Positions 1 through 64,000 of a stretch of DNA of 64,000 nucleotides are shown piece by piece (position 1 is the stretch's first letter; each line of letters opens with the position of its first letter). A model generated the notes under the pieces. That model did not search any database. It was given only the letters and a program-made list of their open reading frames with translations, and had not been told where the DNA came from. Source of the DNA: Microbulbifer pacificus. Its GTDB lineage: Bacteria > Pseudomonadota > Gammaproteobacteria > Pseudomonadales > Cellvibrionaceae. The position numbers and the translations under genes were made by a program. The stretch is taken from assembly GCF_033723955.1 (NCBI RefSeq), contig NZ_CP137555.1, positions 3,464,001-3,528,000 on the forward strand, written 5' to 3'.

Positions 1-140
1 TGCGCTGAGCAGCGGCTTGGGAGGGTGGGGAACAGGTAGCAATGAGATGGGGCGGGAGCCCCGGGCCGTGAACGATCAGCGAATTAGAAACTGTCGTGAA
101 TCGCTGGCACAGCCGGGGTACGAATGAGATTTGCGCTGGG

Positions 141-1802
141 TTACGCGATGGTCAGCGGATTACCGCGCTCGATGATCGCTTTCACGTCCACACCTACCGG
201 CAGGGTACCGGTATTACCGATACCCTGGGCACCCAGGCGCGAGGCAATGAAACCCTCGGCCACAGCACTGTTGCCGGTCTGCATCAACAGGTGGCTCTGC
301 ATGGTCAGCGCCAGCTGGTCGACGATATGCCGCGCGCGGTATTCGATATCGTCCATGCTCGCGAGCTGGTTTTTCAGTTGCGCGATTGCGCGGTCGTAGC
401 GCAGGTCGCTGCCTTTGCTCCGCTCCAGTTCGTCGAACCAGTTATTGAGAACGGCCGGGGTTTTGGCGATTGCGCGCAGTACGTCGAGCGCCTGGATATT
501 GCCGGAGCCTTCCCAGATGGCATTGATGGGGGCGTCACGGTAGAGGCGGGCGGTAATGAAGTTTTCGATCACGCCGTTGCCGCCTAGGCACTCCATGGCC
601 TCGTAGGCGTGGTGCGGGGTGCGTTTGCAGATCCAGTATTTGCCCACCGCGGCGCCGAGGCGCATCAGCAGCTTTTCCCGCTCATCGTCGAGATGGTCGA
701 AGGCGCGCGCCATGCGCATGGTCATTGCAACAGAGCCTTCCACTTCCAGTTGCAGGTCCGCGAGCACGTTCTGCATCAGCGGCTGATCGATCAGGGTCTT
801 GCCGAACGCGCTGCGCTGGCTGGCGTGATAGATCGCCTGTACCACCGCCTGGCGCTGGCCGCCGCTGGAACCGATCATGCAGTCGAAGCGGGTGGTGGAG
901 ACCATTTCAATGATTGCCGGTACCCCGCGGCCTTCTTCGCCCACCAGCCAGCCGAGCGCGCCGCGCAGTTCGATTTCGGACGAGGCGTTGGAGACGTTGC
1001 CGGCCTTGCTTTTGAGGCGCTGTACCTGAATCGGGTTTTTCGTGCCGTCCGGTCGCCAGCGCGGTACCAGGAAACAGCTCAGCCCAACCTCGGTCTGCGC
1101 CAGCATCAGGAAGGCGTCGCACATGGGGGCGGAGGTAAACCACTTGTGGCCGACGAGCTCGTAGCTGCCATCGCCCAAAGGAGTGGCGGTGGTGGTATTG
1201 GCGCGCACGTCGGAGCCGCCCTGTTTTTCTGTCATGCCCATGCCGATGGTGAGCGCGGATTTTTCGGTGTGCGGGCGGTTGCTGGGATCGTAGCCGCGGT
1301 CGGTGATTTTCGGCAGCCACTCGTTCGCCAGCGCAGGCGTCAGGCTAATGGAGGGTACCGAGGCGAAGGTCATGGTCACCGGGCAACCGTGGCCGGATTC
1401 CACCTGGCAGTGCAGGTAATACTTGGCCGCGCGCACAACGTGGGCACCGGGCTTCGGGTCGGTCCAGGGCGCGGAGTGCAGGCCCTCGCTGAGGCCAAGT
1501 TGCATCAGCTGATGGTAGGCAGGGTGGTAGTTGACCTGGTCGATGCGGTTGCCCACGCGGTCGTGGGGTTCGAATTCGGGTTTGTAGTGATTGGCCTGAA
1601 AGCCGCGCTCGATCCACTCGGGGCGACCGCAGATCTCGCCGTAGCGCTGCAGGTCTTCTTCGCCCCAGTGGCCGCCGTTACGTGTGACAGCTTCTCGGAG
1701 TGCGGTATCACCAGCGTAGAGATTGTGGCCCTGCAGGGGCATTGGCTGGTTGAGCACGGTATGGGTGTTGGCGAAGTCGGAAAGCGCTTTTTTATCTGTC
1801 AT
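141..1802 (-). CDS. aidB: AidB-type acyl-CoA dehydrogenase family protein
   Basis: The 553-residue product matches the AidB branch of the acyl-CoA dehydrogenase flavoproteins in length and along its whole sequence. It has the N-terminal NTHTVLNQPMPL segment, the MGMTEKQGGSD flavin-site motif at residues 188-198 and the YRDAPINAIWEGSGN segment near 421-435. In E. coli AidB is an FAD- and DNA-binding protein of the adaptive response to alkylation; a dehydrogenase role on an unknown acyl-CoA is also possible. The gene lies about 200 bp downstream of holA on the same strand and probably has its own promoter in 1803-1999. No Ada-type operator was recognised. The family call is firm and the physiological role is not. 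Confidence 0.9.
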   Translation of the reverse strand: MTDKKALSDFANTHTVLNQPMPLQGHNLYAGDTALREAVTRNGGHWGEEDLQRYGEICGRPEWIERGFQANHYKPEFEPHDRVGNRIDQVNYHPAYHQLMQLGLSEGLHSAPWTDPKPGAHVVRAAKYYLHCQVESGHGCPVTMTFASVPSISLTPALANEWLPKITDRGYDPSNRPHTEKSALTIGMGMTEKQGGSDVRANTTTATPLGDGSYELVGHKWFTSAPMCDAFLMLAQTEVGLSCFLVPRWRPDGTKNPIQVQRLKSKAGNVSNASSEIELRGALGWLVGEEGRGVPAIIEMVSTTRFDCMIGSSGGQRQAVVQAIYHASQRSAFGKTLIDQPLMQNVLADLQLEVEGSVAMTMRMARAFDHLDDEREKLLMRLGAAVGKYWICKRTPHHAYEAMECLGGNGVIENFITARLYRDAPINAIWEGSGNIQALDVLRAIAKTPAVLNNWFDELERSKGSDLRYDRAIAQLKNQLASMDDIEYRARHIVDQLALTMQSHLLMQTGNSAVAEGFIASRLGAQGIGNTGTLPVGVDVKAIIERGNPLTIA

Positions 1803-1999
1803 GGATATTGGTCCGTGCCGTTATTCTGGTACTGATGGGGCAAGCTTAGCCACCCCAGTTGGCAATGCCGAATATCCTAGAGGTTTGTGCCGTTGGAGGC
1901 TTGTCTACGGGCGCCCGATTGATTGTCTAGTTGTGCCAAATTGACAGAAGTGCAATGCAGGAGCGGTGAGTCGCTTCCTGCATCGACCGTGGTGGCGGG

Positions 2000-3004
2000 C
2001 TAAATACTGCGCTTGCCGGAGAGATTCAGGGTCAGCTCCAGCAGTCCTGCCCAGGGGTCCATTTCCTTGCCGCCCTTGATGGCGTTGTCCACCGCGCGGG
2101 CGCGCAGCAGGAAGTTTTCCAGCTGGCGTGGGCGCAGGCGTTGGCACGCAGCCTGGATCAACGGCTGGCGCTTCTGGATACGCACCAGGCGGTTGATCGG
2201 CTGGCCCTGATCCAGCTTCTGCTGGGTTTCCAGCAAGGTGCGGATTTCCCGCGCTATGGCCCACAGCACCACAGCGGCTTCCACACCTTCCGCGCGCAGG
2301 CCCTGGAGTGTGCGCACGGCGCCGGCCGCATCGGCGGCCAGCGCCTTGTCGATCAGGCCGAATACGTCGTAGCGGGCAGAGCTGGCGACGGCGTTGTTCA
2401 TGATATCGGCGGTGATGATGCTGTCCTGTGCCAGCAGTTTCAGCTTTTCAATTTCCTGGCTGGCGGCGAGCAGGTTGCCCTCGACGCGCTCGGCGAGAAT
2501 CTGGATGGCTTCCGGCTCGGCTTCGAGGCCGGCGGCGCGCAGGCGCTCATGTATCCAGCGCGGCATTTCCGTGGCGTCCACGGGCCAGATCTGGATGAGT
2601 ACGCCGCGTTCTTCCAGTGCCTTGACCCACTTGCTGTTGAGCTGGGCGCGGTCGAGTCGTGGTAGCACCAGTAACAGCAGGGTGTCGTCGGCCCCCATGC
2701 TGGCGAATTCCTGCAGCGCTTTGCTGCCCTTGTCGCCGGGCTTGCCGCCGGGCAGGCGCAGTTCGATGATTTTTTTATCGGCGAACAGGGAGAGGCTGCC
2801 GGCGGCGGAGAGCAGTTGTCCCCAGTCGAAGTTGTGTTCGCCGTGCAGCAGGTCGCGTTCAAAGAAGCCGTGTTTGCGCGCGGCGTCGCGGATGCTGTCG
2901 CAGCACTCCTGTACCAGTAGCGGTTCGTCGCCGGTGACGACGTAAATGGGGGCTATGCCCTGGCGCAGGTTTTGGCTTAGTTGCCTGGGGGTTATGCGAG
3001 CCAT
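2000..3004 (-). CDS. holA: DNA polymerase III delta subunit
   Basis: This 334-residue protein is the delta subunit of the clamp loader, which opens the beta sliding clamp during replication. The N-terminal ITPRQLSQNL and IYVVTGDEPLLVQE segments and the overall length fit HolA. It starts 15 bp after the lptE stop, in the conserved gammaproteobacterial order leuS-lptE-holA. It is therefore probably co-transcribed with lptE. Confidence 0.95.
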   Translation of the reverse strand: MARITPRQLSQNLRQGIAPIYVVTGDEPLLVQECCDSIRDAARKHGFFERDLLHGEHNFDWGQLLSAAGSLSLFADKKIIELRLPGGKPGDKGSKALQEFASMGADDTLLLLVLPRLDRAQLNSKWVKALEERGVLIQIWPVDATEMPRWIHERLRAAGLEAEPEAIQILAERVEGNLLAASQEIEKLKLLAQDSIITADIMNNAVASSARYDVFGLIDKALAADAAGAVRTLQGLRAEGVEAAVVLWAIAREIRTLLETQQKLDQGQPINRLVRIQKRQPLIQAACQRLRPRQLENFLLRARAVDNAIKGGKEMDPWAGLLELTLNLSGKRSI

Positions 3005-3019
3005 GTTGGTCCCTTGCCC

Positions 3020-3550
3020 TTAAGGGGTGGCGGGGTTGTCGGTGACGGGCGCGCTGATGTCCAGGCGGCGAATGCGGTCGATGATGCGGCTGATGAGTTC
3101 GCGGCGCATCTCTTCCCGCTGCAGGCGTTCTTCTTCGCCTTTACTGACGACTTCGTTGTCGTCCCATTCCAGGGTGCGGTAGACGTCGGCTTTGGCGTTG
3201 GTGAGCAGGTCGCGACCTGTATTGTCACGCACGCTGTATTCGGCGCTGGTGATGAGTTCATACTCTGAAGCGCGGCCTTTGGCATCCACAGAGACGGTGC
3301 GTTTCTGTTCGATTTCTTTGTGGATGGTGAGGGTGAAGTCAGCTTCGACCGGGGTTTCTGCCAGGGGCAGGCCGCTGGTTTGCAGCAGGCGGGTGATGCT
3401 CTCGGCGAGTTCGCTTCTGGGATCTTCGGTGGTGATGTAGAGCTTGCTTCCGGGTGGGAAGTTTTTCGGTGCGCCGCGGAGGTGCCAGCCACAGGCTGAG
3501 ATTGTCACGGCCAGGATTAAGGTCAGTGTGCGAAGCGTGGTTGTTTTCAT
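3020..3550 (-). CDS. lptE: LPS-assembly lipoprotein LptE
   Basis: LptE plugs the LptD barrel and helps insert lipopolysaccharide into the outer membrane. The 176-residue precursor has a short hydrophobic signal peptide ending in a lipobox (ISAC, Cys20) followed by GWHLRG, which is typical of LptE. The gene lies between leuS and holA as in most gammaproteobacteria. The gap to leuS is unusually large (about 200 bp) and holds a palindromic repeat. A start at 3550 gives a compact signal peptide; a longer upstream frame is not supported. Confidence 0.93.
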   Translation of the reverse strand: MKTTTLRTLTLILAVTISACGWHLRGAPKNFPPGSKLYITTEDPRSELAESITRLLQTSGLPLAETPVEADFTLTIHKEIEQKRTVSVDAKGRASEYELITSAEYSVRDNTGRDLLTNAKADVYRTLEWDDNEVVSKGEEERLQREEMRRELISRIIDRIRRLDISAPVTDNPATP

Positions 3551-3580
3551 CGAGGTCCGTTGGGTTCTTTATTAATTCCG

Positions 3581-3705
3581 GTGGCGGCAAAGCACCGGGT
3601 AAGGGTTTTTGAAACCGCTGTGAATACATCCCTGTACGCTGCGTCGGCAACATCCCTGTTGCCGACGCTTTCAAAAACCCTTACCCGGCACTTTGCCTTC
3701 GCATC
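3581..3705 (+). repeat. ~125-bp structured intergenic repeat, copy 1
   Basis: The element starts GTGGCGGC and ends CCTTCGCATC. The outer arms at 3586-3614 and 3669-3697 are 29 nt each and complementary except for a 2-nt mismatch at positions 8-9. Between them are a small TACA-TCCC-TGTA hairpin (3626-3637) and a 12-bp hairpin (3639-3650 with 3659-3670 region, core GCGTCGGCAA at 3641-3650) also closed by a TCCC loop. Four further copies occur in this window. The copy lies between leuS and lptE on the strand opposite to them. Confidence 0.85.
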
Positions 3706-3752
3706 ACGGTTTTATGCTTCGTAAGCCTGAGCGTTGAACTCGGGCCCTTTAT

Positions 3753-6983
<3,231 letters not shown>

Positions 6984-6996
6984 TCACTCCGGTCAG

Positions 6997-7779
6997 ATGG
7001 AACTGCAGACTGCCCTTACCACCCTGATCATGCCGCCGTTCGCCCCACTGGTGGGGCTATTATTGGCATTTATCTTCTGGTTTTTCCCCGCTTCAACCCC
7101 TGTAGCCAAGCTATCATTGCCCCTGGCTGTTCTGTGCTTCCTCACCTTGTGGATCTGTGCGACCCCGGCTTTCTCCGGCTGGTTGGGGCAGCGTCTTGTG
7201 CACCAGCAGCCGGCGACACCTGCCGTCGAACCGGGCGCGGTGGTGATTCTGGGCGGTGGCCGCTATCGCGACGACGGCGCCGGAACCGAGCGGCTCTCCG
7301 CCATCAGTCTGGAGCGTGTGGCCTGGGCGGTTGCGCAGGCACCGGCGGCTTTGCCGGTATTGGTCACTGGTGGTCGGGTATATGCGGAAGAGAAGGTGTC
7401 GGAGTCGGACCTGATGGCCGATGCCCTGGAAAAACTGTTCCAGCGCTCGGTGACATGGCGCGAGAATTGCAGCCGCAACACAGCCGAGAATGCCGCGAAT
7501 TCGGCGGCACTTTTGCACGATTCCGGAGTCGAAAGCGTACTCCTGGTAACTCACTGGTGGCACATGCCCCGCGCGGCGGAAAGCTTCGCCCGTGCCGGGC
7601 TCCAGGTTCGACCGCTGCCGGTAGGCAGTCCGGGAGAGCTGTTACCCAGAGGCGGGAGCGGCCTGTTGCGCTGGCTCCCCAGTGCGGCGGCGCTGTTGCG
7701 CAGCCAGGTGTACTGGCGAGAACTGCTCGGTGACCAGTGGTATCGCTGGCGAGCGCTGCCGGCGAAGCGCAATTGCTGA
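6997..7779 (+). CDS. ElyC/YdcF-like DUF218 membrane protein
   Basis: This 260-residue protein has two N-terminal hydrophobic segments (about residues 10-35 and 40-60) followed by a periplasmic DUF218 domain. Visible DUF218 motifs are VVILGGG, the RNTAENAANS segment and VTHWWHMPRA. E. coli ElyC of this family is needed for envelope integrity and peptidoglycan synthesis at low temperature, so a similar envelope role is inferred. The ATG at 6997 places the first membrane segment near the N terminus; a longer frame to 6880 would overlap ybeL. Confidence 0.8.
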   Translation: MELQTALTTLIMPPFAPLVGLLLAFIFWFFPASTPVAKLSLPLAVLCFLTLWICATPAFSGWLGQRLVHQQPATPAVEPGAVVILGGGRYRDDGAGTERLSAISLERVAWAVAQAPAALPVLVTGGRVYAEEKVSESDLMADALEKLFQRSVTWRENCSRNTAENAANSAALLHDSGVESVLLVTHWWHMPRAAESFARAGLQVRPLPVGSPGELLPRGGSGLLRWLPSAAALLRSQVYWRELLGDQWYRWRALPAKRNC

Positions 7780-7840
7780 CTGGACGGGTCCAGAGGTTCC
7801 GGATCCGTGCTTGATACGACTGCAACGAATAACTAGTATG

Positions 7841-7882
7841 GGCGCCCTGATCAAAGGTTTCGTTTGAAACTATCCGGGCGCC
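7841..7882 (+). other. Stem-loop with nested hairpin upstream of 7977 gene
   Basis: GGCGCCC (7841-7847) pairs with GGGCGCC (7876-7882). Inside it GTTTC (7857-7861) pairs with GAAAC (7866-7870). There is no following T run, so this is not a standard terminator. It lies about 95 nt before the start at 7977 and could be a 5' leader structure or a leftover 3' end of the previous gene. Confidence 0.5.
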
Positions 7883-7976
7883 GCAAGGACCAGGCTATAT
7901 GCCGGAAGGATCAGGAGTGAACCTCAGATGGCCGAATTGCACGAAATAACAAGATAAAAAACGAGGTAACGTTCAC

Positions 7977-8363
7977 ATGACGGGTATTCCATCTTCCCTT
8001 TCCCCTATTCAGTTACACAATCGCCTGAACCGTCCGGTGTGGATCGGATTCAAGCTGACTCGACGTGGCAAGCGCCAGCTGGTCCTGCTGTCTGCTGGCA
8101 GTGAAAGCGGTGCTCAGCTGAGCAAGAACTTCGAAACCTTCGTCGGGCAGATCGTGCGCGAATTCAAACTGGACCCGAAGCAGACGGATTTCATCGAGTT
8201 GCGGCAGGAACCGCTCAAGGAAGGACAGGCTAACAGCTGGTTCCGCTGGCACGCCCACTGGGTGGGGTCGGCGCCGATGGAATGTAAGGTCGACCCGGTT
8301 ACCTCGGAAGCGGCACGCTCCTACCTGGAAGACGTGCTGGTTCGCAGCAGCGCAGCAGCCTAG
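7977..8363 (+). CDS. Hypothetical protein, 128 residues
   Basis: I do not recognise this protein. It is a soluble, basic 128-residue product with no signal peptide, membrane segment or known catalytic motif. An ATG preceded by GAGGT and a clean rho-independent terminator just downstream support it as a real single-gene unit. The sequence looks like one mixed alpha/beta domain (for example IGFKLTRRGKRQLVLLSAGS). No function is assigned. Confidence 0.7.
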   Translation: MTGIPSSLSPIQLHNRLNRPVWIGFKLTRRGKRQLVLLSAGSESGAQLSKNFETFVGQIVREFKLDPKQTDFIELRQEPLKEGQANSWFRWHAHWVGSAPMECKVDPVTSEAARSYLEDVLVRSSAAA

Positions 8364-8391
8364 CCTGAATTGCCCAAAATGAGATTCAACT

Positions 8392-8422
8392 GAGCCCGCC
8401 TTGCGCGGGCTCGGTGCTTTTT
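8392..8422 (+). terminator. Rho-independent terminator after the 128-residue gene
   Basis: A perfect 8-bp stem, GAGCCCGC (8392-8399) with GCGGGCTC (8405-8412), has a 5-nt loop and is followed by a T run at 8418-8422. It lies 28 nt after the stop of the 7977-8363 gene. Confidence 0.85.
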
Positions 8423-8460
8423 GGATCTCGGGAACTGGTGGGATTATGCGGAGCTGGTGC

Positions 8461-9393
8461 TCAGCGTGGGCGCGAGGATACGTGTGCCCCACCTTTATTG
8501 CTGACCGGGCCGAGCAGATCGGCGAAGGCCTTTTCCAGGGTGGGAAACTGGAAACTGTAGCCGCTGTCCAGTGCGGTGCGGGGCTCCATTCTCTGGCTGG
8601 CCAGCAACAGTTCAGTGGCCATTTCCCCGAAGATCAGCTTCAGTATCCACGCCGGTGTACGCAGCAAGCTGGGGCGGTGGAGCTGCTTCGCCAGCAGACG
8701 GGAAAAACTGTTGTTGGTCACCGGTTCTGGCGCGCACGCGTTAAAGGGCACGCAGAGCTGCCGGTCGATGGCGTGCAACATCAGGCCGACAATATCTTCC
8801 TCGTGAATCCAGCTCATCCAGTGTTCACCGCTGCCCATGGGGCCGCCAACGCCCAGACGGAAGGCTGGCAGCATCTCTGGCAGGGCACCGCCGCGGGTGG
8901 AGAGTACGATGGCGGTGCGCATGATGCCCACGCATATCCCTGCCCGCTGCAGGGGTAGGGTGGCCGTTTCCCAGTCGCGGCAGAGTTCCGCGGCAAAGCC
9001 GCCGCCGGGGCCACTGGATTCCTTCAGCAGGTCGCCGCCACGGTCACCGTAATAGCCCACGGCGGAGCCGGACAACACGTATTTGGGGCGCTGGGGGAGC
9101 GAGAGTATCCACTGTGCCAGGCGCGCAGTGGTTTCCACGCGCGAGCGGCGTATTTCCTGCTTGCGGGCATCGTTCCAGCGCTGGGCGATGGTCTCTCCCG
9201 CCAGGTTCACCACCACATCCACCGGTGCCTGAAGCTGTTGCAGGTCGCGCACACCTACGGCGGTTTCACCGCAGAGCCTGCGCACTTTGTCCGGATCGCG
9301 GCTTAAAACCGTAACGCTGTGGCCGCGCGCCAGCCATTGCGCGCAAAAAAGACGGCCGATCAGTCCCGTGCCGCCAGTGATTAAACAATGCAT
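8461..9393 (-). CDS. TIGR01777-family NAD(P)-dependent epimerase (YfcH-like)
   Basis: The 310-residue protein has an N-terminal Rossmann motif (GGTGLIG, residues 7-13) and the family segments VVNLAGE, GSAVGYYG and WMSWIHEEDI. These are typical of the YfcH/TIGR01777 group of extended short-chain dehydrogenases. Its substrate is unknown. The ATG at 9393 puts the nucleotide-binding motif at the usual place; the frame is open further upstream without similarity. It follows lnt on the same strand after a 285-bp gap and may be transcribed separately. Confidence 0.85.
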   Translation of the reverse strand: MHCLITGGTGLIGRLFCAQWLARGHSVTVLSRDPDKVRRLCGETAVGVRDLQQLQAPVDVVVNLAGETIAQRWNDARKQEIRRSRVETTARLAQWILSLPQRPKYVLSGSAVGYYGDRGGDLLKESSGPGGGFAAELCRDWETATLPLQRAGICVGIMRTAIVLSTRGGALPEMLPAFRLGVGGPMGSGEHWMSWIHEEDIVGLMLHAIDRQLCVPFNACAPEPVTNNSFSRLLAKQLHRPSLLRTPAWILKLIFGEMATELLLASQRMEPRTALDSGYSFQFPTLEKAFADLLGPVSNKGGAHVSSRPR

Positions 9394-9500
9394 AAATGTG
9401 GCATCCGTGCCGCACATTGTCAGGGTGTGCAGAAAATTAGGTATCCGGTTGCGAGTTGGTCGCGCTTCCTGCGCTAGGCCCCGCAATGATTGCAGTCAGT

Positions 9501-9565
9501 GAATATCACCGGCCCGCAAATATCACAGGATAATAGCAGCCGCATTTACCGGTGCGGTGATATTC
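9501..9565. promoter_or_regulatory. Inverted repeat between lnt and the epimerase gene
   Basis: GAATATCACCG (9501-9511) is exactly repeated in inverse at 9555-9565 (CGGTGATATTC), with a 43-bp spacer that also contains AATATCACA. The pair sits 108-172 bp upstream of the epimerase start at 9393. It could be a paired operator or a long-loop hairpin. No known regulator is assigned. Confidence 0.35.
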
Positions 9566-9678
9566 CGCGGATTCGCTGCATCGGAGGTGAAAGCAGGCGG
9601 CAAGCCGGAGCAAAGGGCGCCCCGGATTGTGCACTAATCGTTAGGAAAGCGTTCCTCTACGCGCATTTGTCGCGCAAC

Positions 9679-11253
9679 TCAGTCCGCAATTTCGCGAGCG
9701 AAGACCGCTTCGGTGGTGGTGGCCGGGCGGCGTTGTAGCAGGGCGGCGGCGGCCAGCATCAGTGCGGCCAGAGCTACCAGTGCCCATACACCGATCACCA
9801 TAAAGGGGGTAAATCCGCTGCGCGCCTCGACTTTGCCGATCAGGGTCGCCTGCTCAAACTGTGGCAGTTGCTCGAGAATGTGGCCATTGGGCGCAACGAT
9901 GGCGGTCACACCGGTGTTGGTGCCCCGCACAAGGTAGCGCCCGGTTTCCAGTGCGCGCATCTGTGCCATCTGCATGTGCTGTAACGGGCCGATGGATCGG
10001 CCAAACCAGGCGTCGTTGCTCAGTGTCAGCAGTACCTGCGCCTCCCCACTGCTTTTTGCCACCAGTTGCGGATAGACGATCTCGTAACAAATGAGCGGCG
10101 CCCAGTGCAGGCTGCCCGCGCGCAGTGGTTGCTGCCCCTCCGGGCCGGGGCGAATAAATGAGGTGGGCAGGTTGAAGAATTCAATCGTGCCGCGAATCCA
10201 GTCTTCCAGCGGTACATATTCCCCAAAGGGCACAAGATGGCGCTTGTGGTAGAGCTGCTGCTCGCTGCCGAATACCGCTGCCGAATTGTGCACCACGCGG
10301 CGGAGATCCTGTTCGGTGTCGTAGAGGATGCCGGTGATGAGATCGGTTTCGGTATTTACCGCGTTGTCCTGCAGAGCCTGCATCAGATTCGGTGCGTGGT
10401 GATAGAGCAGCGGCAGCGCGGCTTCCGGCCAGATCACCACATCCACACCCTGCCGCTCGAGATTTTCCGTCGCGGACTGGTAGCGCCTGATGGTCTCGCC
10501 GCGAAATTCCGGCAGCCACTTTTTCTCCTGCGGAATATTCGCCTGCACCAACCCTACAGTCACCGCGCGGTCATCGGCCTGGGTCCACTCGATGTGACTG
10601 AGCAGCAGGCCCGCGGGCCACAGCAGCAGCGCCGCCATGACCAGGGAAATGGCACTGGCGGATTTCCAGGACTCGAAAGCGCGACGTGCGAGTAGCGCGC
10701 AAACTGCCGCGGAAAAGGCCAGCAGCAGGCCGATACCGTAAACGCTCAGTACCGGCGCCCAGCCCGCAAGCCAGGTGTGGATATGTCCGTATCCGGCAAA
10801 CAGCCAGGGAAAGCCGGTGAACATCCAGGTGCGGAGCCACTCGCTCACAAACCAGAGTGCCGCAAACGCCAGCGCGAAGGACGCCGGGCGCGCGCGAAAG
10901 CGGCTGAGCAACATAAACGGCAGCGCAAACACCACTGCCAAAATGGCAACAAAGCCACCGGTGAGAATAACCCCGAGCAGCGGTGATGAATTACCGAAAT
11001 CCGTGATGGAAACGTACACCCAGGAGGCGCCGGTACTGAACAGGCCGAATCCGTAACACAGCGCCAGCCAGTACGTCCCTTTGCCGGTTAATTGCGCAGT
11101 ACCGCGGCCGGGCGCCAGCAGCCAGGCGAACAGCCCCAGGGAGAGCAGGCTGCACCACCAGTAATTAAACGGGGCAAAGGAAAGCGTCAGCAGGCCGCCT
11201 GCAATCAGGGCGGCCAGTGAGGGCAGGGCCAGTGAAGTCAGGTATTTGGGCAT
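9679..11253 (-). CDS. lnt: Apolipoprotein N-acyltransferase
   Basis: Lnt adds the third acyl chain to the N-terminal cysteine of lipoproteins in the inner membrane. The 524-residue product has an N-terminal multi-helix membrane region (about residues 1-215) and a nitrilase-like domain. The Glu-Lys-Cys triad is visible as WPEAA (Glu277), HKRHLVPFGE (Lys337) and LICYE (Cys389). Its ATG overlaps the corC stop (TGATG), so the two are translationally coupled. It serves the several lipoproteins encoded in this window. Confidence 0.96.
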   Translation of the reverse strand: MPKYLTSLALPSLAALIAGGLLTLSFAPFNYWWCSLLSLGLFAWLLAPGRGTAQLTGKGTYWLALCYGFGLFSTGASWVYVSITDFGNSSPLLGVILTGGFVAILAVVFALPFMLLSRFRARPASFALAFAALWFVSEWLRTWMFTGFPWLFAGYGHIHTWLAGWAPVLSVYGIGLLLAFSAAVCALLARRAFESWKSASAISLVMAALLLWPAGLLLSHIEWTQADDRAVTVGLVQANIPQEKKWLPEFRGETIRRYQSATENLERQGVDVVIWPEAALPLLYHHAPNLMQALQDNAVNTETDLITGILYDTEQDLRRVVHNSAAVFGSEQQLYHKRHLVPFGEYVPLEDWIRGTIEFFNLPTSFIRPGPEGQQPLRAGSLHWAPLICYEIVYPQLVAKSSGEAQVLLTLSNDAWFGRSIGPLQHMQMAQMRALETGRYLVRGTNTGVTAIVAPNGHILEQLPQFEQATLIGKVEARSGFTPFMVIGVWALVALAALMLAAAALLQRRPATTTEAVFAREIAD

Positions 11254-12149
11254 CAGCCATCTTCTTCGGTGGGCTTGTCGGAACGACTTACCCGCAGCAG
11301 GTGAATCTGTCGGTTATCGGCGTAGAGCACGCGGAAGCGGAATTCTCCGAGCCTGGTGGTTTCATCGCGTCCCGGCAGATGGCCGAAGGACTGCATCACC
11401 AGGCCACCGATGGTATCGAACTCTTCATCGCTGAACTCGCAATCGAAGTATTCGTTGAAGTCCTCGATCAGGGTGAGCGCTTTCACCACGTAATCGTTAT
11501 CGCTCACCTTGCGGATGAAGCTGTCTTCCTCATCCTCATCGGTCTCGTCTTCGATATCGCCGACGATCTCCTCGAGAATGTCTTCAATGGTTATTACACC
11601 GGAAACGCCACCATACTCGTCGATTACCACCGCCATGTGATAGCGGTTCTCACGGAACTCCCGCAGCAGGATATTCAGGCGCTTGCTTTCGGGAATAATG
11701 CTGGCGGGGCGGATGATGTCTTCCAGGCGGAATTCGTCCACGCCTTTCAGTACCAGCGGCAGCAGGTCTTTGGCCAGCAGGATGCCGCGGATGTCGTCGA
11801 TGCTTTCACCCACCACCGGGAAACGGGAGTGGCCGGATTCGATGATCTTCGGCAGGAAGTCTTTGGGGCAGTCCTGAATACTGACCACCACCATCTGCGA
11901 GCGGGGGATCATGATTTCCCGCACCTGCTGGCTGGATACGTCCAGCGCACCTTCGATGATGGAGAGCGCTTCCGGATCAACCACCTTGTTCTCGGCGGCG
12001 TCCTTGATGATGCTCAGCAGCTCATCGCGGGACTTGGGTTCATGTGAGAAGGCACCCAGTATTTTCTCCAACCAGTTTTTCTCCCCCGATCGGGGGCGGT
12101 TGGAAGAGGAGCTACTTGGGGGTTCGTCGGTGGTCATGGAAGTGGCCAT
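11253..12149 (-). CDS. corC: CorC-type CBS-domain transporter-associated protein
   Basis: The 298-residue protein lacks membrane segments and has two CBS domains followed by a CorC_HlyC domain, as in E. coli CorC (YbeX). Key segments are IMIPRSQM, GILLAKDLLP and VVIDEYGGVSG. CorC was linked to Mg/Co efflux, and the YbeX branch is tied to ribosome and Mg homeostasis. It sits between ybeY (8 bp) and lnt (1-nt overlap) in the conserved ybeZYX-lnt operon. Confidence 0.92.
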   Translation of the reverse strand: MATSMTTDEPPSSSSSNRPRSGEKNWLEKILGAFSHEPKSRDELLSIIKDAAENKVVDPEALSIIEGALDVSSQQVREIMIPRSQMVVVSIQDCPKDFLPKIIESGHSRFPVVGESIDDIRGILLAKDLLPLVLKGVDEFRLEDIIRPASIIPESKRLNILLREFRENRYHMAVVIDEYGGVSGVITIEDILEEIVGDIEDETDEDEEDSFIRKVSDNDYVVKALTLIEDFNEYFDCEFSDEEFDTIGGLVMQSFGHLPGRDETTRLGEFRFRVLYADNRQIHLLRVSRSDKPTEEDG

Positions 12150-12157
12150 ACTCCGCG

Positions 12158-12718
12158 TTACTCGTCGGTTCCGTCTGAAATTTTTTCTGCCTGCGCGCCT
12201 TGCGCTGGCTCAATATTGGGTGTCTCTATTGCGGTATAGGGATCGTCAAATCCCAGCTGCGCCAGAATGCGGGTTTCGAGATTTTCCATGATCTCGGCCT
12301 CATCGTCCTCGATATGGTCGTAACCCAGGAGGTGTAGTGTGCCATGGACGACCATATGCGCCCAGTGCGCGCTCAGGGCTTTGTGCTGCTGTTCCGCTTC
12401 AAGGACCACTACCGGAGCGCAAATCACCAGGTCGCCAAGCAGCGGCAGACCCAGTTCCTCGGGGATATCCGCCGGGAACGAAAGCACATTGGTCGGTTTG
12501 TCCTTGCCGCGGTACTGGCTGTTGAGCGCCTGGCTTTCGTCTTCATCGACAATGCGCAGGGAGATTTCAGCCTCGGGGCGATGGATACCCACCGCGGCGG
12601 CGGCCCAGCGCGCGAGATCGTCATCGCAGGGCAGGTCTGGTTGGCTGGTGGCCCGCTGAACGTCGACAAATACATCAGCGGGCACCAGCGGCGAGGATTC
12701 GGATTGGTTCTTGTTCAT
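12158..12718 (-). CDS. ybeY: Endoribonuclease/rRNA maturation factor YbeY
   Basis: YbeY is a zinc-dependent factor in 16S rRNA 3'-end maturation and ribosome quality control. The 186-residue product carries the family signature H-x3-H-x5-H as [11 protein letters not shown] (His125, His129, His135). The start at 12718 lies 10 bp after the phoH stop. An ATG at 12739 overlapping phoH would add seven residues and has a GGAG close by, so the exact start is uncertain. Confidence 0.94.
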
Positions 12719-12728
12719 GGGCGTTGCG

Positions 12729-13796
12729 TTAAGCCGCATCTTCTCCGGCTGCGCGCAGGGCTCTGCGGGCTTCGCGCTCCGCCTGCTGCTTCGCTTCCAC
12801 TTCCGCTTCGTGCACGTCGTAGGCTTCCACGATGCGCTGGACCAGCGGGTGACGCACGACGTCTTTGGCGCCGAAGTGGGTAAAGCTGATGCCGTTGACG
12901 TTATCCAGTACCTCGATGGCGTGACGCAGACCAGAAGCTGCACCGCGGGGCAGGTCGATCTGGCTGGGGTCGCCGGTAATGACCGCAGTGGAGCCGAATC
13001 CGATGCGGGTCAGGAACATTTTCATCTGTTCGCGGGTGGTGTTCTGGCTCTCGTCGAGGATAACGAAGGCGTTGTTCAGGGTGCGCCCGCGCATATAGGC
13101 CAGCGGCGCCACTTCGATCACGTTGCGCTCGATGAGTTTGCCCACGGTTTCAAAACCGAGCATTTCATAGAGTGCGTCGTAGAGAGGGCGCAAATAGGGG
13201 TCTACTTTCTGGCTCAGGTCGCCAGGCAGGAACCCGAGCTTTTCTCCCGCTTCCACCGCAGGGCGGACCAGCAGGATGCGCTCGACGGAATCTTTCAGCA
13301 GGGCCTCTACCGCGCAGGCAACGGCGAGGTAGGTTTTACCGGTACCGGCGGGGCCGACGCCGAAGTTGATATCGTGGGTCTGCACGGCGCGCACATATTT
13401 GCGCTGGTTTACCCCTCGCGGACGCACACTGCACTTCTTGGTGCGGATCAGGACCACCTGATCCCCTTCGCCTTCCGCAACGCTTTGCCGGGCGTCCACC
13501 AGCTCTTCGACACCCGACTGCTGCAGGGCGAGGTGAATCTCGTCCGGGGTCAGGCTGTCCTTTGCCCCGGTTTCCCGGTACAGGTTGCTCAGGATCTCGC
13601 CGGCGGCGCGGGCGGACCTGGCATCGCCGTAAATGGCAAACTGATTGCCGCGATTGCGGATTTCGATATCCAATCGCTGTTCAATCTGGCGCAGGTGTTG
13701 ATCGAATTGGCCACAGAGATTGGCCAGGCGGCGGGCGTCGTTGGGCTCAAGGGTGATGCTGTGAGCGAGGGCTTGTGTTTCCAAATTGGTTTCCAT
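12729..13796 (-). CDS. ybeZ: PhoH-family ATPase (YbeZ)
   Basis: This 355-residue PhoH-like ATPase has Walker A GPAGTGKT (148-155) and Walker [10 protein letters not shown] (about 244-252). YbeZ works with YbeY in RNA processing; the gene directly precedes ybeY with a 10-bp gap. It is the first gene of the ybeZ-ybeY-corC-lnt run, and miaB lies 164 bp upstream on the same strand. Confidence 0.94.
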
Positions 13797-13910
13797 GCAC
13801 CTTTCGTCTATGGGTTCTGACTGTAGGTTATACCCATTTCGCCAATATAGGAAAGGCTGGATTGTGACGATTGGGTTCTAACCAGTCTCACGGCTTATAA
13901 CAGCGGAGTA

Positions 13911-13941
13911 TGACCGTTCGGGGTTCCTGTCCGAACGGTCA
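13911..13941. other. Perfect 11-bp hairpin between miaB and phoH
   Basis: TGACCGTTCGG (13911-13921) pairs with CCGAACGGTCA (13931-13941) around a 9-nt loop. It lies 20 nt after the miaB stop on the minus strand. There is no T tract, so it may be an intra-operon attenuator, an RNA processing site or an operator rather than a full terminator. Confidence 0.5.
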
Positions 13942-13960
13942 CTGCCCGATCATTGCGAGA

Positions 13961-15340
13961 CTAGACCAGAGGCCCTTCCAGTTCGGAGGCTACCAGGGTT
14001 CCGCGCAGGGAGTTCGGCAGCGCTTCCTCGATCAGCACATCGGCGAACTTGCCGATCAGTTCCAGCTGATCGCAGCGGAAATTGACCACGCGGTTGTTTT
14101 CGGTGCGGCCCTGCAACTGTCCCGGGTCTTTCTTGGAAACGCCGCTCACCAGTACCCGCTCCACATTGCCTACCATGCGGCGCGCGATCTCCGCGGCCTG
14201 CTGGTTGATACGGTGCTGCAGCAGTTGCAGGCGCTGCTTTTTCAGCTCTTCCGGGGTGTCGTCCGGCAGGTCTGCGGCCGGGGTGCCCGGGCGGGGGGAA
14301 TAGATGAAGCTGAAGGACAGGTCGAAACCCACATCCTGGATCAGTTTCATGGTGGCTTCGAAGTCTTTTTCGGTCTCCCCGGGGAAGCCGACAATAAAGT
14401 CGGAAGACAGGCAGATATCCGGGCGGATGGCCTTGAGGCGGCGGATCTTCGACTTGTATTCCAGCGCCGTGTGGCCGCGCTTCATCGCCATCAGGATGCG
14501 GTCGGAACCGCTCTGTACCGGCAGGTGCAGGTGGTTCACCAGTTCCGGTACTTCCGCATAGACGTCGATCAGCGCATCGGAAAACTCCACCGGGTGTGAG
14601 GTGGTGTAGCGGATGCGGTCGATACCGTCGATGGCGGCTACATAGGTGATCAGCTCGGCGAAATCGACCATCTGGCCATCTTCGCCCGCCGCGCGGTAGG
14701 CGTTCACGTTCTGGCCCAGCAGGTTCACTTCGCGCACACCCTGTGCGGCCAGGTGTGCCACTTCTTCCAGCACGTCTGCCACCGGGCGGCTCACTTCCTC
14801 ACCGCGGGTGTAGGGCACCACACAGAAGGTGCAGTATTTGGAACAGCCTTCCATGATGGAGACGAACGCGCTCACGCCGTCGGCCTCCGGTTGCGGCAGG
14901 CGGTCGAACTTCTCGATTTCCGGGAAGGAAACGTCCACCACAATGGCCCCGTTCTGCTGTTTGCGGGTTTCCATCATCTCCGGCAGGCGGTGCAGGGTCT
15001 GGGGGCCGAATACCAGGTCGACGTAGGGCGCGCGCTTGGCGATGGCCTCTCCTTCCTGACTGGCCACGCAGCCGCCCACGCCGATCACCAGATCGGGATT
15101 CTTTTCCTTGAGGTGCTTCCAGCGGCCCAGCTGGTGGAATAATTTTTCCTGTGCTTTCTCACGGATAGAACAGGTGTTCACCAGCAGCACATCTGCCTCT
15201 TCCGGATCATCCGTGGGCACCATCTGGTGGGATTCGCCCAGCAGGTCCCGCATGCGCGCAGAATCGTATTCGTTCATCTGGCAGCCATGGGTTTTGATGA
15301 AGAGCTTTTTCACCGGTTTTTCGGACGGTTGAGAAGACAT
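13961..15340 (-). CDS. miaB: tRNA-2-methylthio-N6-dimethylallyladenosine synthase
   Basis: MiaB is a radical-SAM methylthiotransferase that makes ms2i6A at tRNA position 37. The 459-residue product has the N-terminal cluster cysteines Cys20 (HGCQMN), Cys57 (NTCSIR) and Cys91 (GGCVAS). The radical-SAM triad is CSKYCTFC (Cys166, 170, 173), and a TRAM domain lies at the C terminus. It is divergent from the DUF1820 gene and upstream of phoH-ybeY, the usual order. Confidence 0.96.
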
Positions 15341-15527
15341 AATACGCCTGGTTAAAAACTGGTCAGTTCAAAAGGTGGGGCATTATACCGGCCGCTCTGG
15401 GGGCTGCATAGACGGGGGCTGGTTACAGTGATAATCTTCCGCGCTTTTTCGGGGGCAGCTCGCCCCGGAACTCGCTCCGGATCTTGCCCGACACTAGAAT
15501 TCAGCGGGCGCTCTATCAGAGATTTTC

Positions 15528-15860
15528 ATGGCCAACCCAATCTACAAAGTTATTTTTCTCAACCAGAACCAGGTGTTCGAGCTCTACGCCCGCGCCATCT
15601 ATCAGAGCGAGATGTATGGCTTTATCGAGGTCGAAGAGTTTGTGTTCGGGGAAAAGTCACAACTGGTTGTGGACCCCAGTGAGGAAAAGCTGAAGAACGA
15701 ATTTGCTTCAGTGAAGCGCTCCTACATTCCCCTGCACAGTATTGTGCGTATCGACGAAGTGGAAAAAGAAGGTGTGGGCAAGGTACACGAAGTGAAAGGG
15801 GACAAGATCGCCCACTTCCCGTTCCCCACCCCGCTGCGTCCCCCGGTCGACTCAGAGTGA
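15528..15860 (+). CDS. DUF1820 family protein
   Basis: This 110-residue protein begins MANPIYKVIFLNQNQVFE and has the IDEVEKEGVGK stretch, both typical of DUF1820. This is a small cytosolic family of unknown function, common in Pseudomonas-like gammaproteobacteria and often found beside miaB. It is divergent from miaB and is followed by a strong terminator, so it is a single-gene unit. Confidence 0.85.
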   Translation: MANPIYKVIFLNQNQVFELYARAIYQSEMYGFIEVEEFVFGEKSQLVVDPSEEKLKNEFASVKRSYIPLHSIVRIDEVEKEGVGKVHEVKGDKIAHFPFPTPLRPPVDSE

Positions 15861-15891
15861 CCGACCGGCGAGTCTTTACTTGCAGGAATCC

Positions 15892-15922
15892 AAAAAACGG
15901 GCCTTGATGGCCCGTTTTTTTT
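15892..15922 (+). terminator. Rho-independent terminator after the DUF1820 gene
   Basis: AAAAAACGGGCC pairs with GGCCCGTTTTTT around a short TTGAT-type loop and ends in eight T residues (15915-15922). The rest of 15923-16189 shows no credible gene. A TAAAAT-like -10 at about 16158-16163 precedes the next gene. Confidence 0.9.
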
Positions 15923-16189
15923 GGGCTTTATTTTGCCCCCATTTCCGGGCGCTGCGCCGGATCCCTCGCAGTCGGTTTAGTCCTGCGACAGATAATGGAA
16001 TTTCTGGCGCGGGGATTTGCTTTTTGGCAACGGTTTATCGAAATGGCGCTGACGACAACCGGCGGCCATCTATTCTGAGAAAAGGAAAACGCGCACCGTC
16101 CGTCCGCGATCCGGGTTTTGAATCCGGGCGTGAGACCGGCGCTGCAATTTCCGAAACCTAAAATGTAGTGGAAGTTTTTAGGTGATCTC

Positions 16190-17563
16190 ATGACTTCAAT
16201 ACCGGCCATCAAAACCGCCATCTCCGCGCTCAAAATCGAGCAGCGTGTCGAGCGCGACGTGAAAGCGGGAATCCCCGAGGTAGACCGTCGCAACCATACC
16301 GAAAGCGAGGAAAGCCTGCGGGCCTATGTAGTGCGCGAGGTGATCGGCAGGGTGCACGAAAACCGCCAGACGGAACTGGACAAGGAGCTGGCTGACCGAA
16401 GTGAAGTGGATATCCGCCAGCTGTTCCAGGAAATGAAAAATATCGAGTCGCTGGTGGAAAAGAAGGTTGGTGGCCGGCTGGCCAGCCTGATCGGCGGGTT
16501 AAAGCGCAGTGCCCAGGACTACTCTGCGGTGCGTATGGACCTGGAGATTTTCCGCCATCGCAATGGGCTTACACGTGAAGCGGTATATCCCGAATCCAAG
16601 CTGCTGCATTATTCCGTGATCTTTTTTATTGTCATTCTGGAAACACTGCTGAATGCGTTTTTCCTCTCTAAAGGCAGTGAACTTGGACTGGTCGGTGGAT
16701 TTTTCCAGGCCTTTATCATCGCCCTGATTAATCTCGGGCTCGCCGCCTTTATGGCATTCTCCCTCAGAAACTGCTTTCACCAGAACCTGGCGAGAAAGAC
16801 ATTCTCTGCCGTGCTGTTGTCTGCGGTGGTCACGCTTTCCATTGTGTTTGTGCTGGGTGTAGGCCACTACCGAGAAGCGCTGGAACAGGACCCGTTTACT
16901 GCCTCGCAGCTGGCTATAAATAGTTTGCGCGTAACGCCGCTGGCGATTGAGGATTTCAATTCCTGGGTAATGATGGTGGTGAGCATTATTGCGCTGGCGT
17001 TGCTCAGTACCAAATTTTTCGTGGTGGATGATCGCTACCCGGGCTATACGGCGGTCACCCGTCGCATGCGCAATTTGCAGAAGGCCTGGGGCGAGAGCTT
17101 TGAAGACGCCATAGAAGGGGTCAATGAAGTGGTGGATGAGCTGCACGAGCTGCTGGCAGAGAAAGAGAAAACTCTGCGCGCCCAGTTTATCCAGTTCAAG
17201 GCCAGCATCGAGCGCAGCGAGGAGATTCACCGGCATTATCAGGAAGATATTGTCAAAGCGCAGACATTGCTGGACGAGCTGATCCGTTACTACCAGTCCT
17301 ATTCCGCGCGCATGATGAATCGTCGCGCGGCATATTTTGGCGAGTTGCTGCGTTTTGAACTGGATAAGATACCGCGCCTGAATACCACCGGGCTGGAGCA
17401 GCACCAGCGGGACCTGTCGGTATTCGAAGAGCTGATGGCGGAGCTGGATCAGGTGTACGACCAGAGTATCGCAACGGTAAATCAGCGCTGTGATGAAATT
17501 CAACAGTCCCTAACCGCGCTGGTGGACAAGCTCGAGTTGGATCACGGATTGCGGAGAGCGTGA
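16190..17563 (+). CDS. Unrecognised four-helix membrane protein with coiled coils
   Basis: I do not recognise this 457-residue protein. An acidic, helical N-terminal part (1-135) is followed by four hydrophobic segments (about 139-159, 166-192, 205-224 and 256-278). A long charged helical C-terminal part (295-455) is rich in Glu/Lys and probably forms coiled coils in the cytoplasm. The start has AGGTGA 5 nt upstream. The next gene begins 4 nt after its stop and encodes a single-pass protein with a VWA-like domain, so the two almost certainly act together. The 4-TM plus 1-TM arrangement recalls MotA/MotB- or ZorA/ZorB-type pairs only in outline; no sequence link was seen. Confidence 0.8.
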   Translation: MTSIPAIKTAISALKIEQRVERDVKAGIPEVDRRNHTESEESLRAYVVREVIGRVHENRQTELDKELADRSEVDIRQLFQEMKNIESLVEKKVGGRLASLIGGLKRSAQDYSAVRMDLEIFRHRNGLTREAVYPESKLLHYSVIFFIVILETLLNAFFLSKGSELGLVGGFFQAFIIALINLGLAAFMAFSLRNCFHQNLARKTFSAVLLSAVVTLSIVFVLGVGHYREALEQDPFTASQLAINSLRVTPLAIEDFNSWVMMVVSIIALALLSTKFFVVDDRYPGYTAVTRRMRNLQKAWGESFEDAIEGVNEVVDELHELLAEKEKTLRAQFIQFKASIERSEEIHRHYQEDIVKAQTLLDELIRYYQSYSARMMNRRAAYFGELLRFELDKIPRLNTTGLEQHQRDLSVFEELMAELDQVYDQSIATVNQRCDEIQQSLTALVDKLELDHGLRRA

Positions 17564-17567
17564 AGCC

Positions 17568-18371
17568 ATGGCAGTGGGACGACGTCGCGGGCAACGCCGG
17601 GGCCGGTATTCATGGGAAGACAAGAAAGGGATGGCGATTATTGGTGTCAGTCTCGCCATAATTGCATTGCTGGCACTGTTCACACTAAAGGTGGCGCGCG
17701 CTCCCGAGCGAAATTATGATCCTGTAACCCTGTGTAATCCCAGCCTGCCGCGCGCTGCACAACACATCGTGGTGATTGATGCATCCGATACGCTTTCTGC
17801 TCATCAGACCCATTTCCTGAAAACCCATCTGGCGGGACTATTGGGAAGTGCGGCAGTCAACGACCGCTTCTCGATTTTTGTGCTGGATGATCATTACAAC
17901 GGCCTGTCTGAACCTGTTGTGGACCTGTGCAAGCCAAGTTCAGGCAAGGATGTGAGTACCTTGACCGCGAATCGCCAATTTGTGGAGGCGCTTTACCAGC
18001 AGCGTTTTGAGCAGCCGCTGGATCTGGCCATCGCGCGAGCGGTAGGAGGAAGTGAACAGCCTGTTTCCCCCATCTTCGAGGCGCTCTCGGATGTGGCGGC
18101 GTTGAATCATTTCGACCCCGCGGCGGAGAATGTTCACCTCACCATCGTCAGCGACATGATCCAGAATTCCCGCGCCGGTTCTGTATTCAAATTGGGCTCG
18201 GCGGCCATCGACCAGTTGCCGCCGATCGATTTGCGCCGGGCGCGCACCCGCGTTTACTGGCTGGATCGGGAGAAATACCAGCGCTACCAGACCTCGGAGC
18301 TACAGGCCAGTTGGCAGGATTACCTGGGCAGCGTTTCCCGCCTGGAAACCATTCAACGGGTGCGAAATTAG
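17568..18371 (+). CDS. Unrecognised single-pass protein with VWA-like domain
   Basis: The 267-residue protein has a strongly basic N terminus (GRRRGQRRGR), one transmembrane helix at about residues 22-41 and a soluble domain. By the positive-inside rule the soluble domain faces the periplasm. It contains IVVIDASDTLS (Asp71, Ser73, Thr75), which resembles the DxSxS/T metal-site motif of von Willebrand A domains, and later LTIVSDMIQNS, where a second metal ligand could lie. It starts 4 nt after the preceding membrane-protein gene. The VWA assignment is inferred from motif and layout only. Confidence 0.78.
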   Translation: MAVGRRRGQRRGRYSWEDKKGMAIIGVSLAIIALLALFTLKVARAPERNYDPVTLCNPSLPRAAQHIVVIDASDTLSAHQTHFLKTHLAGLLGSAAVNDRFSIFVLDDHYNGLSEPVVDLCKPSSGKDVSTLTANRQFVEALYQQRFEQPLDLAIARAVGGSEQPVSPIFEALSDVAALNHFDPAAENVHLTIVSDMIQNSRAGSVFKLGSAAIDQLPPIDLRRARTRVYWLDREKYQRYQTSELQASWQDYLGSVSRLETIQRVRN

Positions 18372-18537
18372 AACCAGATTTCTCTTTCCTGACTTTGTTG
18401 TCACCGGTTTTCTCATTTCCGCCCGGCTGACACAGAAGCTTCAAGAATCAGCCGCCGATTTGTAAGAAAACTCCCGCAAAGTTTCCGTCAACAGGATATC
18501 CCCAACCGATTTTCCTAACCGACGACGGGACTTGCCA

Positions 18538-19329
18538 ATGAGTAACAGATATCGCGCACTGTGGATTTCCGATGTTCACCTGGGCAGCCGGGACTGCGAG
18601 CCGCAGCGGCTGGCGGACTTCCTCGTCCAGAATACTGCGGACACGGTGTACCTGGTGGGCGACATCTTCGATATGAAGGCCATGTCCCAGGGCAGGGGTA
18701 GCTGGTGCCACGCATCCAGCATGCTGCTGGAAATGCTCTCGGACCTCAGCACCCGTGTTCCCGAAATCATCTACGTTCCCGGCAACCACGATGCCCCCAT
18801 GCGCAGCTGGGCCGGCAAGCGCCTTGGCAATATCCGTGTGGAGCGCGAGTGGACCCACACCACCGTCGATGGCAAGCGCTACTGGGTCACCCACGGTGAT
18901 CAATTCGAGCACCACATCGAGATCAATCCCGTCAGCTACCACATCGGCGATCAGAGCTATTACCTGATGTTGCGTATCAACCGCTGGATCAACTACTGGC
19001 GCAGTCGCTTCGACAAGCCCTGGTGGTCCCTCGCCAACCATGTGAAAAACCGCGTGAATGCAGCGCGGCGGATGATGAACAAGTTCGAGGAGGTGGCGAT
19101 CCGCGAAACCGGTCGCCGCGGTTTTGACGGCATTATCTGTGGGCATATCCACCGCGCCAGCATCCGTCACTGCGAGGCCAGAGACAAGGCGGTTACCTAT
19201 GCCAACTGCGGCGACTGGGTCGATTCCATGACTGCGGTGGTCGAGGAAAAAAGCGGTGCATTGAATGTTCTCCACTGGCACCGCACTCCTAAAATTGCCC
19301 GTATCATGACCGAGGCGGTGGCCGCATGA
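18538..19329 (+). CDS. LpxH-like metallophosphoesterase
   Basis: This 263-residue protein has the calcineurin-like motifs DVHLGS, VGDIFDM, PGNHDAP, THGDQFE and CGHIHRA in order. That pattern fits the COG2908 group, which includes UDP-2,3-diacylglucosamine diphosphatase LpxH, but this longer form is often not the true lipid A enzyme. The ATG at 18538 is preferred over a TTG two codons upstream. Its stop overlaps the start of the acyltransferase gene (ATGA), so the two are translationally coupled. A phosphatase role in lipid metabolism is inferred. Confidence 0.85.
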   Translation: MSNRYRALWISDVHLGSRDCEPQRLADFLVQNTADTVYLVGDIFDMKAMSQGRGSWCHASSMLLEMLSDLSTRVPEIIYVPGNHDAPMRSWAGKRLGNIRVEREWTHTTVDGKRYWVTHGDQFEHHIEINPVSYHIGDQSYYLMLRINRWINYWRSRFDKPWWSLANHVKNRVNAARRMMNKFEEVAIRETGRRGFDGIICGHIHRASIRHCEARDKAVTYANCGDWVDSMTAVVEEKSGALNVLHWHRTPKIARIMTEAVAA

Positions 19330-21002
19330 TCCAGCTCGAAAACCTGTTACACAAAAATCCCTGGTACAGTGCCGCGCCGCAAAGTCCTACAAGACGGCTG
19401 GTTTCTGCCACGGTTAAAAAAATCTGTTGCGAGCAGCAGCTTCAGCAATTCGGCAGGGATTTTCCACATCTGGGCGGACTCGACTTTATCCGCCAGGTAT
19501 TCCGCTCCTTCGATTTTCGTTACGACGTCAATCTGGCAGAGCTGGAAAGGATTCCCACCAGCGGACCACTGGTGATCGTTTCCAACCATCCGCTCGGTAG
19601 CCTCGACGGACTCGCGCTCATCGATCTGGTGGCGCGAGTGCGCCGGGACGTAAAGGCGGTGGCGAGTCAGCTGCTGTGGAATATCGAACCCCTGCGCAGC
19701 TACCTGCTGCCGGTGGACAACTTCAACGGCCGTACCCGCCGCGAGGATGTCGAGGGTATCTACAGCCACCTGCGCGCCGGCGGCGCCATCATTGTTTTCC
19801 CCGCCGGGGAAGTGTCCCGCCTTACCCACCAGGGCGTACGCGACGGTCTCTGGAACCCGGGTTTTATCCGCTTTGCCGACAAGACCGGTGCACCGATACT
19901 GCCGGTGCAGGTGCGCGGCAGAAACTCTCTGTGGTGGTATGGCCTGTCCATGGTCCACAAGCCCCTGTCCACCCTGTGGCTGGTGCGGGAAATGTTCAAA
20001 CAGGTGCGCCGCGGTATCGATATTCGTATCGGCATGCCGGTGGCACCGGAGCACTACCGCGCTTGGCCCATGGCGCCACGGGCGCAGGCCAAGTTGTGGA
20101 AAAAACAGGTCTATCGCCTGCACAAAAATCCCCAGGGTTTGGCACCGGAACCTATTGCAGGTGCGGAAGCCGCAGCAGACATCGCCGCAGTGCTGGCACA
20201 CTGTGAGACCCTGGTGGCGCAGGGTGAGTTCGAGGTAAAACTCTACCGCCAGCAGCCGGACTGCCCGGTAATGCGCGAGCTGTCGCGCCTGCGGGAAATC
20301 GCTTTCCGCGCTGTGGGCGAGGGCACCGGCAACAGCCGCGACTGGGATGCGTTCGATGCCTGGTACGACCATCTGCTGCTGTGGGACAAAGATCGCCAGC
20401 GTCTTGCCGGCGCCTACCGCCTGGTGAGCACCGGCGGACTCACCGCGGACAAGATCTACAGTACCACCCTGTTCAATTACTCCCGTTCACCGGAGGAGTG
20501 CCTGCCGGCTTCCGCAGAGCTCGGTCGCAGCTTCCTGCTACCAGACTACTGGCGCAGCCGCGGGCTCGACCTGCTTTGGTGCGGTATCGGCCAGTGGATA
20601 CAGCGCAACAATCGCCGCTATCTGTTTGGCCCGGTATCCATGCCCGGTAACTTTTCCCGCCGCGCCAAGTCCGCCATCGTGCGCTATTTTCTGCACCACT
20701 TCGCCACCCATCAACCGATGGGCAATGCGCGCCTGCCGTTTATCGAGGCGCGTTCCGACTTGCCGGAGCTGGCAGGCGACGCCAACGAAGATATGCTGCA
20801 GTTGAAGCAGATCCTGAAAGAGGAGGGGGTCGTACTGCCACCGCTCTTCAAAAAATACACCGCAGTTACTGTCCCGGGCGGCACCAGCTTCCACGCCTTC
20901 AATATCGACCCTGATTTCTGCGATTCGGTAGATGGACTGGTTGTGGTAGATCTGGAAAAGATGGATGCGAAGTTCGCCAGACGCTACATGGCGGCGGGTT
21001 AA
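19326..21002 (+). CDS. olsF: Bifunctional ornithine-lipid acyltransferase, OlsF type
   Basis: The 558-residue protein joins two acyltransferase domains. The N-terminal half is PlsC-like, with the variant motif NHPLGSLDG (residues 87-95) and FPAGEVSR. The C-terminal half (about 300-555) resembles the OlsB N-acyltransferase, with AGAYRLVST and the ELGRSFLLPDYW segment. In characterised OlsF proteins the C-terminal part makes lyso-ornithine lipid and the N-terminal part adds the second fatty acid, giving a phosphorus-free membrane lipid. It overlaps the upstream phosphoesterase gene by 4 nt. Phosphate-dependent control is plausible, but no Pho box was seen upstream. Confidence 0.82.
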   Translation: MIQLENLLHKNPWYSAAPQSPTRRLVSATVKKICCEQQLQQFGRDFPHLGGLDFIRQVFRSFDFRYDVNLAELERIPTSGPLVIVSNHPLGSLDGLALIDLVARVRRDVKAVASQLLWNIEPLRSYLLPVDNFNGRTRREDVEGIYSHLRAGGAIIVFPAGEVSRLTHQGVRDGLWNPGFIRFADKTGAPILPVQVRGRNSLWWYGLSMVHKPLSTLWLVREMFKQVRRGIDIRIGMPVAPEHYRAWPMAPRAQAKLWKKQVYRLHKNPQGLAPEPIAGAEAAADIAAVLAHCETLVAQGEFEVKLYRQQPDCPVMRELSRLREIAFRAVGEGTGNSRDWDAFDAWYDHLLLWDKDRQRLAGAYRLVSTGGLTADKIYSTTLFNYSRSPEECLPASAELGRSFLLPDYWRSRGLDLLWCGIGQWIQRNNRRYLFGPVSMPGNFSRRAKSAIVRYFLHHFATHQPMGNARLPFIEARSDLPELAGDANEDMLQLKQILKEEGVVLPPLFKKYTAVTVPGGTSFHAFNIDPDFCDSVDGLVVVDLEKMDAKFARRYMAAG

Positions 21003-21023
21003 CAAAATCTGATTCGACGTGCC

Positions 21024-21049
21024 GATGCGGGTAGAGGATTACCCGCATC
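21024..21049 (+). terminator. Hairpin after olsF, possible weak terminator
   Basis: GATGCGGGTA (21024-21033) pairs with TACCCGCATC (21040-21049) around a 6-nt loop, 21 nt after the olsF stop. The T run is missing, so termination strength is uncertain. Confidence 0.45.
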
Positions 21050-21129
21050 CGGCGCGCCAATCCCTCTGCTTTCCCCCCGCTCTGTTACGCTTGTGGTTCC
21101 CCAGTCTTTCCGTCCCCCGGATAACGGCC

Positions 21130-22572
21130 ATGAACCAGCGGTTGTCGAAAGGAGTACTTGCCTGCCTACTGCTATTGGCGCAGCTTCTATGTGTTTTTGG
21201 CTTCGCGCAGGAAGTGCAATCGCAAGCTGAACAAAAGGATAATACGTCGGAGCAGGCGGGTCCGCATATTGCCCAGCTCTCGATCAATGGCCCCATTGGT
21301 CCCGCCACAGCGGATTACCTGATTCGCACCAGCGATAAGGCACGCAAAAACGGCGCGCGATTATTCATCGTAAATATCGATACCCCGGGCGGGCTTGACG
21401 CAGCCACGCGGGACATTATCCAGCACATCCTCGCCTCGGAAATTCCCTATGTTACCTACGTTACCCCCGCCGGTGCCCGTGCCGCCAGTGCAGGTACTTA
21501 TATCCTCTATGCCAGCCATGTCGCGGCGATGACTCCTTCCACCACTCTTGGTGCGGCCACGCCGGTACAGATTGGAGGTATGCCCGGTCAGCAGGAGCCG
21601 CCATCCACTGCGCCGGATAAATCCGGGGAAAAGGCAGGTGAAGAAAAAGTCTCGAAGGAGCAGCAGGAAAAGCACGCTGGCGATTCCGGTAGCGCGATGG
21701 AGCGCAAGGTCATCAACGATTCCGTCGCCCATATCCGCGGGCTCGCGCAGCGCAATGGTCGCAATGCGGACTGGGCGGAGAAAGCCGTGCGGGACGCGGC
21801 GACACTGACGGCGAGGGAGGCACTTGCCGAGAATGTGGTGGACCTTGTCGCGGACAACCAAAAAAAATTGCTGCAACAACTGCCCAACCGGGAGGTGATA
21901 CTACCCGACGGCAAGCAGAAAATCGCCGGGAGCATCGCGCAGCTGCCGGTGGTGGCTTACGAGCCGGACTGGCGCAACGAGCTGTTGTCCCTGATCACCA
22001 ATCCACAAATCGCTTATATCCTGTTGCTGATCGGTATTTATGGCCTGATATTCGAAGGCTACAGCCCGGGCGCGATCGTCCCCGGGGTGGTGGGTATTAT
22101 CTGCCTGTTACTGGCACTTTACGCACTGCAGGTACTTCCAACCAATTACGCGGGGCTGGCGCTCATTATCGTGGGGGCGCTGTTGATCGCTGCGGAAATG
22201 TTTGTGCCGAGTTTCGGCGCCCTCGGCATAGGCGGCGTTATTGCCCTGGTGATTGGCTCGGTGATACTGATTGATAGCGACGTACCCGGAATGCGGGTAT
22301 CCAGGACATTAATCGGTTCGATCGCCGCGGTCAGTGGACTGGCACTGCTCGGATTTTTATACGCGGTCGGTCGCAGTCTGCGTAAACCCAAAGTCGCAGC
22401 CAACCAGGCGATGGTGGGACGCACCGCGGTGGTGTCAGAGGTTGAGCCGGACCTGCTGGTTAAAATCGACGGCGAGATCTGGCGCGCTTACTGTGACAAC
22501 CTGGTGACCGAAGGGCAGTTGGTAAAAGTGACGGCGGAGAAGGGTTTGTTGCTTCAGGTAAGACCGGAATAA
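21130..22572 (+). CDS. NfeD-family membrane serine protease
   Basis: This is a 480-residue long-form NfeD protein. It has a signal peptide (about 1-26) and a ClpP/SppA-like protease domain with the candidate Ser120 (RAASAGTYI) and Lys193 (MERKV) dyad. Several membrane helices follow (about 290-430), with a C-terminal OB-fold NfeD domain. The ATG at 21130 is chosen because it begins the signal peptide; the frame is open from 21019. It is paired with a slipin gene 18 bp downstream. In archaeal relatives the protease cleaves the partner slipin and works in membrane quality control. Confidence 0.92.
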   Translation: MNQRLSKGVLACLLLLAQLLCVFGFAQEVQSQAEQKDNTSEQAGPHIAQLSINGPIGPATADYLIRTSDKARKNGARLFIVNIDTPGGLDAATRDIIQHILASEIPYVTYVTPAGARAASAGTYILYASHVAAMTPSTTLGAATPVQIGGMPGQQEPPSTAPDKSGEKAGEEKVSKEQQEKHAGDSGSAMERKVINDSVAHIRGLAQRNGRNADWAEKAVRDAATLTAREALAENVVDLVADNQKKLLQQLPNREVILPDGKQKIAGSIAQLPVVAYEPDWRNELLSLITNPQIAYILLLIGIYGLIFEGYSPGAIVPGVVGIICLLLALYALQVLPTNYAGLALIIVGALLIAAEMFVPSFGALGIGGVIALVIGSVILIDSDVPGMRVSRTLIGSIAAVSGLALLGFLYAVGRSLRKPKVAANQAMVGRTAVVSEVEPDLLVKIDGEIWRAYCDNLVTEGQLVKVTAEKGLLLQVRPE

Positions 22573-22590
22573 CCAAACAAGGAGAGGTTT

Positions 22591-23352
22591 ATGATCAGCT
22601 ACTTTGCCAGTCTGCTAATGCTGGCCGTTGTTCTGCTGGTGATGTATGCGATCCGCATTCTGCGGGAATACGAGCGCGCAGTGGTGTTTTTCCTCGGCCG
22701 CTTTCAGGCGGTGAAAGGCCCGGGCCTGATCATCATCATCCCCATTATCCAGACCATGGAGCGGGTGGATCTGCGCGTGGTGGTGATGGACGTGCCCACC
22801 CAGGATGTGATCAGCCGGGATAATGTATCGGTGAAGGTTAATGCGGTGGTGTATTACCGCGTGATCGATCCGCAGTCCGCGATCATCAATGTGGAAAATT
22901 ATCACGAGGCGGTAAGCCAGTTATCCCAGACCACGTTGCGTTCGGTGTTGGGTAAGCACGAGCTGGACGAGATGCTGTCCGAGCGGGACAAGCTCAATGT
23001 GGATATCCAGAAAATCCTCGATGAACAGACGGATGCATGGGGCGTGAAGGTCACCAATGTGGAGATCAAGCATATCGACCTGGATGAAAGCATGATCCGT
23101 GCGATTGCCCAGCAGGCTGAAGCAGAGCGCGCGCGGCGGGCGAAGGTCATTCACGCGGAGGGTGAGGCGCAGGCGGCGGCAAAGCTTACCGAGGCGGCGG
23201 ATCAGTTATCCAAGAATTCGAATGCGATTACCTTGCGGTATATGCAGACGCTTATAGATATTGCCGGGGACCAGAGTTCTACGATTGTATTCCCCTTGCC
23301 TATGGACTTGATCAAGCCGTTACTAGACCAGAGTCGTGGTGGAAAAGGGTAG
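22591..23352 (+). CDS. Slipin (stomatin/prohibitin-like SPFH protein)
   Basis: The 253-residue protein has an N-terminal membrane anchor (about residues 4-22) followed by an SPFH domain. Characteristic stretches are [28 protein letters not shown] and [14 protein letters not shown]-terminal helical part carries [20 protein letters not shown]. The ribosome-binding site is AAGGAGAG. It is the second gene of the NfeD-slipin operon and probably forms membrane-bound oligomers handled by the NfeD protease. Confidence 0.94.
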
Positions 23353-23373
23353 AGATCCCGATTAGATAGTTGA

Positions 23374-23510
23374 GTGGCGTCGGAGCACCGGGTGCGGGTT
23401 TTCAGGACCGGGCTAGGCGCCCCCCTTCAACCCATCCCTGTACGCTGCGTCGCAAACATCCCTGTTTGCGACGCTCCTGAAAACCCGCACCCGGTGCTCC
23501 GCCCTAGATC
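23374..23510 (+). repeat. Structured intergenic repeat, copy 2
   Basis: The 27-nt outer arms at 23381-23407 and 23475-23501 are perfectly complementary. The inner 12-bp hairpin (23447-23458 with 23463-23474) is closed by TCCC. Its stem reads GCGTCGCAAACA where copy 1 has GCGTCGGCAACA, with matching changes on the other side. The left end is GTGGCGTC. The spacer before the inner hairpins is longer than in the other copies. It lies between the convergent slipin and pgi genes. Confidence 0.82.
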
Positions 23511-23571
23511 CGAAGTTTGTGGTTTTTCCCCGGCGAATAGGTAATTTCAAGTGGATCAAAGTGCTGAACGA

Positions 23572-23696
23572 GACGAGAAGGCAAAGTGCTGGGGATCTGT
23601 TTTCAAAAGCGTCGGCAACAGGGATGTTGCCGACGCAGCGTACAGGGACGTATTCACAGCGGTTTTGAAAACAGATCCCCAGTGCTTTGCCGCCAC
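23572..23696 (-). repeat. Structured intergenic repeat, copy 3 (inverted)
   Basis: Read on the minus strand, this copy has the same ends and an inner region of 54 nt that differs from copy 1 by about one base. Its 29-nt outer arms (23580-23608 and 23663-23691) have a mostly different sequence from copy 1 but remain complementary, with the same 2-nt mismatch at positions 8-9. It sits 62 bp from copy 2 in the opposite orientation and ends 34 bp before the pgi stop. Confidence 0.85.
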
Positions 23697-23730
23697 CGGG
23701 TTAGCTAAGTGAATACCACAAAATTAGCGA

Positions 23731-25344
23731 CTACCTGAGAAGCAATTTCAGGAGGTGGGCAGTAGACCCATCCCAATCCGCCGGAATCTCGCCCTCAATC
23801 GCATCGTGCACCCCATTGCCAAGTACCTTGCCCAGCTCCACGCCCCACTGATCAAACGGGTTGATATCCAGCAGGCAGCCAAAGGTAAACACCTTGTGCT
23901 CATACAGGGCCAGCAAAGCGCCCAGATGGAAAGGATCGAGCCGTTCGACAACCAGCGTATTGCTCGGGCGGTTGCCCGGAACCACCTTGTGTGGCGCCAG
24001 CTGGTGTACTTCCTTGTGGGTGTGACCGGATACTTCCAGTTCCTTGCGCGCCTCGGCGAGGGACTTGCCGCGCAGCAGCGCCTGGCTCTGGCTCAGGCAG
24101 CAGGCCAACAGCCACTGGTGCTGTTCCTTCAATTCTGAGGTCGGCTCCTTGATCGCCACAAAGTCCGCCGGAATCATATCCGTGCCCTGGTGCAGCAGCT
24201 GGTGGAAAGAGTGCTGGCCGTTACTGCCCTCCGCTCCCCAGATTACCGCGCCGCTCGGGTATGGCAGATGCTCACCGCCGCGAGTAACGCTCTTGCCCAG
24301 GCTCTCCATATCCAATTGCTGCAGCCACGCAGGGAACTTCGCCAGGCGCTGGGCGTAGGGCAGGACCGCGAGGCTGCCAGCGCCCCAGCACTGGCGATAC
24401 CAGAAGTGGATCAGCGCCATCAGCACCGGCAGATTCTGTGAAAATTCCGCCTCGGCGAAATGGGTGTCCATGGCGTTTGCGCCCTTGAGCAGATCGCTGT
24501 ACACCTCGAAGCTGCAGGCCAGAGCGATGGGCAGGCCGATGGCGGACCACAGGGAGTAGCGGCCACCCACCCAGTCCCACATGGGGAATATGTTCTGCGC
24601 GGCGATGCCGAAATCCTGCGCAGCGACGATATTGCTGCTCACCGCCACAAAATGCTTTTCCAGATCCGATGGCGCACAGCCTGCATCGAGCATCCACTGG
24701 CGGGAGGAAAGTGCATTCTGGCGGGTTTCCAGGGTGGAGAAAGACTTGGACGCGACAATGAACAGAGTCTCGTCCGCAGGCAGGGCGGCGAGGGTATCGC
24801 TCAGGTCTGCACCGTCGATATTCGCCACAAAATGCACCGTTAGTTCTTTGTTGTGCCAGGGGCGCAGGGCCTCACACACCATACGGGGACCGAGGTCCGA
24901 GCCGCCGATACCAATATTCACTACATGGCGGATGCGCTTGCCGTTGAAGCCGGTCCAGGCGCCGCTGTGTACCTGTTCGACAAATTTGGCCATCTGCGCG
25001 CGACAATCTGCCACCGCCTGTTCGTGCTCGGTTTTCGGCTCGCCCTGAAAGCGCAGGGCGGTGTGCAGGGCGGGGCGGTGTTCCGTGTTATTGATATTGG
25101 CACCGGAGAACAGGGCCGCAATGTGGCCTTTCAGTTGCGCAGTGCCGGTGTAGTCCAGCAGCAGTTGCAGGGTTTCCGTGTTCAACAGGTTCTTGCTGTA
25201 GTCCAGATAGATACCGGCCGCTTCGGCGCTGAAATTCTGGGCGCGATCCGGTGTGGATGCGAACAGATCGCGCAGGGACCAGCGCTGCTGATCTTTATGT
25301 TGTTGCAGTTGGGCAATCGCGGCGGAAAGGGGGAGAGCATCCAT
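23731..25344 (-). CDS. pgi: Glucose-6-phosphate isomerase
   Basis: Pgi interconverts glucose-6-phosphate and fructose-6-phosphate. The 537-residue product has the family segments VVNIGIGGSDLGPRMV, FWDWVGGRYSLWSAIGL-like MWDWVGGRYS, GSNGQHSFHQLLHQG and the C-terminal LYEHKVFTFG and FDQWGVELGK. The ATG at 25344 (MDALPLSAA) with a GAAGAA upstream is preferred; 20 further codons are open upstream. It stands alone, with 312 bp on its 5' side in which I saw no clear gene. Confidence 0.96.
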   Translation of the reverse strand: MDALPLSAAIAQLQQHKDQQRWSLRDLFASTPDRAQNFSAEAAGIYLDYSKNLLNTETLQLLLDYTGTAQLKGHIAALFSGANINNTEHRPALHTALRFQGEPKTEHEQAVADCRAQMAKFVEQVHSGAWTGFNGKRIRHVVNIGIGGSDLGPRMVCEALRPWHNKELTVHFVANIDGADLSDTLAALPADETLFIVASKSFSTLETRQNALSSRQWMLDAGCAPSDLEKHFVAVSSNIVAAQDFGIAAQNIFPMWDWVGGRYSLWSAIGLPIALACSFEVYSDLLKGANAMDTHFAEAEFSQNLPVLMALIHFWYRQCWGAGSLAVLPYAQRLAKFPAWLQQLDMESLGKSVTRGGEHLPYPSGAVIWGAEGSNGQHSFHQLLHQGTDMIPADFVAIKEPTSELKEQHQWLLACCLSQSQALLRGKSLAEARKELEVSGHTHKEVHQLAPHKVVPGNRPSNTLVVERLDPFHLGALLALYEHKVFTFGCLLDINPFDQWGVELGKVLGNGVHDAIEGEIPADWDGSTAHLLKLLLR

Positions 25345-25608
25345 GGTCAATTGTTCTTCGATGAAAGGAATAATCTGGGGGAAAGGCGTAAATATTAGCG
25401 ACAATTGACCGGGGCGGCCAGTGTGTATGGCATGGATTGCTGATGTCAGCGATTGGTTGGATGAATCGGGGAGGGTATGGTGGTGCAGCCGCTGGATGAT
25501 CTGAATTCAGTGCTGGATTGTGGCTGCGTATATCGCCGACTGGTGGCTGCAGTCGAGCTCTGGAAGGGATTCAAACTTTCTCAGCAAATGGTGACACCCG
25601 GAAATGCA

Positions 25609-25634
25609 AAATGCCGCTTCGAAAAGCGGCATTT
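25609..25634 (-). terminator. Hairpin after the small lipoprotein gene
   Basis: AAATGCCGCTT (25609-25619) pairs with AAGCGGCATTT (25624-25634) around a CGAA loop, 22 nt after the stop of the minus-strand lipoprotein gene. The T content downstream is modest. The rest of 25345-25608 holds no gene that I can support. Confidence 0.7.
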
Positions 25635-25656
25635 GCATGTTCCTGTATGAGTGTGA

Positions 25657-25851
25657 TTATTTAACCACCTTCATGCAACGAACGTTGTCGGATGCCATCC
25701 AGCAATCCGCGTCCGCAGGACAGGCCATAGAAGTCGGAATTTGTTCAGAGCCCGGAGGGCAGGCGGCCGGCATCGGAGCCGGTGCACAGCAACCTGCGAG
25801 AACCAGTGCACAAATAATTCCGGTTAAGTACTTGGCTGGAGTGAAATTCAT
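25657..25851 (-). CDS. Small Cys-rich lipoprotein
   Basis: I do not recognise a family. The 64-residue product has a clear lipoprotein signal ending LVLAGC (Cys21). The mature part of about 44 residues is rich in Cys (22, 31, 44, 50, 59), Pro and Ala. A good ribosome-binding site (AAGGAG, 7 nt before the ATG) and a hairpin just downstream support expression. It probably sits in the cell envelope, with disulfides possible. Confidence 0.75.
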   Translation of the reverse strand: MNFTPAKYLTGIICALVLAGCCAPAPMPAACPPGSEQIPTSMACPADADCWMASDNVRCMKVVK

Positions 25852-26325
25852 CCCCTAACTCCTTTCCGTTGATGTTAGTCAATAGCATAGACAATAAAAC
25901 GTCACCTGTTTGGTGTGCTTTGTAAAAATATTTTCTACAAACATACCGCCCATTGGAGTGTAATAGGCACGCGGTAAAAATAGCCGCCACGGTTGAATTC
26001 AGGATAAAACCGCCGCCAGTTTGTCGCATCAGAAGCCGCGAATAGGCAGGGTTTTCTGCCAATTTTGCCTTGGGTCATTGATGGGCACTGAAGATTTTTT
26101 TTCAGTAAAGCGAAAATTTTTTTATTTTTTTGTTTTTAAGAAAATACACGCGGGAATGCGCGTCAGAAACTGGAAATAGGGTTCCACATGGCAGTTGCTC
26201 TGCCGGATGAATTGCGCGCATATTTTTATGCGCGCACTGGGCACGTTAGTAATCCGAAAGGTAGAGCCGGGGCTTTGGCGCGTGGAGTATCTCGCGGTTA
26301 CTGATTCCTGATTACTGATCTCCGG
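25852..26325. other. 474-bp gene-free region with AT-rich tract and hairpin
   Basis: No credible gene is seen. The stretch at about 26089-26145 is very AT-rich, with several A and T runs, unlike its surroundings. A perfect hairpin TGCGCGCATA (26213-26222) with TATGCGCGCA (26227-26236) and a TTTT loop lies about 90 nt beyond the stop of the DUF3549 gene. The left part must hold the promoter of the small lipoprotein gene, but I could not fix it. Confidence 0.6.
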
Positions 26326-27531
26326 TTATTTGCCGGTGGGCTGTAAAAAAGCACCGAATGCGCGCGCGACGGATTCCGGTCGCTCGGGATTGCGCAGAAC
26401 ACCCAATAAAACGTTGCGCAGCTGCGGTAAAAACAACAGGTCCGTCAGCAGCAGATTGAAGGTTTGCTGGGGTTGGCTTGCGCTCAGTTTTTCCAGCCAG
26501 GCACTGGCGACCTCCGGTTGTTGCAGGTCTTCACTGCAGCGGCTGCCGATGGCCGCCAGAACTTCGCCGTGTGCGCCTGCCTCGCTCAGTAACAGTTGCA
26601 GCAGGAACTGCTGGCGCATACCCGCGGCGACACTGTGAGACAGCCCGCGCACCACCGCGGTAATCAGGTTGAAATCCGGCGTTTCGCTGGCGAGGGACTG
26701 TTGCGCGCGACGAATCAGCGGCTCGGCGATCTGGTGGTCGATGGCTTCACTTTCCAGGCACTGGCACAGGGAAATCAGTGCCGGGGTGGCAAAGCGTGGC
26801 AGGGTTTTCAGCAGCTGAGGTTTTTCCTCTTCCCAGCGTACTGCGAGATCGGCGATACCCTGAAGGGCAAGCTGCTCCCAGGGGAAAGACGCCGGATCTT
26901 TGGCGTAGGCACGCGCGGCCGCGTAGTGGTCGCTGGCGTCGCGGTTGAGGAAGCGGGCAGATTTCGCATGGAATACCGCGCGTTTATCCGCGGCGGGCGC
27001 AAACATGAGGCCACTATCGTCCAGCGCTTGCTGCAGGGACTTGGCGGGAGCCGTCGGTATTCCATTTGCGCACGGTTCATCCGGCGACGGGCTGAACAGT
27101 GCCTGCTGCAATTGTTCGAGGAAACGGTCGCGGACCGACAGCAGCAATTTTCCCTGTTCGTCCAGGGGGAGGCGTAAAAACCACACCACCGGTTCAGTGG
27201 TTTCCCCTTTCCCGTCGGCGGCACTTTTCCCTTTGGGCCACAACAGCAGTCCGCACCATGCCTGTCGCAAATAGGGGTGGGGCCAGGGAGCCGTGCCACG
27301 TTCAAAGTCTTGCGCGACTTTTCTGCCGATGGGTTGGACGCGACGGCCCAGGTCAAACCAGCGCAAATCGAAGTCCGCAGCAGCGATCAATTCGCTCAGT
27401 GTGGAAGGCGGCTCTTCGTTTACGGGTGCAGAGGATGTGGGCTGGGAGGGTTTGCTGGCGTCAGTCACGGCAGGGGCAATCCGGATTGGTGTTGTGTCGG
27501 AGGGAAGTACCGGGCGGCGCCATTGCGACAC
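26326..27531 (-). CDS. DUF3549 family protein
   Basis: This 401-residue cytosolic protein fits DUF3549, a family of unknown function in Pseudomonas-like gammaproteobacteria. The conserved part begins at LSELIAAADFDLRWFDLGRR and includes QAWCGLLLWPKG and PVVWFLRLPLDEQGKL. A low-complexity Pro/Ser linker fills the first 40 residues. The C-terminal half is all-helical and Leu/Gln-rich. It starts 15 bp after the nhaC stop and is probably co-transcribed with it. Confidence 0.82.
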   Translation of the reverse strand: MSQWRRPVLPSDTTPIRIAPAVTDASKPSQPTSSAPVNEEPPSTLSELIAAADFDLRWFDLGRRVQPIGRKVAQDFERGTAPWPHPYLRQAWCGLLLWPKGKSAADGKGETTEPVVWFLRLPLDEQGKLLLSVRDRFLEQLQQALFSPSPDEPCANGIPTAPAKSLQQALDDSGLMFAPAADKRAVFHAKSARFLNRDASDHYAAARAYAKDPASFPWEQLALQGIADLAVRWEEEKPQLLKTLPRFATPALISLCQCLESEAIDHQIAEPLIRRAQQSLASETPDFNLITAVVRGLSHSVAAGMRQQFLLQLLLSEAGAHGEVLAAIGSRCSEDLQQPEVASAWLEKLSASQPQQTFNLLLTDLLFLPQLRNVLLGVLRNPERPESVARAFGAFLQPTGK

Positions 27532-27546
27532 CGCCCAGTTTTTATA

Positions 27547-29043
27547 TTAGCGCTGTGGCTCGTCAGCAAACGGCAGTTCGTCCTGTTTGCCCAGGGGCAT
27601 CTGCTTGAAGTGCAGCCAACCGTAGGCAATGGCCAGCAACGGGCAGATGATATTGAACAGGGCAAAGGGCGCGTAGGTAAATGTGGCAATACCCAGGGTG
27701 GCGCTCATGTAGGCGCCGCAGGTATTCCATGGGATCAGCACGGAAGTGATGGTGCCGGAGTCTTCCAGGGTGCGCGACAGGTTCAACCCGTGCAGCCCCT
27801 TGTCTTTGAAGGCTTCACGGAACATACGCCCGGGGATGATGATGGCCATGTACTGGTCGCCCGCAGCGGCGTTCATACCGAAGCAGGTAAGTACGGTGGA
27901 AGTGACAAGACCACCCACGGTTTTGACGCCGGACAGTGCCCAATTGACGATGCGCTCGAGGAAACCGGCGCGCTCCATGACGCCGCCGAAGGCCATGGCG
28001 GAAATGATCAGCCAGATGGTATTGAGCATGCTGCTCATGCCACCTTTGGACAGCAGGGATGCGACAGCCTCATTGCTGGAGGAGGATTTGTAACCGTCGA
28101 ACAGGCTGTGCCAGGCACCTTTCAGCAGGCTCAGGGGGCCTTCGCCGCCGGCCAGCTGGCGGGTGGCATTCGGCTCGAAAATCATCGCAATCAGGCAGCC
28201 AACCAGTGCGCCAATGATCAGCGTGGGGTAGGCGGGAATCTTCCGCCAGGCCATGAACAGCAGCAACGCCAGCGGCAAAAGGCTGACGATGGAAATGCTG
28301 AATTCTTCCTGCAGGGCGCCCAGCAGCTGCTGGATATCTTCCGCCGATGCCTGGCCGGTATCGGCGCTGAGTCCGATGATCGCGAATGTAACCACTGCCA
28401 GGGTAAATGCCGGGATCGTCGTCCACAGCATATGGCGGATATGCAGAAAGAGATCGTTGGAGGTCACTGCCGCGGCGACGTTGGTGGTGTCGGACAGCGG
28501 GGACATCTTATCGCCGAAATAAGCACCGGAGATTACCGCACCCGCGGTGATGGCCGGGTCGAGCCCCAGAGCCGAAGCAATACCCATCAGCGCCACACCC
28601 AGGGTACCGGCGGTAGTCCAGCTGGAGCCAATACTGAGGCCGACGATGGCGCAGATGATGCAGCTGGCGGCGTAGAACCACTGGGGCGACAGTATCTGCA
28701 CCCCGTAGTAGATCATCGACGGCACGGTGCCGGCGAGAATCCAGCTGCCGATCAGCGCGCCGACCGCCAGCAGAATCAGAATGGCGCCGAACACCAGGCT
28801 CATGCCGTGCAGCATGCCACCTTCCATTTCATTCCAGGTGAACCCGTTTTTCATCCCCACCAGCGCGGCGACGCCGGCGCACAGCAGCAGGGCGATCTGG
28901 TTGGGGCCGTAGGAGGAGTCGGCGCCGTAGAAAAACACCGAGAGGGAAAGCAGGGCAATAAGGATCAGCAGGGGGATCAGGGCATCCAGCAGGCTGGGGT
29001 TACGGTGAGATTCACTGGCATTGCTGGAACTGGTCTGGCTCAA
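27547..29043 (-). CDS. nhaC: NhaC-family Na+/H+ antiporter
   Basis: This 498-residue membrane protein of the NhaC family has about 11-12 hydrophobic segments. It contains SIGSSWTTAGTLGVALMGI and GGMSSMLNTIWLIISAMAFGG-type family blocks. A TTG start at 29043 is chosen: AAGGAG lies 6 nt upstream, and the resulting N terminus (MSQTSSSNAS...) matches the length of the paralogue at 62346-63836. The ATG 13 codons upstream has no such site. NhaC proteins usually exchange Na+ for H+, but some relatives exchange organic ions, so the substrate is inferred. Confidence 0.88.
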   Translation of the reverse strand: MSQTSSSNASESHRNPSLLDALIPLLILIALLSLSVFFYGADSSYGPNQIALLLCAGVAALVGMKNGFTWNEMEGGMLHGMSLVFGAILILLAVGALIGSWILAGTVPSMIYYGVQILSPQWFYAASCIICAIVGLSIGSSWTTAGTLGVALMGIASALGLDPAITAGAVISGAYFGDKMSPLSDTTNVAAAVTSNDLFLHIRHMLWTTIPAFTLAVVTFAIIGLSADTGQASAEDIQQLLGALQEEFSISIVSLLPLALLLFMAWRKIPAYPTLIIGALVGCLIAMIFEPNATRQLAGGEGPLSLLKGAWHSLFDGYKSSSSNEAVASLLSKGGMSSMLNTIWLIISAMAFGGVMERAGFLERIVNWALSGVKTVGGLVTSTVLTCFGMNAAAGDQYMAIIIPGRMFREAFKDKGLHGLNLSRTLEDSGTITSVLIPWNTCGAYMSATLGIATFTYAPFALFNIICPLLAIAYGWLHFKQMPLGKQDELPFADEPQR

Positions 29044-29431
29044 GTTGTTCTCCTTATCTCTGACAACAGCCGGCAACCCCACTTGTGGCCGGGCCGTCGG
29101 GTCAGTTTCCTGTTGCCAGTATTTGTAGACAGTATCTTGTTATAGGCGCAAACAGGCGCAAAGCGGCCTATTCTCGGGGCCGGGCCAACATATGTCTATA
29201 GCGGGCCGGCGGCAGCGGGCAGAGGGCGGTGGCGCCCGGGCGGCGTCTGGGGCCGGGTATTCCTGCACTACAAGGTCCGCTGCAGCGCTGGCAGTTCGTG
29301 CGCGCATCCGGTATGTTCTGCGCCGGTTTTACCCGGCCTTCCCTGTGTTTTTCGGGGTGGGCCACAATAAGAATGAGCCAGGGTGTCGTTTCCGGAGTGA
29401 ACGCGCTGTAGTTGGCAGGTAGAAAATCCCC
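29044..29431. other. 388-bp divergent intergenic region
   Basis: This stretch separates nhaC (minus) from the acyltransferase gene (plus) and must hold both promoters. Two close AGGCGCAAA direct repeats lie near 29143-29161. No small gene, terminator or clear promoter was recognised. Confidence 0.4.
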
Positions 29432-30607
29432 ATGAATGCGAGAAATCTGGACCTGAGTCAATTCGATGAAATCCGTCCCTACCGGGACGATGAGGCGCGC
29501 CCGGTGCTCCGGCGCCTGGTAGAAGACCCGGAAATGTCCCGCGTAGTGGCGCACTTCCTGCTGCCCGGCGCTGCCAGCAAGCTGGAGCGACCGCTGGCGT
29601 GGCTGGTGCGTCAGTTCGTGCGCTTCGAATTTCGCAAGGCGCACAATATTCGCGGTGTGCAGGAAGTGATTGCCCGCTATCTGGAAAAGGCGGTCAATCG
29701 CACCAGTTGCGGGCTTACCATTTCCGGGCTGGATACCCTGCCCAGGGATCGCGCCTGCCTGTTCGTCAGCAACCATCGCGATATCGCCATGGACCCAGCG
29801 CTGGCGATTCTCGCCATGTTCAAGGAGGGCCACGAGACCTCCCGCATTGCCATCGGCGACAACCTGCTGTCCAAGCAGTTTGCCACTGACATCATGAAGC
29901 TGAACAAGTGCTTCGTGGTGAAGCGCAGCTCCGGCAGCCGTCGCGAAAAGCTGGCAGCCGCCACCACACTTTCCCAGTACATCCACCACTCCATCGTCAA
30001 CGAAAACGAACACGTGTGGATTGCGCAGCGCGCCGGTCGCGCCAAAGACGGCCTCGACCGCACAAATCCCGCGCTGGCGGCGATGTTTGCGATGGCGAAG
30101 CCAAAGGAGCAGCCATTTGCGGATTTCTGGCGTGAGCTGCATATCGTACCGCTATCGATTTCCTACGAGTGGGACCCCTGCGACCGTTACAAGGCGCGGG
30201 AGCTCTACATCACCGAGCACCAGGACGAATACCAGAAAGAAGCGCACGAGGATCTGGGTAGTATTGGCAAGGGCGTGGTGGGCAAGAAAGGCCACATCCA
30301 CGCGGCATTCGGCACCCCGATCGAGAAAGATTTCAACGATGTCTCCGCGCTCGCAGACGAGATCGATCGCCAGATTATTGGCAACTATGTGCTGCACCCG
30401 ACCAACCTGATCGCCTACCAGATGATCTACGGTGTGGCGCCGGCGCTGCCCGTTGGCTACCCGGCCAAACCCTGGCATCCGGACGAGCATCAGGAGATCC
30501 GCGAGCAGTTCGAGCAGCGCATGGCGGCGATTGATGAGCGCTGGCGGGATAAGGCCATTCAGGCCTATGCCAATCCGGTGGTCTCTCGTTTGGCGTTTGA
30601 GCAGTAG
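29432..30607 (+). CDS. PlsC-like glycerolipid acyltransferase
   Basis: The 391-residue protein is a lysophospholipid acyltransferase family member, with FVSNHRDIAMDPALA (NHRDI-x2-D variant of the catalytic motif) near residue 115. Further conserved stretches are KCFVVKRSSGSRRE and EHVWIAQRAGRAKDG. No membrane span is evident, so it is probably peripheral. It may acylate glycerol-3-phosphate or lysophosphatidate, but the substrate cannot be read from sequence. It is a single-gene unit ahead of dinG. Confidence 0.8.
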   Translation: MNARNLDLSQFDEIRPYRDDEARPVLRRLVEDPEMSRVVAHFLLPGAASKLERPLAWLVRQFVRFEFRKAHNIRGVQEVIARYLEKAVNRTSCGLTISGLDTLPRDRACLFVSNHRDIAMDPALAILAMFKEGHETSRIAIGDNLLSKQFATDIMKLNKCFVVKRSSGSRREKLAAATTLSQYIHHSIVNENEHVWIAQRAGRAKDGLDRTNPALAAMFAMAKPKEQPFADFWRELHIVPLSISYEWDPCDRYKARELYITEHQDEYQKEAHEDLGSIGKGVVGKKGHIHAAFGTPIEKDFNDVSALADEIDRQIIGNYVLHPTNLIAYQMIYGVAPALPVGYPAKPWHPDEHQEIREQFEQRMAAIDERWRDKAIQAYANPVVSRLAFEQ

Positions 30608-30649
30608 TACGGGTTGGCTAAACCCTGAACAACCGTGGATAATGGCCGG

Positions 30650-30665
30650 CTGATTTAACCTCCAG
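30650..30665 (+). promoter_or_regulatory. Weak LexA-like site before dinG
   Basis: CTG (30650-30652), ten bases (ATTTAACCTC) and CAG (30663-30665) give the CTG-N10-CAG frame of a LexA box, 24 bp before the dinG start. The flanks do not follow the TACTG...CAGTA consensus, so this could be chance. E. coli dinG is LexA-controlled. Confidence 0.25.
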
Positions 30666-30689
30666 TGCAGATTATTCCGTCGGTCCCCA

Positions 30690-32849
30690 GTGCTCAGCGA
30701 AAAAGACAAAGAATCCATCCAGAACGCCTATCGCCAGTTCCTCAACGGGCGCGAGCTCAAGGCCCGTTACGGCCAGAAGCTGATGATTGCGGCCATCGCA
30801 CGTGCCCTCGGCGGCATCCAGCGCAATGGCGCCGGTGAGCGGGATCACGGTAAGACCGATGGCGAGCACATCTGCGTGGTGGAGGCGGGTACCGGTACGG
30901 GTAAGACCGTTTCCTATCTGCTGGCAGCCATCCCCATGGCGATCGCCCACGACAAAACCCTGGTGGTCTCCACCGCTACCGTGGCCCTGCAGGAGCAGAT
31001 CATCAACAAGGATCTGCCCGAACTCATCCGCCACTCCGGCCTCAAGTTTGAAGTCTCCCTCGCCAAGGGGCGCGGTCGCTACCTGTGCCTGTCCAAGCTC
31101 GACCAGCTGCTCACCGAACTCACCTCCAGCGGCGTCGGCGCGTCTCTCGCGTTGTATGAAGATGAAAAGCCGCAGGTAGACGAAGTGGGGGTCAAACTGT
31201 ACCGCGATATGGCCGACGAACTGGCCAGTGGCCGCTGGGACGGCGATCGCGACAACTGGAAAGACACCATCGAGGGCGACGACTGGAGCCGTGTTACCAC
31301 CGATCACCGCCAGTGCAGCGGCCGCCGCTGCCCCCATGTCAGCAGCTGCAGCTTCTTCCGCGCCCGTGAAAGTCTGGGCAAGAGCCGGGTGATCGTGGCC
31401 AACCACGACCTGCTGCTGGCGGATCTGGCCCTCGGCGGCGGTGCGATCCTGCCGCCGCCGGAAGAAACCATTTACGTGCTGGACGAGGCCCACCACCTGC
31501 CGGATAAGGCGCTGAACCACTTTGCCCACCACAGTCGCGTCGGTGCCACCACCGGCTGGCTGGATCAGGCCAACAAGAATCTCGGGCAGTTGCTCGGCGA
31601 AATCGGTGATGGCGGCGAACTCGATCGCGCCGGCGAAGAGTTGCCGGCACTGCTCACGGCCGCCAAGCAGAAAATGGAGATGGCCTGGCCGCTGCTGGAG
31701 GACCTGTGCGAATTCGAAGACGAGCGCGGCAATAACGGCGGTTCATTCGCAGGCCGCAGTGCCCGCCATCGCTTTGAGGGCGGCGTGGTGCCCGAATCCC
31801 TGATGCACCTGGCGGAGCAGTTGCGGGAGGACTTCGATGAGATCGAGTCCCTGCTCAGCAAGATGGTACAGTCCGCCCAGCGCATGATGGAGGACGTCCA
31901 CAGCCCGGTGCCGATTGTCGACCTGGAGCGCTGGTACCCGGTGTTGGGCAGCTGGCACGGCCGCGCCGAGGCAAATCTGGAGTTGTGGGCGAACTATTCC
32001 CGTGTCGATGAGGGTGCGGTGCCACAGGCGCGCTGGGTGACCCTGGTGGAGTGGGGCGGTTCGTTTGATTTCGAGGTGTGCAGCTCGCCGATCCTCGCCG
32101 GCAAGACCCTGGAGTTCAGCCTGTGGCGCCGCTGCTACGGTGCGGTGCTGACATCTGCGACCCTCACCGCGCTGGGGCGCTTCGATCGTCTGAAAATGCG
32201 CGCCGGAACGCCGGACAACGCCAGTTACGAAATCGTACCCAGCCCGTTCGACTTCTCCCGCGCCGAGCTGCGGGTCCCGAGAGACGCGGTGGAGGCGAAT
32301 AATGCAGACCTGCATACGGATGCGGTGAGCGAGGCACTTCCGGACCTGCTGGAGGGGCCGGGCGGCTCACTGGTGCTGTTTGCGTCGCGCCGGCAGATGG
32401 AAACGGTGTATGAATCGCTCCCCGGCACCTGGCGCAACCGCATCCTGATGCAAGGGCAGCAATCTCGCCAGCAGCTGCTGGACAGCCACAAGAAAAGTGT
32501 CGATAGCGGCGGCCACAGCGTGCTGTTCGGTCTCGCCAGTTTTGCCGAGGGCCTGGATCTGCCGGGGGACTACTGTCGCCATGTAGTGATCGCGAAATTA
32601 CCCTTTGCAGTGCCGGACGACCCCATCGAAGCGGCGCTGGCGGAGTGGATTGAGGCCAAGGGCGGTAACGCCTTTATGCAGATCACCGTACCCGATGCAG
32701 CGCTCAAACTGGTGCAGGCCTGTGGCCGGCTACTGCGTACAGAGCAGGACAGCGGCACCATCACCCTGCTGGACCGGCGCATCGTCACCAAACGCTACGG
32801 GCGCGCGATGCTGGATTCGCTGCCGCCTTTCAGACGCTCGATAAACTGA
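30690..32849 (+). CDS. dinG: ATP-dependent DNA helicase DinG
   Basis: DinG is a 5'-3' superfamily 2 helicase of the XPD type that resolves R-loops and damaged replication intermediates. The 719-residue product has Walker A EAGTGTGKT (65-73), the iron-sulfur cysteines 133, 209, 214 and 220, and the DEAH box at 265-268 (VLDEAHHLPD). Near the C terminus lies the QACGRLLRTEQDSG motif VI region. The start is GTG. It is followed after 14 bp by yqcC. Confidence 0.95.
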   Translation: MLSEKDKESIQNAYRQFLNGRELKARYGQKLMIAAIARALGGIQRNGAGERDHGKTDGEHICVVEAGTGTGKTVSYLLAAIPMAIAHDKTLVVSTATVALQEQIINKDLPELIRHSGLKFEVSLAKGRGRYLCLSKLDQLLTELTSSGVGASLALYEDEKPQVDEVGVKLYRDMADELASGRWDGDRDNWKDTIEGDDWSRVTTDHRQCSGRRCPHVSSCSFFRARESLGKSRVIVANHDLLLADLALGGGAILPPPEETIYVLDEAHHLPDKALNHFAHHSRVGATTGWLDQANKNLGQLLGEIGDGGELDRAGEELPALLTAAKQKMEMAWPLLEDLCEFEDERGNNGGSFAGRSARHRFEGGVVPESLMHLAEQLREDFDEIESLLSKMVQSAQRMMEDVHSPVPIVDLERWYPVLGSWHGRAEANLELWANYSRVDEGAVPQARWVTLVEWGGSFDFEVCSSPILAGKTLEFSLWRRCYGAVLTSATLTALGRFDRLKMRAGTPDNASYEIVPSPFDFSRAELRVPRDAVEANNADLHTDAVSEALPDLLEGPGGSLVLFASRRQMETVYESLPGTWRNRILMQGQQSRQQLLDSHKKSVDSGGHSVLFGLASFAEGLDLPGDYCRHVVIAKLPFAVPDDPIEAALAEWIEAKGGNAFMQITVPDAALKLVQACGRLLRTEQDSGTITLLDRRIVTKRYGRAMLDSLPPFRRSIN

Positions 32850-32863
32850 ACCAATTTAGCTTT

Positions 32864-33190
32864 ATGAAGTCGATTTACCCCGATATCGCCACCCTGCTGC
32901 TGGAGCTGGAGGCGGAACTTCGCGTTCTGAGCCTTTGGGATGCCGAGCCGCCTTCGCCTGCGGCGCTGGCGAGTACCGAACCATTCTGTGTGGACACACT
33001 GACACTGCCCCAGTGGCTACAGTTTGTGTTTCTGCCCCGCATGAGCCAGATGGTGGAGCTGGAAATACCACTGCCGCACGCGTGCGGTATCGCACCGATG
33101 GCGGAGGAGTTTTTTCGTGGCAGCGAACTGCCGGTGGCGGCACTTACCCGCAAACTGGAGGAGATAGACACGCGTCTGGCCAGGGGGTGA
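32864..33190 (+). CDS. yqcC: YqcC-like protein (DUF446)
   Basis: The 108-residue protein fits YqcC/DUF446, a small all-helical cytosolic family of unknown function. The LPQWLQFVFLPRM segment and the C-terminal LTRKLEEIDTRL are typical. It follows dinG closely and likely shares its transcript; in E. coli yqcC lies beside truC instead. No ribosome-binding site stands out, so coupling to dinG translation is possible. Confidence 0.85.
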   Translation: MKSIYPDIATLLLELEAELRVLSLWDAEPPSPAALASTEPFCVDTLTLPQWLQFVFLPRMSQMVELEIPLPHACGIAPMAEEFFRGSELPVAALTRKLEEIDTRLARG

Positions 33191-33486
33191 TGCCCGGTAT
33201 TGGGGCGAATACTTGTGGATCGGCGCTTGATTGATCGTGACCAGTTGGTACCATCTCGTTGCAGAGTCTGCTGGAGGCTATCCTTCCCTGACCGTTTTCC
33301 GGGGCAGTTCGTCCGGAATGTGTCCTCTGTCACAGTCACTGTGCAGCGGCAACGGGGATACGATAGTATGCGCAGCTTTCAAAAAAACGGGCACCACGGA
33401 TGGCCCGAATATGTTTTGCCGCCAGGATTTACGCTCGATAACAAGCTCAGGGCCGGTTGCCCCGCCCCTAAGGTAGTAATAAACAG
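33191..33486. other. 296-bp gap before the protease gene
   Basis: No supported gene is seen here. A CACAGTCACTGTG palindrome-like stretch lies near 33329-33342 and could belong to the promoter of the downstream cluster. Confidence 0.35.
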
Positions 33487-34176
33487 ATGCGGTTTTTACC
33501 CATAGCTCTCTTTGTGCTGGTTGCCCAACTGCTGTCAGGCTGTGAAACCCAGGCTACTAGCGCGACCCCGATTGAATCCCCGGCTGCGGAGGATGTTGCT
33601 TCGGCGATGCCCGCCTCCTTTGATCCAAGCCTTTGTCCCGCCGTTGAAGCGGTCGTGTGCGCCGAGCCTGAAATCCAGGTGGTGGAGCGGGTGGTCGAGC
33701 GTAAGGTGGATCGCGTGATCGAAGTGCCTGTCGCCAAGGACAAACTGGTACTCGGCTCGGAAGAGATCTTCACCGTTGAACCGGGCGGTGTCCGCCTGAT
33801 GGCGCTGGTCGACACTGGTGCCGCCACCTGCTCACTCAGCGTACTGGAGCTGACGCGCTTCGAACGTGATGGCAGCGACTGGGTGCGATTCAAACTGGAA
33901 GATGACGACGAGGGGCTTTCGGAGAAAATTGAGCTTCCCATCAAGCGTCACGTGCGTGTAGCGCGCCCCGGATTCGATCGCCAGCGCCGCCCCATTGTTG
34001 ATATGAGCCTCACCGTGGGTGAGGTTACCCACATAGTCGAAGTGAACCTGGTAGAGCGCGGTGAATTCGAATTCCCATTACTGGTGGGTCGCAATTTTCT
34101 GAAAGACGCCGCTGTGGTGGATGTGAGCCGCAAGCTGGTACAGGGCAAGCCCAAACTGCCGGTGATTAGCAAATAA
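33487..34176 (+). CDS. Lipoprotein with retropepsin-like aspartic protease domain
   Basis: The 229-residue precursor has a lipobox LLSGC (Cys19), a charged helix (about 65-82, VVERVVERKVDR) and a C-terminal domain with VDTGAATCSLS (Asp109-Ala112). Further blocks are FDRQRRPIVDMSL and PLLVGRNFLKDA. This is the domain often annotated as ATP-dependent zinc protease or RimB-like; the DTGA motif points instead to a retropepsin-type aspartic fold. It is followed by a transglutaminase-like membrane protein and a RimK-like ligase, a known gene association suggesting peptide tagging and trimming in the envelope. Confidence 0.85.
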   Translation: MRFLPIALFVLVAQLLSGCETQATSATPIESPAAEDVASAMPASFDPSLCPAVEAVVCAEPEIQVVERVVERKVDRVIEVPVAKDKLVLGSEEIFTVEPGGVRLMALVDTGAATCSLSVLELTRFERDGSDWVRFKLEDDDEGLSEKIELPIKRHVRVARPGFDRQRRPIVDMSLTVGEVTHIVEVNLVERGEFEFPLLVGRNFLKDAAVVDVSRKLVQGKPKLPVISK

Positions 34177-34284
34177 TTCCACGTTTAATACCCGGAATTG
34201 TGGGCCGGGTACTGGCGAAAGCACCGGTACTCGGCAAGAATACGCGGCCACAAGCTGCATCCAACAACGAACGGGGAATGGCGA

Positions 34285-35817
34285 ATGTCGCCACGGGCAC
34301 AGGTCTATATTCTCGCTGCGCTGCTCACACTTCTGGGCGCCAGCCTCACCATCTACAAACATTTCGCCCTGGGCTTCCCCCTTTTGCCCGGTGAATATCG
34401 CACCGTCTGGACCATCGAAGCCAAGGTGCGCTTCAATGCCGACGGCGGCCCGGTAAAAGCCGCCCTCACACTCCCGCGAGCCCAGCGCAATATGGAAGTA
34501 CTGGGGGAGACCTTCAGCTCATCCGGCTACGGCTTCAATATTGTGCACGAGGACGACGAGCACCGCGCGGTGTGGTCGCGCCGTCAGGCAAGCGGTGTCC
34601 AGTCACTGTTCTATCAGCTGGATGTACACCAGACACCCGGGGCCGCGCTGGAGCAGTCGCTGGATCTCAGCACCGAAGTGGTAAAACCGATGCTCGGTGC
34701 CCGTGAGCAGGAGGCTGTGCGCCAGGCGATTTACTCTCTGGTGGAGGCTGGCCGTGCCCGCTCCTCCGACGTTTCCACCTTTACTTCAGAGCTGCTGCTC
34801 GCGCTGGCGGACACCCGTAACCAGGATCGCAACCTCATTTTCGGCTATTACAAAGACCGCTCTTTTGTGGATGTCGCGCTGGTGGTGCTGGCGGCTGCGG
34901 ACATCCCGGCGCACCGGATTCGCGGGCTGTATCTGGAAGACGACCGTCGCCGCCTGGACCCGGAGGACCTGCTGGAAATCTATGACGGCAAGCGCTGGGT
35001 GGTGTTCGAACCCACCAGCGGAACACCCGGAGTGCCGAAAAACTTCTTTATCTGGCAGCGTGGTGGCAAGAGTCTGCTGGACGTGGAGGGGGGGCGTAAT
35101 TCCGGCGTGACCTTCTCGGTGATCTCCAACGACGTGCCCGCGCGCGACGTGGCCATGTTGAGCACCAGCAAGGAAAAAGAAGCGCTGGTGGATTTCTCCA
35201 TCTACAGCCTGCCCATCGAACAGCAGAGCATTTTCAAACTGATCCTGCTGGTGCCCGTGGGGGCATTGGTGGTGGTGCTGTTGCGGGTGTTCGTGGGGCT
35301 GCGCACCTCCGGTACCTTTATGCCGGTGCTGCTCGCCATCGCGTTCATTGAAACCCAGCTGCTCACCGGTCTGTCGATCTTCGTGCTGATCCTGATTCTC
35401 GGTCTGTGGGTGCGTTTCTATCTAAGCCGGCTCAATCTCTTGTTGGTCGCGAGGATTGCCGCCGTGGTGATCACGGTGGTGATATTGATGGGGGCCATCA
35501 GTGTGGTGAGCTACAAGCTCGGTATCGAGCAGGCACTGACGGTGACCTTCTTCCCGATGATCATTCTCGCCTGGACCATCGAACGCATGTCCATTCTGTG
35601 GGAAGAGGACGGCCCCTACGAAGTGGTGATTCAGGCGGGCGGCAGCCTACTGGTGGCGGTACTCGCCTGGTGGGTGATGACCAACCGCTACATCGAGCAC
35701 TGGACCTTCAACTTCCCGGAGCTGCTGCTGGTGTTGCTCGGACTGGTCATGATTATCGGTAACTACACCGGTTACCGCCTGGGTGAACTGGCGCGATTCC
35801 GCCAGCTGGTGCGCTGA
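34285..35817 (+). CDS. Inactive transglutaminase-like protein fused to multi-TM domain
   Basis: The 510-residue protein has one N-terminal helix (about 6-24) and a periplasmic transglutaminase-like domain with YKDRSFVDVALVVLAAADIP and GLYLEDDRRR. A C-terminal block of about seven membrane helices follows (about 312-500). It corresponds to the family described as inactive transglutaminase fused to seven transmembrane helices. The ATG at 34285 gives a short cytoplasmic start before helix one. Its stop overlaps the next start (TGATG), so it is translationally coupled to the ATP-grasp gene. Confidence 0.85.
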   Translation: MSPRAQVYILAALLTLLGASLTIYKHFALGFPLLPGEYRTVWTIEAKVRFNADGGPVKAALTLPRAQRNMEVLGETFSSSGYGFNIVHEDDEHRAVWSRRQASGVQSLFYQLDVHQTPGAALEQSLDLSTEVVKPMLGAREQEAVRQAIYSLVEAGRARSSDVSTFTSELLLALADTRNQDRNLIFGYYKDRSFVDVALVVLAAADIPAHRIRGLYLEDDRRRLDPEDLLEIYDGKRWVVFEPTSGTPGVPKNFFIWQRGGKSLLDVEGGRNSGVTFSVISNDVPARDVAMLSTSKEKEALVDFSIYSLPIEQQSIFKLILLVPVGALVVVLLRVFVGLRTSGTFMPVLLAIAFIETQLLTGLSIFVLILILGLWVRFYLSRLNLLLVARIAAVVITVVILMGAISVVSYKLGIEQALTVTFFPMIILAWTIERMSILWEEDGPYEVVIQAGGSLLVAVLAWWVMTNRYIEHWTFNFPELLLVLLGLVMIIGNYTGYRLGELARFRQLVR

Positions 35818-36824
35818 TGCAATTCCGCTTACCCGCGTTGCGTTTACCACCGTTTTTCCGCGGCGGCCTGGTGTCGCCGTTCAAATTGCGCAAGCTCGGC
35901 ATACTGGGGATGAATGCGCGCAATGTGCGCTATATCGCCCGCTATAACGACCGCGACAAATACCCGATTGTCGACGACAAGCTGAACACCAAGCGCGCCG
36001 CGCGGCGCTACCGTATTCCGGTGCCGGACCTGATCGCCGCCTTTGACACCCAGCCCACCCGCACCCGCATCATGCAGGTGATCGGGCCGTTGCAGCAGTT
36101 CGTGATCAAGCCGGCGCGGGGTTCTGGTGGCAAGGGCATTCTGGTGATCGTCGGACGCGACGGCGAAGACTATGTCAAACCGTCCGGCAACAAGGTCACG
36201 GCACTGGATATCCAGCGCCACGTGAGCAATATCCACAGTGGCCTATACAGCCTCGGTGGCAAGCCCGATAGGTGCATGGTCGAGGCGCTGGTGGATTTCG
36301 ATCCGGTGTTCGACAAGTACTCTTTCGAAGGCGTGCCGGATATCCGCGTGATCGTATTTCGCGGATTCCCGGTGATGGCCATGTTGCGCTGCTCCACCCA
36401 CGACTCCGACGGCAAGGCCAACCTGCACCAGGGCGCGGTGGGTGTGGGCATCGACCTCGCCACGGGTAAAGCTTCACATGCGGTGCAGCGGGGCGTCCGG
36501 GTCGATACCCATCCCGATACAAAAATGCCGTTTGCGGATCTCGAGGTGCCGGGCTGGACCGAGTTGGTGAAACTCGCGGCAAGCTGCTACGAAATGACAG
36601 GCCTTGGCTATCTTGGCTGCGATATTGTGCTCGACCGCAAGCGCGGGCCGTTGTTGCTGGAAGCCAACGCGCGCCCGGGGCTCGCGATCCAGATTGCCAA
36701 TGGTATCGGCCTGCGCACGCGCCTGGAGCACATCGAGTCGCTGGATATGGAACACCTGGAAAAAAATGTGGAGGAGCGCGTGGCCTACTCCATGGATTAT
36801 TTCGCCGCGCGCACCACTCTTTGA
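35817..36824 (+). CDS. RimK-like ATP-grasp (alpha-L-glutamate ligase homologue)
   Basis: The 335-residue protein has the ATP-grasp blocks FVIKPARGSGGKGI, DIRVIVFRGFPVMAM and LLEANARPGLAIQIAN. These fit the RimK-type ligases that add amino acids to peptides or proteins. The segment LHQGAVGVGIDLATG is typical of the alpha-L-glutamate ligase-like subgroup found with transglutaminase-7TM proteins. The start overlaps the upstream stop by one base. The acceptor substrate is unknown. Its stop overlaps the region where the TonB-dependent receptor frame begins. Confidence 0.88.
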   Translation: MQFRLPALRLPPFFRGGLVSPFKLRKLGILGMNARNVRYIARYNDRDKYPIVDDKLNTKRAARRYRIPVPDLIAAFDTQPTRTRIMQVIGPLQQFVIKPARGSGGKGILVIVGRDGEDYVKPSGNKVTALDIQRHVSNIHSGLYSLGGKPDRCMVEALVDFDPVFDKYSFEGVPDIRVIVFRGFPVMAMLRCSTHDSDGKANLHQGAVGVGIDLATGKASHAVQRGVRVDTHPDTKMPFADLEVPGWTELVKLAASCYEMTGLGYLGCDIVLDRKRGPLLLEANARPGLAIQIANGIGLRTRLEHIESLDMEHLEKNVEERVAYSMDYFAARTTL

Positions 36825-36832
36825 GATGTAAG

Positions 36833-38938
36833 GTGCGGCGGTCTCATCTGCTTCCCGGTCTGTTTCTTATCGCTCCTGCGCTCGCGGTCTCCGCCAATTC
36901 CGTGCAGGAATCCCCGCTGCGAATTCAGGAAACCTCTCTGGAAACGGTTGAGGTAATCGGCAAGCTGACACACAAAGGCTCCGTTGCGGATTCGATAGCG
37001 GGGGCCACGCTGGATGTGGATACCATCGCTCAGCGAGTACCGACTCATCCCGCAGAGCTTATCAACGGCCTTCCAGGCATCTGGATCAGCCGGGGCGACG
37101 GCCAGGAGCACCTCACCGCGATCCGTTCGCCGGTGCTGAGTGGTGCCGGCAGCTGTGGTGCGTTTGCGGTGCTGGAAGGGGATATCCCGGTGCGCGGCAC
37201 CGGCTTCTGCAATGTCAATCAACTCTCTGATCTCCCCCTGTCCCAGGCCGGCAGCGTACAGGTGCTGCGCGGCCCCGCCAGTGTGCTGTACGGCTCCGAT
37301 GCCCAGCACGGGGTGGTCCGGCTGCTGAGCGCTGCTCCTGCGGAAACCCGCGAAGTTGGTGTGAGCCTTGAGGGCGGCGCAAATGACTACCGCCGAATTT
37401 CCACCGGCGTCAGCGACACCATAGGACGTAACGGTGTGCGTCTCGGTTTCAGCGGCAGCCACGACGGCGGCTATAAAATCGATTCTGGCTACGACCAGCA
37501 GCAGTTCAGCGCCCGTCACGATTACCGCGGTGACATTTGGAATACGCGCACGCTCGTCAGCATCAGCAATCTCAATCAGGAAACCGCCGGTTACGTAACC
37601 GGGCTCGACGCTTACAGGGATTCCCGCCGCAGGCGCGAAAATCCGAATCCGGAAGCCTTCCGCGACAGTCAGTCTGCGCGACTGCAGACCCGTTTCGAGC
37701 GCGCAACGGCGGCGGGTAATCACTGGCAAATCACCCCCTACGCACGCCATACGGAAATGGCCTTTCTGATGCATTACCTGCCCGGCACACCACTGGAAGA
37801 AAACGGCCAGCGGGGCGCGGGTATCCAGGCTTCCTATGATTACCGGCTCGGCGAAAACCTGGAACTGCTGAGTGGCCTCGACCTGGAGCATACCAACGCC
37901 CGGGTACGGCAGACCCAGGAAAGCGGTTTTTCCTCGTTTCCCGCCGGGCGGCAATACGACTATCAGGTTGCGGCCGATGTATTAGCGGCTTTTTCCAATA
38001 TGGATTGGTTGTTCGCCGAACGCAGTCGGTTCACGCTCGGCGCCCGCTGGGAATCCCTGCGCTACGACTACGACAATCAGATGCTCGCCGGTGATACCGC
38101 GGAAGATGGCAGCCAGTGTATCAACGGGTTCACCGGCACTGAGGGCTGCCGCTACAGCCGCCCCGACGACCGCCGGGATGAATTTTCCAATCTCTCGTTC
38201 AATGCCGGTCTCGCACGGGAGTTTGCTAACAACCTGTCCGCCAGCCTGCGCCTTGCCCACGGCTTTCGCGCGCCGCAGGCCGGGGAGTTGTACCGCTTGC
38301 AGAACGGGCAGACAGTGGCGGACCTGGATTCCGAATCCATCGACAGTGTGGAACTGGGATTGCGAAAAAATTCTGAGGGCCTGGGTTTCAGTCTCACCGG
38401 ATTTTATATGGAAAAATCCGACGTGATTTTCCAGTCATCCGAGCGTCTGAACCTGAGCGGCGGGCAAACCCGGCACTACGGTGTGGAATACGAGTTGGAC
38501 TGGGGCCTGGCCCCGCAGTGGGCACTCATCCTGGCGGGAACCTACGCGCGCCACCAGTACACCAACAATGTCAGTGAGCCGGGCAGTGACACCTTGATCG
38601 AAACCCGTGGCAACGACATCGACACCGCACCGCGGCATATGCACAGCCTGACGCTGGGCTGGACCCCATTTGCGCAAACCCGTGTCGAACTGCAGTTCCA
38701 GTCCATGGGAAGCTACTACACCGATATCGAAAACGCCCACCGCTATCCCGGCCACGACCTGCTACACCTGCGGTTGCGCCAGCAGGTCGCACCCAGAATA
38801 AATCTCGGGGTGCGGATCAATAATCTGGCGAATGTGGATTATGCGGAGCGGGCGGACTATTCAGGTCTGGCAGGTGGCGATCGGTATTTTATTGGTGAGC
38901 CGAGAAGTGTTTTCGGGGATGTCCGTTTCGAATTTTGA
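36833..38938 (+). CDS. TonB-dependent outer-membrane receptor
   Basis: The roughly 700-residue protein has a signal peptide, a TonB-box-like segment (LETVEVIGK), a plug domain with LINGLPGIWISRG and VQVLRGPASVLYGSDAQHG, and a barrel ending in Phe (DVRFEF). It imports an unknown ligand, for example a metal complex or vitamin. GTG at 36833 is used as start; an in-frame TTG at 36821 overlaps the stop of the ATP-grasp gene. Either way it lies within 10 bp of that gene, so co-transcription is likely. No Fur box could be placed because the upstream sequence is coding. Confidence 0.9.
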   Translation: MRRSHLLPGLFLIAPALAVSANSVQESPLRIQETSLETVEVIGKLTHKGSVADSIAGATLDVDTIAQRVPTHPAELINGLPGIWISRGDGQEHLTAIRSPVLSGAGSCGAFAVLEGDIPVRGTGFCNVNQLSDLPLSQAGSVQVLRGPASVLYGSDAQHGVVRLLSAAPAETREVGVSLEGGANDYRRISTGVSDTIGRNGVRLGFSGSHDGGYKIDSGYDQQQFSARHDYRGDIWNTRTLVSISNLNQETAGYVTGLDAYRDSRRRRENPNPEAFRDSQSARLQTRFERATAAGNHWQITPYARHTEMAFLMHYLPGTPLEENGQRGAGIQASYDYRLGENLELLSGLDLEHTNARVRQTQESGFSSFPAGRQYDYQVAADVLAAFSNMDWLFAERSRFTLGARWESLRYDYDNQMLAGDTAEDGSQCINGFTGTEGCRYSRPDDRRDEFSNLSFNAGLAREFANNLSASLRLAHGFRAPQAGELYRLQNGQTVADLDSESIDSVELGLRKNSEGLGFSLTGFYMEKSDVIFQSSERLNLSGGQTRHYGVEYELDWGLAPQWALILAGTYARHQYTNNVSEPGSDTLIETRGNDIDTAPRHMHSLTLGWTPFAQTRVELQFQSMGSYYTDIENAHRYPGHDLLHLRLRQQVAPRINLGVRINNLANVDYAERADYSGLAGGDRYFIGEPRSVFGDVRFEF

Positions 38939-38946
38939 TCGGGCAA

Positions 38947-38980
38947 AAAAATGGCGAACCGTTTCCAGTTCGCCATTTTT
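38947..38980. terminator. Bidirectional terminator between receptor gene and valS
   Basis: AAAAATGGCGAAC (38947-38959) pairs with GTTCGCCATTTTT (38968-38980) around an 8-nt loop, with A and T runs on the two flanks. It lies between convergent genes and can end transcription from both sides. Confidence 0.9.
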
Positions 38981-39004
38981 GTTTGCGGGTCTACAGATCC
39001 GCCA

Positions 39005-41776
39005 TTACAGGTTCTTCAGGGATTCCAGCTGTTGAACGAAACGGCTGTGGGCAATTTCCAGATCTGCCAGTCGCGCTCTTTCCTTGTTCACCACCTCTTC
39101 CGGTGCTTTGTCGACAAAGTTGGCATTGCTGAGTTTGCCGGAAACCGCGGCCAGTTCCTTGCTCAGACGATCGATTTCTTTCTGTACGCGCGCACTTTCC
39201 GCTTCCACGTCGATCAGCCCGGCCATCGGTACCAGCAACTCCAGCTCACCGACCAGCGCAGTAGATGAGGCCGGTGCGTCGGCGCCCGCGGGTAGCGAGT
39301 CGATGGACTCGAGTTTCGCCAGCTTGGTCAGCAGTGTGCGGGTCTGATCCAGCAATTTTTGATCCGCTGCGGAAACGTTGCGCAGAATCAGGGGGATGCT
39401 TTTCGCCGGGGAAATATTCATCTCGCCGCGAATATTGCGCACACCTTCGATCACACCTTTCAGCCAGGCAATCGCCGCTTCGGCGTTCTCGTCGATGCGG
39501 TGCTCGTTCGCTACCGGATACTTCTGCAGCATGATGGTATCGCCGGACTGGCCCGCGAGCTCCTTCACGCGCTGCCAGATTTCCTCGGTAATAAACGGCA
39601 TCAGCGGGTGCGCCAGGCGCAGAGTGGTTTCCAGCACGCGGATCAGGGTGCGGCGGGTACCTTTCTTCACGGCGTCGGACGCGTTGTCGTCCCACAGTAC
39701 CGGCTTGGACAGTTCCAGATACCAGCTGCAGTACTCACTCCATACGAAGTCGTACAGTGCCTGGGAGGCCAGGTCGAAACGGTAGCTGTCGATGGCTTCT
39801 TTAACGGTGATCTCGGTGCGCTGCAGCTGGGAGATGATCCAGCGGTCGGCAATTGAAAGTTCGAAATTCTCGCTGCCGTCCTGACCGCAGTCGTGACCCT
39901 CGCAGTTCTGCAGTACATAGCGGGACGCGTTCCAGATCTTGTTGCAGAAGTTGCGGAAGCCCTCGATACGTCCCACGTCAAACTTGATGTCGCGGCCGGT
40001 GGAGGCCAGCGAGTAGTAGGTGTAACGCAGCGCGTCGGTGCCGTAGGCGGCGAGGCCTTCCGGGAATTCCTTGCGGGTCTGCTTTTCAATCTTGTCGCGC
40101 AGGTGCGGCTGCATCATGCCGGAGGTGCGCTTGGATACCAGGCTCTCCAGGTCGATACCGTCGATCAGATCGATGGGGTCGAGCACGTTGCCCTTGGACT
40201 TGGACATCTTCTGGCCGTGGCTGTCGCGCACCAGGCCGTGCACATACACGGTGTGGAACGGCACTTCCTTCTTGAAGTACAGGGTCAGCATCATCATGCG
40301 CGCGACCCAGAAGAAGATGATATCGAAGCCGGTTACCAGCACGGACGTCGGGTGGAACGCCGCCAGCTCCGGGGTTTCTTCCGGCCAGCCCAGGGTGCCG
40401 AAGGTCCACAGGCCGGAGGAGAACCAGGTATCGAGCACGTCGTCGTCCTGGCGCAGTTCGATATCGCCCAGGTTGTGCTTCTCGCGCACTTCTTCTTCGC
40501 TGCGGCCGACGTAGACCTTACCGTCGTTGTCGTACCACGCCGGGATGCGGTGGCCCCACCACAGCTGGCGGGAGATGCACCAGTCCTGGATATCGCGCAT
40601 CCAGGAAAAGTACATGTTCTCGTAATTTTTCGGCACGAAGTTGACGCGGCCGTCTTCCACTACCTTGATGGCCTCGTCCGCCAGCGGCTGCGTTCTGACA
40701 TACCACTGGTCGGTGAGCCACGGCTCGATGACCACGCCAGAGCGGTCGCCGCGGGGTACTTTCAAGGTGTGCGGTTCGATTTTTTCCAGGCAGCCGATGG
40801 TATCGAGGTCGTCGACGATCTGCTGGCGTGCGGCAAAGCGCTCCATGCCGCGGTATTTTTCCGGCACGTTGTCGTTTAGGTTGGCGTCGGCGTCGAGGAT
40901 GTTGATCATCTCGAGGTTGTGGCGCTGGCCCATCTCGTAATCGTTGAAGTCGTGCGCCGGGGTGATCTTCACGCAGCCGGTGCCGAATTCGCGGTCGACG
41001 TAGTCGTCGCCGATGATCGGGATTTCACGGTCTGCCAACGGCAGCTTGATGGTCTTGCCGATCAGGTGCTTGTAGCGCTCGTCTTCCGGGTGCACCGCCA
41101 CCGCGGTATCGCCGAGCATGGTCTCCGGGCGGGTAGTGGCGACAACCAGGTGGCCACTGCCATCGGTCAGCGGGTAGCGGAAGTGCCACAGGTGGCCCTG
41201 CTCTTCCTCATTCAGTACTTCCAGGTCGGAAATCGCGGTGTGCAGTTTCGGATCCCAGTTCACCAGGCGCTTGCCGCGGTAGATCAGATCGTCTTCATAC
41301 AGGCGGATAAAGACTTCCTGCACCGCCTTGTAGAAGCCGTCGTCCATGGTGAAGCGCTCGCGGGACCAGTCCGGGCTGGCGCCGAGGCGACGCAGCTGGC
41401 GGGTAATGTTGCCGCCGGACTCTTCCTTCCACTCCCACACCTTCTCGATGAACTGGTCGCGGCCCAGCTCGTGACGGGTTTTGCCTTCCGCCGCCAGCAG
41501 ACGCTCCACCACCATCTGGGTGGCGATACCGGCGTGGTCGGTGCCAACCTGCCACAGGGTGTTGTCACCCTTCATACGGTGGTAGCGGATCAGGGCGTCC
41601 ATGATGGATTCCTGGAAGCCGTGGCCCATGTGCAGGCTGCCGGTAACGTTCGGCGGCGGGATCATGATGCAGTAGGGATCGGCGGCGGTATCGCCGGAGG
41701 GCTTGAAGTAGCCGTTGTCTTCCCAGGTTTTGTACCACTGTTGTTCGATGGCGTTGGGCTGGTATGTCTTGTCCAT
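39005..41776 (-). CDS. valS: Valyl-tRNA synthetase
   Basis: This class I synthetase charges tRNA-Val. The 923-residue product has [13 protein letters not shown] near residue 45, the editing domain with [11 protein letters not shown], the KMSKS loop ([10 protein letters not shown]) and a C-terminal coiled-coil arm. The ATG at 41776 ([15 protein letters not shown]) aligns with E. coli ValS; 15 more codons are open upstream. It is last in the pepA-holC-valS gene order on the minus strand. Confidence 0.97.
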
Positions 41777-41885
41777 GCGCGGGGGAGTGCCTTGCGTTGT
41801 ATGGGCTGGCCGCCCGGACATCTCGATGTCGGGGGCAGTGAATAAATAAAAGGGGCGGAATTATACCGCTGGGGCCAGTGGGGGC

Positions 41886-41917
41886 AAAAGGCCGGCGGAC
41901 CGGTTGGTCGACCGCCG
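41886..41917 (-). terminator. Possible terminator between the Pro-rich gene and valS
   Basis: CGGCGG (41893-41898) pairs with CCGCCG (41912-41917), with an inner ACC/GGT pairing. On the minus strand the hairpin is followed by GGCCTTTTG. It directly follows the stop of the 41918-42865 gene and would separate it from valS. Confidence 0.45.
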
Positions 41918-42865
41918 TCAGGATTTTTTCGGGTAGAGCTCGTTGAGCATCATGCTGATGCTGAGGCGCAGTTGCCGTTCCAGTTCCGGCAGCTGCTCTG
42001 CGACTAGCTGCTCGAGCAGCCGCTCGCGCTCCTCGTCGGAAAGCTTGCGATTAGTGCCAGCTGCCGCTTCAGGCTTGGCCGGGGCTGCGTAGTACGCCGG
42101 TGTGACTGCCGGGATTGGGTCCGGCCGGGGGATCTTGCCACCGGTCAGACGCGCGCGAATATGTGGGGGCAGGAAGGGGTTTTCCGTCATGGATACTGTG
42201 GTGACCTTGGGGCTGCTGGGGCTCGATGGAATTTGAGCGCTTGTCCGTGTTGCTGGTTGAGTCGCAGTGTTGGCCGGTTTTGCTGCTGGCTCAGCGGGTG
42301 CGGGTTCGATGAGCTGGAGATCGGCCAGTGATTCCGGCGCTTGTTCCTGCTCGATGTCGAACAGTTCGGGCTGGAATTCTTCCCGCACTGTTGCGGTCCG
42401 CTGTGTATTTCCCTGCGACGTTTGCTGGGGTGTCGGTTGGGTGTCATTTTTCACCGGCCACGGCTCCGCCACCGGCTTGCGCGCTTCGTCTCGCTCTGGT
42501 GCCGGTTTCGGCAGATCCTGTAACGGGCGCAGCAGTTTGAGGTCGGCCTCGCTCAGTTCCGTTGAATAATCGTCGAAATCGTCCAGTAGTTCTTCATCGA
42601 TAGGGGAGAAAAGGATCGGCAGGTCGATTTCTGTCAGCGGGCGCTGTGGCGGCGTCGGCGCATAGCTCGGCGCGCGCGGCGGGGTGGTGTGTTGTTGGGC
42701 GTTGTTTACTTTCTGATCGCTGGTGGGCTCGGCTACCTGATCCAGCAGCGGAATATCGGCTTCCATGTCACTGCCCAGCAGTTCCCGCAGGGAGCTGAGT
42801 TCCCGGAGAAGTTCGTGAGGCGGCTGGCCGTTTTGGTGTCTTCTGTTTTTCTTGCGACCGGACAT
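41918..42865 (-). CDS. Pro/Gln-rich protein of unknown function beside holC
   Basis: I do not recognise a named family. The 315-residue product starts basic (MSGRKKNRRHQ) and has a long low-complexity, Pro/Gln/Thr/Glu-rich middle (about 50-240). It ends with a conserved-looking helical segment (LSDEERERLLEQLVAEQLPELERQ region, about 275-310). There is no signal peptide or membrane span. It lies 21 bp downstream of holC and upstream of valS, a position occupied by hypothetical genes in Pseudomonas. The disordered middle and structured ends suggest a linker or scaffold, perhaps tied to the replisome, but this is a guess. Confidence 0.75.
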   Translation of the reverse strand: MSGRKKNRRHQNGQPPHELLRELSSLRELLGSDMEADIPLLDQVAEPTSDQKVNNAQQHTTPPRAPSYAPTPPQRPLTEIDLPILFSPIDEELLDDFDDYSTELSEADLKLLRPLQDLPKPAPERDEARKPVAEPWPVKNDTQPTPQQTSQGNTQRTATVREEFQPELFDIEQEQAPESLADLQLIEPAPAEPAAKPANTATQPATRTSAQIPSSPSSPKVTTVSMTENPFLPPHIRARLTGGKIPRPDPIPAVTPAYYAAPAKPEAAAGTNRKLSDEERERLLEQLVAEQLPELERQLRLSISMMLNELYPKKS

Positions 42866-42886
42866 GGATGTGGGTTCGGGTTGCGA

Positions 42887-43312
42887 TCAGTTGGTGATGT
42901 TGTGAGATTGTAACGGATATCCCCGATCGCGGTAGTGGGTGTATCGCGTTCTGGAACGGGCGAGCGAGCCCGGTTGCTGGCAGACGATTTCGGCGAGGCG
43001 CTCGAAACGGCTGAACCAGGCGGGGATGTCGCTACAGAGGTTGATAAGCAGGCCGTGGTGCTGGCCGGGATCTTCGCCGCTGTTGATTTCGATGGCGGCC
43101 TGCTGGACTTTGTTCTGCACGGCGTGGGGCAGGAAGCTGTCCTCCCGGTAGGTCCACAGCAGTTCGTCCAGTTGCTGCGCCTGCTCCGGGTTGTCCACTG
43201 CAATCAGTACGTGCAGTCCGCTGCGGAAGGCTTTTTCCGCAAGTCGGCAGGCAAAGGTCGGTATCTCGCCGGGATTCTCAGAGGCCAGAACGTAGAAATC
43301 GATTCGGGTCAT
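42887..43312 (-). CDS. holC: DNA polymerase III chi subunit
   Basis: Chi links the clamp loader to single-strand binding protein. The 141-residue product begins MTRIDFYVLA and has the family stretches ACRLAEKAFRSGLHVLIAVDN and LDELLWTYREDSFLPH. The ATG at 43312 gives the usual length; upstream codons run into a palindromic repeat. The order pepA-holC-(unknown)-valS is conserved in related bacteria. Confidence 0.94.
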   Translation of the reverse strand: MTRIDFYVLASENPGEIPTFACRLAEKAFRSGLHVLIAVDNPEQAQQLDELLWTYREDSFLPHAVQNKVQQAAIEINSGEDPGQHHGLLINLCSDIPAWFSRFERLAEIVCQQPGSLARSRTRYTHYRDRGYPLQSHNITN

Positions 43313-43339
43313 ATTACTTGCGACTGTGCGATGAAATTT

Positions 43340-43465
43340 GATGCGAAGGCCCTGATGCCGATGGCTGTTCGCAGGACCGTCTGCGGCCTGGATGGCCGCA
43401 GCCGAGCCCCCATGGATGGGTTTACGGCGTGTCCTGCGAACAGCCATCGGCTACAGGGCCGCCAC
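43340..43465 (-). repeat. Structured intergenic repeat, copy 4 (inverted)
   Basis: The 29-nt arms at 43348-43376 and 43432-43460 are complementary except for a 2-nt mismatch at positions 8-9, as in copies 1 and 3, but with a wholly different sequence. Read on the minus strand, the interior has CCCA-TCCA-TGGG and a second hairpin with stem CTGCGGCC and an ATCCA loop. The ends are GTGGCGGC and CCTTCGCATC. It lies just upstream of holC. Confidence 0.82.
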
Positions 43466-43497
43466 TGCGGCAGTTTCAGAACTCCGAACTGACTTTA

Positions 43498-43624
43498 GTG
43501 GCGGCGCCGCTACCGGGTAGTGCCTTGCGAGACGCGCCGTGAACCCATCCATGGGGGCTCTTCCGCGAGGTCCCTCTCGCGGAAGGTCTCACAAGGCACT
43601 ACCCGGTATCAGTTCCTTCGCGTC
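43498..43624 (+). repeat. Structured intergenic repeat, copy 5
   Basis: The element begins GTGGCGGC and ends CCTTCGCGTC. The outer arms at 43511-43533 and 43586-43608 pair with one mismatch. Inside are GTGAA, a CCCA-TCCA-TGGG hairpin, and a 10-bp hairpin (43560-43569 with 43576-43585) whose loop contains TCCC. It is 33 bp from copy 4 and ends 24 bp before the pepA stop. Confidence 0.82.
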
Positions 43625-43648
43625 GAACTAACCACTTCGTGGTCTGAT

Positions 43649-45118
43649 TTATTTTGATTTCAGAATGTATTGCAGCAACAGCGGTACCGGGCGGCCGGTC
43701 GCGCCTTTTGCTGCGCCAGAAATCCATGCACTACCGGCGATATCCAGGTGTGCCCAGGTGTATTCCTCGGCGAAGCGGGACAGGAAGCAGGCGGCGGTGA
43801 CGGAGCCGGCTTCGCGGCCGCCAATGTTCTGCAGGTCGGCGAAGTTGGAGTTCAGCATCGGCTGGTACTCATCCCACAGTGGCATGCGCCAGGCGCGGTC
43901 GCCGGCAGTTTCGCCGGCGGCGATCAGGTCGTTGGCCAGCTGGTCCTGGTTGGCGTAAAGGCCTGTGGCGTGGTTGCCCAGGGCAATCACGCAGGCGCCG
44001 GTGAGGGTGGCGATGTCGATCACCACGCTGGGCTTGAATTTGCCCGCCCAGGTCAGGGCGTCACACAGTACCAGGCGGCCCTCGGCATCGGTGTTGAGGA
44101 TCTCGATGGTCTTGCCGCTCATGGATGTAACGATGTCGCCGGGCTTGCTGGCGCGACCGCTCGGCATGTTTTCAGCGGCGGCGACGACGCCGACGACGTT
44201 CACCGGAGCATTCATTTCGACCAGCGCGTTCATCACGCCAAACACGCTGGCGGCGCCGCACATGTCGAACTTCATTTCATCCATCTGCAAACCGGGTTTG
44301 ATGCTGATGCCGCCGGTGTCAAAGGTGATGCCCTTGCCGACAAGAACGATCGGCTTGTCGTTGGCTTTGCCACCCTTGTACTGCATCGCGATCATGGCTG
44401 CAGGTTCGTCACTGCCCTTGGCGACGCTCATGAAGGCACCCATGCCCAGTGCTTCCATCTTCTTGTTGTCGAGTACGGTAGTGGTGAGCTTTGGGTGTTT
44501 TTTCGCCAGCGCCTTCGCCTCATTGGCGAGGTAAGTTGGGGTGCACAGGTTGCCCGGCAGGTTACCGAGCTCGCGGGCGATGTTGCTGCCAAGTGCCTGG
44601 GCACTGCCGAGATCGGTACCGGCCTGCACCGCTTTTTGCTGCTTCTTGTCGCTTACATGCAGGGTGAATTTTGCGAGCGGATTGGGCTTGGCGTCGCTCA
44701 GGAAACGGGTGAATTTGTAACCGGCAAGGCCCGCAGCCAGTGCCAGTTGCTGGGCCTGCCACTCGATATCGGCATCGCGCACCGCCACTTCGGTAAGGTA
44801 ACTGGTGGCGTCTTTGAGCGAGGTCACGGCCTTGGCGCTCGCATTGGCGAGCTTGCGGAATTCCGCCTGGGATACCGGCGCTTTGCCGGTGCGCACAAAC
44901 AAAACGCGCTCGGCGTCGCCTTCCAGCAGGGACACCAGAAGCGTGCTGCCAGCGGCCTTACCCAGGTCGCCGCGCTTCAGCAGTTTGCCGAGGCTGCCGT
45001 TGCTGGCCTTGTCGAGGGCATTGCCACTATCGGTGAGCTGGTCCTTGTCGTTGACGGCGAGGATGGCGCAGGCGCTGCGCTGTTTGCTGATATCGGTGAC
45101 CTTGGCGAAAAACTGCAT
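43649..45118 (-). CDS. pepA: Leucyl aminopeptidase
   Basis: PepA is a hexameric M17 metallo-aminopeptidase. The 489-residue product carries the signature NTDAEGRLVL and the metal/active-site stretch VGKGITFDTGGISIKPG. The ATG at 45118 has AAGGA 8 nt upstream; the open frame continues to 45316 without similarity. In E. coli PepA also acts as a DNA-binding repressor and Xer accessory factor. It is divergent from lptF, the arrangement known from many gammaproteobacteria. Confidence 0.96.
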   Translation of the reverse strand: MQFFAKVTDISKQRSACAILAVNDKDQLTDSGNALDKASNGSLGKLLKRGDLGKAAGSTLLVSLLEGDAERVLFVRTGKAPVSQAEFRKLANASAKAVTSLKDATSYLTEVAVRDADIEWQAQQLALAAGLAGYKFTRFLSDAKPNPLAKFTLHVSDKKQQKAVQAGTDLGSAQALGSNIARELGNLPGNLCTPTYLANEAKALAKKHPKLTTTVLDNKKMEALGMGAFMSVAKGSDEPAAMIAMQYKGGKANDKPIVLVGKGITFDTGGISIKPGLQMDEMKFDMCGAASVFGVMNALVEMNAPVNVVGVVAAAENMPSGRASKPGDIVTSMSGKTIEILNTDAEGRLVLCDALTWAGKFKPSVVIDIATLTGACVIALGNHATGLYANQDQLANDLIAAGETAGDRAWRMPLWDEYQPMLNSNFADLQNIGGREAGSVTAACFLSRFAEEYTWAHLDIAGSAWISGAAKGATGRPVPLLLQYILKSK

Positions 45119-45447
45119 GAAATGGTTCCTTGATGTTCTTTGTGCTCTGAAGCCACGGCCACCGGGGCGGACGTCTTGTCCGCTGCTGCCGCGCTGGCGG
45201 ATTCGGGCGCTGGGGGCCAGACTCCTCAAGACGTTGCGAGCGGGCGGGGTGCGGTGGGGCCGGGCCCTGCCAGGCCGAGACATGGCCGGGCTTTTTGGTG
45301 ATAATGCGCCCCGCAAGTTTAACCCGAGAAGGATCGGATTGCTTGATCGGGTGTCCTATCCGTCACCTGAGTATCCAATAATCGGATTCTCGATTTCCAA
45401 TTCGCCGTTTCTTCAAAGTAAGTGCAATCAGGGAAGCTGGTCGTTCA
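45119..45447. other. 329-bp divergent pepA/lptF promoter region
   Basis: The stretch must contain promoters for both genes. No individual promoter or operator could be fixed by eye, and there is no supported small gene. Confidence 0.45.
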
Positions 45448-46596
45448 GTGATTATTTTTCGTTACCTCTGTCGCGAGCTGCTCGGCGCAACACTGGCCGT
45501 CAGCGCGGTGCTGCTGCTGATGGTGATGAGCGGCCGTTTTGTCAAATATCTGGCGGAGGCCGCCGCCGGGGACCTGTCGGCAGGTATCCTTTTTTCACTG
45601 ATGGGATTCAAGCTGCCAGGGTTTCTCGAACTGGTTATCCCCCTGGGCTTTTTCGTCGGTATCCTGCTGGCATACGGGCGTCTTTATATTGAAAGCGAGA
45701 TGACGGTACTGCACGCCTGTGGCTTCAGCGAGCGCCAGCTGCTGCGCTATACCCTGCTGGTGGCGCTGCTGGTGGCGGCATTGGTAGCGGCCATGAGCCT
45801 GTACCTGACGCCGACCGGTATCGAGCGCACCTCCCATCTGCTGACCGCAGACAAGTCCCGCAATGAATTTGATCACCTGGTGCCGAAAAAATTTGTCAGC
45901 ACCGAGGGCGACCGCGCCGTTTACTACGCCGAAGCCCTGAGTGAAGACCGATCCACCATGCACAATGTGTTTCTCGCGGAGCTGGGAAGCTCGCGCGGCG
46001 AGACCGAGACGGACCACCAGATTGTGACGGTGGCGCGGGAGGGCGTGCAGCAGATAGACCCGGAAACCGGCCTGCGTTACCTGGTGCTGCGGGATGGCTA
46101 CCGCTATGAGGGGGTTCCCGGGCAGAGCGATTACCGCCAGATGGCGTTCTCCAGCTACGAAGTGTTGTTGGAAATCCCGCGCCTGCGTTCCAAGGCCAGC
46201 GATAAATTGCAGTCCATGACCACGGCCGAGCTGTGGAAGAGTAGCGATCCCCGCGAGCGCGTTAATCTGCATTACCGCTTCAGCCTGCCGGTGTTAGTGC
46301 TGGTGGTGGCGATCCTCGCGGTGCCCCTCAGTCGTACCAACCCGCGCCAGGGGCGTTACGCCAAAATGATACCGGCGATACTGCTTTACATTATTTATAT
46401 CGTTGCACTGCAAGGGGTTCGCGGTGCCATCGAAGACGGCAAGATCGAACACGCCTGGACCATCTGGCTGGTGCATCCACCGTTTCTGATTCTCGGATTA
46501 CTGCTGCTTGGTGGCGGTAATTTGCGCAAGCCGCGCAACCGTCCGGTGGGAGACAGCGGGGATAGTAACGGGGGACGCAGTGATGTCACGGCTTGA
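45448..46596 (+). CDS. lptF: LPS export ABC transporter permease LptF
   Basis: LptF is one of the two inner-membrane permease subunits of the LptB2FGC machine that extracts lipopolysaccharide. The 382-residue product has the N-terminal helix region (FRYLCRELLGATLAVSAVLLL), helices at about 60-85 and 95-120, a periplasmic beta-jellyroll and three C-terminal helices (LVLVVAILAVPLSRTNPRQGR). The start is GTG at 45448. Its end overlaps lptG by 14 nt. Confidence 0.95.
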   Translation: MIIFRYLCRELLGATLAVSAVLLLMVMSGRFVKYLAEAAAGDLSAGILFSLMGFKLPGFLELVIPLGFFVGILLAYGRLYIESEMTVLHACGFSERQLLRYTLLVALLVAALVAAMSLYLTPTGIERTSHLLTADKSRNEFDHLVPKKFVSTEGDRAVYYAEALSEDRSTMHNVFLAELGSSRGETETDHQIVTVAREGVQQIDPETGLRYLVLRDGYRYEGVPGQSDYRQMAFSSYEVLLEIPRLRSKASDKLQSMTTAELWKSSDPRERVNLHYRFSLPVLVLVVAILAVPLSRTNPRQGRYAKMIPAILLYIIYIVALQGVRGAIEDGKIEHAWTIWLVHPPFLILGLLLLGGGNLRKPRNRPVGDSGDSNGGRSDVTA

Positions 46597-47644
46597 TAGT
46601 TATATTGCCCGCACCGTGACACTGGCTATTCTGGCCGTGTTGATGGTGATTCTCGGTCTGGATGTGATTTCCGCGATTGTCGATCAGTACGACGATCTTG
46701 GCGGTGACTACCAGTTTTTTAATCTGCTGGAATATGTGTTGTGGACACTGCCTGAGCGTGTCTACAGTCAGCTGGGTTTTTCTGCCCTGGTTGGTTGTAT
46801 GGTGGGGCTCGGTACCCTCGCCGGTACCAGCGAGCTCACCGTCATGCGCGCCTCGGGTGTGTCCATCGGTCGCATCGCCTGGGCGGTGATGAAACCGGTG
46901 ATGGTGCTGATCGTGCTCGGCCTGGTACTGGCGGAGCTGGTGGTGCCGGTTACCAACCAGACCGCGGAGAGTCGCCGCGCCATCGCCAAGGGCGAGCTTG
47001 AAAACTCCGGTCTGGAGCAGGGGTTGTGGTTTAACGAAAACGGGGAGTTTGTGCATTTCAATGCGGCGCTGCCCGGAGGAACCCTGTTCGGTATCACCCG
47101 CTACCGGTTTGATGACAACCGCCAGCTGCAGCAGGTGGTGTTTTCCGAGCGCGGTCTCTATCAGGGCGGCCACTGGGAACTGCAGAACAGCCGCCAGACC
47201 AGCCTGACCCCTGAGCGAGCCAGTAGCAGCCAGGAGGCGAAGAGCATCTGGGAATCCGATATGTCGCCGGACCTGTTCGCGCTGGTGGTGCCGTTGCCTT
47301 CGGATCTGTCGCCGCGCAACCTGTGGTCTTACGGCAAATTTCTCGATCGCAAGGGTGAGGAGTCCGCCCGTTACTGGCTGGCGTTCTGGAAAAAGGTGCT
47401 GCAACCGCTCACCATCGCCGGTCTGGTGATGATGGCGATTTCCTTTATCTTTGGTCCGCTGCGGGAAGTGACCACCGGTCTGCGGGTATTTACCGGGGTA
47501 ATCGTGGGGATCGTGTTCCAGACCCTGCAGGACATGCTCGGGCCCTCGTCGGTAGTGTTCGGGTTCCCGCCATTCATTGCGGTACTGGTACCGATTATCG
47601 CCAGCTTCCTGATCGGCTGGTTGCTGCTGAAGCGGGCGCGCTAG
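46583..47644 (+). CDS. lptG: LPS export ABC transporter permease LptG
   Basis: LptG is the partner permease of LptF. The 353-residue protein has the same layout: N-terminal helix (LAILAVLMVILGLDVISA), two further helices, a periplasmic domain and C-terminal helices with FGPLREVTTGLRVFTGVI. The ATG at 46583 overlaps the lptF end, so the two are translationally coupled and made in equal amounts. Its stop codon lies in the loop of a terminator-like hairpin. Confidence 0.95.
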   Translation: MSRLDSYIARTVTLAILAVLMVILGLDVISAIVDQYDDLGGDYQFFNLLEYVLWTLPERVYSQLGFSALVGCMVGLGTLAGTSELTVMRASGVSIGRIAWAVMKPVMVLIVLGLVLAELVVPVTNQTAESRRAIAKGELENSGLEQGLWFNENGEFVHFNAALPGGTLFGITRYRFDDNRQLQQVVFSERGLYQGGHWELQNSRQTSLTPERASSSQEAKSIWESDMSPDLFALVVPLPSDLSPRNLWSYGKFLDRKGEESARYWLAFWKKVLQPLTIAGLVMMAISFIFGPLREVTTGLRVFTGVIVGIVFQTLQDMLGPSSVVFGFPPFIAVLVPIIASFLIGWLLLKRAR

Positions 47645-47658
47645 TCGCCCGCTTCAGC
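47626..47658 (+). terminator. Hairpin enclosing the lptG stop codon
   Basis: GCTGAAGCGGGCG (47626-47638) pairs perfectly over 13 bp with CGCCCGCTTCAGC (47646-47658). The 7-nt loop contains the TAG stop. The T run that follows is weak. The next gene is convergent, so an end of transcription is expected here. Confidence 0.6.
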
Positions 47659-47679
47659 GCCAGGTTTATCGATTTCCCT

Positions 47680-48201
47680 TCAGAGCTTTTTCGCTTTTTT
47701 CTTCTTCGGCAGTTGCCGAACCTCGGAGTCTGACGCCAGATCGTGCCAGCTGGCGCGATCAATCCGCAGATAACCCCAGAAAAATCCCAGCCCCAGGCAA
47801 GCCAATGAAATCGGGCCCACCAGCGCCCGCACCAGGCACTGGTACCAGCTGAGCTGCACACCGTTGTTGTTCGCCACCATCAGACGCCAGGCGCGCATGC
47901 CGATGGTCTGCCCGGCCACACGCCAGGACCACAGGAAGTAAGCTGCAGTTACCAGCAGCAGACCCAGCTGGTACAGCGGGCCGCCGACGCAGGGGGTGTA
48001 GTCCTGGTGCTCCGGTTGGCAGTGCAGGTCCCCGAAGGTGGACGCGACCAGCATGGCGAAGAAGCCGTATACCATCCACAACCCCGCCACAATCAGGGCG
48101 TCGTAGATGAGTGCCATCAGGCGCGGAAGTACTCCGGCGTAAGGGAGGTGATTGAACTGGGTGGGGGATTTGACTGTTTCGGGCACGGGAATCTCCGCCA
48201 A
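47680..48201 (-). CDS. RDD-family membrane protein
   Basis: The 173-residue protein begins with the RDD signature region (AGVLPRLMALIYDALIVAGLW) and has about four hydrophobic segments. It contains VAGQTIGMRAWRLMV and ends in a basic Lys-rich tail. RDD proteins are small integral membrane proteins; some act in Na+ or compatible-solute transport, but most are uncharacterised. It is convergent with lptG, a common neighbour in gammaproteobacteria. Confidence 0.85.
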   Translation of the reverse strand: MAEIPVPETVKSPTQFNHLPYAGVLPRLMALIYDALIVAGLWMVYGFFAMLVASTFGDLHCQPEHQDYTPCVGGPLYQLGLLLVTAAYFLWSWRVAGQTIGMRAWRLMVANNNGVQLSWYQCLVRALVGPISLACLGLGFFWGYLRIDRASWHDLASDSEVRQLPKKKKAKKL

Positions 48202-48259
48202 AAGGAAGTGGCGGAGATTCTAGCAAATTCGCAGTGAGGAGCGACGCAAGGAGCTGACG

Positions 48260-48763
48260 TTAGAACTCGTACTCGAAGGATATCGAGAATTTGTCGTCCG
48301 ACAGGCGGAAGTCGTAATCGAGTGCGCTGTTGATACTGCCGTGGCTATTGGTGTAGCGCAGCAGCGGGTGTTGCTTGGCGCGCTTGTGCTGTTCCATATA
48401 GGTCTTGAAACCCATCTTCAGGATTTCATTGATCGCGCGACTTCCGGTGACATTTTCAGACTGGTCGGGATAGGTGAGCACTTCCAGCCACTGGTGATTC
48501 AATCGACGCTGAACCATTCCCATGGAGTTGTTGCGCAGATTTTCGGCGGATTCGTACAGGGCGTTATTGTCCATGCCAAACGCGCTGTCGATGAAGAACG
48601 CATTGTCGGCCTGGAGATTGAGGGCACTGGAAGAGTCGGGAATGAAGATGTTGTCGTCAGCGAGCAGGCTCGCGGATACGGGAAGCAATAGTATCCCGAG
48701 CGCGGCAGACAGGCTGCTGGCTAGGCACTTGTTGGAACGAAACCGAGAACAACGAGTTTCCAT
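48260..48763 (-). CDS. Hypothetical exported protein
   Basis: I do not recognise this 167-residue protein. A basic N terminus and hydrophobic stretch (about 14-33, ending VSASLLADD) look like a signal peptide. The mature part has no Cys and ends in an aromatic pattern (FSISFEYEF) like the last strand of an outer-membrane protein, although the protein seems too short to form a full barrel. It stands alone upstream of the RDD gene on the same strand. Confidence 0.65.
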   Translation of the reverse strand: METRCSRFRSNKCLASSLSAALGILLLPVSASLLADDNIFIPDSSSALNLQADNAFFIDSAFGMDNNALYESAENLRNNSMGMVQRRLNHQWLEVLTYPDQSENVTGSRAINEILKMGFKTYMEQHKRAKQHPLLRYTNSHGSINSALDYDFRLSDDKFSISFEYEF

Positions 48764-49084
48764 CTTTCCACCCCGGGGCGTTTGTCTACATCAGTTGGTT
48801 GCTGAACAACCACTGAATTTATTATGGCTCACCCTTGCTGAACCGTTTTGTCTCACAGATTCCGTCATTTTGCCAACCCTGGGTGTGAATATTTGTGGGG
48901 TGGCAGTCACTTCTTCGCGAGCCCCGTCGTTGCTGGATATACAGAGTTTTGCCGAGTTTCCGCGGGCTGCGGGGAGGTTTCCGCCAATGTTTTTTAATAC
49001 CAATTTCCCCAAGGAAATCTGCGCCTTATAAAAACTTTGTCTAGTAATCGGGAAGTTCGATCACTAGCCGCAGCTGTGGTTCAG

Positions 49085-49098
49085 TGGTCATATGACCA
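49085..49098. promoter_or_regulatory. 14-bp palindrome TGGTCATATGACCA
   Basis: The perfect palindrome lies 52 bp upstream of the candidate chitobiase promoter. The TGGTC...GACCA half-sites recall GntR/HutC-family operators such as DasR sites, but the spacing is two bases longer. It is a candidate second operator for aminosugar control. Confidence 0.45.
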
Positions 49099-49149
49099 TT
49101 GGCGGATATTTGGTCTTGTTGTGGTTTTACTTTCCGGCCCCGTGAATTT

Positions 49150-49178
49150 GTTGACAGCGTTGTCTTTTTCGCTATGGT
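49150..49178 (+). promoter_or_regulatory. Candidate chitobiase promoter with NagR-like operator
   Basis: TTGACA (49151-49156) and TATGGT (49173-49178) with a 16-bp spacer form a candidate sigma-70 promoter about 80 bp before the start codon. TGACAGCGTTGTC (49152-49164) over the -35 matches the core of the NagR (LacI-family) operator consensus TGACARCGYTGTCA, known from Shewanella-type N-acetylglucosamine regulons, at 13 of 14 positions. Binding there would block the promoter. Confidence 0.55.
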
Positions 49179-49259
49179 GGACGCTTGACCGGTGTCTGTT
49201 CACTGCGTCTGCGCCTTAACAAAATCAATAGAGCACCACCCATCATAAAGAGAAGACCC

Positions 49260-52007
49260 ATGAATCGGCTTCCCCTCTTTGCCAGTCTGGCCCTGTCGGC
49301 CTTTATCGCCTCCTGTTCCGACCCCGAGTCCGCGACCGCACCGGGTGTGGCAGAACATTCTGCCGCGGCCGCTATCTCTGCGCCCGAGCGCATTGCCGCC
49401 AATTTCTCGGTGACCCAGGAGGTGCTGACCAATTTCCAGGGCGTGGACAAATCGGTGCGCGGGCTGTGCAAGCAAGCCGGGGGCAGTGGCGCCACCTGTT
49501 CCACATACCGCATCAGCCTGATCAACAACGGCCCGGCGATCGCCGCCAATGAGCGGGACTGGGTGCTTTATTTCCACAGCGTGCGCCGCTCACTGGCGCT
49601 GACCAATAGCGATGCCTTTACCCTGGAGCGGGTCAATGGTGACCTGCACCGCCTGATCCCCACCGAGCAGTTTGCCGGTATCGCCAGTGGCGAGACCCTG
49701 GCCCTGGATATGCTCGCGGAGAGCTGGATGCAGTTTGCGTCCGACTTCCAGCCGCGCCTGTTCGTGGTGGATGCGGAAGGCGAGGCGCGGGTGATCGAGT
49801 CTACGGATACCGACGACCTGAGCGACATCGCGCTGCCGATCAACAAGAACGACCCGAACAACTGGAAACGGGCGGCAGACGACGCCAATGTGCTGGCTAC
49901 CGCGGCCACCCGCTTTACCCGCTTTACTGCGGACGACGCCATCGCAAGCGCGGAGGACCAGAGCTGGCGCGGCCGAATCATTCCGCAGCCGCTCTCCACC
50001 GAGATACTTGCCGGTGCCCCCGTGGCGCTGGGCGCGGGCGTGGCGCTAGAAGCGACTGGTCTTGCCGAAGGCAGTGTGAGTGCGCTGGAGCAGCGCCTGT
50101 CGCAACTGGGCCTGGCCGCAAAAGGGGATGATGCCTATCCGGTGCAGATCGCCGTGGACAAATCGACGTTTGCGGATAAATCTGCAGGCGCCTATCGCCT
50201 GGTGGTGAGCGCCGATGGCGCCCAGGTAACCGGTGCCGACGCGGCCGGTGCCTTCTACGGCGTGCAGTCCCTGATCGCGCTGGTTGATCTCAACAGCAAC
50301 AGCCTGCCGCAGGTGAAGGTGGAGGACGCACCGCGCTTCCCGCACCGCGGCATGTTCCTGGATGTCGGGCGCAATTTTCACAGCAAGGAAGTGGTGCTGA
50401 AGTTGCTGGGGCAGATGGCGGCGTACAAACTCAACCGCTTCCATTTCCATCTGTCTGACGATGAGGGCTGGCGCCTGGAAATCCCCGGCCTGCCGGAACT
50501 CACCGAGGTCGGCAGCCAGCGCTGCTTCGATCTGGCAGAGAACAAATGTCTGTTGCCGCAGCTGGGGTCCGGCCCCAATGCCGACAACTTCGGTTCCGGC
50601 TACTTCAGCGTCGACGACTATGTGGAAATCCTGCGCTACGCCGCCGACCGCCATATCGAAGTGGTGCCGGAATTTGATATGCCCGCCCACGCCCGCTCTG
50701 CCGTGGTGGCGATGGAAGCGCGTTACCGCAAGCTGAAAGATACCGACCTCGCCGCGGCGGAGGCCTACCGACTGATCGACCCCGAGGACGATACCCGGTA
50801 CCTGTCGGTGCAGTTCTACGACGACAGCTATATCAACCCCTGCGTGGATTCCACCTACAACTTTGTCGGCAAGCTGATCCGCGAGGTGAAGGCCATGCAC
50901 GACACCGCCGGCGTGCCGCTGCAAAGCTGGCATTTCGGTGGCGACGAGGCGATCAACATCCTCGCCTCCGACGCGTTTGAAGTGGGTCCGGGTAATGACC
51001 CTGAGAAAGGCGATACCAGCGCCGACAAGCGCAGCAAGCCCTGGAGCAACTCGCCCCAGTGCCAGAAACTGATTGCCGGCGGCGAAGTGAAAGCCCTTGA
51101 CGAGCTGGGCGAACTCTATGCCAAGCGCGTGAGCAAACTGGTGGCTGAGGCGGGAATTCCCACCATGGCCGCGTGGAACGACGGCGTGAAAAAAATCGGC
51201 AACGCCAGCGAGGAACTGGCGACCGAACACAACTTTGTGAATTCCTGGGCGCCGCTGTTCTGGGGCGGCGGCGATGAGAGCGCGCACTTTGCCGAAACCG
51301 GTTTTGACCTGGTGCAGTCTCACTCCGACTACCTCTACTTTGATATGCCCCAGGAAGTGGACCCGGCGGAGCGCGGTTATTACTGGGCCTCCCGCTATAC
51401 CGATGTGCGCAAGACCTTTAGTTACGCGCCGCTGAACACTGCGCAACAGGCGGAAATCTACCCCAACCGCGACGGCCACGGCTGGAGCGCCACCTCGCCG
51501 GCCCCGGAATTTGCCGACAGTGTGCGCGGCATCCAGGGGCAGCTGTGGAGCGAAGTTGTGCGCACCGATGAAGCGGTGGAGTACCAGGTATTCCCGCGCC
51601 TGCTGGCACTGGCGGAGCGGGCCTGGCACCAGGCGAGCTGGGAGCTGCCGCTGCAACAGGGGCAGAAGTTCTCCGCGGAAACGACCTTTGTGGACAAGCA
51701 GGCGCTCGCGCGCGACTGGGCCGGTTTCTCTGCGGCACTCGGCAACAAAGAGCTGCTGAAGCTGGATCGCGCAGGCATTGGCTATCGCGTACCGGTGCCC
51801 GGTGCGCTGGTAGCCGGCGATCGCGTGAAAACCGCACTGCCGTATCCGGGCCTGGCACTGGAATACTTTGATGGCGAGCAGTGGCAGCCCCTCAGCGAGG
51901 GCATAGCCCCGCAGGCGATCCAGTCCCTGCGCGCAAAGAGCGCCGACGGCCAGCGCGCCAGCCGCGAAGTGATGCTGGAACCTTCGGCCAGCCTGAGTGC
52001 AAATTAA
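49260..52007 (+). CDS. Lipoprotein beta-N-acetylhexosaminidase (GH20 chitobiase)
   Basis: The 915-residue precursor has a lipobox IASC (Cys19), an N-terminal carbohydrate-binding domain with NFQGVDKSVRGLCKQ, a GH20b domain and the GH20 catalytic barrel from about residue 360 (FPHRGMFLDVGRNFHSKE). Catalytic Asp562-Glu563 lie in WHFGGDEA. A C-terminal Ig-like domain ends the protein. It releases GlcNAc from chito-oligosaccharides at the cell surface or in the periplasm. The ATG at 49260 begins the signal peptide. A NagR-like operator lies upstream, consistent with induction by chitin breakdown products. Confidence 0.94.
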   Translation: MNRLPLFASLALSAFIASCSDPESATAPGVAEHSAAAAISAPERIAANFSVTQEVLTNFQGVDKSVRGLCKQAGGSGATCSTYRISLINNGPAIAANERDWVLYFHSVRRSLALTNSDAFTLERVNGDLHRLIPTEQFAGIASGETLALDMLAESWMQFASDFQPRLFVVDAEGEARVIESTDTDDLSDIALPINKNDPNNWKRAADDANVLATAATRFTRFTADDAIASAEDQSWRGRIIPQPLSTEILAGAPVALGAGVALEATGLAEGSVSALEQRLSQLGLAAKGDDAYPVQIAVDKSTFADKSAGAYRLVVSADGAQVTGADAAGAFYGVQSLIALVDLNSNSLPQVKVEDAPRFPHRGMFLDVGRNFHSKEVVLKLLGQMAAYKLNRFHFHLSDDEGWRLEIPGLPELTEVGSQRCFDLAENKCLLPQLGSGPNADNFGSGYFSVDDYVEILRYAADRHIEVVPEFDMPAHARSAVVAMEARYRKLKDTDLAAAEAYRLIDPEDDTRYLSVQFYDDSYINPCVDSTYNFVGKLIREVKAMHDTAGVPLQSWHFGGDEAINILASDAFEVGPGNDPEKGDTSADKRSKPWSNSPQCQKLIAGGEVKALDELGELYAKRVSKLVAEAGIPTMAAWNDGVKKIGNASEELATEHNFVNSWAPLFWGGGDESAHFAETGFDLVQSHSDYLYFDMPQEVDPAERGYYWASRYTDVRKTFSYAPLNTAQQAEIYPNRDGHGWSATSPAPEFADSVRGIQGQLWSEVVRTDEAVEYQVFPRLLALAERAWHQASWELPLQQGQKFSAETTFVDKQALARDWAGFSAALGNKELLKLDRAGIGYRVPVPGALVAGDRVKTALPYPGLALEYFDGEQWQPLSEGIAPQAIQSLRAKSADGQRASREVMLEPSASLSAN

Positions 52008-52040
52008 GTCACTCTCTCGACCTGCCGCCTTGGCTAGAAT

Positions 52041-52074
52041 GTTCTGATCATCCACTACCAGCGATGATCAGAAC
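52041..52074. promoter_or_regulatory. 12-bp inverted repeat before the GMC oxidoreductase gene
   Basis: GTTCTGATCATC (52041-52052) and GATGATCAGAAC (52063-52074) are perfect inverse copies with a 10-nt spacer. The repeat ends 8 nt before the GGAGG ribosome-binding site (52083-52087). It could be an operator, a 5' leader hairpin, or the end of the chitobiase transcript; there is no T run. Confidence 0.6.
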
Positions 52075-52092
52075 AATGGACTGGAGGCGGGT

Positions 52093-53721
52093 ATGGGTAA
52101 AAGTCGGGTCTACGACTATGTGATTGTGGGGGCGGGCTCCGCGGGTTGTGTGCTGGCCAACCGCCTGAGCGAAGACGAACAGAATCGTGTGTGCCTGCTG
52201 GAAGCCGGTCCCTCCGATCACAACCTGTTGATCCAGATGCCCGCAGGTATCGGCTACCTGCTGCCGGGCAAGCGCTTCAACAGGCACTTCTATACCGAAC
52301 CCCAACCCAACCTCGACAATCGCCGCCTGTTCTGGCCGCGGGGTAGGGTGCTGGGTGGCAGCAGTGCCATCAACGCCATGATCTATACCCGCGGCAACCC
52401 CGGGGATTACGACGCCTGGGAACGGGCCGGCAATCCCGGTTGGGGCTGGTCCGGCATGCTGCCGTACTTCCTGCTGGCGGAAGGCAACCAGCGTGGCAGC
52501 GACGCCTATCACAGTGGTTACGGTCCGCTCACCGTTTCGGACCTCAAATGGAAATCGGCCGCCGGGCGCGCTTTCGTGCAGGCCGGGCTGGAGGCCGGTT
52601 ACCGCTCCAACCACGATTTCAACGGCTACCAGCAGAACGGCGTGGGTTTCTATCAGGTCACGCAGAAATTGGGCCGGCGCTGCTCTGCCGCCACTGCCTA
52701 TCTTTACCCGGTAAAGAATCGTCCCAACCTCAGTATATTTACCAGCGCAGAGGTGGCGGGGCTCGATTTCAAGGGCAGCCGGGTGAGTGCAGTGACCCTG
52801 CAAAATGGCCACCGCATTATTGCCAACAAGGAAATCATCCTCTGTGCCGGCGCTATCCAGTCGCCACAGCTACTGATGCTCTCCGGTATCGGCCCCGAGG
52901 CAGAACTGAAAAAAATGGGCATCTTGCCCCAGTGCCACCTGCCTGGCGTCGGCCAGAACTTGCAGGACCATCTGGATATTTCCCAGGTGGTGGAGACCGA
53001 TCGCGCGGTGGGCTTCAACGATGCCTTTTTTCCCAAACTCGCCACCGCCATGCGCCTGCCGGAATACCTGCTGCTCAATCGCGGCATGCTCACCAACAAC
53101 GTGGCGGAAGCCGGCGGCTTTGCCAGTTCCAGCCTCGCGGTCGAGAACCCGGATATCCAGTTTCACTTAAGCGCCGCGCCGCTGTTCAAACACGGCCTGG
53201 AAAAAAAAGCCGGCAACGGTTACACCCTGCACGCCTGCGCACTGAGGCCGAAAAGCCGCGGCCATATTGCGCTTGCCTCCCGCGATCCCAAGGCACCGCC
53301 ACTGATCCAGCCCAACTATCTCGACGATCCACACGACCTCCAGGTATTGATCGAGGGGTTTGAGATGGCCCGCGACATCATTGGCCAGTCCGCGCTGAAA
53401 ACACTGCAGAAACGCTGGTGGGCGCCGGCAGAAATGCTGACCGACCGAGACGCGATTGCGAATTTCATTCGCCAGAATGCCGAGACCATCTACCACCCCG
53501 TGGGTACCTGCAAAATGGGGGACGATGATTTTGCGGTGGTGGATAGCCAGCTGCGAGTGCGGGGCGTGGATGGACTGCGGGTAGTGGATGCCTCCATAAT
53601 GCCCACCCTCATCAGCGGCAACACCAATGCACCGGTGATTGCCATCGCCGAAAAAGCGGCGGAAATGATCCTGAACAAACCCGCCGTGCAGAAAACACAG
53701 GAAATCAGCGAAAGCGCATGA
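52093..53721 (+). CDS. GMC-family FAD oxidoreductase (choline/alcohol dehydrogenase-like)
   Basis: The 542-residue flavoprotein has the N-terminal dinucleotide motif VGAGSAGCVLANRL, the GMC signature GRVLGGSSAINAMIYTRG and EIILCAGAIQSPQLLMLSGIG-type second signature. The C-terminal catalytic region is HPVGTCKMG and SGNTNAPVIAIAEKA. It oxidises an alcohol, possibly choline, a polyol or an aliphatic alcohol; the substrate is not predictable. It has a strong ribosome-binding site. Its stop overlaps the rlmA start (ATGA), which is unusual for a metabolic enzyme and an rRNA methyltransferase. Confidence 0.9.
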   Translation: MGKSRVYDYVIVGAGSAGCVLANRLSEDEQNRVCLLEAGPSDHNLLIQMPAGIGYLLPGKRFNRHFYTEPQPNLDNRRLFWPRGRVLGGSSAINAMIYTRGNPGDYDAWERAGNPGWGWSGMLPYFLLAEGNQRGSDAYHSGYGPLTVSDLKWKSAAGRAFVQAGLEAGYRSNHDFNGYQQNGVGFYQVTQKLGRRCSAATAYLYPVKNRPNLSIFTSAEVAGLDFKGSRVSAVTLQNGHRIIANKEIILCAGAIQSPQLLMLSGIGPEAELKKMGILPQCHLPGVGQNLQDHLDISQVVETDRAVGFNDAFFPKLATAMRLPEYLLLNRGMLTNNVAEAGGFASSSLAVENPDIQFHLSAAPLFKHGLEKKAGNGYTLHACALRPKSRGHIALASRDPKAPPLIQPNYLDDPHDLQVLIEGFEMARDIIGQSALKTLQKRWWAPAEMLTDRDAIANFIRQNAETIYHPVGTCKMGDDDFAVVDSQLRVRGVDGLRVVDASIMPTLISGNTNAPVIAIAEKAAEMILNKPAVQKTQEISESA

Positions 53722-54542
53722 TCTGGCAGTGCCCTCATTGCAATCACCCCTTGACGCTCGAAAGCCAAAGCTGGCGTTGCAGTAACGGCCACAGTTTCGA
53801 CCGCGCGAAAGAGGGCTACGTAAACCTGCTGCCGGTGCAGCAGAAACACAGCCGCGAGCCGGGAGATTCCGCGGAAATGCTCGGCGCGCGTCGGCACTTC
53901 CTCGAGGCCGGATATTACGGCCCGCTGGCTCAGGCCATCTGCGCGCAACTCCTACTAAACGCGCAGGGCGAGAATCCGGTACTGCTGGATCTCGGTTGTG
54001 GTGAAGGCTATTACGCACGCAAGCTGGCGGAACGCGGCTGGTCCCCGTCGAATATCTACGGTGTAGATATCGCCAAGGCCGGTGTGCGGCTGGCGGCAAA
54101 AAAACAGTCCCAGGCAAACTTTGCCGTGGCCAGCAGCTTCCATCTGCCGGTGGCAGATGACAGTGTCGATGCGCTGCTGCGGGTATTTGCGCCGGGGCCG
54201 GCGGAAGAACTGGTGCGGGTACTGAAGCCCGGCGCCAGTCTGCTGGATGTTGCGCCGGGCCCCGAGCACCTGTGGAGCCTGAAAACCCGTCTGTACGACA
54301 CCCCGCAGCAGCACACGGCACCCGCGCCGGTGCCGGGGCTTGAACTCGCCAGTGAGTTGCGCTTGGTCTTCCCGCTGAATATTGAAACCAATGAAGCGGT
54401 CAGGAATTTCCTGGCGATGACCCCCTTCGCCTGGAAGGGACGCAGTGAGGCGCGTGAGTTGCTGGAGCAGCAGAATTACCTGCACCTGGAGGCGGACTTT
54501 CTGTTGCGGCGCTTCGTCAAACCGGCGAGCGCAAGCGAATAA
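53718..54542 (+). CDS. rlmA: 23S rRNA (guanine-N1)-methyltransferase RlmA-like
   Basis: RlmA methylates G745 of 23S rRNA. The 274-residue protein has an N-terminal zinc site (Cys5, Cys8, Cys21, His25) and the family segment FDRAKEGYVNLLPVQ. The SAM motif is LLDLGCGEGYYA. The stretch RVFAPGPAEELVRVLKPG is typical of this family. It overlaps the GMC gene by 4 nt and is translationally coupled to it. A related residue such as G748 is possible, but gammaproteobacterial members act on G745. Confidence 0.9.
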   Translation: MIWQCPHCNHPLTLESQSWRCSNGHSFDRAKEGYVNLLPVQQKHSREPGDSAEMLGARRHFLEAGYYGPLAQAICAQLLLNAQGENPVLLDLGCGEGYYARKLAERGWSPSNIYGVDIAKAGVRLAAKKQSQANFAVASSFHLPVADDSVDALLRVFAPGPAEELVRVLKPGASLLDVAPGPEHLWSLKTRLYDTPQQHTAPAPVPGLELASELRLVFPLNIETNEAVRNFLAMTPFAWKGRSEARELLEQQNYLHLEADFLLRRFVKPASASE

Positions 54543-54606
54543 ACATCCATAACATTGCGTACTGAGTCGCGTAACAACAATCGCGTAACAACTAAGGGCC
54601 GTAAAC

Positions 54607-55062
54607 TTGGCGACACCGCGGGATTACATGTTCATGCAGCAGGCGTTGGGGCTTGCGGCCAGAGCTGCCGAACTGGGAGAGGTACCGGTCGGTGCGCTGG
54701 TGGTATTGGACGGGGAAGTCATTGGTGAGGGCTTCAATCAGCCGATTACCGCATCGGACCCCAGTGCCCATGCCGAAGTGGTTGCACTGCGTGCCGCCGC
54801 CACGCACATGAACAACTACCGCCTGCCCGGCGCCACCCTGTACGTCACCATTGAGCCCTGCACCATGTGCTTCGGCACCCTGGTACACGCGCGTATTGCG
54901 CGCCTGGTCTACGGCGCCGCGGAACCTCGCGCCGGTGTGGTGGTGAGCCAGTTACAGTTGGCGGAACAGACGTTTTTCAATCACAAAATCCAGGTGGAAG
55001 GCGGGGTCATGCAGGACGAGGCCGGCACACTGGTAAGGGATTTTTTCCAGAAGCGACGTTAA
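54607..55062 (+). CDS. tadA: tRNA-specific adenosine deaminase
   Basis: TadA converts A34 to inosine in tRNA-Arg. The 151-residue protein has the zinc/catalytic motifs HAE (His55, Glu57) and PCTMC (Cys85, Cys88). The start is TTG at 54607 with AAGGG 8 nt upstream; ATG at 54628 would remove seven residues, so the start is not certain. It lies 64 bp after rlmA and 16 bp before the ion-channel gene. Confidence 0.94.
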   Translation: MATPRDYMFMQQALGLAARAAELGEVPVGALVVLDGEVIGEGFNQPITASDPSAHAEVVALRAAATHMNNYRLPGATLYVTIEPCTMCFGTLVHARIARLVYGAAEPRAGVVVSQLQLAEQTFFNHKIQVEGGVMQDEAGTLVRDFFQKRR

Positions 55063-55078
55063 CCAGAACTTCACTGAT

Positions 55079-55516
55079 ATGTTGATGACATTCCTGATCA
55101 ACAGCCTACTGGTCGCCTGCGCTGTCGTGATTCACCACGAGGTGCTGAACGGCCTGTTCAAGCTGGGGCACAAGCTGCAGTTGCGGCGCAACCTCGGGGT
55201 TTTGATGGGGGTATTCGGAGCGCTGATCGGACACGTCGCCGAGATCTGGATGTTCGCGTTTGGCTATTACTTTATGTACAGCTCGCCGTTCTTCGGCACC
55301 CTGACGGGTAATTTCAACGGTACCCTGATCGACTGTGCGTACTTTTCCTTCACCACCTACACCTCCCTCGGTTTTGGCGATGTCGAGCCCCACGGCGAGC
55401 TGCGTTTTACCGCCGGCCTTGAGGCCCTTACCGGTTTGGTGTTGATCACCTGGACCGCGTCCTTCCTGTTCCTGAAGATGCAGAAATACTGGCAGCGATA
55501 CGAACAGGAAAGTTGA
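55079..55516 (+). CDS. Small two-helix ion channel (Ion_trans_2)
   Basis: The 145-residue membrane protein has hydrophobic segments at about 4-24, 41-66 and 112-133. A pore-loop segment TTYTSLGFGDVEP (about 92-104) has the TSLGFGD variant of a K+ channel filter. Subunits of this kind form tetramers. Ion choice is uncertain because the filter departs from TVGYG. It follows tadA with a 16-bp gap and may share its transcript. Confidence 0.8.
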   Translation: MLMTFLINSLLVACAVVIHHEVLNGLFKLGHKLQLRRNLGVLMGVFGALIGHVAEIWMFAFGYYFMYSSPFFGTLTGNFNGTLIDCAYFSFTTYTSLGFGDVEPHGELRFTAGLEALTGLVLITWTASFLFLKMQKYWQRYEQES

Positions 55517-55581
55517 GGTGAGGGCAGTTGCCCTCACCCGGATTTACCGGCGCTCGAACCGCCGTCCAGACAGGCGCTGGC

Positions 55582-56157
55582 TCACACCGCAATGGCGGCC
55601 AGGGTCTGTTCCACCAGCGCGCGCAGCTGATTCCTTGCGCCATCGTCCACCAGGTTTCCCTCGGCATCGAAAATATTCATGGATTCCGGAACGGCCAGCA
55701 TGGTGGGGGCAATCCAGGTACCCAGTGGCTGCAGGATATCCCGCAGGTGATTGAGTCCGCGCATGCCGCCGAGGCCGCCCGGTGAGGTGGCGAACAGTGC
55801 GGCGCGACGGCCCTGGAAAACTTCGGCGCGGCCGTACTGGCCATCCGGTCGGGATACCCAGTCGATCAGGTTTTTCAACGCGGCGGTGACCGAACCGTTG
55901 TACTCGGGGCTCGCAATCAGCAGGCCGTCGGCGCTGGCAAACAGGTCCTTCAGGCGGCTGACCTGCTCGGGCAGGCCGGCGGCTTCGATGTCTTCGTCGA
56001 ACAGGGGCAGGGGGAAATCGCGCAGGTTCACTTCCACCACTTCGGCGCCGGCATCTCGCGCCATTTGCGCGGCGGCGGAAGCCAGCAGGCGGTTCCAGGA
56101 ATCCTGGCGCAGGCTACCGGCGAGCGCCAGCAGGCGGGGTTTGCGGTTGTTGTTCAT
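55582..56157 (-). CDS. NADPH-dependent FMN reductase
   Basis: The 191-residue flavodoxin-like protein has the FMN phosphate loop GSLRQDSWNRLLA (about 14-26) and the family motif SPEYNGSVTAALKNLIDW. It resembles ChrR/YieF-type quinone, azo or chromate reductases. The ATG at 56157 has AGAGGT 6 nt upstream; the frame is open to 56244. It is divergent from a LysR regulator across 225 bp that contain an inverted repeat, so control by that regulator is likely. Confidence 0.9.
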   Translation of the reverse strand: MNNNRKPRLLALAGSLRQDSWNRLLASAAAQMARDAGAEVVEVNLRDFPLPLFDEDIEAAGLPEQVSRLKDLFASADGLLIASPEYNGSVTAALKNLIDWVSRPDGQYGRAEVFQGRRAALFATSPGGLGGMRGLNHLRDILQPLGTWIAPTMLAVPESMNIFDAEGNLVDDGARNQLRALVEQTLAAIAV

Positions 56158-56289
56158 GATCGTACCTCTGGTGTTTTTGGCGGGCGGTGTTTGTGGCGGG
56201 CCGCCCCGTCTTTCGGGGGAGGGCCGGTATCGTTGATGGCGCATTCTGGCAAATGTGACCGCGAGCAGAAATGCTATACCTGCAATGTT

Positions 56290-56309
56290 TCTGTGCGTAT
56301 TTGCACAGA
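56290..56309. promoter_or_regulatory. Inverted repeat between FMN reductase and LysR genes
   Basis: TCTGTGC-GTATTT-GCACAGA is a 7-bp inverted repeat with a 6-bp spacer. It lies between the divergent starts at 56157 and 56383 and fits the size of a LysR-type binding site. It is the best operator candidate for the pair. Confidence 0.55.
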
Positions 56310-56382
56310 TGGTCTATGAACGTTAGAGTCTGATTGGTCAGCTTTTGCGTCCGCTTGTCAGTTCAAATAACGGGAGACTTGC

Positions 56383-57294
56383 ATGTCCGGCAGTTCGGTC
56401 AAGGACTGGAACAACCTGCACTATGCGTTGGCGGTCGCACGCGCTGGCACCCTGTCGGGTGCGGCACTGGAGCTGGAGGTTTCCCATTCCACCGTGCTGC
56501 GGCGTATCGATGCGCTGGAGAAGGCATTAAAAACCCGTCTGTTCATTCGTCATCCCCGTGGCTACGTGCCTACCGAGGCCGGGCAGATCCTGGTGCGTGC
56601 CGCGGAAAACATGCAGGATCAACTGGACCTGCTGGTGGGTAAGATGCAGGGGGTGGATGAAGCGCTGCACGGCACACTCATCATTACTACCGTCAACACC
56701 CTGATCCCGCAGCTGATGCCCATCATGCGTGAATTTCAGGTGCAGAACCCGCAGGTGCAACTACAGCTGGTGGCGGACCGGCGCCACCTGCGACTGGAAC
56801 ACGGCGAGGCGCATATCGGCATCCGCCCGGGTGCCAGGCCCAGCGAGCCGGACTACGTGGTGCAGCCGGGCATCACACTGCAGAACTCCCTGTACGCCTC
56901 CGATGCCTATATCCGCGAGTGCGGGCCGCTGACAAGTCGCGACGATCTGTCCGGCCACCGCTTTATCGCACCGGTGGAGGCGTACGATTTCATCCCCAGC
57001 CTGGACTGGATTGCCAAGCGGGTGCCGGAAGAGCAGGTCGTGTTCCGCTGCAATGAATTTTCCGGGTTCGAGGATGCCGCGCGCAGCGGCGTGGGAATCG
57101 CCGCCCTGCACAGCTGGTGCGCGGAAGCGCGTCCGGGACTGCGGCGTATGATCGAGCCGCCGGAGGAGTGGCGTACCAACTTGTGGTTGGTGACGCACCG
57201 GGATATGCACCGCACGCGCAAGGTGCAGCTGTTTCTGGAGTGGATCAAACAGGCGCTGGCGCGTCTGCCACCAGAGATCGGCGTGAAACCCTGA
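56383..57294 (+). CDS. LysR-family transcriptional regulator
   Basis: The 303-residue protein has an N-terminal winged helix (about 8-68; LAVARAGTLSGAALELEVSHSTVLRRIDALE) and a substrate-binding domain (about 95-295). The recognition helix with SHSTVLRRI is of the type seen in regulators of flavin reductases and dehydrogenases. The ribosome-binding site is GGGAGA. It is divergent from the FMN reductase gene and probably controls it and itself. The effector is unknown. Confidence 0.92.
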   Translation: MSGSSVKDWNNLHYALAVARAGTLSGAALELEVSHSTVLRRIDALEKALKTRLFIRHPRGYVPTEAGQILVRAAENMQDQLDLLVGKMQGVDEALHGTLIITTVNTLIPQLMPIMREFQVQNPQVQLQLVADRRHLRLEHGEAHIGIRPGARPSEPDYVVQPGITLQNSLYASDAYIRECGPLTSRDDLSGHRFIAPVEAYDFIPSLDWIAKRVPEEQVVFRCNEFSGFEDAARSGVGIAALHSWCAEARPGLRRMIEPPEEWRTNLWLVTHRDMHRTRKVQLFLEWIKQALARLPPEIGVKP

Positions 57295-57358
57295 ATCGAC
57301 TATGATCGTCGGCGATGAAGTTAAACTCTCTCAAGAATTTTCAACCGGAAGAATGTGC

Positions 57359-58729
57359 GTGAAAAAAATAATGACCTCTGCGGCAATGTGCCTGCTTGTT
57401 GCGATACAGGCGGGTTGTGATGCCCGCAAGACGGAAAATACCCAGGCTCCGTCTTCAAGCGAAACTTCACCGTCAGTGGCGAAAGCGACGCCGGAAACTC
57501 CGGTAGACGATACCGCGCTGGACCAGTTGGCGGAAGATTACGTGCGCCTGGTGCTGACCCTGGGTAAACACGATAAAAGCTATGTGGATGCCTACTACGG
57601 CCCCGCGGCGTGGAAGGAGGAAGCGGAAGCGGATCAGGCCTCACCGGCGGAACTCGCCAGCCGCGCGGAATTGCTGCTGGCCAAACTACCGGAAACCATC
57701 GAGCCGGCGAGCGACCTGCAGACGCTGCGCCAGCACTACCTGAAGACCCAGCTCGGTGCGGTGGTGGCCCATGCCCACCAGCTCGCCGATGCTAGTTACC
57801 GAAATTTCCAGCGCGAGGCCAACGATCTTTACGACACCGAACCGCCGGTACAGCATTATGCGGAATTTGATAAGGAACTGGCGGCGCTGGAAAAAGAGCT
57901 ACCGGGAAGCGAACCGCTGCATATTCGCGTGCAGCAATTCCAGCAACAGTATCGGATTCCGGAAGACCGGCTGGATGCGGTGTTCAACGCCGCCATCGAC
58001 GAGTGTAAAAAACGCACCAAGGCGCATATCCAGTTGCCGCAAAACGAGAGCTTCCGGCTCGAATACGTACAGGACAAACCCTGGAGTGGCTACAACTGGT
58101 ACCAGGGCGATGCCCACAGCCTGATCCAGATCAACACCGAACTTCCCATCTATATCGACCGCGCCGTGGATCTCGGCTGCCACGAGGGTTATCCGGGTCA
58201 CCACACCTACAATGCACTGCTGGAGCAAAAGCTGGTGAAGGATCGCGGCTGGGTGGAGTACAGCGTGTACCCATTGTTCAGCCCGCAATCCCTGATCGCC
58301 GAAGGCAGCGCCAACTACGGAATCGACCTCGCATTTCCCGGCGATGAAAAAACGCGTTTTGAGCAGGAGACCCTGTACCCGCTCGCCGGTCTCGATCCCG
58401 CCGGTGCAGAAAAATACCAGCGGGTACTGGATCTGCTGGGGAAACTCAAGTTCGCGGAAAATATCGTTGCGCGGGAATATATCGACGGCGACATAAACCG
58501 CGAGGAGGCCATCGCCCGCTTCCAGAAATACACTGCCATGAGCCCGGAAAAGGCTGCGCAGCGCGTGCGGTTCGTGGATGCCTACGGCGCCTACGTGATC
58601 AACTACAACTGGGGCAAACAGCTGGTGGCGGAATATGTGGAGCAGGGCGCGGATTCACCGGATGAGCGCTGGGAAAAATTTTCCAGGCTGCTTTCATCTC
58701 CCCGCTTGCCCTCGTCACTGAACTGGTAA
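57359..58729 (+). CDS. DUF885-family lipoprotein metallopeptidase
   Basis: The 456-residue precursor has a lipobox IQAGC (Cys20) and a DUF885-like domain. The zinc-site candidate is CHEGYPGHHTY (His275, Glu276, His281), with EGSANYGIDLAFP downstream. Such proteins are thought to be peptidases of the envelope. GTG at 57359 is chosen because GGAAGA lies 6 nt upstream; the ATG two codons earlier sits directly on that site. It is followed after 39 bp by the SRAP gene. Confidence 0.85.
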   Translation: MKKIMTSAAMCLLVAIQAGCDARKTENTQAPSSSETSPSVAKATPETPVDDTALDQLAEDYVRLVLTLGKHDKSYVDAYYGPAAWKEEAEADQASPAELASRAELLLAKLPETIEPASDLQTLRQHYLKTQLGAVVAHAHQLADASYRNFQREANDLYDTEPPVQHYAEFDKELAALEKELPGSEPLHIRVQQFQQQYRIPEDRLDAVFNAAIDECKKRTKAHIQLPQNESFRLEYVQDKPWSGYNWYQGDAHSLIQINTELPIYIDRAVDLGCHEGYPGHHTYNALLEQKLVKDRGWVEYSVYPLFSPQSLIAEGSANYGIDLAFPGDEKTRFEQETLYPLAGLDPAGAEKYQRVLDLLGKLKFAENIVAREYIDGDINREEAIARFQKYTAMSPEKAAQRVRFVDAYGAYVINYNWGKQLVAEYVEQGADSPDERWEKFSRLLSSPRLPSSLNW

Positions 58730-58768
58730 TTGCGGGGATTATTGCCGTGGCAATGTATGGCGGAGCCT

Positions 58769-59425
58769 ATGTGCAGTGTCTTTGACGTCAACGACGATGC
58801 AGGCATAGAGCGCTTTCTGGAAGAGTGTGGTGTGCTGCACCCGCAGCGCATGTTGTTCGGGCGCCGCCGGCGCCCCACCACCCTGGTAAGTATTGTCACT
58901 GCGCGCCACGGCCAGCCGGAAGTGGAAAATGCCATCTGGCATCTGTACCTGGAAAAGAGTGGTGACCAGTGGAAACCGCATAAAAAGTACTGGTCTATCA
59001 ACAGCAACTGGCAAAAGCTGCCGCAGCGCCCGGAATACCGCAAATCCCGCTGCCTGATCCCCGCCACCGCCTGGGTGGAGAGCCAGCACGGCAAGAATCC
59101 GGTGGAGTTCAGTTTCGGTGAACCGTTCTTTTTCTGCGGCCTGTACAAAACCTGGGGCGATCTGCTGAGTTGTTCCATCATTACGCTGGCGGCGCACCCG
59201 AGCACCGCAAAATATCACGAGAAAAGCTTCCCCATGATCGCGCCAAAAGACGGGGAGTTTGTCGAGCGGTGGCTACAGGGTGGGGAAGACACAGAGCCGT
59301 TTGAGCCTTACCTACACCCGGATATCCAGTTGGGCAACCATCGGCTGACGGTGCAGCCGCTACATAAGGCCATGGGTACGGAATACACCGGTGATTCCAT
59401 ACAGGTAGGGCAAGTCGCGCGCTGA
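58769..59425 (+). CDS. Divergent SRAP (HMCES/YedK-like) protein
   Basis: SRAP proteins trap abasic sites in single-stranded DNA through Cys2 after loss of Met1. Starting at 58769, the 218-residue product begins Met-Cys, and the frame carries later SRAP-like blocks (CLIPATAWVES, FFFCGLYKTWGD, HEKSFPMIAP, VQPLHKAMG). It departs from canonical members: MCSVFD replaces MCGRF, the NAR-E block is hard to find, and a Trp/Lys-rich stretch fills the middle. GGAG lies just upstream of the start. The call rests on block order. Confidence 0.75.
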   Translation: MCSVFDVNDDAGIERFLEECGVLHPQRMLFGRRRRPTTLVSIVTARHGQPEVENAIWHLYLEKSGDQWKPHKKYWSINSNWQKLPQRPEYRKSRCLIPATAWVESQHGKNPVEFSFGEPFFFCGLYKTWGDLLSCSIITLAAHPSTAKYHEKSFPMIAPKDGEFVERWLQGGEDTEPFEPYLHPDIQLGNHRLTVQPLHKAMGTEYTGDSIQVGQVAR

Positions 59426-59499
59426 AACCGTCGGGCAGACTCACACATGAACAATCAGGTATCATGCGCCCAGATATTCAGCGGAAACCAAGACTAAAA

Positions 59500-60312
59500 A
59501 TGACCATTCTGAGACTGATCTTCGTACTACTGCTGACTGTGTTGGCTTCCTGTTCGAGCAGGAGTTCTAATGATTCCGCTGTAATGGCAGACATTGTTGT
59601 CCCCGCATCGATGAAAGCCGCGGAAATGGCGCAGCGGCAGCGTGAACAATACCTCGCTTATACACATCGCTTATCTATTGCGTTGCCCTCTGCGCAGCTG
59701 GAGAAGCACTATAACCAGATTCTGGATTGGTGCAGCGCGGCAGAGCGTTTTCGTTGCACCATGTTGCAGAGCCAGTTGGAGACCGATAATTACGTCAGTG
59801 CACGCTTAGAGCTGCGTATTGTGCCGGAAGGCGTTGCCGAGTTGCTGGAGCTCGTATCGGGCTCAGGCGAAGTTACCAGTAAGGCCACATCGGTCGAGGA
59901 CTTGGGCGATGCCATCGTCGACAACCAGAAAAGGCTTGAGTTGTTGAAGAATTACCGGGATCGCCTGGAGGTTCTGAGTGGCAAGCCCAACAATGACGTG
60001 GATGCATTGATCAAACTGGCCGGTGAGATGGCCAAGGTTCAGTCAGATCTGGAGTTGGCGAGCGGACAGCGGCAGAAATTGTTACAACGTGTCGAAATGG
60101 ATCTGGTCACCATTTATTTCCATGCGCACTCCCAACGTTCCTTCCTGTCCCCTATCAAAACGGCATTCAAAGAATTTGGAAGCAAGTTATCCCGTGGGGT
60201 TGCCGATGCGGTAACCGCAGTTGCTTACTTGCTGCCCTGGTCTCTGCTGCTGCTGATCACACTGTTCATCATTCGCGCGATATGGCGACGAGTCCGGCGT
60301 GCTGGTAAGTAA
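59500..60312 (+). CDS. DUF4349 lipoprotein
   Basis: The 270-residue precursor has a lipobox LASC (Cys18), an alpha/beta domain and a long coiled coil (about 135-200, EDLGDAIVDNQKRLELLKNYRDRLE region). A C-terminal membrane helix (about 240-262) and a basic tail follow. This order matches DUF4349, a family of unknown function. A lipid-anchored N terminus plus a C-terminal inner-membrane helix would hold both ends at the membrane. The start at 59500 is chosen for the signal peptide. Confidence 0.8.
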   Translation: MTILRLIFVLLLTVLASCSSRSSNDSAVMADIVVPASMKAAEMAQRQREQYLAYTHRLSIALPSAQLEKHYNQILDWCSAAERFRCTMLQSQLETDNYVSARLELRIVPEGVAELLELVSGSGEVTSKATSVEDLGDAIVDNQKRLELLKNYRDRLEVLSGKPNNDVDALIKLAGEMAKVQSDLELASGQRQKLLQRVEMDLVTIYFHAHSQRSFLSPIKTAFKEFGSKLSRGVADAVTAVAYLLPWSLLLLITLFIIRAIWRRVRRAGK

Positions 60313-60423
60313 TTACACGATTGCGACGTCGCGGAGCGTGAGGTTCGATGCCTGCGACCCAACGAACAGGTGCAGTAGCGTGTACCATTCGTCAAATACA
60401 GAGCGGTTCAATGAGGATTGGTT

Positions 60424-61278
60424 TTGAACGAACATATTATTGATGTCACAGCCCAGAATGCCCAGCAGGTTTTGATCGAAGAATCCATGAAGCGCCCGGT
60501 GGTGGTGGATGTGTGGGCGGACTGGTGTGAACCCTGCAAGCAGCTGATGCCGGTGCTGGAAAAGCTGGCGAGGGAATACGCCGGTCAGTTCCTGCTGGCA
60601 AAGCTGAACGCCGACACAGAACAGATGCTGGCAGGACAGCTGGGGGTGCGCAGCCTGCCGACGGTGATGGTGCTGAAGGACGGCCAGCCGGTGGACGGCT
60701 TTGCCGGTGCCCAACCGGAAAAACAGATCCGCGAGATGCTGGACAAGTACCTGCCCAAGCCCTGGGATATCCAGCTGCAGCGCGCACAGAAACTGGTCGG
60801 TGAGGGCGAACTGGATGAGGCGCTGCCGATTCTGCGCCAGGCCTACGGCGACTCCAGCGAGCGCGCGGATATCGCCAAGCAGTACGCCGCGGTACTGCTG
60901 GAGAAAAACCGCACCAAGGACGCAGAAGCGGTGCTCGGCAAGATATTGCTGGCGGACCAGGACGGCGATTACCAGCAGCTGATGGCACAGCTGGAGCTTA
61001 AACTGCAGGCGGCGGAATCCCCGGAGATCAAGGCATTGCAGCAGGCGCTGGAAGCCAATCCGGAAGATTTTGACTCCGCGCACCAGTTGGCCGTGCAATA
61101 CAGTCAGGCCGAGCGCCACGAAGAGGCACTGGAGTTGCTGCTGAATATTCTGCGCCGGGATATGGGCTATGCGGATGGTGCGGTGAAGCAGGCGTACCTG
61201 GATATCGTCAAGGCACTGGGCAAGGGCGATCCGGTGGCAACCGCCTACCAGCGCAAACTGATGACCCTGTTGTTCTGA
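60424..61278 (+). CDS. cnoX: Chaperedoxin CnoX (YbbN) with TPR repeats
   Basis: The 284-residue product equals E. coli YbbN/CnoX in length. It has a thioredoxin domain (1-110) with WCEPC (Cys35, Cys38) and a TPR-like helical region (about 120-280). CnoX protects proteins from oxidative aggregation and passes them to GroEL/DnaK. E. coli has lost the first Cys of the motif; here CxxC is intact, so redox activity is possible. A TTG at 60424 with AGGA 6 nt upstream is taken as start. Confidence 0.9.
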   Translation: MNEHIIDVTAQNAQQVLIEESMKRPVVVDVWADWCEPCKQLMPVLEKLAREYAGQFLLAKLNADTEQMLAGQLGVRSLPTVMVLKDGQPVDGFAGAQPEKQIREMLDKYLPKPWDIQLQRAQKLVGEGELDEALPILRQAYGDSSERADIAKQYAAVLLEKNRTKDAEAVLGKILLADQDGDYQQLMAQLELKLQAAESPEIKALQQALEANPEDFDSAHQLAVQYSQAERHEEALELLLNILRRDMGYADGAVKQAYLDIVKALGKGDPVATAYQRKLMTLLF

Positions 61279-61300
61279 TATTTTTTAAGAGAGCAGCGCC

Positions 61301-61618
61301 TTGTTCAAACTCTGCGTGTATATCCCCGAGTCACACCTCGAAGCGGTGAAACAGGCGCTGTTTGCCGCCGGTGCCGGGCGCATCGGCGATTACGACAGCT
61401 GCTGTTGGCAGGTGCTTGGCACAGGCCAGTTCCGCCCGTTGGATGGCAGTCAGCCGTTTATCGGCCAGCAGGGACAGGTCGAACAGGTGGCGGAGTACCG
61501 GGTGGAAACCGTGTGTGCGGATGCGCTGGTGGACGAGGTGCTCGCCGCCATGCGCCGCGCCCATCCCTATGAAGAACCTGCGTTTGACTTGTGGCGGCTG
61601 GATAGCCGCTGCGGTTAG
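61301..61618 (+). CDS. YqfO/NIF3-like CutA-fold protein
   Basis: The 105-residue protein matches the small stand-alone form of the domain inserted in NIF3/YqfO proteins. It shows VYIPESHLEAVKQALFAAGAGRIGDYDSC and the C-terminal RRAHPYEEPAFDLW. The function is unknown; metal binding has been suggested for the fold. The start is TTG at 61301 with AAGAGAG 8 nt upstream. It lies 22 bp after cnoX and is probably co-transcribed. Confidence 0.85.
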   Translation: MFKLCVYIPESHLEAVKQALFAAGAGRIGDYDSCCWQVLGTGQFRPLDGSQPFIGQQGQVEQVAEYRVETVCADALVDEVLAAMRRAHPYEEPAFDLWRLDSRCG

Positions 61619-61640
61619 GTAATCACTGAAAAGCTACTGC

Positions 61641-61738
61641 GCGTGCGGCTGGCGGCAACCGGCGGTGCTCGGAATGCTCATGTATTACTTATACATTCCG
61701 CTTCCTCCGCTCCGGCGGCCACCACCAGCCACTCGCTC
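61641..61738. repeat. Imperfect long palindrome between convergent genes
   Basis: CGGAATG (61670-61676) pairs with CATTCCG (61694-61700), and GGCTGG (61647-61652) pairs with CCAGCC (61725-61730), giving a long imperfect hairpin. It lies between the convergent YqfO-like and Nudix genes and may end transcription from both sides. It is unrelated to the five ~125-bp repeats. Confidence 0.55.
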
Positions 61739-61759
61739 GCTACACTTTTCTGCGATTCC

Positions 61760-62296
61760 CTAGAGCTTCCGCTCGATCACCCCGCGGTGCAGCTGGTATA
61801 TGCCTTTTTCCCGGTCGCGGAAGTAGTGCTTCAGTGTCTGGGTCATCACCGGGAAGGCCATCTCGTCCCAGGGAATGTCTTTCTCTTCAAACAGTTCCAC
61901 TTCCAGTGATTCCGGCCCCGGACCGAAGTCCGTGTCGGTGAGCTCCCCGCGGTACATCAGGTACACCTGGTTGATGTGGGGAATGTCGTACACGGAGAAA
62001 AGTTCGTCCACGCGCAGTTTTGCGCGCGCCTCCTCCCAGGATTCCCGCACCGCGCCCTGTTCGCTGCTCTCGCCGTTTTCCATAAAGCCGGCGGGCAGGG
62101 TCCACAGACCGTGGCGGGGCTCGATGGCGCGTTTACACAGTAATACCCGGTCGCCCAGGTAGGGGAGGGTGCCCACGATCACGCGGGGGTTTACGTAGTG
62201 AATGGCACCGCAGTCCCGGCACATGTGACGGGGGCGGTCGTCCCCGGTGGGGATCTCGAATACGACGGTGTGGCCGCAATGGCTGCAAAATTTCAT
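61760..62296 (-). CDS. Zinc-ribbon Nudix hydrolase
   Basis: The 178-residue protein has an N-terminal zinc ribbon (Cys4, Cys7, Cys26, Cys29) and a Nudix box beginning GFMENGESSEQGAVRESWEE (from Gly70). The last part reads EEARA, so the usual Gly of the box is Arg. This architecture is close to NudC-like and ADP-ribose/NAD-related hydrolases, but the protein is shorter than NudC (about 260) and lacks its N-terminal domain. It stands alone, 49 bp downstream of the second nhaC gene. Confidence 0.88.
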   Translation of the reverse strand: MKFCSHCGHTVVFEIPTGDDRPRHMCRDCGAIHYVNPRVIVGTLPYLGDRVLLCKRAIEPRHGLWTLPAGFMENGESSEQGAVRESWEEARAKLRVDELFSVYDIPHINQVYLMYRGELTDTDFGPGPESLEVELFEEKDIPWDEMAFPVMTQTLKHYFRDREKGIYQLHRGVIERKL

Positions 62297-62345
62297 CGCG
62301 GCAGTATACGCGTGATAGGCGCGGTGCGGAATTGCGTCGGCCGTC

Positions 62346-63836
62346 TCAGGCTTCGCGCTCCGGCTCTGGAGAGAGCGGCGTGTCCAGCTTCACCAGCTTG
62401 AAGCCGGTGTAGCCATACAGCACGCTGAGTGCCGGGCTCGCGATATTGAACAGGCAGAATGGCAAGTAGAGCAGTGTTGGCACCCCGAGTACCGCGGCCA
62501 TAAAGGCGCCACAGGAGTTCCAGGGTACCAGCGGCGATGTCACCGTGCCGCAGTCGGCGGCGAGGCGCGACAGGTTTTGTGGCGCCAGGCCGCGTTTTGC
62601 AAACTCCGCGCGAAAAATACGGGTCGGCAATACCAGCGCGATGTACTGGTCACCTGCGACTACGTTGAGGCCAAAGGCACTGGCAAATACCGTCAGGAAC
62701 AGACCGCCGATGGTTTTGGCGCGGTAAATCAGCGGGTTGATCAGTCGTTTGATCAGGCCAAATTCATCCAGCAGTGCGCCGAAGGTGACCGCCCCCATGA
62801 TCAGCCACAGGGTGTGAAGCATGCTCGACATGCCGCCCCGGGACAGCAGCTGGTCTACATCGGCGACACCGGATTCCATGCGAAAACCGTTCGCCATTGC
62901 CTGCCAGATGGCTTTCACCGCGCCGCCGATGCCGAGACTTTCCTCACCGGCAAATCCGGCATAGACCGCTGGTTGCATAAAGGCACCCAGGATTCCGGCA
63001 AACATGGCCGACAGCAGCAGCGAGATTGACGCGGGAAATTTGCGAACTGACATTACGACCAGCAGCAACAGCGGCAACAGGTTCCATGCGGTAATCCGGT
63101 AAATGCCGTTGAGCGAATCCAGCTCCACCACTTTTTGCAATTCGGTCTGCCCCTCGGCATCGACGCGCCCGAGACCGAGCAGGGTAAAGATCACCGCGGC
63201 AAACAGAAACGCCGGTACCGAGGTCCAGAACTGGTTGCGGATATGGGTGTAGACATTCACCTTGACCATCTGCGAGGAGAGAATCGTGGTCTCCGACAGC
63301 GGTGAAAGTTTGTCGCCGAGGTAGGCACCGGAAATGACCGCGCCCGCGGTAATCGCGGTGGAGACTTCCAGCATGCTGGCGATCCCCACCAGCCCGACGC
63401 CGATGGTGCCGGCGGTGGTCCAGGAACTGCCGATGGACAGGGCAATCACACCGCAAATCACCGCACTGGCCACGTAATACCAGGTGGGCGACAGGGCCTG
63501 GATACCGTAGTAGACCAGCGTGGGTATGGTGCCCGACAGGTTCCAGGTACCGATCAGGGCGCCCACCGCGAGCAGAATGAAAATCGCACTGGTGATGGAA
63601 GCCAACGCCCCCTGGCCGGCCTTCTGCACCGATGCCCACGAGTGTCCGTTCTTCAGCGCAATCAGTGCGGCGACCATGCAGCACACGATCAGCGCCGTCT
63701 GGATCGGGCCATCCAGCGCCTGCATGCCGAACAGGGCCAGTGCGCCGCCGATGGATACTGCCAGCGTCAGCAGCGGGATCAGCGCATCGGCGAGAGAGGG
63801 CTCGCGGATTGTGGGAGGGGCACCCGACTCTGCCAT
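62346..63836 (-). CDS. NhaC-family antiporter, second copy
   Basis: The 496-residue membrane protein is a paralogue of the product of 27547-29043 with the same blocks (SIGSSWTTAGTIGVG, ISGAYLGDKLSPLSETT, LSRGGMSSMLHTLWLI). It lies 90 bp downstream of the arginine deiminase gene on the same strand. That position suggests it may move arginine, ornithine or citrulline, or handle ions linked to the pathway, rather than only Na+ and H+. This is inferred from context. Confidence 0.88.
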   Translation of the reverse strand: MAESGAPPTIREPSLADALIPLLTLAVSIGGALALFGMQALDGPIQTALIVCCMVAALIALKNGHSWASVQKAGQGALASITSAIFILLAVGALIGTWNLSGTIPTLVYYGIQALSPTWYYVASAVICGVIALSIGSSWTTAGTIGVGLVGIASMLEVSTAITAGAVISGAYLGDKLSPLSETTILSSQMVKVNVYTHIRNQFWTSVPAFLFAAVIFTLLGLGRVDAEGQTELQKVVELDSLNGIYRITAWNLLPLLLLVVMSVRKFPASISLLLSAMFAGILGAFMQPAVYAGFAGEESLGIGGAVKAIWQAMANGFRMESGVADVDQLLSRGGMSSMLHTLWLIMGAVTFGALLDEFGLIKRLINPLIYRAKTIGGLFLTVFASAFGLNVVAGDQYIALVLPTRIFRAEFAKRGLAPQNLSRLAADCGTVTSPLVPWNSCGAFMAAVLGVPTLLYLPFCLFNIASPALSVLYGYTGFKLVKLDTPLSPEPEREA

Positions 63837-63926
63837 GGTGGAGATTTCTCGTGTGGGCCGGTGGCCGGCGCTGGGCCGTCAGCTCGCACCCATTGACGGG
63901 GATGAAAAAATTCCGCAATCCATTGT

Positions 63927-64000
63927 TCAGAAATCGACAGGATCGCGCACGATCGGGCAGGTCATGCAGTGACCGCCGCCGCGACCGCGCCCGAGTTCGG
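63927..64000 (-). CDS. arcA: Arginine deiminase, C-terminal end (cut by window edge)
   Basis: The last 23 codons are present, reading ELGRGRGGGHCMTCP then IVRDPVDF and stop. This is the C-terminal active-site segment of arginine deiminase, which contains the catalytic Cys in GGGHCMTCP. The enzyme converts arginine to citrulline and ammonia. The rest of the gene lies beyond position 64000. The neighbouring NhaC-family gene follows on the same strand. Confidence 0.88.
   Translation of the reverse strand, partial: ELGRGRGGGHCMTCPIVRDPVDF

Follow-up and report, generated by a model that had tools for sequence, protein, structure and literature searches.

Long intergenic palindromes of Microbulbifer pacificus are probably resident copies of a YPAL/RU-2-type miniature transposable element

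Five intergenic palindromes of about 125 bp recur within a stretch of 64,000 nucleotides of the Microbulbifer pacificus genome (contig NZ_CP137555.1, positions 3,464,001 to 3,528,000; hereafter the window), raising the question of what kind of element they represent and what their shared fold is for. A sequence-only reading of the window had proposed them as copies of one defined element with a conserved, cloverleaf-like fold, and our analysis upholds both their positions and the fold: predicted RNA folding energies of the five copies lie 6.8 to 12.4 SD below those of dinucleotide shuffles, with none of 200 shuffles equalling the native sequence of any copy, and the paired arms covary, as detailed below. 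The copies, and the parts of copy A, are as follows (window coordinates):

Copy A, 3581..3705, + strand: between leuS and lptE, both on the - strand; model match 3578-3715, 149.5 bits
Copy A outer stem, 20 bp, left arm 3595..3614 and right arm 3669-3688, + strand: from the fold
Copy A hairpin 1, 3625..3636, + strand: TACATCCCTGTA; the loop on the opposite strand reads AGGGAT; from sequence and fold
Copy A hairpin 2, 3641..3668, + strand: GCGTCGGCAACATCCCTGTTGCCGACGC; from sequence and fold
Copy B, 23374..23510, + strand: tail-to-tail pair with copy C; model match 23371-23521, 102.6 bits
Copy C, 23572..23696, - strand: model match 23562-23699, 139.9 bits
Copy D, 43340..43465, - strand: in the pepA-holC spacer, head-to-head pair with copy E; model match 43330-43468, 107.6 bits
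Copy E, 43498..43624, + strand: model match 43495-43634, 121.8 bits

Read on its own strand, each copy starts with GTGGCGGC (A, C, D and E) or GTGGCGTC (B), and the core follows the layout CGCYGTRAA, hairpin, GGCT, hairpin. The GTGAA motif earlier ascribed to every copy is present in A, C and E, but D reads GTAAA and B carries a 13-nt junction insert and CTTCAA, its insert GGGCTAGGCGCCC standing in place of CTGTGAA. The 2-nt mismatch common to copies sets CA against CA and, read on the other strand, becomes a tandem T.G/G.T wobble. Junction inserts of the GGGCTAGGCGCCC type replace CTGTGAA in some further copies as well, and at one site one species has the insert and the other lacks it.

The idea of a defined element had been staked on the presence of further copies in the genome, and these are plentiful: a 15-base core pattern finds 52 genome matches against none for its reversed control, and a covariance model (R1) recovers at least 112 distinct copies at 94 places in the 4,194,096-bp contig, a figure that remains after removal of overlapping opposite-strand echoes from 143 rows and is a lower bound, with 150 of 1867 first-look candidates scored. 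Twenty-one neighbouring pairs lie less than 600 bp apart, 18 of them separated by a gap of at most 86 bp, and all 21 are inverted (17 tail-to-tail, 4 head-to-head). None of the 112 copies falls within a predicted gene, as called by a codon-usage gene finder made for this analysis; 74 occupy co-directional, 34 convergent and 4 divergent spacers. A facing stop codon lies within 80 bp at 81 of the 94 places, and the median distance for the 90 places with such a codon is 36 bp. Since the spacers of this genome had been selected for holding copies, background rates were taken from 1.2 Mb of the relative G001. Of its spacers longer than 60 bp, a copy is present in 44 of the 391 that lie between co-directional genes, in 6 of the 78 between convergent ones and in 2 of the 129 between divergent ones. 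Copies are thus scarce in divergent spacers, where promoters lie, and are found behind stop codons whichever way they point, single copies showing no strand bias with respect to transcription (29 sense and 21 antisense here, 18 and 16 in G001). Among named sequences, the LeuS encoded beside copy A is closest to that of Microbulbifer aggregans (95%). Among 24 relatives of the same genus, one has no match, 7 have 1-12 rows and 16 have from 35 to at least 87 rows, echoes included. Strong conservation spans 125 bp, and flanks of about 20 bp on one side and 30 bp on the other are weakly conserved; the ends of the unit are not fixed in Microbulbifer, where the unit displays no clear terminal inverted repeat, and the sites compared with G001 include no clean empty site and no target duplication.

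The sequence-only reading could not link the element to a named family. That no longer holds, as the core is homologous to that of the Yersinia palindromic sequence YPAL, or RU-2, of which the Rfam family Ysr224 is a piece. YPAL copies, too, are placed past stop codons. The available text of PMC2759123 prints the RU-2 sequence and equates RU-2 with YPAL, and together with that of PMC2229807 describes a miniature inverted-repeat element (MITE) of 167-168 bp; in the latter the ~168-bp unit lies between genes and has duplicated 3-26 bp of target sequence, at sites of dyad symmetry or beside them. Aligned with RU-2, the core of copy A matches at 44 of 58 positions with a score of 41, the best of 100 shuffles reaching 21; copy E is a borderline case, scoring 28 where the best shuffle scores 25, and a Haliea copy aligns no better than the best shuffle. 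Copies found in other genomes extend the comparison: a Yersinia artesiana copy retrieved with R1 matches RU-2 at 137 of 163 positions, and Mixta and Morganella copies align to it over 84 and 104 columns. The window has no match in Rfam at gathering scores; below these, Ysr224 (RF02770) matches copy A with 32.1 bits (E 5.3e-6; family cut-off 70 bits) and three further loci of the element (L009, L090 and L131) more weakly, while the 107-nt Ysr224 consensus is identical to RU-2 at 105 of 107 positions. We therefore accept the elements as YPAL-type miniature transposable elements, a putative membership that is founded on homology of the core. Both families, YPAL and the present one, are intergenic, multi-copy and palindromic and share the same two hairpins with their loops. 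The Microbulbifer element differs from YPAL/RU-2 in its flanks and outer stem, in a strongly conserved length of about 125 bp, in its frequent inverted pairs and in its spread over many families, and Ysr224 differs in having been described as a Yersinia sRNA gene rather than as a repeat family. A literature search returned no description of the element family in Microbulbifer or Marinobacter, and the available part of PMC3733652 mentions YPAL in passing. An orphan intergenic repeat, a Yersinia 'sRNA' and YPAL are in this way united by one core.

The same core is widely distributed in the class. R1 matches 14 of 26 named genomes, comprising three of Microbulbifer, three of Marinobacter, one of Haliea and one each of Shewanella, Mixta, Photobacterium, Erwinia, Rheinheimera, Morganella and Yersinia artesiana; the remaining 12, among them Serratia grimesii, Proteus, Hafnia and Yersinia nurmii, give no match with this model. 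A second model (R2), built on 19 copies from several families, returns the same 14 genomes, and across sampled Gammaproteobacteria it detects the core in 53 of 276 genomes and 48 of 216 genera (own included), or about a fifth of the genomes sampled. In a sample of the phylum, matches occur in 22 of 249 genomes (own included), all in the same class except for one marginal match (2.8e-4). Throughout the 19 copies TCC is invariant in both loops and the junction strand is likewise invariant, while the stems vary. In one other gammaproteobacterium the element also forms a tandem array, with six same-strand model matches spaced every ~227 bp (G493:C1:94419-95646).

Genomes with fresh copies reveal the units in which the core resides. 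In G282 it is flanked by 12-bp inverted repeats, YAGCAATTCCCA, and the corresponding end pattern has 319 matches against none in the reversed control. Among 30 loci inspected, a partner repeat is found at 24, of which 23 contain the core motif and 16 are bordered by target duplications of 9-10 bp, and we estimate some 150-160 units of one miniature element of 165-277 bp. In the longer of these units, hairpin 2 encloses additional hairpin modules, with AGGA loops that lie on the other strand. The six loci without a partner repeat were read as truncated or broken copies rather than as an autonomous partner; at two of them, a search for ORFs of at least 150 aa gave none (L369) and one that is helicase-like (L381). 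The units of G095 end in a different, 19-bp inverted repeat and those of G122 in a third kind, at least some 15 bp long; in each genome all six copies inspected carry both ends with at most 3 mismatches, and no clear target duplication was seen by eye in these six copies each. At least three kinds of terminal repeats argue that the core is a module common to different miniature elements. A Y1 search of the M. pacificus genome and the ORFs at two G282 loci yielded no transposase for the Microbulbifer, G282, G095 or G122 units. That one core occurs in units with different ends poses the question of what it is for, if not for the transposase.

Taken together, these data make it probable that the palindromes represent a non-autonomous miniature transposable element of the YPAL/RU-2 type, in copies that have long been resident, and their mobility as such is well supported. 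Four observed lines carry this reading: the homology to YPAL, the mid-unit position of the core in genomes with fresh copies, the placement past stop codons and the retention of most copies between two species. It is also the best supported of the four options that had been offered earlier (a structured RNA, a protein-binding cruciform, a mobile MITE-like unit, or a processing or termination signal). Movement of the elements would have depended on a transposase that acts in trans at the terminal repeats, with insertion past stop codons being tolerated and insertion in genes or promoters not, and resident copies would later have been reshaped by exchange between copies and arms, inversion, and loss of the middle. 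With less confidence, the core may have been kept for the folding of its ANGGA-loop strand, either as single-stranded DNA or as the element's RNA, in a protein-bound state. Transposition in trans with survival past stops explains the copy number, patchiness and placement of the family, and loss could also underlie the relatives of the genus with few copies or none. What such transposition leaves unexplained is the constancy of the junction strand and of both loops amid changing stems and ends. New in the present data are the wide sampled spread, the modular core, the joint changes of the two arms, the wobbles confined to one strand and the ANGGA loops.

Joint arm changes had been taken as proof of selection on structure, and covariation itself is real. 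It was assessed on 33 copies aligned by sequence alone with MAFFT, namely the five window copies and 28 of 30 other genome loci (two with a long insertion or deletion being excluded), with 36 consensus pairs. Of the cells in these pairs, 94.3% are paired as opposed to 71.5% in shuffles, pairing falls to at most 47.5% when partners are slid by 1-3 columns, and both sides have changed in 290 cells against 93.8 in shuffles; one of the five covariation measures, the number of further pair types, does not exceed shuffles (63 against 60.4, with 123 of 500 shuffles reaching 63). The conclusion drawn from it stands less well. Orthologous sites were compared at the 44 of 94 places for which both flanks, 79-96% identical, lie in the examined part of G001; 13 of the 44 site labels cannot be assigned uniquely, several copies sharing an identical 55-nt core, and we counted 22 one-to-one, same-strand pairs, including two that align poorly (2434804 and 3383714). 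Across the stem pairs of these 22, defined by the fold of the M. pacificus copy, 108 have changed on both sides with pairing kept, 95 on one side and 20 on two sides without Watson-Crick pairing, while 12 are gapped and 701 unchanged. As orthologous copies often differ by blocks replaced in both arms, copying from arm to arm or from copy to copy adds to the covariation.

Other sites show how far such reshaping can go. At 1698230 the orthologue has a hairpin 2 of another type above an unchanged outer stem, and at 2304922 the element is inverted in place between the two genomes. The D/E pair at the pepA-holC junction is kept in six genomes including M. pacificus, with element types swapped in four of them; in G007 the inverted pair in this spacer is reduced to its two outer ends, as if the middle had been deleted, and species without the element have other GC-rich hairpins there. 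Block changes, in-place inversion and the swapped D/E types between species thus lead us to view the covariation as a mixture of constraint and copying. At 9 of the 44 orthologous sites G001 has no model-level copy. In the portions of the alignments listed, as read by eye, G001 keeps one or both outer ends at 569170, 660389, 1863504 and 2507683 and a divergent copy at 2593025, while at 2256115 and 2901771 it has another hairpin of the GTAGGAGCCTGC type, which we take to resemble known REPs, in place of the cloverleaf element. The Microbulbifer copies amount to a natural record of how a near-perfect palindrome evolves, by pairs, by blocks and by inversions.

The two strands of the fold are not equivalent. 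Over 25 outer-stem pairs in 109 copies, read on the TCC-loop strand, we count 65 A.C, 11 G.T, 66 other and 2569 Watson-Crick pairs, counts that carry no probability, related copies not being independent, and that leave out the conserved CA/CA mismatch, which the GGA strand reads as a tandem wobble. As A.C on the TCC strand is G.T on the other, wobbles appear to be tolerated on the GGA-loop strand. A cruder arm-to-arm count (9 G.T against 109 A.C in this genome, 2 against 46 in G001) overstates the asymmetry because it includes the CA/CA mismatch. The ratio of A.C to G.T in single co-directional copies is 22:2 where the GGA strand is sense and 10:0 where it is antisense; being the same for both, the asymmetry points to the element itself rather than to a host message. 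Raw counts in the hairpins run the opposite way (17 G.T against 2 A.C in hairpin 1, 80 against 4 in hairpin 2), which we interpret as due to loop letters on the GGA strand and a one-base model shift in the common hairpin-2 type; as the loop-closing positions are GGA-strand loop letters and hairpin 2 is subject to this shift, hairpin wobbles were left out of the strand argument. On the GGA strand of the same 109 copies, ANGGA is present in hairpin 1 of 101, in hairpin 2 of 79 and in both of 72, and CANGGANG in hairpin 1 of 99, in hairpin 2 of 57 and in both of 49. The mean number of CANGGANG occurrences per copy is 1.43 here, compared with 0.01 on the opposite strand and 0.06 in mononucleotide shuffles.

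Which protein, if any, would read such a strand can be weighed from two sides. The core might be a single-stranded DNA or cruciform site whose GGA strand is folded and read by a mobility protein, with the terminal repeats being secondary, a reading that we hold to be possible and on balance doubtful. One-strand wobble tolerance regardless of gene direction, an invariant junction strand and loops amid variable stems, and the exclusively inverted orientation of close pairs are what it has in its favor, but in fresh copies the terminal inverted repeats lie well beyond the core, the G282 duplications are like those of ordinary DNA transposition, and the sole Y1-type protein of the genome does not track copy number. 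Alternatively, the core could act as an RNA that binds CsrA/RsmA, its two ANGGA hairpins forming a dual site and its copies serving as dispersed CsrA sites or decoys. The CsrA SELEX consensus RUACARGGAUGU, with the site in hairpin loops, is given in the available text of PMC4347634, and hairpin 1 fits it in full in 26 of 109 copies; the ANGGA loops shared by both hairpins, the near confinement of CANGGANG to the GGA strand, the TCC that is invariant across families, the tolerance of wobbles on the GGA strand and the presence of a csrA gene in this genome point the same way. We nevertheless judge the CsrA reading unlikely, given that there is no strand bias with transcription, that the wobble asymmetry is independent of gene direction, that 37 of 109 copies have no ANGGA in one of the loops, and that so short a motif may fit a conserved loop by chance or be read by a transposase too. 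Like CsrB/RsmZ-type RNAs the element has ANGGA hairpin loops, but it offers two sites per core instead of many and is known here as a DNA sequence in more than 100 dispersed copies. A CsrA role on the host mRNA strand was set aside on account of the unbiased sense and antisense counts in M. pacificus and G001, and CsrA is retained solely as a rival, a candidate partner named by the loops and not a finding. A broader version, in which a class-wide dual-hairpin RNA-binding module sits in unrelated MITEs and many gammaproteobacteria carry from a few to more than 100 mobile CsrA-binding cores, is a speculative extension that we would not expect to hold.

Two further readings concern the resident copies as a whole. 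They may by now serve their host as 3'-end signals, forming, whichever way they are oriented, hairpins in the RNA that would end transcription or shield the messages upstream of them. Placement past stop codons, the length and perfection of the stems, the fact that most sites are conserved from one species to another and the other GC-rich hairpins at pepA-holC in species without the element are consistent with this, and an effect of YPAL on upstream transcript stability is considered in the available part of PMC2229807. Both orientations occur, however, no terminator-type T run directly follows the element, a scan of positions 3300-4000 gives four terminator-like sites of which none is the element, and where the TCC strand is the one transcribed it shows no preference for G.T wobbles, so that we rate such a function as rather improbable. 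Miniature-element ancestry of the YPAL type is also to be set against the view that these are REP/BIME sequences moved by a RAYT transposase, which we regard as highly improbable. BIMEs are intergenic palindromes that often form inverted pairs, and the inverted pairing and 3' placement of the element resemble them. At about 125 bp, the element is much longer than a REP (a 20-40 bp palindrome with a GTAG-type tag, as the available text of PMC3733652 has it) and has another core, other ends and no GTAG-type head; a hairpin of the GTAGGAGCCTGC type stands alone at two of its sites in G001, and it has no link to the RAYT-like gene, whose protein does not track copy number.

The M. pacificus genome has one sub-threshold Y1 match (22.3 bits), a RAYT-like gene at L061:1129-1866 (G000:C1:1919026-1919760) with no model match of the element within 1.5 kb. 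As a mobilizer of the family it was rejected, the protein being 68-78% identical in relatives with few or no copies (G002, G003, G006, G008, G009 and G013) and no match to the gene turning up in G011 (55 rows of the element) or G021 (51 rows). Its HUH pair is missing at the expected place, the motif presumably having been lost. The protein is 68-84% identical in most Microbulbifer relatives, making it a candidate domesticated transposase.
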